Source of the DNA: Bacteroidales bacterium
GTDB taxonomy: Bacteria; Bacteroidota; Bacteroidia; Bacteroidales; DTU049
Length of the DNA stretch: 44,182 nucleotides
Assembly (NCBI GenBank): GCA_026418905.1
Contig: JAOAAK010000002.1
Coordinates: 1 to 44,182, forward strand
Direction: 5' to 3'
Below the pieces are notes generated by a model. That model did not search any database. It saw only the letters and a program-made list of their open reading frames with translations, and was not told the DNA's origin. The position numbers and the translations under genes were made by a program. Below, in pieces: positions 1 to 44,182 of the stretch. The stretch's first letter is position 1. Every line of letters starts with the position of its first letter.

Positions 1-138
1 CCACCTATGGTAAAAGCTATCCAAGAACAACAGGAAATAATTAATGACCTAAAGCAACAGATTGAAACTCAAAATAAGAAAATCGAAGAATTGGAAAAAC
101 AAATTGAACGCCTTAGTAAACTCATCGAGCAGAAATGA
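1..138 (+). CDS. C-terminal end of a coiled-coil protein (probable tail-fibre/S74 chaperone-type tail), partial
   Basis: The frame is open from the window edge to TGA at 136-138 and encodes 45 residues, starting PPMVKAIQEQQEII. The sequence is a regular heptad-like run of Glu, Lys, Gln, Ile and Leu (for example KIEELEKQIERLSKLIEQ), so it is a coiled coil. In Bacteroidota a terminal 'LVKAIQEQQ...' coiled coil is typical of secreted proteins carrying the peptidase S74 intramolecular chaperone domain; that assignment is from family knowledge and only the tail is visible. A terminator follows directly, so this gene ends its transcription unit. Confidence 0.6.
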   Translation, partial: PPMVKAIQEQQEIINDLKQQIETQNKKIEELEKQIERLSKLIEQK

Positions 139-156
139 AACTTTTCTGCACCTTTT

Positions 157-183
157 AAAAGCTGCTTTTACGCAGCTTTTTTT
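157..183 (+). terminator. Rho-independent terminator after the coiled-coil gene
   Basis: A 9-bp perfect stem (157-165 AAAAGCTGC with 172-180 GCAGCTTTT) encloses a 6-nt loop and runs into a T tract ending at 183. It starts 19 nt after the stop codon at 136-138. Its 3' edge is only 6 nt from the uvrC promoter box. Confidence 0.85.
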
Positions 184-189
184 ATTATT

Positions 190-197
190 TAAATTTG
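190..197 (+). promoter_or_regulatory. Bacteroidota -7 box upstream of uvrC
   Basis: TAAATTTG matches TAnnTTTG. Only seven nt (TAAAAAA) separate it from the uvrC ATG at 205, so the mRNA would have a leader of about 3 nt. No clear -33 TTG is visible; that region is occupied by the terminator stem. Confidence 0.6.
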
Positions 198-204
198 TAA
201 AAAA

Positions 205-2025
205 ATGCCCAGGGAGGATGTCTTAAAACAAATCGAATTGCTGCCACTCAAACCTGGGGTATACCAGTTCTTTGATGAAAAGGGAAACTTGCTTTATATA
301 GGAAAAGCTCAAAATTTACGAAAAAGAGTAGCAAGTTATTTTCAAAAAGAACCCTCCTCCATCAAACTTAAATTACTTGTTAGTAAAATTAACCGTATCG
401 AATTTATCGTTGTATCATCATCTATAGATGCACTCATTCTCGAAAACAATCTTATTAAGAAGCATCAACCTAAATACAACGTATTGCTTCGTGACGATAA
501 AACTTACCCTTGGATAATCATTACTGATGAGGAGTATCCTAGAATTATTAAGACAAGAGATAAAACTTATCGCAATGCAGAATACTTTGGTCCATACCCA
601 TCTGGTCGCATGATGCATTCTATCTTAAACGTATTCGAAAGACTTTTTTACTTTCGGACATGCCAATTGAAATTAAATGAAAAAGATATTCAAAAAGGAA
701 AATTCAAACCCTGTATATCATTTCAATTGAAAAGATGCTTGGCTCCTTGCATAGGCTTACAAAGCCATGAAGATTATTTACACATGGTTCAACAGGCAAA
801 AAAAATTTTACGAGGAAATATCAAGCCGGTGCTTCAAGAAATCGAACAACAAATGAAGTCTTTTGCTGAGCGCTGGGAATTTGAAAAAGCTCAAGAGATG
901 AAAGAAAAATGGCAATTGCTTAAAGAATATCAGGCCAAATCTGTAGTTTCTTTTCCACATCTTGGTAATGTAGATGTTTTTAGTATGATACGTGATGGTG
1001 AATATGCATATGTCAATTTTTTTCGAATTGTTGAAGGCAATGTGGTGTACGGTCAATCAATCGAACTTAAATCTCGTCTTGAGGAAACAAATGAAGAACT
1101 TCTTTTATTAGCTATAGGTAATTTTTGGGCCATGATGGGAGAAAACCCAACTGAAGTCATCGTTCCCTTTCCTATTCACGCTAAAATGGATCATATCAAA
1201 TTTGTAGTTCCTAAGAAGGGTGAAAAACTTGAATTGCTTAAACTTTCCCTTAAAAATGCCACAGAGTTTAAAGAAAGACAACAGAAACAACTATTACAAA
1301 TAAACCCCGAAACATACATCGATAATTTACTTCTCAAAGTACAATCAGAATTAAATCTTTCTCAAAAACCTGTTCATATTGAATGTTTTGATATTTCAAA
1401 TTTTCAAGGAGAAGAAGCAGTTGCAGCTTGCGTTGTTTTTAAAAACGGAAAACCATCAAAATCCGAGTATAGAATTTTCCATATTAAAACTGTGACGGGT
1501 GCTAATGATTTTGCTATGGTGAAAGAATCAGTGTTTAGACGATATAAACGTTTGGTTGAGGAAAAAAAAGAGCTGCCACAATTGGTGATCATCGATGGTG
1601 GTAAGGGACAACTATCTGCTGCTCACGAAGCTATTCAAGCACTTAAATTGCAGGATCAAATCCATCTTATTGGTATTGCAAAAAAACTAGAAGAAATATT
1701 TAAGACTAATGATCCTCTTCCACTATTTCTGAATAAAAAAAGTGAGGTGCTAAAATTCATCCAGAGAATCCGTGATGAAGCCCATCGGTTTGCTTTAAAA
1801 AATCACAGAAAATACAGATCTCAACAAGTGCTTTCCTCGCAATTAAAAAGCCTTCCTGGCATTGGGGAAAAAACCGTTCAAAAACTTTTTAAATTTTTTG
1901 GTTCCTTAGAAAACATGGCAAAAGCTGATCGTTTTACTTTTATCCGACATTTTGGAGCTAATCGCGGATCGCGCATTTATGTAAATATAAAAAAAATCTT
2001 GCCAACTTTGATTAATGAAAAATAA
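205..2025 (+). CDS. uvrC: Excinuclease ABC subunit C
   Basis: UvrC makes both incisions flanking a lesion in nucleotide excision repair, with UvrA and UvrB. The 606 residues show the full architecture: an N-terminal GIY-YIG nuclease (PGVY at 17-20, YIG at 31-33, probable catalytic Glu80), four conserved cysteines (153, 170, 178, 182), a UVR motif at about 210-242, the RNase H-like 5' nuclease (Asp396 in ECFDISNF, Asp464 in IIDGGKG, His527 in DEAHRFA), and C-terminal helix-hairpin-helix repeats (LPGIGEKTVQKL) from about residue 548. The start at 205 is the only methionine that keeps the GIY-YIG domain whole, and it lies 7 nt after a -7 box. The 3' end overlaps the next gene by 11 bp, so the two are probably co-transcribed. 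Confidence 0.97.
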   Translation: MPREDVLKQIELLPLKPGVYQFFDEKGNLLYIGKAQNLRKRVASYFQKEPSSIKLKLLVSKINRIEFIVVSSSIDALILENNLIKKHQPKYNVLLRDDKTYPWIIITDEEYPRIIKTRDKTYRNAEYFGPYPSGRMMHSILNVFERLFYFRTCQLKLNEKDIQKGKFKPCISFQLKRCLAPCIGLQSHEDYLHMVQQAKKILRGNIKPVLQEIEQQMKSFAERWEFEKAQEMKEKWQLLKEYQAKSVVSFPHLGNVDVFSMIRDGEYAYVNFFRIVEGNVVYGQSIELKSRLEETNEELLLLAIGNFWAMMGENPTEVIVPFPIHAKMDHIKFVVPKKGEKLELLKLSLKNATEFKERQQKQLLQINPETYIDNLLLKVQSELNLSQKPVHIECFDISNFQGEEAVAACVVFKNGKPSKSEYRIFHIKTVTGANDFAMVKESVFRRYKRLVEEKKELPQLVIIDGGKGQLSAAHEAIQALKLQDQIHLIGIAKKLEEIFKTNDPLPLFLNKKSEVLKFIQRIRDEAHRFALKNHRKYRSQQVLSSQLKSLPGIGEKTVQKLFKFFGSLENMAKADRFTFIRHFGANRGSRIYVNIKKILPTLINEK

Positions 2026-4156
2026 TAGATGGATCTTTTGGATCGTTGCATGGACAGGTGTACTTATTTTGAGTCTTTTTTTACTCTTATCTCCTTTTCA
2101 TAATAAAAATACAATCAAAGCAACAGATTTTATTAGCGACTCAGTTGGTTTTGTCGGATTCATATACAAGATTGATTCATTGCATTGCCAACGCTTATTC
2201 TTCCTACCAGCCGAAACAAGGGAAGAAATATGTCGTGATGCTTTCTTTTTACAAAAATTTTGCGACTCACTTCTCGTGGCGGGCTATAATCTAAAAAACT
2301 CTAAACATATAGTTTGGATCTGTAAAAAACAAACTAAAATCACACAGGAGAAACTAGAGTTTCCTTGGATTATTAAGGAAAAAGATGGTTGGTTCATTTT
2401 TTCTAAAAACAAGGATATCGTTGATCATGTTCTTCAAAATTCTTCAAATGAAAATTCCTTTACAAAAGTTTATGAAAGCTTCGAAAAATTGCGCGAAAAT
2501 CATTGGTTTTTTAGAGACGATTCAATGCTTTTTTTACATCACTATAACTTTTGTTCTTGTGCGGATTTACGTTCATGGAAACGCTACATTGTTCAAGAAG
2601 ATACTATTTTATGTAATCTACAAATCGAGTGTATTAATAGTCAAATCGAATCTCCCAAAGCCACAGAGAACTTAAATAGCATATTTGTCAACATACCCTC
2701 ATTGGCTGATTGCGTATATGTTTCAGTTAAGATAAATCGTGAATTTGCGAACTGGAATAAAATTCTTCCTTTCCCTATAGTTCCTCCATGTGGATGGTTC
2801 GATATTTATCAGAAGCGTGTTTGGTTTGGATGGATTGATACAATTGATACATTAGAAAAATACAGCCAGTTCTACACCAATTTTTCTACCAACATACCTT
2901 TAAAGTTTCGTACTGATTCCCATCATTTTTATTTTTTAAACACGGCTAACAAAGTCGCGTATTGGTGTTGTGATAGTTCAGTTCTTCAAGACATTCTACA
3001 ACTTGTAAGTTTCGGCAACAACTTGCTAAAACGCAATAGGTTTTTAAGTGTTTTGTCCCGCATTCCATCTTCGTTTCTTGAAGTTCACGTTGCGTTGGAA
3101 GAATTTCCCAGATGGAAGATTCATCATGTTTTGTTCAACAGAAATATTTGTTCATATTCACGTCTTAAAAATTCAACACCAGACGACTTTTTATTACCTC
3201 CTCACTTTTTTTGTAAAGTTGTTCAACATCCAAATGATGCTTATATACTTTTGCATGGTCAAGACGGATTTGCATACATTCTTACGCCATCACAACACAA
3301 ATTAGTCAAACTTTTATCGCTCATTCCAAGAATTTCTAATGCATATGTTTTTTCATCGTCTACGTCAGAAAAGTTATTTGTCCTCTTAGACTCAAACCAA
3401 TTGTTTTACATTCAGAATAGCAAGAAAAATTCTGTACCAGGTAAATTGAATTTGCATGATGCTATACCTCAAACTATTTCTGCCATATACTTAAAAAATC
3501 CTCCAGGTTGGCGAATTGTTTTTTTAAATAAAAAGGGAAATTTAGTAAATATTCAATTATCAGGATTACCTTCTTCTGGCTGGAAACCGAAGTTGCCAAA
3601 AGTTTCTAGTAATCCACTTATCATGGGAAATGATGAATATTATTTCGTTAAGGACAAAAACTTTATTTACATCTTGAACCGTACTGGTAAACAAATTTAT
3701 AAAGGAACAATATTTTCATCATTTTACTTTTCGGGTGATTCAACATGGTGGATTGGGCAGGAAAAAAAACTGTTTATTTTTTACAAAAAGAAAATTCAAA
3801 AATTTTCTTTACCCTCATCCGTAGAAGATCTTGAAATATTACATGCATCTGCTCATGGAGCTGCTATCTCGAACAATCAAAATCTCCTTATTACTAATGA
3901 TTTTATCCATTGGAAAAAATATTTTCTACCTTTTAAGAACAACGAGATAACAAAAATTTTAATAAGAAAAATTCAAAATGAATGGAAAGGGTACGTTCTT
4001 CTTAAAACAAGTCAGCTTTATGCTTTTCAAGTAGACTTAAAAGATGATCGTATCACGATTGAAAACTATTATGATACTTACGCTGATATCTGTTATGATA
4101 ACTATCATGTTTTTGGTATTCTTTTCAATCGTAATGCTATCAGAAAACTAAACTGA
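2015..4156 (+). CDS. Membrane-anchored protein of unknown function with propeller-like C-terminal half
   Basis: Its 713 residues begin with a single N-terminal transmembrane segment or uncleaved signal (WIFWIVAWTGVLILSLFL), placing the rest in the periplasm. The first half (to about 370) has no motif I recognise. The second half has repeated short beta-strand patterns such as YILLHGQDGFAYIL, KLFVLLDSNQLFYI, WRIVFLNKKGNLVNI and NFIYILNRTGKQIY, which look like blades of a WD/PQQ-type propeller. The overall plan recalls Bacteroidota proteins annotated DUF3352, but that link is weak. It starts inside the last codons of uvrC (11-bp overlap), so it probably depends on the uvrC promoter. Cysteine is unusually frequent for an exported protein. 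Confidence 0.75.
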   Translation: MKNNRWIFWIVAWTGVLILSLFLLLSPFHNKNTIKATDFISDSVGFVGFIYKIDSLHCQRLFFLPAETREEICRDAFFLQKFCDSLLVAGYNLKNSKHIVWICKKQTKITQEKLEFPWIIKEKDGWFIFSKNKDIVDHVLQNSSNENSFTKVYESFEKLRENHWFFRDDSMLFLHHYNFCSCADLRSWKRYIVQEDTILCNLQIECINSQIESPKATENLNSIFVNIPSLADCVYVSVKINREFANWNKILPFPIVPPCGWFDIYQKRVWFGWIDTIDTLEKYSQFYTNFSTNIPLKFRTDSHHFYFLNTANKVAYWCCDSSVLQDILQLVSFGNNLLKRNRFLSVLSRIPSSFLEVHVALEEFPRWKIHHVLFNRNICSYSRLKNSTPDDFLLPPHFFCKVVQHPNDAYILLHGQDGFAYILTPSQHKLVKLLSLIPRISNAYVFSSSTSEKLFVLLDSNQLFYIQNSKKNSVPGKLNLHDAIPQTISAIYLKNPPGWRIVFLNKKGNLVNIQLSGLPSSGWKPKLPKVSSNPLIMGNDEYYFVKDKNFIYILNRTGKQIYKGTIFSSFYFSGDSTWWIGQEKKLFIFYKKKIQKFSLPSSVEDLEILHASAHGAAISNNQNLLITNDFIHWKKYFLPFKNNEITKILIRKIQNEWKGYVLLKTSQLYAFQVDLKDDRITIENYYDTYADICYDNYHVFGILFNRNAIRKLN

Positions 4157-4244
4157 TATATAATATAAATTTTAATCTTTTATGTTTTTTTTTAAAATTT
4201 GCAACGTTTACATAAGAAAAAAGTCTAATGTAAAAATCACTTTT

Positions 4245-5828
4245 ATGAAAAAACAAAAATGGATTTTACTTTTAACCGTTATGTTGTTTTTTTCTTGTGT
4301 TAAGGAAGAATTTGATTTGGACAGGCTAGGAACTACTGATTGGAATCCCAACGTTGCAGCTCCTTTGATCAATACAGAAATGTCGATGTGGGATGTGTTG
4401 ATGGACTATGATTCTAATGAAGTGTTTGTAATTGATTCCAACAAACTTTTATACCTCGTTTACGATGGATATTATCAAAGCCCTTCTGCTGAAAATTTTA
4501 TTCAATTATCTGATCAGTTTATTTCCAACAATCAAAACTTAGTAATTCCTGGTGGACCTTTAAATGGACTTTATACTTACACGATTAACACGTACATAGA
4601 CCTATCTCTTCCCAACGGAATCATATTAGACAGTGTCTTTCTAAAGCAAGGAACTCTGCAGGTTAATTTAAATTCTACACTCAATTATCCGTCCATGTGT
4701 GTCATTTCTTTTGGCAACTCAACCCAAAACGGACAACCTTTTGCTGATACGCTTATTTATACCATTCCGTCTGGTTCATCTTCACATAATCTAACAGGAA
4801 CCAAACTTGTTTTTGATCCAAACAACCCAAATAGGTTACCCGTAAATATTACTCTATACGTTCAAGGCAATGGCAATCCTAACCTTTCTCCTTATTTTTT
4901 AAATTTTGCATTTTCAATAAGTAATCTACGTTTTTCAAGAATTCATGGATACTTGGGGCAGTTCTCTATTTCCAATAACATGGATACTCTTAGTTTTCGG
5001 ATCTACAACAGTGCTATTACTGGAATTATTTATTGGGAAGATCCTCGCTTATACATTAATTTAAAAAATTCATTTGGTATCCCTTTTGATGCTTCTTTCA
5101 TTTACTTGGCCACGCAACGAACCATTCCCCCTTACAATTCTGTAAATATTACTGGCCCAGGAATACCTAACCCATGGCATATATCTTTCCCTTCGTCGTT
5201 CGGTCAAACATCTGTTTCTTCGTTGAATATTAACAAAAACAATTCTAATTTAAGTAATGCTCTTGCTATCATGCCACAAAAACTACTGAGTGTAATAGAT
5301 GCTAGCGCCAACCCAAATGGCAACATTGTAAAAAACTTCGCTCTCGACACAAGCCGTATTCACATTTATGGACGTGCAGAATTTCCTTTTTTCGGATATG
5401 CTCACGGCTTTGTTCTAGCAGATACTATTCCTATTACTTTTCCTGATACACTTAACAACGTAGAATGGATACTTTTTAGGCTTTATACAAAAAATGGGTT
5501 TCCTGTAGATGCAAACATTCAATTGTATTTTCTTGATTCTTTGAATCATTTGAAAGACTCTCTTATATCGTCCTCTCAAACTTTAATTTTAAGCGCTTTT
5601 ACAAGTGGACCTCCCGACTACATCGTAACTCAACCTCAGGAAAAAATGTTAGATGTTGTTTTTCCTAAACAAAGAGTTCAGAACCTGTTAGGAACTAGGA
5701 AAGTAATTATTAAAGCTCGGTTAAATACTCAGAACTCCCCAAATGCAATCATTAAGATATATGCTCATTACAGACTTAAAGTACGATTGAGTATGCAAGT
5801 ACAGTTTAAATTTTCTTCTAATTTCTAA
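4245..5828 (+). CDS. Surface lipoprotein of unknown function
   Basis: The frame extends upstream to 4182, but I choose ATG 4245 because it gives a classical lipoprotein signal peptide: MKKQK, a hydrophobic stretch, and lipobox LFFSC with Cys18. The resulting protein has 527 residues. After the Cys come acidic residues (VKEEFDLD), the sort of +2 region found in Bacteroidota surface lipoproteins. The mature N-terminus (WNPNVAAPLINTEMSMWDVL) matches my memory of a family of large Bacteroidota lipoproteins with no known activity. The body is rich in beta-prone Asn/Ser/Thr segments. It is followed after 23 nt by a DUF5723 gene, and I infer the two form a pair. No promoter with a perfect TAnnTTTG box lies in the 88-nt gap upstream, so it may be read from uvrC. 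Confidence 0.8.
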   Translation: MKKQKWILLLTVMLFFSCVKEEFDLDRLGTTDWNPNVAAPLINTEMSMWDVLMDYDSNEVFVIDSNKLLYLVYDGYYQSPSAENFIQLSDQFISNNQNLVIPGGPLNGLYTYTINTYIDLSLPNGIILDSVFLKQGTLQVNLNSTLNYPSMCVISFGNSTQNGQPFADTLIYTIPSGSSSHNLTGTKLVFDPNNPNRLPVNITLYVQGNGNPNLSPYFLNFAFSISNLRFSRIHGYLGQFSISNNMDTLSFRIYNSAITGIIYWEDPRLYINLKNSFGIPFDASFIYLATQRTIPPYNSVNITGPGIPNPWHISFPSSFGQTSVSSLNINKNNSNLSNALAIMPQKLLSVIDASANPNGNIVKNFALDTSRIHIYGRAEFPFFGYAHGFVLADTIPITFPDTLNNVEWILFRLYTKNGFPVDANIQLYFLDSLNHLKDSLISSSQTLILSAFTSGPPDYIVTQPQEKMLDVVFPKQRVQNLLGTRKVIIKARLNTQNSPNAIIKIYAHYRLKVRLSMQVQFKFSSNF

Positions 5829-5838
5829 CTATAAAAAT

Positions 5839-5843
5839 GGAGG
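5839..5843 (+). promoter_or_regulatory. Shine-Dalgarno site that decides the start of the DUF5723 gene
   Basis: GGAGG lies 8 nt before ATG 5852. It overlaps the alternative in-frame ATG at 5837, which would put five extra residues (MEDIT) before the signal peptide. Strong Shine-Dalgarno sites are rare in this window, so this one is informative. Confidence 0.6.
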
Positions 5844-5851
5844 ATATTACT

Positions 5852-7276
5852 ATGAAAAAAATATTTGTAATCGCCATCATGTTTCAATTGATTTTCGTTT
5901 TGAATTCACAAAACGACTTGATTATTCACGGATTAAATATCATACCTCAGTCTACATATTTAAATCCCTCCTTCGTTCCTCAATGTAAGGTTCATGTTGG
6001 TTTACCTTTCCTCTCAAGTTTTTATTTGGATCTTGGGCACAATGGATTTAACGCACAAGATGTTTTATCAATTAGTCAGCAAGATTCCGTCATCATCAAT
6101 ATGAACTCATTATTGGATAAACTCAAGAAAAACAATCTCGTATTTACTAACCTTAATTTTGAGTTCTTCTCTATGGGCTTTAAATTGAAACAGAAACATT
6201 ATTTCAATTTTTACCTGGCTGAAAAATTCGGAGTTCGAATGTATTATCCTCGTGATCTTATTGAATTTATATACAAAGGAAATGGTGCACTACTGGACGA
6301 AAAAATGCATATAGGTCGTCTGAGTTTAAACTTCATGCATTATAGAGAATATGCGTTGGGATATGCGTATCTATGGAAGAATAATCTGTATTTAGGAGGT
6401 CGGATAAAATTTTTGTTTGGTAAATCTAACTTCCATACTCGGAAATTAGACGCTTCCCTGACTACCACTTCTCCTTTCTTCGATATTACAGCCCAAGCTG
6501 ATATTGACCTTAGAAGTAGCGGATTATTTGGTTACGACAGCACCAATGAATTTGATGGTCGTGAATACCTCATGAATACAAAAAACTTTGGCTTAGGTAT
6601 TGACGCTGGAGCCACATATAAATACAACGACAAGTTCACATTTGCTGCATCAATAGTTGATTTTGGCTACATTCGCTGGAAAACTAACACGACCAATTTC
6701 GTGAATCATAATCCAAATGCTACATTTACTTTTTCTGGAATTGACATTAGCGATTTTGTTGGAGATAGAGATTCTACCGATACCATTAATATGGAAGATA
6801 AACTAAACGCTATTAAGGATTCTATATTTGACATATTTAAAATCGATACCAATTATAACGCCTACACCACCATGCTTAACACCAAAATACATTTAAGTGG
6901 CTTTTATCAATTGACTAAAAACGACAAAATCTCCGCAATTCTTCGCATCTGGTTTTACGATAAGGGACTTCATCCAGCTCTGAGCGTGTCATACCTAAGA
7001 AGATTGGGCAATGTATTCAATATATCTGCATCTTATTCTATCACTAATAGCAATTATACAAATCTTGGTTTAGGTTTTTCTCTCAAACCTGGTTTCTTCC
7101 AAATTTATCTCTTAACTGACAATATTCTTTCTCCTTTTATCTGGAACAAATATGTATGGGATGGTGGTAACAGTAGTATTTCATTACCTAGAAACTGGAA
7201 ATATATGAACGTTCATTTTGGAATTAATCTGGTTTTTGGCTGCAAACCACCCAAAGATTACATTCCAATTTTTTAA
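5852..7276 (+). CDS. DUF5723 family protein (probable outer-membrane or surface beta protein)
   Basis: From ATG 5852 the protein has 474 residues and starts with a cleavable signal peptide (MKKIFVIAIMFQLIFVLNSQ). The region after it (TYLNPSFVPQCKVHVGLPFL, then SSFYLDLGHNGF) matches the conserved N-terminus of the Bacteroidota family DUF5723, as I remember it. The remainder alternates amphipathic strands ending in aromatic residues, and the C-terminus (MNVHFGINLVFGCK) looks like the last strands of an outer-membrane beta barrel. Function is not known. It directly follows a lipoprotein gene, so the two products may meet at the outer membrane; that is inference. The start is supported by GGAGG at 5839-5843. 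Confidence 0.8.
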   Translation: MKKIFVIAIMFQLIFVLNSQNDLIIHGLNIIPQSTYLNPSFVPQCKVHVGLPFLSSFYLDLGHNGFNAQDVLSISQQDSVIINMNSLLDKLKKNNLVFTNLNFEFFSMGFKLKQKHYFNFYLAEKFGVRMYYPRDLIEFIYKGNGALLDEKMHIGRLSLNFMHYREYALGYAYLWKNNLYLGGRIKFLFGKSNFHTRKLDASLTTTSPFFDITAQADIDLRSSGLFGYDSTNEFDGREYLMNTKNFGLGIDAGATYKYNDKFTFAASIVDFGYIRWKTNTTNFVNHNPNATFTFSGIDISDFVGDRDSTDTINMEDKLNAIKDSIFDIFKIDTNYNAYTTMLNTKIHLSGFYQLTKNDKISAILRIWFYDKGLHPALSVSYLRRLGNVFNISASYSITNSNYTNLGLGFSLKPGFFQIYLLTDNILSPFIWNKYVWDGGNSSISLPRNWKYMNVHFGINLVFGCKPPKDYIPIF

Positions 7277-7289
7277 TAATTTTTTTCTT

Positions 7290-7297
7290 TATTTTTG
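7290..7297 (+). promoter_or_regulatory. -7 box for the POT transporter gene
   Basis: TATTTTTG matches TAnnTTTG and lies 19 nt before ATG 7317, giving a leader of about 15 nt. It begins 13 nt after the preceding stop codon. Confidence 0.55.
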
Positions 7298-7316
7298 CTT
7301 TCTAAACTAGACCCAT

Positions 7317-8828
7317 ATGAAAATACCTAAAGGTTTAATCCCTTCGGCGCTTGCCAATATGGGTGAGCGTTTTGGTTTTTACACCATGATGGCCATACTC
7401 GTTTTGTTTTTGGAAGCTAAATTTAACCTTGGAAAATCTTGGAATGGCATTATTTATTCCGTGTTTTACGCTTCCATCTACTTGCTTGCTCTTGTTGGAG
7501 GAATCATTGCCGACAGAACAAGAAATTACAAAGGAACCATCTTAATTGGTTTACTAGTGATGTCTCTAGGATACGTACTCATGGCTTTCCCAACACCAAT
7601 ACGTTCTGACCAACAAGCACTATTTTTAATCATCACCTTGTTAGGACTTTTTACGATTGCATTTGGAAATGGCCTATTTAAAGGTAATTTACAAGCACTT
7701 GTAGGTCAAATGTATGATAATGATGAATTTAAACCCTATCGTGATCGAGGATATCAAATATTTTATTTATTTATTAACGTGGGTGCTTTTTTTGCACCTC
7801 TTGCTGCTACAGGAGTTAGAAATTGGTGGCTTCATAGTCACGGTTTTGCATATAAATCTGAATTACCATCTCTATGTCATTCCTACCTTGACGGAAAACT
7901 AGCTGCAGAGGATATTCAGAAATTTGAAACCTTTGCACGGGAAGTTTCTCTCAACGGCCAATTTTCATCCCTGCAAGAATTTGCTACCAATTACTTGGAT
8001 GTTTTCGTTAAAGGATACCACTATGCTTTTATTGTGTCTGTTCTTGCCATGCTTATTTCTCTTCTTATTTACCTTGCTTACAAAAAATTCTTTCCTGACG
8101 TTCGTAAGCATGAAACAACTACCCAAGATAGCTCTGTTCGAGAAATTCCTGTCATGTCCAAAGAAGAAATTCGTCAGAGAATTTACGCATTGCTCGCTGT
8201 CTACGCAATTGTAATATTCTTCTGGTTTAGCTTTCATCAAAATGGTTTAACTCTAACTTATTTTGCCAAAGAATACACTCATCTCGAATTGTGGGGCTTC
8301 CCTCTAACGGCTGAAATCTTTCAATCCATCAATCCCCTTTTCATCATTGTTCTAACCCCTATTATAATAGCATTTTTTGGTTTTCTCTCAAAGAAGAACA
8401 TGGAACCTTCTACTCCCAAAAAAATAGCCATAGGTATGTTTATTGCAGCCCTTGCTTACTTACTCATGATGATTGGTTCATTCAACCTACCACCTCGTTA
8501 TGAAATTCAAAGCGTAGTTCCTGAAGAACTTAAAGTAACACCATGGTTACTTATTGGAACATATTTTATTTTGACTGTTGCTGAATTGTTTATAAGTCCT
8601 TTGGGTATCTCATTTGTATCCAAAGTTGCTCCACCCCAATATCAAGGATTGATGCAAGGCGGTTGGCTTGGCGCAACAGCTATTGGAAATCAACTTTTAT
8701 TCATTGGTGGATTGCTTTACGCTAATGTGCCTTTATGGATTACATGGCTGACATTCGTAGTGGTATGTCTTCTTTCCATGCTTACCATGATCATGATGCT
8801 ACGATGGTTAGAAAAATTTGCTAAGTAA
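7317..8828 (+). CDS. POT/PTR family proton-dependent oligopeptide transporter
   Basis: This is a 503-residue polytopic inner-membrane protein of the POT (PTR2) branch of the major facilitator superfamily, which imports di- and tripeptides with protons. The first helix carries the family signature in altered form: NMGERFGFY, where most POT proteins have ExxERFxYY, so the first Glu is Asn. The loop after helices 2-3 has GGIIADR, and a second POT-like region lies at FGNGLFKGNLQALVG. Late helices include AELFISPLGISFVSKVAP, which matches the second PTR2 signature region. About 12-14 hydrophobic segments are visible. Its stop codon abuts the next ATG at 8829, so the two are one operon. Substrate is inferred from family only. 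Confidence 0.9.
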   Translation: MKIPKGLIPSALANMGERFGFYTMMAILVLFLEAKFNLGKSWNGIIYSVFYASIYLLALVGGIIADRTRNYKGTILIGLLVMSLGYVLMAFPTPIRSDQQALFLIITLLGLFTIAFGNGLFKGNLQALVGQMYDNDEFKPYRDRGYQIFYLFINVGAFFAPLAATGVRNWWLHSHGFAYKSELPSLCHSYLDGKLAAEDIQKFETFAREVSLNGQFSSLQEFATNYLDVFVKGYHYAFIVSVLAMLISLLIYLAYKKFFPDVRKHETTTQDSSVREIPVMSKEEIRQRIYALLAVYAIVIFFWFSFHQNGLTLTYFAKEYTHLELWGFPLTAEIFQSINPLFIIVLTPIIIAFFGFLSKKNMEPSTPKKIAIGMFIAALAYLLMMIGSFNLPPRYEIQSVVPEELKVTPWLLIGTYFILTVAELFISPLGISFVSKVAPPQYQGLMQGGWLGATAIGNQLLFIGGLLYANVPLWITWLTFVVVCLLSMLTMIMMLRWLEKFAK

Positions 8829-10121
8829 ATGATTTTATTTCATCATAAACTTCTTATGGCGGGAACTCTCATGTTCCCGCTTCTTTTATATAGCCAAGTT
8901 GATGTAGGTGAAGTTTTTCATAATGAACAAATTGGAATTTCAGCAACTCTAATCACCCGTTTTCAAAAATTTAATTCATCACCCAATCATTCTCAAGACC
9001 ATTTTTTAGATGTAATAGACAGTCCGAAATCGGTTCTTATATTATCAGAAAAAAACAAGTTTTACGTTCAAAACCTTGAAGGTGAAAATACGTTGGTGTT
9101 TGCCCTGGATTCTCCTCAACTTATCAAAATTATATCTCATTCTTTTAACATAAAACAACAGTTTCTTTTCCAAGCTCATGAAGAAAAGGAATTAGGGTAT
9201 GTGCTGACGACTAAATTTACTCGAGATGTATTCAAAGGCAAACCTGTTGAGGCTTGTTTCTCACACCGTAAAAAATTTTTATGGGTTACGTATTATCGTC
9301 GCTCTTATGATGAAAATGCCATCTTGCCATCAGCCTTGGCTATCATAGATACTGATGCAGATACCATTGTTCGAGTGATGGCAACAGGACCACTTCCCAA
9401 AATGATAGCTGCTTCGCCGAATGGTAAATGGATAGCTGTGACACACTGGGGTGACAACACCATCGGGATCATTAATGTAGATTCAGATAATCCAAAAAAC
9501 TTCAAATATATTGCTCATCTTGTCGTAGACCAGCAGCTCAAACTTAGTCCATCTACTAACACAGCAGTTAACCGAGACAGTGAGTGTGGTTTATGTTTGC
9601 GTGGCACCTGTTTTTCAGAAGATAGTCGCTACCTTTTTGTTGGAAGAATGGGAGGCGGCGGGATAGCAGTTTTCGAAACGTCAAATTGGAAATATCTTGG
9701 AACTATTTGGGGCATGAAAACTAACGTTCGTCATCTAATCGTGCATAAAAATTATCTTTACCTGACAGCTCATAAGCCAGGTTTTATCCAGCGAGCGCCT
9801 ATCGATTCCATCATCAAATACGTAGAACAAAAAATTTTTTTCTATCCATATTGGGAAGAAGTATTTGTGGGTAAAGGTGTACGAACCATGGATATTTCAC
9901 ATGATGGTAAATGGATTTTTGCAGCTGTCAATGACGAAAAAAAAATTGTTGTTGTAGATGCTTTTTCTTTCAAAATTGTTTTATCCTGTGAGGCTGACCC
10001 CTTCCCCGTTGGACTTGATTATGATGAGAACTCAAAATTCATTATTGTAACTTCTCAAGGTAAAACCCACATTGGAGGTGGTAATTCAATAATGTTATAT
10101 AAATTTTTTGACCAACCTTAA
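8829..10121 (+). CDS. Secreted YVTN/NHL-type beta-propeller protein
   Basis: The 430 residues begin with a signal peptide (core MAGTLMFPLLLYSQ; the upstream MILFHHKLL may not be used). The body shows repeated blades with the YVTN pattern: ALAIIDTDADTIVRVMATG, then KMIAASPNGKWIAVTHWGDN, TIGIINVDSDNPK, ISHDGKWIFAAVNDEKKIVV and VDAFSFKIVLSCEADPFPVG. This fold commonly binds ligands or partner proteins in the periplasm or at the cell surface. A cysteine-containing insert (CGLCLRGTCF) sits between blades and could hold a metal or a disulphide. Its ATG follows the stop of the peptide transporter with no gap, implying co-translation and perhaps a related role. No catalytic site is recognisable. Confidence 0.8.
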   Translation: MILFHHKLLMAGTLMFPLLLYSQVDVGEVFHNEQIGISATLITRFQKFNSSPNHSQDHFLDVIDSPKSVLILSEKNKFYVQNLEGENTLVFALDSPQLIKIISHSFNIKQQFLFQAHEEKELGYVLTTKFTRDVFKGKPVEACFSHRKKFLWVTYYRRSYDENAILPSALAIIDTDADTIVRVMATGPLPKMIAASPNGKWIAVTHWGDNTIGIINVDSDNPKNFKYIAHLVVDQQLKLSPSTNTAVNRDSECGLCLRGTCFSEDSRYLFVGRMGGGGIAVFETSNWKYLGTIWGMKTNVRHLIVHKNYLYLTAHKPGFIQRAPIDSIIKYVEQKIFFYPYWEEVFVGKGVRTMDISHDGKWIFAAVNDEKKIVVVDAFSFKIVLSCEADPFPVGLDYDENSKFIIVTSQGKTHIGGGNSIMLYKFFDQP

Positions 10122-10351
10122 AGCCATCTGGGAATAGTGTTTCTTTGACGAATCATGTAATTCTTATTAATGGGCATGGTATAAGCTCTAATTTTTTTCT
10201 GATAATGACTACGATAACCCATTGCAGAGTATTTTCTTTTAACGTATCTTTTATAACTTCTGTATTGACTAGATCCACAAGAAGTAAAAAATAAAATACA
10301 TATGATTGAAAGCCATATCCATTTTCCGATGAAAGACTTGTGCTTTCTCAT
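10118..10351 (-). CDS. Small basic lipoprotein, unknown function
   Basis: A 77-residue protein with a lipoprotein signal: positively charged start (MRKHK), hydrophobic core, and lipobox LFFTSC with Cys25. The mature part is about 50 residues and very rich in Arg, Lys and Tyr (SYKRYVKRKYSAMGYR). I do not recognise a family. It converges on the propeller gene, and the two TAA stops share the palindrome TTAA at 10118-10121. The small size and odd composition leave some doubt, but the clean lipobox argues for a real gene. Confidence 0.6.
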   Translation of the reverse strand: MRKHKSFIGKWIWLSIICILFFTSCGSSQYRSYKRYVKRKYSAMGYRSHYQKKIRAYTMPINKNYMIRQRNTIPRWL

Positions 10352-10411
10352 TTTTTTCTGTAAAAATACAAATAAAATTTATAAAAAAGTAGAAGGCAAA
10401 TTATGACAGGA

Positions 10412-10472
10412 AACAACTATTTTATTTTTAGAAAGATAAGCCAAGTATACTGTTGAAAAAATCATAGTTGTT
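10412..10472 (+). promoter_or_regulatory. Spaced inverted repeat upstream of moeA
   Basis: AACAACTAT (10412-10420) and ATAGTTGTT (10464-10472) are perfect 9-bp inverted copies with 43 nt between them. The right copy ends at the first base of the moeA -7 box. It could be a regulator-binding pair controlling the molybdenum-cofactor operon. It does not look like a ModE site. It may also be chance in AT-rich DNA. Confidence 0.35.
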
Positions 10473-10479
10473 ATTTTTG
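10472..10479 (+). promoter_or_regulatory. -7 box of the molybdenum-cofactor operon
   Basis: TATTTTTG matches TAnnTTTG, with a possible -33 TTG at 10453-10455. Seven nt (TAAAAAA) separate it from the moeA ATG at 10487, the same spacing and same spacer sequence as at uvrC. Confidence 0.6.
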
Positions 10480-10486
10480 TAAAAAA

Positions 10487-11659
10487 ATGTATTCTTTAGA
10501 AGAAGCAATCTCACTAATTTACTCTCTTCCAATTCAAGTCGAGAAAGAAAAACTTCATTTTTTACATACTCTTCACAGAATTTTAGCCCAGGATATTCTC
10601 GCTGATAGGGACATGCCACCCTTTGATAAATCGGCTGTGGATGGATATGCATGCCGCAAAGAAGATATCCACCAACCTTTAAAAGTTATAGAAATCGTAG
10701 CAGCTGGGCAAAAGCCAAAGCAGGAAGTAGTAAAAGGTACATGTATTAAAATCATGACAGGTGCCCCTATCCCCCGCGGTGCAGACACGGTTTTGATGAA
10801 AGAGCACGTGGAAGAAAAAGATGGCTGGATTACTGCCAAAATTTTATCTTCAGCATCCAACATTGCTTTTCAAGGAGAAGATATGCGTGAAAATGAAATA
10901 ATCATTAAGAAAGGAACTTTTATCCGTCCACAACACATAGGAATTTTTGCTTCGACAGGCCATACAACGGTAGAAGTATATAAGCAAATTAAAGTCGGTA
11001 TTGTAACCACAGGCGATGAAATCGTGGAACCTTCATTTACACCTGAAACTTTTCAAATTCGCAACACAAATGCATATACGTTAATGGCTCTTATTGAGGA
11101 AGCAGGCGCTATTCCACATTATTATGGAATAGTTCCTGATCAAACCTCGATACTTTTTCAAATAATTCAGAAAGCTAGTGACGAGAATGAACTTGTTCTT
11201 GTTACTGGCGGGGTTTCGGAAGGAGATTTTGATTTTGTTCCGCAGATTATGAAAGAATTAGGATACCAAATCTTGTTTGATTCTCTATCCGTGCAACCCG
11301 GTCGGCCAACGACTCTTGCACGAAAAGAAAACAAGTATATTTTCGGCTTAGCCGGCAATCCTGTCAGTACTTTCGTGCAATTTCATTTGCTCGTAAAACT
11401 TCTTATTTGGCGAATAATGGGTTGGGAAGAAAAACCAAAAACATATAAAATTCGCATGGGTTCATCTATTAATCGAAAGAAAGCAGAAAGAACTTCATTT
11501 TACCCCATTCGAATCAATGTAAATGGAGAAGCTGAACCTATTCGATACAATGGGTCAGGACATTTTTATGCTTTCGCAGAAGCTGATGGATTGGTAGTTA
11601 TAGATAAGGGTCTGAAAGAAATAAGTAAAGGAAATGAAGCTACTTTACGACTCATATAA
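10487..11659 (+). CDS. moeA: Molybdopterin molybdotransferase MoeA
   Basis: MoeA inserts molybdate into adenylated molybdopterin, the last step of basic molybdenum cofactor assembly. The 390 residues align along the whole family: N-terminal MYSLEEAISLI, the DMPPFDKSAVDGYA motif at about 42-55, IMTGAPIPRGADTV, and the MogA-like catalytic domain with GIVTTGDEI, VTGGVSEGDFD and the late motif LAGNPVSTFV. The C-terminal domain IV ends SGHFYAFAEADGLVVI. Length is normal. It heads a four-gene operon; moaA begins inside its last 26 bp. No moaD, moaE, mobA or molybdate transporter gene lies in the window, so the rest of the pathway must be elsewhere. Confidence 0.96.
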   Translation: MYSLEEAISLIYSLPIQVEKEKLHFLHTLHRILAQDILADRDMPPFDKSAVDGYACRKEDIHQPLKVIEIVAAGQKPKQEVVKGTCIKIMTGAPIPRGADTVLMKEHVEEKDGWITAKILSSASNIAFQGEDMRENEIIIKKGTFIRPQHIGIFASTGHTTVEVYKQIKVGIVTTGDEIVEPSFTPETFQIRNTNAYTLMALIEEAGAIPHYYGIVPDQTSILFQIIQKASDENELVLVTGGVSEGDFDFVPQIMKELGYQILFDSLSVQPGRPTTLARKENKYIFGLAGNPVSTFVQFHLLVKLLIWRIMGWEEKPKTYKIRMGSSINRKKAERTSFYPIRINVNGEAEPIRYNGSGHFYAFAEADGLVVIDKGLKEISKGNEATLRLI

Positions 11660-12443
11660 ACGGAGAATTACTTATTTACGTGTGTCCGTAACTGATCGAT
11701 GCAATCTGAGGTGTACGTATTGCATGCCTGAAAATGGTATTAAACTTTTGTCACATCAAGATATTTTAAGCTTTGAAGAAATCACAAGAGTAATTAAATA
11801 CGCTACCGAGCATGGTGTTTATAAAATTCGAATTACTGGGGGTGAACCTCTCGTAAGAAAAAACATCGTAAACTTGGTGGCTATGATAGCAGAAATTCCT
11901 GGTATTCAAGATCTTTCTATGACCACCAACGGACAATGGTTAGCTCAATATGCCTATGATTTGAAAAAAGCAGGTCTTCACCGTATCAATGTAAGTCTTG
12001 ATACCCTTGATCCCGAAAAATTTAAACAAATCACACGTGGTGGCATTCTCCAGAATACACTTGATGGTATCTTTAAGGCCCTCGAAGTAGGATTTTATCC
12101 CATTAAACTTAATTGCGTGATTGAAAATTCTACCGATGAAGATGATGCAAAACTAGTAAAACAATTTGCCGAAAAGCATGGCTTTGAAATTCGTTTTATC
12201 CAAAAAATGAATTTGGAAAAAGGGATCTTTTCTCACGTAATTGGTGGAGAAGGAGGTAAATGCCATACTTGCCATAGACTGAGACTTTCAGCTAAAGGGG
12301 ATCTTGTTCCGTGCCTTTTTAGCGACCTCGAATACAACATCCGTGAATGGGGAATTGAAAAAGCTTTTGAACTTGCCCTTAAAAATAAGCCCTGTTGTGG
12401 TCATAAAGCAATAAAGCATTCTTTCTATAGCATAGGAGGTTAA
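11634..12443 (+). CDS. moaA: GTP 3',8-cyclase MoaA, short form
   Basis: MoaA is the radical SAM enzyme that, followed by MoaC, converts GTP to cyclic pyranopterin monophosphate. The N-terminal cluster motif is intact (Cys23, Cys27, Cys30 in TDRCNLRCTYC), followed by ITGGEPLVR. The C-terminal cluster motif is also intact (Cys210, Cys213, Cys227 in CHTCHRLRLSAKGDLVPC), with the GTP-contacting Arg215 and Arg217 and the C-terminal Gly-Gly tail (SIGG) needed for catalysis. The protein has only 269 residues against about 325-340 in the family. The loss is in the linker between RFIQKMNL and the second cluster: about 18 residues instead of about 65. All named catalytic elements remain, so I infer it is active. 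It overlaps moeA by 26 bp. Confidence 0.92.
   Translation: MKLLYDSYKRRITYLRVSVTDRCNLRCTYCMPENGIKLLSHQDILSFEEITRVIKYATEHGVYKIRITGGEPLVRKNIVNLVAMIAEIPGIQDLSMTTNGQWLAQYAYDLKKAGLHRINVSLDTLDPEKFKQITRGGILQNTLDGIFKALEVGFYPIKLNCVIENSTDEDDAKLVKQFAEKHGFEIRFIQKMNLEKGIFSHVIGGEGGKCHTCHRLRLSAKGDLVPCLFSDLEYNIREWGIEKAFELALKNKPCCGHKAIKHSFYSIGG
12434..12439 (+). promoter_or_regulatory. Shine-Dalgarno site of moaC inside the last codons of moaA
   Basis: AGGAGG lies 7 nt before ATG 12447. The same bases encode the Ile-Gly-Gly end of MoaA (ATA GGA GGT TAA), so the functional Gly-Gly tail of one protein is also the ribosome binding site of the next. Confidence 0.7.
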
Positions 12444-12446
12444 TCC

Positions 12447-12899
12447 ATGGAAAAAAATTTTTCTCATCTCGACGAGAGTGGAAAAGCTCAAATGGTCGAT
12501 ATCTCAAACAAACCCTCTTCGGAAAGAGAAGCCCTTGCCAGAGGAATCATAAAACTTAAACCTCAAACCATTGATCTTATCAAACAACACTTAATCAAAA
12601 AGGGTGATGTCATTACAATAGCCGAAATTGCAGGTATACAAGCAGCTAAAAAAGCATCGGAACTTATACCTTTATGCCACCCCATACAATTAACGAAAAT
12701 TGATGTAACGGCTATAATTCGAGAAAACGAGATCGAAGTGAAAAGTCTTGCTAGATGTGTAGATAAGACTGGTGTAGAAATGGAAGCCCTTACCGCTGTT
12801 AGTATTGCTCTATTAACTATTTACGACATGTGCAAAGCCGTCGACGATTCCATGTCCATAACAGACATATCTTTGGTGTACAAAACAAAAAAACCATGA
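12447..12899 (+). CDS. moaC: Cyclic pyranopterin monophosphate synthase MoaC
   Basis: MoaC turns the MoaA product 3',8-cyclo-GTP into cyclic pyranopterin monophosphate. The 150 residues match the family from FSHLDESGKAQMVDIS through the substrate-binding motif ELIPLCHPIQLTKIDV, VKTGVEMEA-like DKTGVEMEALTAVS, and YDMCKAVDDSM with its catalytic Lys near residue 130. Length is typical (about 150-160). It lies 3 nt after moaA with a strong AGGAGG site. Its stop overlaps the next start as ATGA (12896-12899), so the MOSC-MogA protein is translationally coupled. Confidence 0.96.
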   Translation: MEKNFSHLDESGKAQMVDISNKPSSEREALARGIIKLKPQTIDLIKQHLIKKGDVITIAEIAGIQAAKKASELIPLCHPIQLTKIDVTAIIRENEIEVKSLARCVDKTGVEMEALTAVSIALLTIYDMCKAVDDSMSITDISLVYKTKKP

Positions 12900-13837
12900 A
12901 CTCTTCTTCCATGATAAAAGTAGTTTCAGTTAATATTTCCGAAAAAAAAGGAATATCTAAACATCCTGTTGATCGCATATATCTGACACGAAATGGTATT
13001 GAAAATGATGCTCACCGTGACACAGGACATCGCATGGTAAGCATGCTTGGTTTAGAAAGCATCCAAAAATTCAGCAAGCTTCAACAAAGATCGTTTCAGT
13101 TTGGTGACTTCGCAGAAAATATCACCACCGAAGGAATGGAACTACAAAAAGTTCATCCTCTCGATCTATTTTACAATGATAAGATCGAACTCGAAGTTAC
13201 TCAAATTGGCAAAAAATGTCATGGAGATGGATGTTCGATTTTCCAAAAAGTTGGCAGTTGCATCATGCCCTACGAAGGAATTTTTGCTAGAGTCGTGCGC
13301 GAAGGTTTTTTACAGGCTGGAGACATTCTTTACTATAAACCACGTGTTCATTCTTGCCTTGTTATAACGCTAAGCGATAGAGCTTATCAGGGAATCTACG
13401 AAGATCTAAGTGGCAAAATCATTGTCGAGAAAATCAATGATTTTTTTACATCAAAAAACATCTTTCACGAAATCAATCATACGTTACTACCTGACGATAG
13501 AGAAATGCTAGAAAAAAACATTTTGAACGCAATTGATCGAGGAACAGATCTCCTTATTACCACAGGAGGAACTGGTATTGGACCGAAAGACATTACCATT
13601 GAAACAGTAAAGCCTTTATTGGATAAAGAAATTCCTGGTATTACTGAATATATTCGCTGGAAATACGGGCACCAAAAACCCCAAGCTTTATTAACTCGTA
13701 GTCTTGCAGGGGTCTTGAAAAAAACTCAAATTTACTGCATCCCTGGTAGTGCTAGAGCTTCAAGAGAATACATAGACGAAATTCTACCTCATTATTTCCA
13801 TATCATGAACATGTTGTATGAAATCGATGATCATTAA
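12896..13837 (+). CDS. MOSC domain fused to MogA/MoaB molybdopterin adenylyltransferase
   Basis: From ATG 12896 the protein has 313 residues. The frame is open upstream to 12830, but the ATGA overlap with moaC and the domain content favour 12896. Residues 1-150 form a MOSC domain, with the conserved Cys108 in GKKCHGDGCSIF and then IMPYEGIFARVV; MOSC domains bind sulphur or molybdenum cofactor. Residues 153-313 form a MogA/MoaB domain: VITLSDRAYQGIYEDLSG, ITTGGTGIGPKDIT at 221-234 and the late IPGSARASREY. MogA adenylates molybdopterin to prepare it for MoeA. Having both on one chain suggests handover of cofactor intermediates, which is inference. Its stop shares TTAA with the pssA stop. Confidence 0.92.
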   Translation: MNSSSMIKVVSVNISEKKGISKHPVDRIYLTRNGIENDAHRDTGHRMVSMLGLESIQKFSKLQQRSFQFGDFAENITTEGMELQKVHPLDLFYNDKIELEVTQIGKKCHGDGCSIFQKVGSCIMPYEGIFARVVREGFLQAGDILYYKPRVHSCLVITLSDRAYQGIYEDLSGKIIVEKINDFFTSKNIFHEINHTLLPDDREMLEKNILNAIDRGTDLLITTGGTGIGPKDITIETVKPLLDKEIPGITEYIRWKYGHQKPQALLTRSLAGVLKKTQIYCIPGSARASREYIDEILPHYFHIMNMLYEIDDH

Positions 13838-14505
13838 ACTATAACTTTCTTTTTGAATTGAAACAAAACCATACCTAAAACATAGTACATAAGAACAATA
13901 ATGGCAATGCTTTTATAGTTCAAGATTACCGCAAAACTTGAACCTATGATGACGAGTGTAATAAATAAAAATTTACTTGTAATTGCTTTCATCTTTAGGT
14001 TTTCGAGATGCACGGGGACTATCATTGCCCAAGATATGAGAAATTGAAAAATTAAAAGCCACTGCTTCGAAAACACATCCGACCAAAATAACAAAGATGA
14101 AAAAACAAAAATAGCTGCTGCAGGAGAAGGCAATCCCACGAAATAATCATACGAATTTTTTTGCGTGTTAAATTTAGCAAGTCTAAAAGCCGCCATGATC
14201 ACATATAACCCTCCCACTACTAATTGATCATGTAAAAAAAACACATCTTTGAAGTAAAACACGATCATAAAGCCTGGTAAAAGACCAAATGAAACAACAT
14301 CTGCCAGACTATCTAATTCTTTTCCAAATAAAGATTCTGCCTTCAAAATCCTAGCAAAAAAACCATCAAGAAAATCGCAGAAAACACCAACAAGGAGAAA
14401 ATACCAAGCTGTTTCCCATTGCAACATGTGTAAAAAATATAACCCCAAAACGCCTGCTACGAGATTTCCTGTAGTAAAAGCATGTGGAATCAAATATTTG
14501 AGCAT
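13834..14505 (-). CDS. pssA: CDP-diacylglycerol-serine O-phosphatidyltransferase
   Basis: It makes phosphatidylserine from CDP-diacylglycerol and serine in the inner membrane, the first step towards phosphatidylethanolamine. The CDP-alcohol phosphotransferase motif is complete: Asp47-Gly48, Ala51-Arg52, Gly61, Asp65 and Asp69. About seven hydrophobic segments follow or surround it. I choose ATG 14505 (223 residues, starting MLKYLIPHAFTTGNLVAG) over the upstream ATG at 14526, because a -7 box at 14513-14520 lies between them and family members start close to the 'P..T..N' segment. The phosphatidylserine subtype fits the N-terminus and phylum; a phosphatidylglycerol-phosphate synthase is less likely. 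Confidence 0.9.
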   Translation of the reverse strand: MLKYLIPHAFTTGNLVAGVLGLYFLHMLQWETAWYFLLVGVFCDFLDGFFARILKAESLFGKELDSLADVVSFGLLPGFMIVFYFKDVFFLHDQLVVGGLYVIMAAFRLAKFNTQKNSYDYFVGLPSPAAAIFVFSSLLFWSDVFSKQWLLIFQFLISWAMIVPVHLENLKMKAITSKFLFITLVIIGSSFAVILNYKSIAIIVLMYYVLGMVLFQFKKKVIV

Positions 14506-14512
14506 TTTTCTA

Positions 14513-14520
14513 CAAATGTA
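14513..14520 (-). promoter_or_regulatory. -7 box of pssA
   Basis: Read on the minus strand the sequence is TACATTTG, matching TAnnTTTG, and only 7 nt (TAGAAAA) precede ATG 14505. This rules against the start at 14526. Confidence 0.6.
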
Positions 14521-14536
14521 AATCAAATAAATTGAT

Positions 14537-14544
14537 TATCTTTG
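14537..14544 (+). promoter_or_regulatory. -7 box of the glycine-rich protein gene
   Basis: TATCTTTG matches TAnnTTTG and lies 22 nt before ATG 14567. It is divergent from the pssA promoter, with 16 nt between the two boxes. Confidence 0.55.
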
Positions 14545-14566
14545 TATTAAGAAAAATTGTATCCTT

Positions 14567-16342
14567 ATGGAAAAAAAGATGAAATGGTTTGTATTTGCAT
14601 TATTTACGAATTGCTATTTTATCTTTTCACAATGCGACACAATAGATCACCAAGGACAAGATTGGATCATTAACAGCCAATTAACAACTGGTGGTGTACA
14701 TAAAAACATTAAGGTATTCAAGTTAGAAACGAACGTTACCTTGTTTGTAGATTCTGCTTGTAAATTTTTGGAAATTTGGGCCGATACCATCCTTGTATAT
14801 GGGACCATCAATGGCAATGGCAGGGGAGAAAAAGGAGGTGCAGGAGGTTTAGGTGGGATTAAAGCTAATGGTAGTGGAAATCCTGGTAAGGGAGGTAAAG
14901 CTGGATTGGATGGAGAAGGTCCAGGAAGAGGAATAAAAGGGAGTGATGGAGGGGATGGTAATACAATTACTCAAATTTGTGGTGGTTTTCTTTGTAATGG
15001 TAATAGAGACGGGCTAAATGGAGGTGGAGGTGGAGCAGGAGGTGGTTCTGGTGGAAGTTATGGCGGAAGAGGAGGTGCCGGAGGGTTTGGAGCTTATGGA
15101 TCAGGTTTTTCTGGTGCTTCTGGTGGAAATTACGGTCCAGGTGGGGGTCTTTCTTCCAAGTATGGAACTGCTGATAATTACGATATTCAATGGGGTTCTG
15201 GTGGCGCTGGAGGAGGAGGTGGCGGCGGGGGATATTCGAACGGCACCAACGGGGGAAAAGGTGGGAAAGGTGGAGCTTACGTACTGTTGAAGGCTAACAA
15301 AAATATGTTTATAAACGGCAGCATCCAATGCAATGGAAGTGATGGAGGCAATGGAGGTAACGGTGGAGGCGAATCAACCGATAACGGATATGATTGTACT
15401 TCATCCGGATACAATTCCTGCACGCTCTGTCCCCAGGCTGTTTTTGATGCAGCTGGAGGTGCAGGAGGAGGCGCAGGAGGAGGTTCAGGAGGAGGTGTTC
15501 TTTTGCATTCCAACGGTTCACTTACTTTTCTTGGAACTATTTCTGTCAATGGTGGAGCGGGTGGCAATGCTGGTATACCAAATGATCAAATGGGAAATTG
15601 TTTCGATTTTGCTCGTGGTGGAGCTGGTGGCGGTGGTGGACGAGTTAAATTCTTTCTCAATCCTTGCGCCGCTAATATTCTAAATGGTCAAATTTATGCC
15701 AACGGAGGGGTCGGTGGAAATGGCACAGCTCAAGGTTTTTCAGGTGACAGCGGTACTATTCGCAAAAATTTAATTTCCCCAGATTTTGTTCAATTAACTG
15801 CAGGCATGATTAAAGGTGTCGATACCTTTTTCTGCGACTATGGGGATGTTCCTCTCATCTCATCTGTAGCTCCAGCCTCAGGTGGCTTACAAACATACAA
15901 CTATCAATGGCAATATAGTGTAACAGATAGCGTCAGCGGATTTCAAAACCTTCCAGGGCAAACAGGTCTTACTTGCGATCCTGGCTTTATCATGACCACC
16001 ACATGGTATCGAAGAAAAGTAACATCTGGTTCCTGTGTTGCTTATTCAAACGCAGTGAAGTTTGAAGTCAAAAATTGCCAAAGTGTTGAAGAAAAAAACT
16101 TATCTTCTATTTTCATTTATCCCAATCCAGCTCACGATAAACTACATATCGTTTCTCAATTTCCTTTCAAAAGAAAGGATCGCCTTACTATTTACGATAT
16201 TACCGGAAAAATACTTATCGATGAATCTCTTCAAGAAAACCAAAACCATTTGCTCGTGAATTTGCAAATCCCCCGCGGCACTTTCTTTCTTACTATCTAC
16301 ACACAAGATAAGCTTTATCGGCAAATCTTAGTCGTTGAATAA
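14567..16342 (+). CDS. Secreted glycine-rich repeat protein with T9SS sorting domain
   Basis: The 591 residues start with a signal peptide (core MKWFVFALFTNCYFIFSQ; ATG 14579 is an alternative start). Residues about 80-390 are dominated by Gly-Gly-X runs. Within them a strand-like cap recurs: VYGTINGNG (77-85), INGSIQCNG (249-257), FLGTISVNG (321-329) and LNGQIYANG (372-380). The last three are preceded by hydrophobic strands (YVLLKAN, VLLHSN, KFFLNP), so this looks like a beta-solenoid with Gly-rich loops. An Ig-like domain follows (about 418-503; YNYQWQYS). The end is a type A T9SS sorting domain (IYPNPAHDKLHI, ending QILVVE), so it should cross the outer membrane by type IX secretion and be anchored or released. 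Function unknown; a structural or adhesive role is inference. Confidence 0.85.
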   Translation: MEKKMKWFVFALFTNCYFIFSQCDTIDHQGQDWIINSQLTTGGVHKNIKVFKLETNVTLFVDSACKFLEIWADTILVYGTINGNGRGEKGGAGGLGGIKANGSGNPGKGGKAGLDGEGPGRGIKGSDGGDGNTITQICGGFLCNGNRDGLNGGGGGAGGGSGGSYGGRGGAGGFGAYGSGFSGASGGNYGPGGGLSSKYGTADNYDIQWGSGGAGGGGGGGGYSNGTNGGKGGKGGAYVLLKANKNMFINGSIQCNGSDGGNGGNGGGESTDNGYDCTSSGYNSCTLCPQAVFDAAGGAGGGAGGGSGGGVLLHSNGSLTFLGTISVNGGAGGNAGIPNDQMGNCFDFARGGAGGGGGRVKFFLNPCAANILNGQIYANGGVGGNGTAQGFSGDSGTIRKNLISPDFVQLTAGMIKGVDTFFCDYGDVPLISSVAPASGGLQTYNYQWQYSVTDSVSGFQNLPGQTGLTCDPGFIMTTTWYRRKVTSGSCVAYSNAVKFEVKNCQSVEEKNLSSIFIYPNPAHDKLHIVSQFPFKRKDRLTIYDITGKILIDESLQENQNHLLVNLQIPRGTFFLTIYTQDKLYRQILVVE

Positions 16343-16361
16343 TTTGACTGTTTTTTAATAC

Positions 16362-16369
16362 TATCTTTG
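16362..16369 (+). promoter_or_regulatory. -7 box of the DUF4831 gene
   Basis: TATCTTTG with a possible -33 TTG at 16344-16346 (15 nt spacing, shorter than usual). Eight nt (CAAAAAAA) separate it from ATG 16378. Confidence 0.55.
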
Positions 16370-16377
16370 CAAAAAAA

Positions 16378-17547
16378 ATGCGATTGTCCGTTCTTATTTT
16401 CCTTAAACTCACTTTTCTTTTAAATGGTCAAAAAATCTATCCCTATCTTCCAAATCTTCAAAAAGCTAAAACAGGAATTATTTATGCTTTACCATATAAT
16501 ACGATTAACCTAACCATTGAAGTGAAACAAACTATTTTGGAAGAAGGTCTATTTTCCAATCAAGCCTCAAAATTTTTTTCATTTCATGATGATTTTCTCA
16601 AATCCTTACATGGCTCGATTTATGAATTAAAATCCATCCAATATTCTATTCATGTGGAACCAGATTTTAAAAGATCCTTTCTATTCGTTCCACCTGGACG
16701 AAAAGAACTTACGACGTATACTTCTCACTTTTTACTACTCGCTATCAATGATGAACCTGTCAACTTGATTGAACCTTCTCATCAATTTCATATAAGTTTC
16801 AATTTAAACCATTCATCTTCCACATCTTATTTCCCAATTTTTAACAATTCTTATTGGCGAACCGATACCATCAAAGAAAAAACCTTTGTCGACAGCGTGA
16901 TAATTGAAAACATCAAGGTAATTACAAAACTAACCGAGAAAACTTTTGAAGAAAAGGGAAAAGAAATTGCAGATGCATTAAATAAAATTTGGCAGAACAA
17001 AATTGAACTAAACTCTGGCACCAATGAGGTTGGTTACGAAGTCTCGACATTGAGATATATGAATCATCAACTCGATTCTATCATACAGCTCTACAACAGT
17101 TTATTTATGGGGAAAAAAGAAGAGAAAATTCACTCCTATTCGCTAACCATACATCCCATACAAAATGATACGATTTACCTTTTTTCAATTAATGAAAAGA
17201 AAGGATTGATCGTAGATTCAAATTATGCAAAAAAGTATTATGCTGTTTTCCAAATGACCGACAATCTTACACACCCTTACGATGTGACTAAACCTTCTCA
17301 AAAATTGCCAGGTATTCCTTACGTCATTCCAGCTACTGTCCGATTTTCAATTCTAGAAGAAGATAAAGAATTATTTAGCAATCATATTCTTGTTGCTCAA
17401 TTAGGCAGCGTTGCCTTTTTGCCTTATCGAACCAAAAAAGTTCAATTTCACCCTTTATATGGATATCCGATTAAGATATCTGTTGGAGCAAAAGTTGAAT
17501 CTTCCACAAGCCTTCCTCCAGTTCACTATGGGGACGGGCAAAATTAA
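16378..17547 (+). CDS. DUF4831 family exported protein
   Basis: The 389 residues begin with a short signal peptide (MRLSVLIFLKLTFLLNGQ). The segment GIIYALPYNTINLTIEVKQT, followed by a Phe-rich stretch (FSNQASKFF), matches the N-terminal pattern of DUF4831, a Bacteroidota family of exported proteins with no assigned role. A mid-protein region (EKTFEEKGKEIADALNKIWQ) is helical, and the C-terminus (LPGIPYVIPATVRFSILEED) is beta-rich. The gene has its own near-leaderless promoter. Its last 77 bp overlap the 3' end of the convergent aminotransferase gene, the longest such overlap in the window. Confidence 0.7.
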   Translation: MRLSVLIFLKLTFLLNGQKIYPYLPNLQKAKTGIIYALPYNTINLTIEVKQTILEEGLFSNQASKFFSFHDDFLKSLHGSIYELKSIQYSIHVEPDFKRSFLFVPPGRKELTTYTSHFLLLAINDEPVNLIEPSHQFHISFNLNHSSSTSYFPIFNNSYWRTDTIKEKTFVDSVIIENIKVITKLTEKTFEEKGKEIADALNKIWQNKIELNSGTNEVGYEVSTLRYMNHQLDSIIQLYNSLFMGKKEEKIHSYSLTIHPIQNDTIYLFSINEKKGLIVDSNYAKKYYAVFQMTDNLTHPYDVTKPSQKLPGIPYVIPATVRFSILEEDKELFSNHILVAQLGSVAFLPYRTKKVQFHPLYGYPIKISVGAKVESSTSLPPVHYGDGQN

Positions 17548-18613
17548 TCCTGACGTAAGACTTGGCTTTTTTCGAGAAATACTCTCCGGGAACCAATGCT
17601 ACTTTAAATTTGTCAAAAAGTTGCGTAGCAAAATCCCATCCATCGTTGAACGCCTGGGGTACTTTCCCCCACAAAAAGTAGCCTCCATCTGTCGTTTCAA
17701 AGCTAAATCCACACTTCTCTAATTCTTTAACTACCAAACGATAATTTTTTCTTAGTTCCTTTATCAGCCAATTTTCATATTCGCGTGCATCTTCAGTATG
17801 AAGAAATCGAGCCAATGCTTCCTGCATGGGACCACTGGCACATAACCCAATGTAATCGTGTAAACTCGATATTTCATCATCCCATGTTGAATCATGCACT
17901 AGATATCCTATCCTCCACCCTGTAATAGAAAATTTTTTTGAAAAACTAGAAGCTATCCAAAGAAAAGGATTTAGAAGATCATAAGGAACATACGGCGGCT
18001 TATCCAGGTAGACATCCTCATAGACCGCATCAAAAAAAACATGACATTCTTCTTTTTCACATATCTTAACAATATCACGAACATTCTTCTCATCAAGTAC
18101 CACACCCCACGGATTTCCAGGACTGGCCAAGAAAAACAATCGTACTTTGTTCTTCCTTATACAATTTTTTAAAAATTCTAGATTTACTTTTCGATTTTCG
18201 ATCGGTAGCAGAAAAACTTGTTTGCCATACTTTTCAGGAAGTTTCACATAAGCCTCATATGGTGGATCAATTGTTGCCACACTCCATGCATCATTTCTGA
18301 ACCATTTCATGAAAAGAAAGAATACCAGGTTAATAGCTTCCGTAGCTCCCTGAAGAATCAAAATATTTTGTTCTGTAAAAGAAAAACCTTTCCGTAGATA
18401 TTTTTTTATCAACTGTTCCACGAGTTTGAAATTGCCTTTGCCCGGAGGATATTGATGGACATTTTCAAAAGCAATGTCAGATAATATTTGTCGTAAAAGC
18501 GGAGGAGGGTTAAAACCTGGAATTCCTTGAGCCAAATTAATACCTCCATATTTCTTCGCAAGTGTAGAGAAATAAGAAATCCATGAACCTGTAGGCTTTT
18601 GGTAGTTAATCAT
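17471..18613 (-). CDS. Class I PLP-dependent aminotransferase (methionine/kynurenine-type, YbdL-like)
   Basis: A 380-residue cytoplasmic fold-type I aminotransferase. The family features are all visible: NLAQGIPGFNPP near the N-terminus, YPPGKGNFKLVEQL, SPGNPWGVVLDE, the Asp of HVFFDAVYEDVY, the PLP-lysine motif SSFSKKFSITGWRIGY, and the late YVRINFARP with the carboxylate-binding Arg. The order and the FDAVYEDVY segment resemble the YbdL/kynurenine aminotransferase group, which acts on methionine, glutamine or aromatic amino acids; exact substrate cannot be read. It starts 15 nt after the stop of the SBBP-repeat gene, suggesting read-through from that gene, and its 3' end overlaps the DUF4831 gene by 77 bp. 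Confidence 0.9.
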   Translation of the reverse strand: MINYQKPTGSWISYFSTLAKKYGGINLAQGIPGFNPPPLLRQILSDIAFENVHQYPPGKGNFKLVEQLIKKYLRKGFSFTEQNILILQGATEAINLVFFLFMKWFRNDAWSVATIDPPYEAYVKLPEKYGKQVFLLPIENRKVNLEFLKNCIRKNKVRLFFLASPGNPWGVVLDEKNVRDIVKICEKEECHVFFDAVYEDVYLDKPPYVPYDLLNPFLWIASSFSKKFSITGWRIGYLVHDSTWDDEISSLHDYIGLCASGPMQEALARFLHTEDAREYENWLIKELRKNYRLVVKELEKCGFSFETTDGGYFLWGKVPQAFNDGWDFATQLFDKFKVALVPGEYFSKKAKSYVRINFARPHSELEEGLWKIQLLLQQIS

Positions 18614-18628
18614 GTAGAACTTATATCT

Positions 18629-21382
18629 TTACTGGACTATAACCCAAATGGCTTTCCTGTCATTTTCTCTCACCACTTGATACTTACCTGATGGTAACGA
18701 AACTGCGTAGGTTCCAGAATCAAGATAAAATTCTTTGATCTTTCTACCCTCTTCATTATAAATGGAAATTTTCCCCATCTTGCTTGAATAAATCGTCAAA
18801 TTCTTACGTGTTGGATTGGGCATTACAGAGAATTGCGAGAAATTATTCATGTCGGGTAATTGAGTACAATCTATAACATATATTTCAAGGCTATCAACTC
18901 CTACACAACCATGATGATTTGTCACATACAAATAATACATTCCAGCATGTTCAAAAGTCGACAAAGACACTGAGGGTTCTATTTCATTGCTATGAAAACC
19001 TTCAGGTCCGTACCATTCATATGAAGCCATATTGGGGTCAGTCACAGAAAATTGGACAACAGATCCAAGGCAAAAGCTATCGTCGGGAAGAAGAATTTCA
19101 ACTTGTGGCAATTCTAACACTTGCACTACAGTTTGATATTGATAAGAACAAGCATTGAAACTATCAGTTACGATTAAATAATACAAACCAGCAAACGACG
19201 TATCCACATTTGGAATATGAATAATTGTATCATTTACGATCATATTATTGGGACATACCCATCTATAATTATAACCATTCAAAAAAGTTGCATGCATACT
19301 TAGCGTATCTCCCCAACAGAGAGGAGAATTAGAAACTATGGAAATGTTGATGTTAGGGCACAGTTTAAGTTTAGTAAAAATCACTTCTGACATTCCCTGA
19401 GGTAAATTCTGATAATTAACCGATGTTATATCATAATTGGTAGAATTGGTATACCCCGTAAGGTAAACACTGTATCCAGGTCCTTTTTGAATAGCTCGAC
19501 CGTAATCGTCGTTGTTGCCTCCAAGATATGTTGCATACAATACGTGCTTCCCAGAGGGATCTAAACGTGTCAAACAAATATCATATCCATTATCTTTGTT
19601 CGTTTGAAAAGCCCCTAACGTAACGGGGAAATTAGTAGAGCGGGTTTCTCCTATGAGATTAGGGAAACCCAATGAATCAAGCATGATATCATTAATATAA
19701 TCTAAATCATTTCCACCTAGGTAGGTTGAATAAAGCAATTGAGATCCATTGGATGAAAATTTAGAAAAAAAACCATCATATTGCCCAGCAAAAGTTAATT
19801 GAAATGCATCTGAGGTTACATCAAAATTGCTAGAATTCGTCTGTCCGACAATGTATGAACAACCAGCTTGATCCACCTCCAAGGCAGTGGCAATGTCGTT
19901 GTTACTACCCCCCAGAAATGTAGAAAAGACAAGAGAATTACCTGTCGTAGTTGGATTGATTTTAGTTAAAAAAGCGTCAACTCCTCCTCCAAGGTTAGTT
20001 TGATAAGCCGTCCCTGTAACATCAAAATTAGAAGAATATGTCTGTCCGGTGACATAAACGTATCCTCCCATATCTACAGCAATATCGCTTCCATAATCAG
20101 CTTGGGTTCCCCCTAAGTAAGTCGAATAAATCAACGACGTACCATTTCCCCCCATTTTGGTAACAAAAACATCATAATTTCCTGCCAACGTGGTCTGAAA
20201 GGCACCTGGCGTTATGTCAAAGTTGGTTGAATTGGTGATACCTGTTAAATATATCTTACCAGCACCATCTATATAAATGCCATAACCAATATCTTCGTTG
20301 GATCCTCCCAAATAAGTAGAAAACAATAAGTCTGTACCACTCGAATTCAAAGCAGTCACTACTACGTCAAAGATGCCAGCAAAGGTATTTTGAATTACTC
20401 CACTGGTGATGGGATAATCAGTCGAAGAACTATATCCCACCACAAAAGCTTCGCCGTTCGAATTAATGGCTATATCATATCCATAATCATTGCCGCTACC
20501 ACCGATGTAAGTTGAATAAACAAGTGAATTACTTGATGGATTTATTTTTGTTACGAACAAATCACTCTGACCTGCCAAAGATGTCTGATAAGACCCTAGA
20601 GTGGTATCAAAATTGGTCGACCTCGTATTTCCAACCAAAAAAGCATTTCCAAATGAATCTACAGAGATGGACATTGCATAATCATACTGATTGCCACCAA
20701 GATACGTGGAATAAATCAGGGGATCTATTATTAAAACCTCTGAATTTCGATTGGTTTTTTGAACATCGATTTTTAGCAAATTTCCTTCCAAATCAAAGGA
20801 AGATTCTATTTGCTTTCCAGATTTTTGTAAGTAACTCAACGGTGAACTGATATGAATTTCTCCATCTCCCATCGACATGATTAATTCTCCTGCTGAGTTA
20901 AGGACTGTTGAAATCTCTTCTGGTAAAATCAGAGAAACTTCTTCACAATTACCCCATGGATGAATTATCAAATCAAAGCGCAGAAAACCTTGTTCAAAAT
21001 AGTATCTTACATCAACACCTGGGTAGAGATGATGGAGTAAAATTTCTGAAAAAACATTTGCTTGAATCCGTTGATTAGAACGAATGTAGTTTACCGTTCC
21101 TTCTTTCCTTCCAAAAGATGCTATAAGTGGATCTTTTGCACTTTTCCAATAGAAAATTACTCTTTTAAACGTAGAATCTGCATTCAAATAATCAAAACCT
21201 ATTCCTTTACGAAGTATCCATACGGTTGCATCCTTAGCTTTTCCCATGAAAAGCACATCAGGACTCCACTGCCCTTTGTTTTCTATGAAACAACCATTTA
21301 AGATAGATATAAAGTTTGCTTTTTTTTCAGCAGATAAAAAAACAAAAGTGAGAACACAAAAAAGAAAAGACAAGTTTTTCAT
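18629..21382 (-). CDS. SBBP-repeat beta-propeller protein with T9SS sorting domain
   Basis: A 917-residue cell-surface or secreted protein. After the signal peptide comes the N-terminal domain usual for this group (FIENKGQWSPDVLFMGKA, about 30-220). Seven SBBP repeats follow from residue 224, each about 65 residues and opening with YSTYLGG or a close variant, then a regular (D/N)DYG...D..GN.Y..G.T.S.NF pattern; together they should close a seven-bladed propeller. Two Ig/PKD-like domains (about 682-850) and a type A T9SS sorting domain (FSVMPNPTRKNLTIYSS) complete the protein. Such proteins are exported through the T9SS and are thought to act in adhesion or binding. A near-consensus -7 box is at 21398-21405. 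Confidence 0.92.
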   Translation of the reverse strand: MKNLSFLFCVLTFVFLSAEKKANFISILNGCFIENKGQWSPDVLFMGKAKDATVWILRKGIGFDYLNADSTFKRVIFYWKSAKDPLIASFGRKEGTVNYIRSNQRIQANVFSEILLHHLYPGVDVRYYFEQGFLRFDLIIHPWGNCEEVSLILPEEISTVLNSAGELIMSMGDGEIHISSPLSYLQKSGKQIESSFDLEGNLLKIDVQKTNRNSEVLIIDPLIYSTYLGGNQYDYAMSISVDSFGNAFLVGNTRSTNFDTTLGSYQTSLAGQSDLFVTKINPSSNSLVYSTYIGGSGNDYGYDIAINSNGEAFVVGYSSSTDYPITSGVIQNTFAGIFDVVVTALNSSGTDLLFSTYLGGSNEDIGYGIYIDGAGKIYLTGITNSTNFDITPGAFQTTLAGNYDVFVTKMGGNGTSLIYSTYLGGTQADYGSDIAVDMGGYVYVTGQTYSSNFDVTGTAYQTNLGGGVDAFLTKINPTTTGNSLVFSTFLGGSNNDIATALEVDQAGCSYIVGQTNSSNFDVTSDAFQLTFAGQYDGFFSKFSSNGSQLLYSTYLGGNDLDYINDIMLDSLGFPNLIGETRSTNFPVTLGAFQTNKDNGYDICLTRLDPSGKHVLYATYLGGNNDDYGRAIQKGPGYSVYLTGYTNSTNYDITSVNYQNLPQGMSEVIFTKLKLCPNINISIVSNSPLCWGDTLSMHATFLNGYNYRWVCPNNMIVNDTIIHIPNVDTSFAGLYYLIVTDSFNACSYQYQTVVQVLELPQVEILLPDDSFCLGSVVQFSVTDPNMASYEWYGPEGFHSNEIEPSVSLSTFEHAGMYYLYVTNHHGCVGVDSLEIYVIDCTQLPDMNNFSQFSVMPNPTRKNLTIYSSKMGKISIYNEEGRKIKEFYLDSGTYAVSLPSGKYQVVRENDRKAIWVIVQ
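19349..20713 (-). repeat. Seven tandem coding repeats of about 195 bp (SBBP blades)
   Basis: The codons for YSTYLGG-type blade starts recur at about 20713, 20518, 20327, 20127, 19926, 19731 and 19535, a period of 191-201 bp (about 65 residues). DNA identity between copies is moderate, so the repeat is ancient and held by protein structure rather than a recent duplication. Confidence 0.8.
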
Positions 21383-21397
21383 ACATGTGCTTTTATG

Positions 21398-21405
21398 CGA
21401 ATATA
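21398..21405 (-). promoter_or_regulatory. Possible -7 box of the SBBP-repeat gene
   Basis: On the minus strand TATATTCG differs from TAnnTTTG at one base and lies 15 nt before ATG 21382. Confidence 0.3.
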
Positions 21406-21443
21406 GAAAATTTTCATTGATTATATGTTTTATATAAAAAAAT

Positions 21444-21451
21444 TATTTTTG
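21444..21451 (+). promoter_or_regulatory. -7 box of the atp operon
   Basis: TATTTTTG matches TAnnTTTG and lies 20 nt before ATG 21472, giving a leader of about 16 nt. Confidence 0.55.
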
Positions 21452-21471
21452 CAATGAATTGACCGACTAGC

Positions 21472-22717
<1,246 letters not shown>

Positions 22718-22725
22718 ACTTATTG

Positions 22726-22753
22726 CTCTCTGACGCTTGGTCAGAGAGTTTTT
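22726..22753 (+). terminator. Hairpin terminator/attenuator between atpE and atpF
   Basis: CTCTCTGAC (22726-22734) pairs perfectly with GTCAGAGAG (22740-22748) around a 5-nt loop and is followed by TTTTT (22749-22753). It begins 9 nt after the atpE stop and ends 23 nt before the atpF ATG. Placed inside the operon, it should end part of the transcripts after atpE, or protect the atpBE mRNA 3' end, giving more subunit c than the other subunits. Confidence 0.75.
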
Positions 22754-22775
22754 AGAAAAAATAAAAAAAACATAT

Positions 22776-23267
22776 ATGTTACTCAATCCCGATTTTGGTC
22801 TTGTTTTCTGGACAACTATCACGTTCCTCCTCTTGGTATTTCTTCTTGGGAAATTTGCATGGAAACCCATTATGCAATCCATTGAAAAAAGAAATCAAGA
22901 AATTGCCAATGCCCTTGCAAATGCTGAAAAAATGAAACAAGAAATTGCTCTTTTGGAAGCCGAACACGAAAAAATGATACAAGAAGCTCGATTGGAACGT
23001 GATAGAATCATCAACGAAGCCCGAAAGGTTAGTGAAAAAATTATTAACGATGCTCACGAAAAAGCTAAAGAAGAAGCCCAACGTATCTTAGAAAACGCTT
23101 ATGAAACTATTGAAAATCAAAAGATTGCTATGATGACCGACCTTCGAAACGATGTGGCTCTCATAGCTTTAGAAATCGCAGAAGAAGTTATTCGTGAACA
23201 CTTTAAAGACAACGAAAAACAAAGACAATATGCATTCCAGCTAGCTGAAAAATTTAAGATGAATTAA
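22776..23267 (+). CDS. atpF: ATP synthase F0 subunit b
   Basis: Subunit b is the peripheral stalk linking F0 to F1. ATG 22776 gives 164 residues: a short N-terminus (MLLNPDFGLVFWTTITFLLL) with one transmembrane helix, the typical KFAWKPIMQSIEKRNQEI junction, and a long charged coiled coil rich in Glu, Lys and Ala. The frame is open back to 22737, but that start would lie inside the terminator hairpin and would need TTG, so I reject it. The next gene starts 3 nt after its stop. Confidence 0.95.
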   Translation: MLLNPDFGLVFWTTITFLLLVFLLGKFAWKPIMQSIEKRNQEIANALANAEKMKQEIALLEAEHEKMIQEARLERDRIINEARKVSEKIINDAHEKAKEEAQRILENAYETIENQKIAMMTDLRNDVALIALEIAEEVIREHFKDNEKQRQYAFQLAEKFKMN

Positions 23268-23270
23268 ACT

Positions 23271-23825
23271 ATGGTAACCCAACAACTTCTTATAAGGTAT
23301 GCAAAATCTTTTTTCTCTTTGGTGGAAGAAAAAAATCAACTTATTCATGTTGAAAAAGATCTCGAACATATTTACCGATGGGTAAATCAGCATCCTGAGT
23401 TTTGTCGAATTATGAAAAATCCTATCATTAAACCTCATGTTAAAATCCAACTTGTACGTCAACTTTTTCTTGATGCTCACCCTTTGATTTTAAGTTTTTT
23501 TAATATTATCATCCAAAAGCAAAGAGCCAATATTCTTCCAGATATTCTTAAAACTTGCTATACTTTACTTCTGGAGAAAAACAAAAAAATCGAAGTATTA
23601 CTTTTAACTGCTCAATCGCTTGATCATAAAACGAAAGATTTATTAGCAAAAAAAATTCACGAACACACAGGTTATCAGCCTATCATTCAAGAAATAATGA
23701 AGCCAGATCTAATAGGAGGCTTCATCATTAGAATGAAAGATTATTCTTACGATGCCTCTATTCGGCGAAAGCTTAATTTGATCGCGCGGAATTTTTCAAT
23801 TAATTTATACGAACGAAAATTATAA
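23271..23825 (+). CDS. atpH: ATP synthase F1 subunit delta
   Basis: Delta joins the F1 head to the b stalk. The 184 residues show the helical N-terminal domain (RYAKSFFSLVEEKNQLIHVE, then FCRIMKNPIIKPHVK) and the conserved C-terminal motif LIGGFIIRMKDYSYDASIRRKLN, which matches the 'GG.....D...D.S....L' signature of the family. It is packed between atpF (3 nt) and atpA (6 nt). Confidence 0.94.
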   Translation: MVTQQLLIRYAKSFFSLVEEKNQLIHVEKDLEHIYRWVNQHPEFCRIMKNPIIKPHVKIQLVRQLFLDAHPLILSFFNIIIQKQRANILPDILKTCYTLLLEKNKKIEVLLLTAQSLDHKTKDLLAKKIHEHTGYQPIIQEIMKPDLIGGFIIRMKDYSYDASIRRKLNLIARNFSINLYERKL

Positions 23826-23831
23826 ACAGAT

Positions 23832-25415
23832 ATGAGTCAGATAAAACCATCAGAAGTAACTGCCATTTTACGACAACAAATAGAAGGTCTCAAACTTGAT
23901 GAGCAACTAGAAGAAACAGGTATTGTTCTCGAAGCCGGAGATGGAATTGCTCGTGCTTACGGACTTACAAAAGTCCAGGCTGGCGAAATGGTTGAGTTTG
24001 AGAAATCTGGCATGAAAGGTATTGTTCTTAATCTAGAAGTTGATAATGTGGGTATTGTACTACTCGGAGATGCTCGTGAAATCAACGAAGGAGATGTGGT
24101 CAAACGCACTTATCGTATTGCTTCAATTATGGCAGGAGAAGGGTTGTTGGGAAGAGTTATCAATACTTTAGGAGAACCTCTTGATGGAAAAGGACCCATC
24201 ATGGGGCCCTTATATGAAATGCCTTTAGAAAGAAAAGCTCCCGGTGTAATTTTTCGCCAAAAAGTAAAAACCCCCCTTCAAACAGGAATAAAAGCCATTG
24301 ATGCAATGATTCCCATTGGAAGGGGGCAGCGTGAGCTCATTATCGGAGATAGGCAGACTGGCAAGACAGCTATTGTATTAGATACGATTATCAATCAGCG
24401 TGAAAACTACGAAAAAGGTCAACCTGTTTATTGTATTTACGTAGCCGTGGGGCAAAAGGGATCAACAGTTGCTCAAATTGCCAAAATTCTTGAAGAAAAA
24501 GGTGCAATGCCTTATACTATCATAGTATCTGCTACTGCCTCGATGCCTGCTGCTCTGCAGTTCTATGCACCTTATGCTGGTGCTGCAATTGGCGAGTTTT
24601 TCCGTGACACAGGTAGAGATGCCCTTGTGATTTATGATGACTTATCTAAACAAGCTGTTGCATATCGCGAAGTTTCATTGCTTCTTCGCCGACCACCCGG
24701 GCGTGAAGCATATCCAGGTGATATTTTCTATCTCCATTCACGACTTTTGGAACGTGCTGCTAAAATTATTGAAGACGACAACGTTGCTCGTATGATGAAT
24801 GACCTCCCAGAAAGTATCTGTCACATGGTTAAAGGAGGCGGCTCTTTGACAGCACTCCCTATTGTTGAAACCCAAGCCGGAGATGTTTCAGCCTATATAC
24901 CCACCAACGTTATCTCTATCACCGATGGACAAATCTATCTTGAAAGTGGTTTATTTAATGCAGGTATTCGTCCTGCTATCAACGTGGGTATTTCAGTGAG
25001 TCGAGTTGGTGGTGATGCTCAAATCAAAGCCATGAAAAAAGTCGCAGGTACTCTCAAAATCGATCAAGCTCAATACCGTGAACTAGAAGCATTTGTGAAA
25101 TTTGGCTCCGATATCGATCCTGCTACTAAAGCAATCATAGATAAAGGTGCCCGCAATGTAGAAATTCTCAAGCAGCCTCAATATCAACCTATGCCTGTGG
25201 AAAAACAGATTGCTATCATATTTGTTGGCACACAAGGATTACTAAAAGACGTTCCTCTCGATCAGGTTAAAAATTTCGAAGTAAGCTACCTGCATTATCT
25301 TGAAACACATCATTCAGATATACTTGCTACCTTGAAAACAGGGCATATTGATGATGAAATTATGAAAAAATTAACCGAAATAGCTACAGAAATTGCCAAA
25401 CAATACAAAAGCTGA
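23832..25415 (+). CDS. atpA: ATP synthase F1 subunit alpha
   Basis: Alpha is the non-catalytic nucleotide-binding subunit of the F1 hexamer. The 527 residues show the beta-barrel N-terminal domain, a Walker A motif ([11 protein letters not shown], about 171-181), the Walker B region ([20 protein letters not shown]), and the arginine finger region [20 protein letters not shown]. Length is slightly above the usual 500-515. The partner catalytic beta subunit gene atpD is not in this cluster. Confidence 0.97.
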
Positions 25416-25420
25416 CAAAC

Positions 25421-26299
25421 ATGCCCAATCTGAAAGAAGTTAGAAACCGTATTCAATCTGTGATAACTACCCAGCAAATTACGCTGGCCATGAAGCTTGT
25501 CTCAGCAGCCAAGTTACGCAAAGCTACTGATCGTATACAAACCTACCGACCTTATGCATTACAATTACAAAATATTTTCAACAAAATTATATCTGAATTA
25601 GATTCAACTGAAAACATACCTCTTTTGGAAAAGAGATCTGTAGAACACGTTACTTTCATTATCTTCACAGCTAACAGAGGATTGTGTGGTACTTTCAATT
25701 CAAGCCTCGTTAAATACACTCTTCAACTGTTTGAAAAAGATTATCAGGCATTCATTCGACGAAATACTTATAGTATCATCTGCCTTGGTAAAAAAGGGCA
25801 AGAAGCACTCCTTAGAAAGCACTACAACATAGATAACACATATCATTCTTTAATTGAAAAACCTCAATGGGATGAAATTGCATCCATTGGAGACAAAATT
25901 ATAAAACAATTCCTTGAAAAGAAAACCGATCAAGTTGTTCTCATATATAATCAATTTAAAAATGCTGCTGTTTTTATACCGACACACGAAATTCTTTTAC
26001 CATTTACTTTTGATCGTAAAGAGACTAGAAATCCTCTATACATCTTCGAACCAAACAAACAATACATTTTACGGGAATTAATACCTTTGCAAATTAAGAC
26101 TTCTCTTTTCAAAGCTCTTCTTGAGAGCGTTGCCTCTGAGCATGGTGCTCGAATGACTGCGATGCACAAAGCTACAGATAATGCATCGGAAATGCTCAAA
26201 GAACTTCGTCTTTATTACAACAAAGTACGGCAAGCTTCCATTACCAAAGAAATCATTGAAATTATAAGCGGTGCCGAAGCTTTAAAAGGAAAAAAATAA
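25421..26299 (+). CDS. atpG: ATP synthase F1 subunit gamma
   Basis: Gamma is the rotating central shaft of F1. The 292 residues have the diagnostic N-terminal helix (LKEVRNRIQSVITTQQITLA, then MKLVSAAKLRKA), the Rossmann-like middle (FTANRGLCGTFNSSLV), and the C-terminal helix (ASEHGARMTAMHKATDNASE, then YNKVRQASITKEIIEIISGA). It is last in the cluster; atpD and atpC are absent, as in many Bacteroidota where they form a separate atpDC unit. Confidence 0.96.
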   Translation: MPNLKEVRNRIQSVITTQQITLAMKLVSAAKLRKATDRIQTYRPYALQLQNIFNKIISELDSTENIPLLEKRSVEHVTFIIFTANRGLCGTFNSSLVKYTLQLFEKDYQAFIRRNTYSIICLGKKGQEALLRKHYNIDNTYHSLIEKPQWDEIASIGDKIIKQFLEKKTDQVVLIYNQFKNAAVFIPTHEILLPFTFDRKETRNPLYIFEPNKQYILRELIPLQIKTSLFKALLESVASEHGARMTAMHKATDNASEMLKELRLYYNKVRQASITKEIIEIISGAEALKGKK

Positions 26300-26300
26300 C

Positions 26301-26356
26301 ATACTTCATCAACTAATAGAACAAAATCCATTGGTAGTGAGTGCTTTTTGAAGTAT
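26301..26356. terminator. Possible bidirectional terminator between atpG and the convergent methyltransferase gene
   Basis: ATACTTCA (26301-26308) and TGAAGTAT (26349-26356) are perfect inverted copies with a 40-nt loop. T-rich sequence follows on the plus strand, and on the minus strand a T run follows the other arm. The long loop makes this uncertain. Confidence 0.35.
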
Positions 26357-26357
26357 T

Positions 26358-27278
26358 TTAATTATTTCTTACTATTATCCACTCCACTGTAGCTCCCTTT
26401 CTAAAAACTACTTCTAGTATATACATTAATACTGCAGGCAAAAAGAAAATTAGAGACCAAATAAGAGTTACAAAAAAAATAAAATTATTTTTTTCATCTT
26501 TACTTTTTTTAAGATTTTCCCATGAAACATTTCGGGGGAAAAGCATGTTCAACGGACTAAAAAGCCAACCAACCAAGGAATACAAAAAATGATTCTGCTT
26601 TTGATTTTGGATCACAAAACCTTTTTTCAGAAAAAATTCCTTCATCCATTGAAGTGATGGTAAATGTACATGATAATCAGGATCAAGATGAAGCCAATTT
26701 TTTCTAAAAATCTTATATTGTAACGAATTTATATTGGGAATGGCGATGTAAATAAATCCTTTATCATCCAATATTTCAATCGATTTATCTAAGACCTTAA
26801 TTGGTTCCCGCATATGCTCAAAAGAATGAAGAAAAAATACAGCTTTAATTTTCTTATGAAAACAATCTAATTCTATAAAGGGAGTTGTAACAAGTGTCAA
26901 CCAACATTTTTCATTTAAAACTTCCTCCAGGTAACCAGGTAATTCGACTCCTATGGGCACTATACAAATCTTTTCAAAAAGAAGGAATTCTAGCCAATCC
27001 CCATGACCGCAACCTACATCCATTACGTAATCACCTTCTTTAAAGAAATTCTTAATCCTTTTCCATCTCCAGCTGTGAAATAAATATCTTAAAAATTGAT
27101 AGAAGGGTATTGAAAACTTTTGATTGCGATCTCCGTAGTAAGTTGAATCATATTGATGTATGACCTTTTCATTTACATCTTTTCGGAATAATGATCCACA
27201 TTTTGAGCAAGAATAAAAATTATAAGAAAAATTTATCCCTTCCTGAGCTATTTCAGCACAAAAAGGGCAGTTTAACAT
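26358..27278 (-). CDS. Class I SAM-dependent methyltransferase with N-terminal zinc ribbon
   Basis: The 306 residues open with a four-cysteine zinc ribbon (Cys4, Cys7, Cys24, Cys27 in CPFC and YSCSKCG). A Rossmann methyltransferase domain follows, with the SAM-binding motif YVMDVGCGHGDW at 84-95, the acidic post-strand Glu of GVELPG, and KAVFFLHSFEHMREPIKVLD as the motif IV region. This architecture is common in methyltransferases of polysaccharide and cell-envelope gene clusters. A hydrophobic segment near the C-terminus (FFVTLIWSLIFFLPAVLMYI) suggests membrane attachment. It starts 17 nt after the bTHX stop and is probably co-transcribed with it. Substrate unknown. Confidence 0.85.
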   Translation of the reverse strand: MLNCPFCAEIAQEGINFSYNFYSCSKCGSLFRKDVNEKVIHQYDSTYYGDRNQKFSIPFYQFLRYLFHSWRWKRIKNFFKEGDYVMDVGCGHGDWLEFLLFEKICIVPIGVELPGYLEEVLNEKCWLTLVTTPFIELDCFHKKIKAVFFLHSFEHMREPIKVLDKSIEILDDKGFIYIAIPNINSLQYKIFRKNWLHLDPDYHVHLPSLQWMKEFFLKKGFVIQNQKQNHFLYSLVGWLFSPLNMLFPRNVSWENLKKSKDEKNNFIFFVTLIWSLIFFLPAVLMYILEVVFRKGATVEWIIVRNN

Positions 27279-27295
27279 AACACGCTACTAAAACA

Positions 27296-27433
27296 TTACT
27301 TATTACTTTCTTCTTGCTGGAATGAATATAATTTTTGTAGTGCAATTTTATTTTTTTTCTTTCTGGGACGTGTTTTACCGTATGTTCCTCTATGAATTTT
27401 GCCTCTCTTAGTTCGAATATCTCCTTTTCCCAT
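27296..27433 (-). CDS. 30S ribosomal protein bTHX
   Basis: A 45-residue, very basic protein beginning [20 protein letters not shown], followed by RPRKKKN. This is the conserved core of the small-subunit protein THX (bTHX), known from Thermus and widespread in Bacteroidota, where it sits among 16S rRNA helices at the top of the 30S head. I translated it from the sequence directly; its small size makes it easy to miss. The last 15 residues ([16 protein letters not shown]) extend past the conserved core. A -7 box lies 10 nt upstream. The methyltransferase gene follows after 17 nt. Confidence 0.9.
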
Positions 27434-27443
27434 TTTTTTTTTG

Positions 27444-27451
27444 CAAAATTA
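27444..27451 (-). promoter_or_regulatory. -7 box of the bTHX gene
   Basis: Minus-strand TAATTTTG matches TAnnTTTG. The 10-nt spacer to ATG 27433 is C followed by nine A residues. Confidence 0.6.
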
Positions 27452-27462
27452 TGATTTTTTTC

Positions 27463-30989
<3,527 letters not shown>

Positions 30990-30993
<4 letters not shown>

Positions 30994-32297
30994 TGGACTT
31001 TATTTTTTAATATTTTCAATCTTGTATTATCGAGGTTTACAGAACCTATTACTCCGATTAACAAAAAGAGCATGGCAGGTATTCGATATCTTACAATGGC
31101 ACCAACTACTGGAGTTGTAAATCCAACTAGTAAAAACATAATGACAGAAAAATACAGAAAAAACCACGTGTGCTCCTTAAGTTGTATTTTGCCGTAAATA
31201 AGTAAAACTATTATTATCAAGTAAAATAACAGCAAGTCAAAAAAAGAAAAAGCCTCCAAAAGAGAAGAAATATTCCAGATAAATGGTTGAAACATGGCGT
31301 TAACAAGTGCAGGAAAAGCATACATTGTAAGAGATAATAAACTAGGCTTTATTGGTAACGGCTCAATATAACTACTACTTTTCTCATGTAAAGCAAGCCC
31401 AATAAAATCATGTTGTTTTTGAACTAGAAGAGATGGAAAAAAATAGTCTGAGTTTATCTTACCAACAATATAAAGCAATAATATATACCCTAGTAAAGAA
31501 AGTGTGTATTTCAAAAAAAACCTTCTCTTCCTTGTCATAGAAATCCACACATAAGCAATTAGCATGGGAATAATGGCTAACAAAACATACATTTTGATGA
31601 AGATAAGAATAAACAGAGAGATCAGAAATAAAAGTCCATATAACCACTTTAACCGTAAAGAATCGAAAAAATGAAACAATGAAAATAGATTTAATCCCAC
31701 ACCTAACAGCAACACAGCTTCCTTCAATGCTCCTGATGTCCAAAAGACTATTGAGGGTATAGCAAAAACAGAAAAGAATAACAATTTATCCTTTTTGGGA
31801 AAAATTTTAACAATAGCTGCAAAAAGCAAAATAGAACCCAGAAAACTCATGAGAATAAAAAATAGGCTGTGTACTGAAAAAAAACCTCCTGAAACCAAGA
31901 AAAAAAGTGCATTAAGTCTGATCATAGTATGACTGTCATTGTATGTCACAGTCTCATAAACTCTATACCAATTGTTCATCTTAGCATAATACAAACTATC
32001 GAAAAGAGGATTGTCATTATCTATTCCAGTAATCATGCGTAAATAGTGCGACGGATTATTTTTCAAAGCATCATACATCACTTTTCCATCATCGAAATAT
32101 TTATAAATATCAGCTTTAGACCTGTCTGTGTAATAATACGTATAAATATAAACCAAAGTGGCTCCTGCAACAACTTTAAGCAAAAAAGCCACTGCAAACC
32201 ACCACCATGACAAAGAAAAACGATGAAAAAAAGAAATTTTCCACAGCAACAATACAACTACGACAATAATAGAAAAAACATATATAAACTCCAACAT
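30990..32297 (-). CDS. Polytopic Wzy-like membrane protein, paralog A
   Basis: A 435-residue protein of about 10-12 hydrophobic helices. Conserved-looking polar points: Asp63 in ADIYKYFDD, Arg127 in TMIRLNALFF, the motif PSIVFWTSGALKEA (181-194), and a late loop IVRYRIPAMLF. The first loop after helix 2 is long and polar (about 57-125). The layout resembles O-antigen/capsule polymerases (Wzy) and EpsG-like proteins, whose sequences diverge strongly; this is inference. The same motifs in the same order occur in the gene at 38408-39781, so the two are paralogs. It lies 4 nt after purL and its stop overlaps the SDR start. Confidence 0.7.
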
Positions 32298-32301
32298 GCT
32301 C

Positions 32302-35300
32302 TTAGGTTTGACTTAACCATTTTCTTGCTGCTTCAAAAGCAAGAAACCATGGTGTTATATTATGACCTATTTTATCAGGATAATAAGGCCATTGCCATGG
32401 GAAAATAGATCTTTCCAGATGAGGCATCATGGCAAGATGGCGTCCGTCAGATGAACATATGGCTGCTGCTTGATACATAGAACCGTTGGGATTACCTGGA
32501 TATTGATCATATGCATAAGTCATGGGAATGTGCAATTTTTCTCTGGGATTTTCAAATATAAATTTTCCTTCCCCATGAGCAATCCAAATTCCGAGTTTGC
32601 TGTTTTCCATCGGCTTTAATATAATAGAAGGGGAAGGATGAATGTCGACCAAAACAAAAGCTGATTCAAATTTTCCTGAATCATTTTGCTCCATTCTTAC
32701 ATGAATCTGATCAAGGATTTCAAAAATACCCAATTTTACCATCAATTGACACCCATTGCATACTCCAAGACTTAATGTGTCTTTTCTTTCATAAAATCGA
32801 GTCAATGACTCCTTAGCTCGGGGGTTAAAAAGAAAACCTGCAGACCATCCTGTAGCCGATCCTAAAACATCTGCATAACTAAAACCTCCTGGAAACACAA
32901 TCATCTGAACGTTTTTTAAGTCTTCTCTTCCTTCTATAAGGTCTGTCATGTGTACATCTATAACTTCCATCCCAGCAGCATAGATGCTATACGCCATTTC
33001 GCGATCGCCATTCGTACCTTCTTCCCTGATAACTGCAACTCTAGGTTTCCTTGTAATAAACGTTAGATTTGGTTTCTCTCCTGTGAAGTTAACTGGAAAA
33101 TGATATTTCAATTCTTGTTTTCCGATCATTTCGAATCTCGACATTGCAAGCTGAGTTTGAGTTTGTTTTTGATCTAATCGATAGGATGGATATAACCATT
33201 TTTTTCGCCATGCTTCTAGATCGAAAAGATATGTTTCTTCATGGTGAACTATTTTTAATTGATATTGAGGAATGACATGCCCGAGCACATGAAATTTGAC
33301 ACGCTTTGCCATTAAGAAATTAATAACTTTTTTAGGTTCAGTTACCTGAATAACTATAGCTGGTTTTTCTGAAAATAAGATTTTTACGAGATTTGATTCA
33401 TCGAAATCTGAAAAATTAACAAGCAACCCCATTTCATTTTGGCTAAAACACATTTCCATCAATGCAGTTATTAAACCTCCTGCACTAACATCATGACCAG
33501 CCAAAATTTTCTCATATAAAATCAGTTCTTGTATCGACTCAAATACACGTTTAACATATGCTGAGTTTAATACGTCTGGACATTTTTTCCCAATTGAGTT
33601 CAACGTTTGATAAAAAACACTCCCACCTAATTCGAAAGGTGAAAGAGAAAAATCCACATAAATAAGATTAGAATCTTCAAAGGGGAGTAAAACTGGAGTT
33701 ATAGTTTTTCGAATATCTGATACTTCAGCCATTGCTGTGACGATAACCGTTCCTGGCGCTTTAACTATTGTGCCATCGCTGTATTTTTGCGTCATGGAAA
33801 GAGAATCCTTACCTGTTGGAACATTAATACCCAGTTCGATACAGAAATTACTCAAAGCTTCCACAGCCTCATACAACCTTGCGTCTTCACCTTTTTGACG
33901 AGCAGGCCATGCCCAATTAGCACTCAATGAGATCCCTTCTAAACCATGCTTTAACGGAGCCCATACAATATTTGTTAGAGCTTCCATCACACTCAAGCGT
34001 GAACCTGCACTAGCATCAATTAGTCCTGCTACAGACGCGTGACCTATGGCTGTAGCTATACCTGTATATGACTCATAATCAAGAGCCACTACCCCCACAT
34101 TGTTCAGTGGTAATTGTAAAGGTCCACAGGTTGGCTGCACAGCTACTTTACCTGTAACACTTCGATCTACCTTGTTCGTTAACCAATCTTTGCAAGCAAC
34201 AGCTTCGTGTTGTATAACTTTTTCGAGGTATTCTGAAATGTTATCTACAACAAAAAAAGGTTCGGCAAAATTTTTTTCCGTTTTTTGATCAAAAATTACA
34301 GTTTTAGGCGGATTTTCTAGTAAATATTTGATCTTCAAATCAAAAGGTTTACTACCGTCATCGTGCAAAAATGTTATTTTATGTGTATTATTGACTTCTC
34401 CTACGATGTAAAATGGGGCTCTTTCGCGTCGCGCTATAGTTTGGCATAGATCAATACTTTTTTCTTCAATTATAAGACCCATTCGTTCTTGACTTTCATT
34501 GACCAGTAATTCAACATCCGTTAAAGTAACATCTCCTTTCGGTAGTTTGTCTACATGAATAATACCACCTTTTTGTTCGAGCAATTCGACAAAGCAATTT
34601 AAATGCCCACCAGCACCATGATCATGTATAGAAGTAATAGACTTATTATGCTCATCTTCAGCAATGGCCCTGATTACGTTGAAGACACGCTTTTGAATTT
34701 CTGGATTGGCACGTTGAACAGCACTTAATTCGATAGAAGAATGATACTTGCCTGTTTCTACTGAAGAGACGGACCCGCCTCCAATACCAATTCGATAATT
34801 ATCACCTCCTAGCAAAATAACCTTTTCTCCAGCTTCAGGTATTCTTTTCTTAGATTTCACTTTCAATGCATAACCAACACCACCAGCTAGCATGATAACT
34901 TTATCATATGCTATACGTTCCCCATTTTCTTCATGATCGAATACATACAAGCTCCCGGCAATAAGAGGTTGTCCGAATTTATTAGCAAAATCAGATGCAC
35001 CGTTTGATGCTTTGATCAAAATTGATTCGGGCAAATGATATGGGAAACGAAATTTTTTCCTTTTATGCCAGGATGGTAAAGATGTCATGTAGACAGCTGT
35101 TCCCGCTAAGGGTATACTCCCCTGCCCTCCTGCCATCCTATCTCGTATTTCACCGCCAGTTCCTGTAGATGCACCATAAAATGGTTCAACTGTGGTAGGA
35201 AAATTATGCGTTTCTGCTTTTAAAGAAAGAATAATTTTTTGATTTTCAACTACATATGGAGAAGGATAATCACCTTTTAAAGGCCTGAAAATCTTGATTT

Positions 35301-35952
35301 CTGGACCCTTAATAAAAGCTACATTATCAACATATGCAGACTCAACCAAATTAGGATTTACTTTAACGGTTTTTTTGATTAATTCAAATAAAGTAAACAA
35401 TTTTTCTTTGCCGTCAATAATGAATTTTCCATTGAAAATCTTATGTCTACAATGTTCTGAATTGATTTGAGCATAACCGAAAACCTCTGCATCTGTTAAA
35501 GGTCTTTCAATCTTTGATGAGACACGTTTTAAATACTGAATATCGTCGTCAGTTAATGCAAGTCCATGCTTATCATTAAATGAAACTATATCTTCCACAT
35601 ATTCAAAATATTCATTACTTTTCTGTTCAACAGAAAAAATATACTGATCCAACACGTCATATCTTTCTTCCAACATAGGATCGAAGCTATCATCATATGG
35701 ACGAAACATTTCTATTCTTCGAACCTGTTTGATGCCAATAGATTCCAGAATACTTAGAACATTACTACACCAGGGAGAAATCATGTTTTTATGAGGTCCT
35801 AGAAAATTTCCAACAATGTTCTCAGATGTAATACGAATTATTTTATCACTTCCTAATAACCATTTTAATTTATACGCTTCTTCCTGATCTAGAGTAACTA
35901 AAGAATCTACAGCAATTACACAATTGTTTTGATGAATATAGAAAAAAATCAT
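32302..35952 (-). CDS. purL: Phosphoribosylformylglycinamidine synthase (single-chain)
   Basis: PurL converts FGAR to FGAM with glutamine and ATP in purine synthesis. From ATG 35952 the protein has 1216 residues, the long form with synthase and glutaminase on one chain. Visible: the signature SEHCRHKIFNGKF, VENQKIILSLKAETHNFPT, GTGGEIRDR, the structural repeat of the synthase half, and a C-terminal amidotransferase with Cys1065 (LGVCNGCQLM), AHGEGKF and MPHLERSIFPWQW. The frame is open upstream to 35991, but a -7 box at 35961-35968 lies inside that extension and the family starts near MIFFY, so 35952 is chosen. Two unrelated genes follow within 4 nt and with ATGA overlap. Confidence 0.96.
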   Translation of the reverse strand: MIFFYIHQNNCVIAVDSLVTLDQEEAYKLKWLLGSDKIIRITSENIVGNFLGPHKNMISPWCSNVLSILESIGIKQVRRIEMFRPYDDSFDPMLEERYDVLDQYIFSVEQKSNEYFEYVEDIVSFNDKHGLALTDDDIQYLKRVSSKIERPLTDAEVFGYAQINSEHCRHKIFNGKFIIDGKEKLFTLFELIKKTVKVNPNLVESAYVDNVAFIKGPEIKIFRPLKGDYPSPYVVENQKIILSLKAETHNFPTTVEPFYGASTGTGGEIRDRMAGGQGSIPLAGTAVYMTSLPSWHKRKKFRFPYHLPESILIKASNGASDFANKFGQPLIAGSLYVFDHEENGERIAYDKVIMLAGGVGYALKVKSKKRIPEAGEKVILLGGDNYRIGIGGGSVSSVETGKYHSSIELSAVQRANPEIQKRVFNVIRAIAEDEHNKSITSIHDHGAGGHLNCFVELLEQKGGIIHVDKLPKGDVTLTDVELLVNESQERMGLIIEEKSIDLCQTIARRERAPFYIVGEVNNTHKITFLHDDGSKPFDLKIKYLLENPPKTVIFDQKTEKNFAEPFFVVDNISEYLEKVIQHEAVACKDWLTNKVDRSVTGKVAVQPTCGPLQLPLNNVGVVALDYESYTGIATAIGHASVAGLIDASAGSRLSVMEALTNIVWAPLKHGLEGISLSANWAWPARQKGEDARLYEAVEALSNFCIELGINVPTGKDSLSMTQKYSDGTIVKAPGTVIVTAMAEVSDIRKTITPVLLPFEDSNLIYVDFSLSPFELGGSVFYQTLNSIGKKCPDVLNSAYVKRVFESIQELILYEKILAGHDVSAGGLITALMEMCFSQNEMGLLVNFSDFDESNLVKILFSEKPAIVIQVTEPKKVINFLMAKRVKFHVLGHVIPQYQLKIVHHEETYLFDLEAWRKKWLYPSYRLDQKQTQTQLAMSRFEMIGKQELKYHFPVNFTGEKPNLTFITRKPRVAVIREEGTNGDREMAYSIYAAGMEVIDVHMTDLIEGREDLKNVQMIVFPGGFSYADVLGSATGWSAGFLFNPRAKESLTRFYERKDTLSLGVCNGCQLMVKLGIFEILDQIHVRMEQNDSGKFESAFVLVDIHPSPSIILKPMENSKLGIWIAHGEGKFIFENPREKLHIPMTYAYDQYPGNPNGSMYQAAAICSSDGRHLAMMPHLERSIFPWQWPYYPDKIGHNITPWFLAFEAARKWLSQT

Positions 35953-35960
35953 TTTTTTTG

Positions 35961-35968
35961 CAAACTTA
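35961..35968 (-). promoter_or_regulatory. -7 box of purL
   Basis: Minus-strand TAAGTTTG matches TAnnTTTG; 8 nt (CAAAAAAA) precede ATG 35952, the same spacer as at the DUF4831 gene. Confidence 0.6.
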
Positions 35969-35992
35969 AAAAAATAGACATGTTTTTCCAAT

Positions 35993-36020
35993 AAAAAAGA
36001 ACCGCCAAAATAGCGGTTCT
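35993..36020 (-). terminator. Rho-independent terminator of the LVIVD lipoprotein gene
   Basis: AGAACCGC (35998-36005) pairs with GCGGTTCT (36013-36020) around a 7-nt loop. On the minus strand the stem is followed by a T run (35993-35997). It lies 27 nt after the stop at 36048. Confidence 0.85.
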
Positions 36021-36047
36021 TCTGTTTCAGGAAATGGATTAACGTAG

Positions 36048-37055
36048 TTATCGCTTAATAATATGCATTTTTTGTTGTCCGTTGTCAGCTACAACGACGT
36101 AATCTCCATAAATTTTTACACTCTGATAACTGGAAGACGATGGATTGACCTCATAAATCATAGACATAGATGCTGGATTAGATACATTTACAACTGTCAA
36201 ACACCCCCATCCATTGGCAACATATGCTGTTGTTCCATCCACAACAACATCATATGCATTGGGTCCATCACTTCCTCCAGTAAAAACACCTAATTCTGTC
36301 GGATTGGTAGGTGTAGATATATCCAAAACCACCAAACCAACTCCCCAATCTGCAAGATATGCACGATTACCACTCACAAATATACCGAGGGCCCATGGTT
36401 CATGACCCGGTGTCCCAGGGTTAAAATATTGACCCACCTTATTTGGAGATGTTGGGGTTGACTTATTAATTACATGAAAATATCCACCATTTGTTCCTGC
36501 ATAAATGTAATTGCCATCTGCCCAAATACTAGCATAACCCTGACCACTCTGTCCGTTTACATATTCACCAACCAGAGAGCCATCGTTGATATTATGAATA
36601 GAAATATAACCATATGAGCCTTTCCCTCCTCCCAAGTAGATGTACTGATCGTCTGCAAAAATGCAACTTACATTATCGCCGTTAGAAAGTGTCTTTTCAA
36701 GAGTAGGATTTGCCGGATTGGCTAATGAGAAAACAGCAGCCCCACCCATATATGCGGCAACATATAATTTGCCATTCCTTACATAAAGCTTTCTTACCTC
36801 GCTAATATTGACAGTTTTTACTACTGAGGGAGATGAAGGATTAGAAATATCGACAACAGAAAAGCCTGCTGTCTTTTGTGCTACGTAAGCATAATTTCCA
36901 TGAATAGCTACATAACAAGCATAATTCAAACTCACAGAAGAAACTATCGTTCCTTGAGGTACAACAGGTGGATTATCATCATCATCCTTGTCCTTTTTGC
37001 AAGTAACAAATAGAACTATCAAAGCAAAACTACCTAAAAAAATAACTTTTTTCAT
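36048..37055 (-). CDS. LVIVD-repeat beta-propeller lipoprotein
   Basis: The 335 residues begin with a lipoprotein signal (lipobox LFVTC, Cys19) followed by KKDKDDDDN, an acidic stretch like that of exported surface lipoproteins. The body repeats the LVIVD pattern: AGFSVVDISNPSSPSVVKTV, GGAAVFSLANPANPTLEKTL, VGLVVLDISTPTNPTELGVF, CLTVVNVSNPASMSMIYEV, alternating with 'NYAYVAQ/KLYVAAY/RAYLAD' strands. This makes a propeller of six or seven blades of unknown ligand. It has its own promoter and terminator, so it is a single-gene unit. Confidence 0.88.
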   Translation of the reverse strand: MKKVIFLGSFALIVLFVTCKKDKDDDDNPPVVPQGTIVSSVSLNYACYVAIHGNYAYVAQKTAGFSVVDISNPSSPSVVKTVNISEVRKLYVRNGKLYVAAYMGGAAVFSLANPANPTLEKTLSNGDNVSCIFADDQYIYLGGGKGSYGYISIHNINDGSLVGEYVNGQSGQGYASIWADGNYIYAGTNGGYFHVINKSTPTSPNKVGQYFNPGTPGHEPWALGIFVSGNRAYLADWGVGLVVLDISTPTNPTELGVFTGGSDGPNAYDVVVDGTTAYVANGWGCLTVVNVSNPASMSMIYEVNPSSSSYQSVKIYGDYVVVADNGQQKMHIIKR

Positions 37056-37075
37056 AAAAATTGAATTTTGTTTTA

Positions 37076-37083
37076 CAAAGTTA
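37076..37083 (-). promoter_or_regulatory. -7 box of the LVIVD gene
   Basis: Minus-strand TAACTTTG matches TAnnTTTG and lies 20 nt before ATG 37055. Confidence 0.55.
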
Positions 37084-37140
37084 AAAAAATTTTTTTTAAG
37101 TAAGTAAAAATTAAAAATAATTTTTCATTTATAAATTTCT

Positions 37141-37148
37141 TTCCTTTG
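37141..37148 (+). promoter_or_regulatory. Possible -7 box of the sugar transporter gene
   Basis: TTCCTTTG differs from TAnnTTTG at one base and lies 10 nt before ATG 37159, with an A-rich spacer like those of the near-leaderless genes. Confidence 0.3.
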
Positions 37149-37158
37149 CAAAAAATTC

Positions 37159-38427
37159 ATGAACTCAATCATACGACAATTAATCGTTCTGGTAATTCTT
37201 TTTTTTCTCTTTGGTTTTATCACTTGGTTAAACGGAGTTTTAATAGCATATTTAAAAATTATTTGCGAGATCTCACTCACCCAAGCTTTTTTTGTAACAA
37301 CCGCCTTTTATGCTTCGTATTTCTTCATGGCCATTCCAGTAGCATTTGTCATAAAGCAAAAAGGCTATAAAAAATCCATGATTTGGGGACTAAAATTTAT
37401 TCTTGTTGGTATGATATCTTTCATACCAGCTGCTTTCTTGAGATCTTTCCCCATTTTCCTCGCAGGTTTATTTATACAAGGCATAGGTCTGACATTGCTA
37501 CAAACAGCTGTAAATCCTTATGTTACATTGCTTGGCAACCCTGAAAGAGCTGTACAGAGGATTAGCCTTATGGGAATAGCTAATAAGTTAGCTGGAGGAG
37601 TTTCTGGAATTTTATTTGGCTCAATACTTTTGAAATATTCTGAAAAAGAAATCATAGAAATTATTTCGTCGTTAAATGATGTGGAAAAAAACACATTTCT
37701 GAACTCACTTGCCCAAGAAATTATTATGCCATATACCATCATGGGAATCATGCTGCTTTTTTTAATTTTTCTTGTGTATTTTTCTTTTCACGAAAACATC
37801 AAATCTCTTGAATTTAAACGTTTATCATTCCAAAATTTACCTCTTCAATCCTGGTTGGGGTTTTTTGCTATATTTTTTTATGTTGGAGCAGAAGTTATAG
37901 TTGGTGACAGCATCATTTCCTTTGCTCGACAAATAACTTTACCCTATATTACTATTAACATTGGAGGTTGGTATCTCAATTTAACAGAACCTTCTCATTT
38001 TCTTGCATACGTTATGTTAGCCATGATAGGAGGTTACCTTATTAGTATTTGGCTAACACCCAAATATTTATCGCAAAGACAAGGCCTTATATGTTATACC
38101 ATTGCAGCTATATTATTTACGCTTTCTGCTATATTATCAGACGAATCGACATCTATTTGGTTTATTGTGCTTTTAGGTGCTGCCCATGCTATCATGTGGC
38201 CCGCTATATGGCCACTTACTTTACAACACGCCGGAAGCAAAATTGAAGAAACGAGCGCAATGTTGATTATGGGAATTTTAGGTGGAGCTCTTTTACCACC
38301 ATTATTTGCATATTTCTCAGAATTAATTACTATGCACTTTGCATATGCGATGCTACTTTTTTCATATTTTTACATTTTAGCATTTGGTCTTTTTAATAAA
38401 ACAAAACATGACATTCGATCCATATAG
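37159..38427 (+). CDS. FucP/GluP-type sugar:proton MFS transporter
   Basis: A 422-residue, 12-helix major facilitator protein of the fucose-glucose/galactose (FGHS) family. Family marks are FFLFGFITWLNGVLIAYLK in helix 1, LQTAVNPYVTLLG in helix 4, GAEVIVGDSIISF in helix 7 and AIMWPAIWPLTL in a late helix. Members import fucose, glucose, galactose or N-acetylglucosamine with protons; the substrate cannot be read here. The next gene starts within its last 20 bp, so the Wzy-like paralog B is co-transcribed with it. Confidence 0.88.
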   Translation: MNSIIRQLIVLVILFFLFGFITWLNGVLIAYLKIICEISLTQAFFVTTAFYASYFFMAIPVAFVIKQKGYKKSMIWGLKFILVGMISFIPAAFLRSFPIFLAGLFIQGIGLTLLQTAVNPYVTLLGNPERAVQRISLMGIANKLAGGVSGILFGSILLKYSEKEIIEIISSLNDVEKNTFLNSLAQEIIMPYTIMGIMLLFLIFLVYFSFHENIKSLEFKRLSFQNLPLQSWLGFFAIFFYVGAEVIVGDSIISFARQITLPYITINIGGWYLNLTEPSHFLAYVMLAMIGGYLISIWLTPKYLSQRQGLICYTIAAILFTLSAILSDESTSIWFIVLLGAAHAIMWPAIWPLTLQHAGSKIEETSAMLIMGILGGALLPPLFAYFSELITMHFAYAMLLFSYFYILAFGLFNKTKHDIRSI

Positions 38428-39781
38428 CTATTTGAAATTCATCGATTTTCCCTTAGGATTGTTGTATTTGACGCTTATCATTTATTATCTTTATTATAGA
38501 CGTTCTGTTACTTATCAGGCTGAACCATGGTCAAAATTTTTTATTCCTGGTTATATTGCGAAAACTTTTGGTGGAATAGCTATTATTCTTGTTTATGGTT
38601 TCTATTACCCAGGAGGTGATACTTATGAATATTATAATACTTCCTCAATGCTTTATAAATTAACCTTCATTAATTTTAACCACACTCTGAAACTTATCTT
38701 TGAGCCCATTTCTATCCAAAATTATTTACTATTTAATGACCTAACAGGCTATCCTTCTTATGAATACTATTTTGATCGTCAAACTTGGTCAGTAAGTAGG
38801 CTTAGTTATGTTTTTGTTCTTTTGAGTTTTGGCCGACTCATCCCATCTCTCATACTTCTCAATGCTTTTTTATACATAGGTCCATGGAAATTATACAGGA
38901 CTTTGTCGCAAATTTATCCTCACGCTTATAAAGTTCTTGCATTTAGTATTCTTTTTTTACCATCTATTCTTTTTTGGGGTTCAGGCATGATGAAAGATGC
39001 TTATACACTTTGCGCTTCAACATACATAGTAGCTACATTGGTTCAATGGTTTGTTTTAAGAAAATTTTCACCATGGAGTATTTTCGCAGTTTTGTTTTTC
39101 TCTTATGTTGTAATTTCTATTAAACCCTACATTTTTCTTTCTTTATTGGTTTTTGCTCTTGTTTTTATTGGTTATTCTCAAATTAAGTTTATTCAAAATA
39201 GAATCTTGAAATATATCATTGCTCCTTTTTTTCTTTTTTTCATAATGATCTTTCTCATCTTTCTATATATGTCCATTTCACCATATCTTGGTGTCTATGG
39301 CAGCATAGAATCTCTTCTCCAAAAGGCATCCATTACACAAAAAGATTTTGTAACCAATCCATATTACAGTAAAAATTATTTCAATATTGGATACTTTGAA
39401 CCTACATTTTCAGGTGTCATTTCTAAAGCTCATTTAGCGTTACTTTACGGATTATATGGACCTTTTTTGTGGGTAGCTAGAAATCCTGTGATGCTTATCA
39501 GTGCGATTGAAGCTAGTTTCTTTCTCATCATATCTTTATGGTTTCTATTCAAAATACTTACCAATCGAAAATTATTTTATCTTTTTATCAATGATCCCAT
39601 TCTTATTTCTTTCTTTGCCTTTACGATCGTCTTCACCATTTTTGTTGGGATTTCAACTGCTAATTATGGTTCATTGGTTCGCTATAGAATTCCAATGCTA
39701 CCTTATTTTATGTCCTTTATTTTCATCGTCTTGTACTCAAGCAAAAACCTATCTGAATACCAACAAAAGTTGCTGAGTTAA
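38408..39781 (+). CDS. Polytopic Wzy-like membrane protein, paralog B
   Basis: ATG 38408 gives 457 residues; an in-frame TTG at 38384 is further upstream. It has about 10-12 hydrophobic helices and the same ordered motifs as the gene at 30990-32297: Asp71 in GGDTYEYYN, Arg131 in SVSRLSYVF, PSILFWGSGMMKDAY (185-199), Lys-Pro-Tyr in a mid helix (SIKPYIFLSLL), and the late SLVRYRIPMLPYF. I infer a shared envelope-glycan role such as polymerase or GT-C-type transfer; no catalytic proof is visible. It overlaps the sugar transporter gene by 20 bp. Confidence 0.7.
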   Translation: MTFDPYSYLKFIDFPLGLLYLTLIIYYLYYRRSVTYQAEPWSKFFIPGYIAKTFGGIAIILVYGFYYPGGDTYEYYNTSSMLYKLTFINFNHTLKLIFEPISIQNYLLFNDLTGYPSYEYYFDRQTWSVSRLSYVFVLLSFGRLIPSLILLNAFLYIGPWKLYRTLSQIYPHAYKVLAFSILFLPSILFWGSGMMKDAYTLCASTYIVATLVQWFVLRKFSPWSIFAVLFFSYVVISIKPYIFLSLLVFALVFIGYSQIKFIQNRILKYIIAPFFLFFIMIFLIFLYMSISPYLGVYGSIESLLQKASITQKDFVTNPYYSKNYFNIGYFEPTFSGVISKAHLALLYGLYGPFLWVARNPVMLISAIEASFFLIISLWFLFKILTNRKLFYLFINDPILISFFAFTIVFTIFVGISTANYGSLVRYRIPMLPYFMSFIFIVLYSSKNLSEYQQKLLS

Positions 39782-39786
39782 TTTTA

Positions 39787-39794
39787 TATTTTTG
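39787..39794 (+). promoter_or_regulatory. -7 box of the YdcF-like gene
   Basis: TATTTTTG matches TAnnTTTG and lies 19 nt before ATG 39814, starting 5 nt after the preceding stop. Confidence 0.5.
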
Positions 39795-39813
39795 CAATTG
39801 GAAACTCAGTTTT

Positions 39814-40584
39814 ATGTTCTTTTATCTAAGTAAGATTCTTTCTTTTTTGACCACACCTGTAGCTTGGATTTTTTTAATCCTTTTAATGGCTATTATAACC
39901 AGAGACAAAAAAAAGAAAAAAAATCGCCTTATCACTGCTTTTTTGTTTTTCCTTTTTTTCAGTAATCTTTTTGTGGCCCGAACTGTTATGAGGCTATGGG
40001 AACCACGTCCAATTCCTATTTCTTCTCTATACAAGCAATACGACGTAGGTGTTGTTCTGGCTGGTGGTATGGCATTTCTTGGAGAGGAAAATCAAGCCGT
40101 TTTTAAAAATAACCCTGATCGCATCATACAAACTATCATACTGTATAATAAAGGTGTAATAAAAAAAATTTTACTTAGTGGAGGTGATGCCACTATACTT
40201 CATGATAATTCACAAAACGAAGCCACACTTTTGAAACAATTTCTTTTGCAATTGGGTATTCCGGAAAAAGATATTTTAGTTGATAGTCTTTCACGTAATA
40301 CATATGAAAATGCTGCCAATTCCTCCCGTATCATAAAAAATTCTTTTCCATCTGACGTTCAGGTTCTTTTGATTACTTCAGCTTCGCATATGTACAGAAG
40401 TTTTGCATGTTTTTACAAGCAAGACATCATTCCCGATATATTTCCAGTTGACCATCATGCTCTTTCTAAAGATTACGACCTCGTCTCTATTATTCTTCCC
40501 AATTCTAAAGCTTTTCAGATCTGGGATGAACTTTTTCATGAATGGTTTGGTCTTGCTATCTACTATATCATAGGATACATCTGA
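39814..40584 (+). CDS. YdcF/ElyC family (DUF218) membrane protein
   Basis: The 256 residues have two N-terminal transmembrane helices separated by a basic loop (DKKKKKNR), then a DUF218 domain: VGVVLAGGMAF, ILLSGGDAT, IPEKDILVDSLSRNTYENA and LLITSASHMYRS. ElyC of E. coli has this layout and acts in envelope integrity and peptidoglycan/lipid carrier balance; the biochemical reaction is not settled. One nt separates it from the next gene. Confidence 0.88.
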   Translation: MFFYLSKILSFLTTPVAWIFLILLMAIITRDKKKKKNRLITAFLFFLFFSNLFVARTVMRLWEPRPIPISSLYKQYDVGVVLAGGMAFLGEENQAVFKNNPDRIIQTIILYNKGVIKKILLSGGDATILHDNSQNEATLLKQFLLQLGIPEKDILVDSLSRNTYENAANSSRIIKNSFPSDVQVLLITSASHMYRSFACFYKQDIIPDIFPVDHHALSKDYDLVSIILPNSKAFQIWDELFHEWFGLAIYYIIGYI

Positions 40585-40585
40585 A

Positions 40586-41551
40586 ATGATCAACTCTTTT
40601 TATTCAAAACCTTTTCGAACTTTAAGCGATTACTTCATTGAAAATTACCATTCTCGTTTGCAAAAAATTAGTGTTTTTTTACCTTTCACATGTCCAAACA
40701 AAGATGGAACAAAAGGAAAAGGAGGATGTTATTACTGTAACAACGAGGGTTTCGTACCTTCATATTGTCGAAAAAACTTATCTATTAATCATCAACTCAA
40801 AGAAGGTATTGCTTTTCATAGAAAAAGATACAGGCGTTCAAATGGTTTCTTGGCATATTTTCAAGCAAATACCAATACTTATACCCATGTCGACGAACTT
40901 TTGAAATTTTTCACAGAAGCACTCGAAGTTGATGGAATAGTTGGCCTAAGCATAAGCACTCGCCCAGACTGTATTTCCGAAGATCTCTTGCAACTTTTGT
41001 TGGAATTCAAAAAAAAGTGTTTCATCATGATTGAAATAGGGGTAGAATCCTTACGAAACGAAGCTCTCATGTTCGCTAATCGTGGACATGACGTTGCAAC
41101 CTCTTTGAAAACCATAAAGAAACTTCATTACTATAAAATATTCACAGTTATACACTACATTCTTGGATTACCTCCAGAAAATCCCCAAACCCTACTTGCC
41201 GACATACAACTATTAAATCAACTTCCGTTCAACGCTATTAAACTACATCATTTACAAATATTAAAAAACACGTATTTCGAAACCCTCTATAAAAAAAATC
41301 CTTTCAGGTTTTATCTCTTTGAACTCACTGAATATATTTCCTTTATCAGTCATTATTTATCTTTCTTACGACCAGATATTTATATCGACAGGTTGGCCAG
41401 TGAAGTACCTCCTCGCTACCTTATTGCCCCTCAATGGGGTAATATACGATACGATATGGTTGCCAGGAAAATTGAAGATTATATGAAACAAAACAATTTG
41501 TTTCAGGGTAAATTTTACAATCGTTTTCTTACGACAAGTTGCATGTTCTGA
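40586..41551 (+). CDS. TIGR01212 (YhcC-like) radical SAM protein
   Basis: The 321 residues carry a variant radical SAM cluster motif, Cys36, Cys48 and Cys51 (FTCPNKDGTKGKGGCYYC), characteristic of the TIGR01212/YhcC family. Other matches are LAYFQANTNTYTHVDELL, SISTRPDCI, EIGVESLRNEALMFANRGHD and HYILGLPPENP. The reaction of the family is unknown, though a relation to Elp3-type radical SAM enzymes is recognised. Its last 37 bp overlap the convergent nfeD gene. Confidence 0.92.
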   Translation: MINSFYSKPFRTLSDYFIENYHSRLQKISVFLPFTCPNKDGTKGKGGCYYCNNEGFVPSYCRKNLSINHQLKEGIAFHRKRYRRSNGFLAYFQANTNTYTHVDELLKFFTEALEVDGIVGLSISTRPDCISEDLLQLLLEFKKKCFIMIEIGVESLRNEALMFANRGHDVATSLKTIKKLHYYKIFTVIHYILGLPPENPQTLLADIQLLNQLPFNAIKLHHLQILKNTYFETLYKKNPFRFYLFELTEYISFISHYLSFLRPDIYIDRLASEVPPRYLIAPQWGNIRYDMVARKIEDYMKQNNLFQGKFYNRFLTTSCMF

Positions 41552-42867
41552 ACATCCACTACCTCGACTTCTTCATTTTTTTCAATATAATCGAGTAAAG
41601 CAACTGCATCGTAAATTTCTTCTTCTATCTTCACTTTACCAGCAGGTCTAAGCACTGTATAGGCATATCCTGTCTTACCTTTCAAAGAAATCAGATTTTT
41701 ATTTAATGCAGTATACCCCCCATCAACATCCAACGTAGTTTTCAAGCCAATGGTCTCATCCTGTATTTTCACATCCATAATTTTAGGTGTAATAAACAAG
41801 CTCAATATAAAAGCAAGTGTGAGAGAAATGAGCACGGTGAGCAATGATCTTATTAGACTATCGATTCCATCCACTGGCAATGAAAAACCTATGTTATTGA
41901 TCATGGCAAAAGTCAAACCAATAATCATTAGAATAATTCCTGTAATTCCTGCTACACCAAAACCTGGTATTAACAACAATTCAACTAGAAGTAAAATAAT
42001 ACCAGCTACGAAGATTGCTATTTCCCAATATGCAATTAGCCCCTCTAAATAATAAGGGACAAAGAAAAGAATTGCCGCAATTAAGGCAACAACAAAAGCA
42101 AAACCTATCCCGGGTGTCTGCAATTCGTAGTATATACCTAATACCATTAGCATAATCAGTATCCCACTTACAACAGGATGTAAAAAAAAGTTAATTATTT
42201 TATCTAAAACTGTAACTCGTTGCTTTATGATTTCATATTTTTCAATACCATTCTTTTCCAATATTTCATATATGTTGGATACTTCGCCCTCACAAAATCC
42301 ATGCTTTATAGCTTCGTGTACAGTAAAAGTTAAAACCTTACCACTATCTATGATGCCTGGAATATAAACATCAGGGTCTACCATTGCTTGAGCAATGTCA
42401 GGATTTCTTCCTCGGGCTTCTGCCGTGCTTCTCATCATTGCACGCATGTAACTTTGGTATTTATCTGGTAAGGGTTCTGCATTCTGATTTACTACTGTTG
42501 CAGCTCCAATAGTTGCACCTTTTTGCATATAAATTTTATGGCAAGCAATAGAAATAAGAGCACCTGCAGATGCTGCATTCTTATCGATAAATACCCAAAC
42601 TTGCTTCGGATAATTTAAAATAGCACTTCGAATACTATCGGCATAAACAAGCTCACCACCGTAAGTGTTTAAGTGAAGTATAACAATATCTGCCGCTTTT
42701 TCTTGAGCTTCTTGAAGTGCTAGCTTAGTAGTTCGCCAGGCGGGTTTTGAGATTTCCTCAAATATTCTAAAATAATAAACTTTTAAGGTAATTGAATCAT
42801 TAATCGCTTGTTTCGCATAACTAAGTAATGAAAAAAATAGTAAAAACAAATACTTACCACGTTTCAT
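41515..42867 (-). CDS. NfeD-type membrane serine protease
   Basis: A 450-residue long-form NfeD protein. After a signal peptide comes a ClpP-like protease domain with VILHLNTYGGELVYADSIR, the nucleophile Ser100 in NAASAGALIS, and Lys136 (LPDKYQ) at the position of the dyad lysine of the archaeal 1510-N protease. Four or five transmembrane helices follow (about 225-370), and the C-terminus is the OB-fold NfeD domain (LISLKGKTGYAYTVLRPAGK). Such proteins pair with stomatin-like proteins in membrane quality control; no stomatin gene is seen here. Its start overlaps the upstream gene by 14 bp. Confidence 0.93.
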   Translation of the reverse strand: MKRGKYLFLLFFSLLSYAKQAINDSITLKVYYFRIFEEISKPAWRTTKLALQEAQEKAADIVILHLNTYGGELVYADSIRSAILNYPKQVWVFIDKNAASAGALISIACHKIYMQKGATIGAATVVNQNAEPLPDKYQSYMRAMMRSTAEARGRNPDIAQAMVDPDVYIPGIIDSGKVLTFTVHEAIKHGFCEGEVSNIYEILEKNGIEKYEIIKQRVTVLDKIINFFLHPVVSGILIMLMVLGIYYELQTPGIGFAFVVALIAAILFFVPYYLEGLIAYWEIAIFVAGIILLLVELLLIPGFGVAGITGIILMIIGLTFAMINNIGFSLPVDGIDSLIRSLLTVLISLTLAFILSLFITPKIMDVKIQDETIGLKTTLDVDGGYTALNKNLISLKGKTGYAYTVLRPAGKVKIEEEIYDAVALLDYIEKNEEVEVVDVQNMQLVVRKRL

Positions 42868-43588
42868 ATGTTACATATATTTTAAACGGTCTTCCTTCAG
42901 CCAGAATGTCTATCAATACCAATTTTTTCGTCAATACATCATATTCAAAGTTCCAAATCTCAGAAAAATCCCTACGTCGAATTTCCATACTTTTAATATA
43001 ACCTTGATACATTGTTAAAGTGATTTGTTCATTTTCTGTAACTTTTGCTATAAAGCCATTTTCATGCAAAACAAAACAAGAAGAATACTTTAAATTATCT
43101 GGAATTTCATTGAGATTAAATTTAGTTGGCGTGATACCTGAGGTTTTTTTGATATCCGTTAACATACCAACAAAAGAATAAAAATATTCTATGAGTTGAT
43201 ATTCGAATCCCATAGGGGTTGGTTGAAATAATAATTCACGAATTTTTTTTGTTTTAACATCTACCTGATAGTAAAACGTATCGATTTGATTAGTTTGATA
43301 ATAAATTTGTTTCTCAAGCAAGCCATTGATAGAATTGTAATGAAAAAAACGTTTCTCTTGTGTAGTAATATTCATATAAGCAACAATATTTCCTTTTTGA
43401 TCTACTTCGAACTTTTCGATTCTCTCCTGATGATTGATAGCAGGATCTACGCGCACCAGCAAAACTGATTTCATTTTATTCTGCTGTAAATATGCGGAAT
43501 TTAAAAATGGGTAATACAGATCAATCCATGGATTTTGCGAGAACATCAAAAGTGAAATCAAAGAAAAAATAAAAAACAAATTCTTCAT
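42854..43588 (-). CDS. Exported protein of unknown function
   Basis: The 244 residues start with a signal peptide (MKNLFFIFSLISLLMFSQ). The mature part is beta-rich with Tyr, Phe and Ile alternations (FFHYNSINGLLEKQIYYQTN, TFYYQVDVKTKKIRELLF). I recognise no family. It lies 18 nt downstream of the 3' end of rnpB, on the same strand, and overlaps the nfeD start by 14 bp. No perfect promoter box lies in the gap (TATTTTTA at 43599-43606 has one mismatch), so it may be read by transcription through rnpB. Confidence 0.72.
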   Translation of the reverse strand: MKNLFFIFSLISLLMFSQNPWIDLYYPFLNSAYLQQNKMKSVLLVRVDPAINHQERIEKFEVDQKGNIVAYMNITTQEKRFFHYNSINGLLEKQIYYQTNQIDTFYYQVDVKTKKIRELLFQPTPMGFEYQLIEYFYSFVGMLTDIKKTSGITPTKFNLNEIPDNLKYSSCFVLHENGFIAKVTENEQITLTMYQGYIKSMEIRRRDFSEIWNFEYDVLTKKLVLIDILAEGRPFKIYVTYETW

Positions 43589-43606
43589 AAAAATGAATTA
43601 AAAATA

Positions 43607-43967
43607 GGAGAGAGGTTTTATAAGCTGGATTCTGTACTCTTTCGAGTTCCTGTCATCTATCTGAACCTGAAATTGCTTTCAGGTTTTTGCGGCCTACCCT
43701 CCGACATCGGGCGGGCAACCCTTCAACGCCGGTATACTTGGCCTTGCACCCCATGAGGTTTACCCCATAGCCTGTCACCAGGCTCATGCGTGAGCTCTTA
43801 CCTCACGTTTTCACCCTTACCCTGCCATGCGACAGGGCGGTAAAGTTTCTGTGGCACTTTCTGTAGCTCTTTTCGAGCTCCTTCCTGTTAGGAAGCATGG
43901 TGCCCTTTGGTGTCCAGACTTTCCTCCTCAACCCATTATGGTCGAGGCGACAGGAAAACCTCCCTCC
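43607..43967 (-). ncRNA. rnpB: RNase P RNA (bacterial type A)
   Basis: The RNA removes 5' leaders from tRNA precursors. On the minus strand the universally conserved CR-I segment GAGGAAAGTCTGGACA is at 43911-43926, and the 3' partner ACAGAATCCAGCTTAT is at 43620-43635. The termini GGAGGGAGGTTTT (from 43967) and AAAACCTCTCTCC (to 43607) form a 13-bp P1 helix with one G-U pair, which defines both ends and a length of about 361 nt. Within P4, the usual C-G pair is U-A, changed on both strands. A -7 box sits 5 nt before the 5' end, and TATTTTT follows the 3' end. Confidence 0.95.
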
Positions 43968-43971
43968 TTTA

Positions 43972-43979
43972 CAAAATTA
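43972..43979 (-). promoter_or_regulatory. -7 box of rnpB
   Basis: Minus-strand TAATTTTG matches TAnnTTTG. The P1 helix places the RNA 5' end at 43967, five nt after the last G of the box, which calibrates the other promoters in the window. Confidence 0.7.
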
Positions 43980-44072
43980 TACGATTTTTTATTTTTGATA
44001 ATATGAACCATACAGATCTAAGTTAAAAATAAAACTATCGCCTCAATGATAAAATAAAGCTTTTAAATTTTC

Positions 44073-44182
44073 TCATTTGAGTTTCTTCTTTCTTTTTTTC
44101 TCTGAATACATTGTACATATATGCTGCCTATCCTTAAAATACCATAACAGAAGTAATAATACCGGGATTATGAGTTTCTCCC
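44073..44182 (-). CDS. Possible C-terminal end of a membrane protein, partial
   Basis: One minus-strand frame is open from the window edge to TGA at 44073-44075, giving 35 residues: a hydrophobic stretch (KLIIPVLLLLLWYF) then a strongly basic tail (SEKKRKKKLK). This is the look of a last transmembrane helix with a cytoplasmic tail, but the piece is too short to identify. The stretch 43980-44072 shows no gene or RNA signal that I can support. Confidence 0.35.
   Translation of the reverse strand, partial: EKLIIPVLLLLLWYFKDRQHICTMYSEKKRKKKLK

Follow-up and report, generated by a model that had tools for sequence, protein, structure and literature searches.

Bacteroidota translate their mRNAs without Shine-Dalgarno sequences, and how their ribosomes find the start codon is still being worked out. 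The window analysed here, a stretch of 44,182 nucleotides of Bacteroidales DNA with 35% GC, raises this question in a sharp form: several of its genes have a promoter box of the type TAnnTTTG only a few nucleotides before the start codon, mostly separated from it by a run of A. Where would transcripts from such promoters begin, and what does the A-run do?

Close and distant boxes in the window

An earlier note on this DNA had listed seven TAnnTTTG boxes ending 3-10 nt before a start codon. Recomputation finds all seven at the gaps named there, the gap being the number of nucleotides between box and start codon. Three of these promoters lie on the forward strand: uvrC (190..204; box TAAATTTG at 190-197, spacer TAAAAAA at 198-204, ATG at 205, gap 7), moeA (10472..10486; box TATTTTTG, spacer TAAAAAA, ATG at 10487, gap 7) and the DUF4831 gene (16362..16377; box TATCTTTG, spacer CAAAAAAA, ATG at 16378, gap 8). 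The other four lie on the reverse strand. The pssA-like CDP-alcohol phosphatidyltransferase gene (14506..14520) has box TACATTTG at 14520-14513, spacer TAGAAAA and ATG at 14505, gap 7, while purL (35953..35968) has box TAAGTTTG at 35968-35961, spacer CAAAAAAA and ATG at 35952, gap 8. Because its box contains a G, purL is absent from the counts of the strict pattern TAHHTTTG given below. A gene at 27296-27433, which we take to be bTHX following the earlier note, is preceded by box TAATTTTG at 27451-27444 and spacer CAAAAAAAAA (27434..27451, gap 10). In the family 2 glycosyltransferase gene (28570..28580), box TATCTTTG at 28580-28573 is followed by the spacer AAC, without A-tract, and by ATG at 28569, gap 3. 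The seven spacers are thus TAAAAAA and CAAAAAAA twice each and TAGAAAA, CAAAAAAAAA and AAC once each. This bears out the description of six of them as T or C plus a run of A; the runs are mostly pure, that of pssA being broken by a G. These seven are exactly the window starts with a box at gap 3-10 (7/36), and 200 dinucleotide shuffles gave a mean of 0.28 such boxes with a maximum of 2. Upstream of moeA, whose co-directional neighbour is 365 nt away, the 300 nt searched hold no other strict box. The neighbour of pssA is divergent, and the sequence searched upstream, up to 300 nt, holds no strict box besides the close one.

A second group of boxes, described earlier as having gaps of 17-22 nt, was likewise recovered in full. 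It comprises the boxes of the POT transporter gene (7290..7297, forward strand, gap 19 to ATG 7317), of atpB (21444..21451, forward, gap 20 to ATG 21472), of what is presumably pyrG (28607..28614, forward, gap 17 to ATG 28632), of the LVIVD-repeat gene (37076..37083, reverse, gap 20 to ATG 37055), of the gene starting at 39814 (39787..39794, forward, gap 19), which the earlier note took to be YdcF, and of a presumably glycine-rich gene (14537..14544, forward, gap 22 to ATG 14567). The start of the last is uncertain, the gene caller preferring ATG 14579. The three names just marked as presumed follow the earlier note; domain searches back uvrC, moeA, pssA (CDP-alcohol phosphatidyltransferase), DUF4831, purL, the glycosyltransferase, LVIVD, atpB and POT. 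The pssA and glycine-rich genes form a divergent pair (14506-14566) with -7 boxes at 14513-14520 and 14537-14544. As these boxes are only 16 nt apart, the upstream promoter regions of the two genes overlap.

One RNA of the window serves to calibrate the distance from box to transcription start. The rnpB promoter (43967..43979, reverse strand) consists of a box at 43979-43972 and a 5-nt spacer, and the Rfam class A match to RNase P RNA places the 5' end at 43966. The box ends at 43972, so 5 nt lie in between, in agreement with the earlier note. A separate observation concerns a Shine-Dalgarno-like AGGAGG at 12434-12439, 7 nt upstream of ATG 12447; Bacteroidota mRNAs normally have no such sequence, and it is therefore unusual here.

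Box spacing across the genome and its relatives

The genome of the window amounts to 2.11 Mb in 47 contigs, of which about 36% was read. In 766,375 bases (the window and further stretches) 627 genes were called; 614 with 60 nt upstream were kept and 13 dropped. Gene starts are computational, picked by coding score and start codon only. The genome-wide distance count against shuffled sequence, proposed in the earlier note as a check, gave TAnnTTTG at gap 3-10 before 44 of the 614 starts versus 4.8 in dinucleotide shuffles (maximum 12 in 100), and at gap 11-24 before 106 versus 8.8. The strict box TAHHTTTG occurs within 60 nt of 163/614 starts (9 at gap 5 or less, 28 at 6-9, 41 at 10-16 and 85 at 17-52), a set that misses leaders longer than about 48 nt and degenerate boxes and whose shares are not directly comparable with published percentages. 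From gap 3 to gap 17, the single gaps hold 5, 1, 2, 3, 18, 3, 4, 1, 2, 5, 10, 7, 7, 9 and 14 genes. The distribution peaks sharply at 7 nt (18 genes, against 3 at gap 6 and 3 at gap 8), dips at 10-11 and forms a broad peak at 12-23. Gap 7 accounts for 11/354 genes in the first 440 kb and for 6/257 in a second, separate stretch, where gap 6 has none and gap 8 one. Among 103 starts agreeing within 6 residues with a relative's homologue, gap 6 has 2, gap 7 has 4, gaps 8-10 none and gaps 11-22 have 21. At internal ATG codons, 39 boxes precede 2345 ATGs, none at gap 7. The box itself is enriched upstream of genes, with 99 versus 13 in reversed upstream regions for 354 genes and 166 versus 22 for all 614. 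From these peaks and controls it follows that the spacing is bimodal, as the earlier note had suspected, and that the close class is real. A loose whole-genome pattern (gap 7, free spacer) was too noisy, with 77 matches here versus 39 in the control and no clear excess by eye in most genomes; another count, 619 versus 328 in the control, includes coding noise and is not used as a rate.

All 28 genes at gap 6-9 start with ATG, as do seven of the eight at gap 3-5, the remaining one having GTG; ATG dominates the distant classes as well. Ten close-box genes outside the window were tested for domains, one without a Pfam match. The other nine, matching thioredoxin, LepA, D-Ala-D-Ala ligase, AhpC/TSA, an Mrp/NUBPL type ATPase, thymidylate synthase, seryl-tRNA synthetase, a SIS-domain protein and Tgt, look like housekeeping genes.

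For comparison between genomes we used a strict whole-genome pattern, TAHHTTTGYAAAAAAATG, composed of TAHHTTTG, Y, AAAAAA and ATG, with the reversed pattern as control. The genome of the window has 15 matches and no reversed ones. Among 295 other sampled genomes of the phylum, 8 share 9 matches, none with more than 2, against 4 reversed ones; among 59 other genomes of the order, 14 share 27, none with more than 5. Within the family, 6 genomes of the very AT-rich genus g201 hold 34 matches, 4 of g200 hold 6 and 1 of g199 holds none. Of the 15 own matches, seven fall inside the stretches sampled, each of them at a called gene start; at loci of the relatives within the family, found with a slightly looser pattern, 23 of 27 open a frame of at least 94 residues and 4 do not. 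By these pattern counts, the exact layout is concentrated in a small lineage, and elsewhere in the phylum the near-leaderless A-run layout looks rare. It recurs in one sister genus, so it is lineage-specific.

Single promoters are less constant. The layout precedes one SIS-domain gene at gap 8 in this genome and at gap 7 in five genomes of sister genus g201, with 69-71% protein identity, these five loci having been selected because they carry the pattern. Among the own gap 6-9 genes with an orthologue in a relative at 35% identity or more (five compared), the gap of 6-9 is kept in none. For uvrC, a comparable close box was found in 1 of 29 related loci (L051-L079; genome G354, gap 8, counted from sequence), none of nine named uvrC loci (L001-L009) has a close box at the gap expected here, and in four genomes of genus g200 the boxes are farther out. 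The case for a conserved uvrC promoter is accordingly weak. The layout recurs and the gaps of orthologues are not kept, so single promoters seem to turn over.

Stretches of four further genomes were read for box spacing, among them G154, of the same class (34% GC), and G356, of genus g201 (28% GC in the stretches read). Boxed starts at gaps of 5 or less, 6-9, 10-16 and 17 or more number 6, 2, 0 and 50 in G154, 4, 0, 11 and 25 in G354, 5, 3, 14 and 48 in G357, and 3, 7, 9 and 39 in G356. The few close boxes of G154, G354 and G357 have mainly gap 3-6 and no A-runs. Those of G356 are spread over gap 3-10, several with A-runs; seven genes are at gap 6-9, yet over the 222 kb read not one is at exactly gap 7. 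By one way of counting, boxes at gap 9 or less make up a share just moderately larger here (37/163) than in G154 (8/58), G356 (10/58), G357 (8/70) and G354 (4/40). What sets this genome apart is the 7-nt optimum with its A-run more than the total close share. As a side observation, the G154 stretches (L140-L159) have 0/58 boxed starts at gap 10-16, which looks like an avoidance of leaders of about 5-12 nt.

The A-run, leader length and start of transcription

The A-tract spacers pointed out earlier are real and non-random, and their presence depends on the gap. A run of at least five A within spacer positions 1-7 occurs in 0/8 promoters at gap 3-5, 19/28 at 6-9 and 13/25 at 10-14, then in 7/47 at 15-19, 1/22 at 20-24 and 2/29 at 25-45 (10/98 for 15-45). 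Runs of at least four are found in 22/28 promoters at gap 6-9, which, with the start site proposed below, would put a homopolymer at +1. For runs of at least five over all distances, gap 6-14 differs from gap 15 or more by 32/53 versus 12/101 (Fisher p 6.8e-10), and without the gap 6-9 class, in which the run touches the ATG, by 13/25 versus 12/101 (p 4.3e-5). The same comparison gives 9/15 versus 9/40 in G356 (p=0.021) and 5/10 versus 5/55 in G357 (p=0.005), where the five all have gap 10-14 and gap 6-9 has 0/3; it is not significant in G354 (1/5 versus 3/31, p=0.47; Spearman -0.39, p=0.019), and G154 has no trend (0/2 versus 2/50). Across whole genomes, sites with a box followed by YAAAA at gap 9-14 and at gap 18-23 number 51:12 in the genome of the window and 557:710 in the 59 other genomes of the order. 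Within the family this ratio is 2.4-4.8 in g199 and g200 and 0.7-1.2 in the AT-rich g201, which speaks against a family-wide rule. Another genome of the order, G352, far exceeds the rest of the order sample in such sites before ATG, with 88 at gap 9-14 and 138 at gap 18-23.

The position of the run is equally informative. Runs of at least four at gap 10-14, pooled from this genome, G356, G357 and G354, start at spacer position 2 in 19/33 cases and end 4-8 nt before the ATG in 28/33, and hence take their position from the box rather than from the start codon. With A at positions 2-7 past the box, part of the run precedes the expected start. A plain Kozak-like preference at the ATG is thereby ruled out for gap 10-14, and starts without a box have a run of at least five A in their last 7 nt in just 26/414 cases. 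At gap 15 or more the A peak tracks the ATG instead, at about -10 to -14. Ribosomes of F. johnsoniae favour A at -3, -6 and -12/-13, a distal A-rich motif being known (PMC6847099). Leaders of about 12 nt or longer have room for the distal A motif and here they tend to include it; leaders of 1-10 nt are too short for it, and it is these that tend to carry the A-run on the start site. The A-run of near-leaderless promoters looks selected.

From these data we infer the exact start site, leaderless translation and the role of the A-run. The promoters would be of the housekeeping sigma-A type of Bacteroidota (TAHHTTTG -7 element), placed very close to the coding sequence. In F. johnsoniae, transcription starts lie 4 or 5 nt downstream of the box (PMC6847099); at rnpB the spacing is 5 nt (one RNA), and in promoters at gap 15-45 A+G has a weak maximum (62-67%) at spacer positions 5-8. 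Given 4-5 nt from box to start, gap 7 implies a leader of 2-3 nt and gaps 6-9 leaders of 1-5 nt. The near-leaderless placement claimed in the earlier note, with leaders of about 0-6 nt, is thus supported, gap 7 implying 2-3 nt and not 0; a gap of 3 would put +1 inside the ATG. We therefore regard these as probably sigma-A promoters with predicted transcripts beginning about 1-5 nt before the AUG, inside the A-run. The start would fall at about the 5th-6th nucleotide past the box, 2-3 nt before the AUG for the commonest gap of 7, the mRNA would begin 5'-AA(A)-AUG, and translation would follow a leaderless or near-leaderless route. The A-run is best read as an A-rich mini-leader with flexible start choice: it would give the transcript its initial purine and a 5' end free of structure, and place at -3 the A that Bacteroidota ribosomes favour. 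A preference for A at -3 leaves unexplained, however, why spacer positions 2-4, ahead of the expected start, are A too. Also weighing against the promoter reading are the gaps not kept in orthologues, the scarcity of comparable uvrC boxes, the merely moderate excess in close boxes overall and the empty gap 7 in G356.

That portion of the run would be better explained by a start nearer the box or by reiterative initiation, in which RNA polymerase, slipping on an A-tract at +1, adds A residues absent from the template, so that a short 5' poly(A) leader makes up for the A-rich ribosome contact (-11 to -14) that the encoded leader is too short to include. Non-templated 5' A would account for the fixed position of the run at the start site in short leaders. 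Its tie to short leaders, with the same trend in G356 and G357, its anchoring on the box at gap 10-14, the shift of the A peak to the known motif near the ATG at gap 15 or more (PMC6847099) and the lack of runs at gap 3-5, where the AUG is near +1, all point this way, and there is precedent in S. agalactiae, whose additions include two leaderless transcripts (PMC4448216). On the other hand, 23/33 of the pooled runs end at spacer 6-7, leaving 1-3 templated A from the expected start, which speaks against long slippage; G354 and G154 lack the difference, and in g201 the genome-wide contrast is near 1. The gap dependence raises slippage above bare speculation, and we consider it possible, if improbable. 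Formulated for this family, the proposal would be that encoded leaders of about 1-10 nt carry a start-site A-tract on which polymerase stutter adds non-templated 5' poly(A) in place of the A-rich ribosome-binding motif; in this form it is slightly more doubtful still.

The A-run could also be a promoter (discriminator) element only, aiding melting or start-site choice without a role in translation. It does begin directly past the box and is enriched at positions 2-7, but promoters at gap 20-45 largely lack it (3/51). This excludes a general promoter element and makes the discriminator explanation unlikely. Close boxes might, further, be unused and their genes transcribed from promoters upstream. 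With weak and short gene calls ignored, 11 of the 28 gap 6-9 genes follow a co-directional gene, most less than 100 nt away, as this explanation would have it, and 2 lie at a stretch edge; yet 15 are divergent from their neighbour, 13 of them with no strict box besides the close one in the searched upstream sequence of at most 300 nt, and the sharp 7-nt spacing would still call for explanation. We hold unused boxes to be very unlikely. Boxes and A-runs are AT-rich, as is the window, but chance arising from AT-richness is ruled out by four controls: shuffles, reversed upstream regions, internal ATGs and reversed patterns all fail to yield the pattern. Moreover, the stretches of G154 and G356 have no gap-7 peak at comparable or lower GC, and an artefact of start calling is countered by the choice of starts on coding score and start codon alone. 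Chance or artefact together retain only a minute probability.

Under the preferred reading of sigma-A promoters with A-rich mini-leaders, three leader classes are legible from sequence: an AUG near +1 without A-run, a short leader with the A-run on the start site, and a longer leader with A at about -10 to -14. This amounts to a testable rule for the trade-off between leader length and A-rich sequence, and provides a concrete promoter set for a slippage search. If slippage were true, bacteria would have a genome-wide equivalent of the poly(A) leaders of poxviruses, and start-site slippage would be connected with Shine-Dalgarno-free translation.

Comparison with known systems

Searches of open-licence papers turned up no report of A-tract near-leaderless promoters in Bacteroidota and none on slippage in this phylum. 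Reiterative initiation is known from S. agalactiae and from vaccinia late promoters with 5' poly(A) leaders, which share with the present promoters an A-run at the start site, here the predicted one (PMC4448216, PMC12722222). Non-templated additions are documented there, in S. agalactiae at up to 15% of start sites with 67% of them A (PMC4448216), whereas at the promoters described here they would be a prediction. TA-led leaderless genes of Actinobacteria and Deinococcus-Thermus likewise have a box of the -10 type, about 12 bp ahead of the start codon, but their sigma consensus differs; that survey, whose reference box is of the E. coli type, detected such genes in just 1/37 Bacteroidetes/Chlorobi genomes (PMC3160421).

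Also close are the sigma-ABfr promoters of Bacteroidota (TTTG or TAnnTTTG), which have the same -7 element and whose expected start, 4-5 nt downstream, is predicted here too (PMC6847099, PMC9723704). Their usual leaders are longer, with a median of 24 nt in F. psychrophilum and 23 nt as the commonest length in B. thetaiotaomicron. Leaderless mRNAs of Bacteroidota are already documented as a minority: 5.5% in F. psychrophilum, about 3.7% with less than 10 nt in B. thetaiotaomicron and 13% with at most 10 nt in F. johnsoniae. Their start codon lies at or near the 5' end, as is predicted here. In the genome of the window, however, the optimum would be 2-3 nt of A before the AUG (gap 7), whereas the close boxes of G154, G354 and G357 keep mainly to gaps of 3-6.
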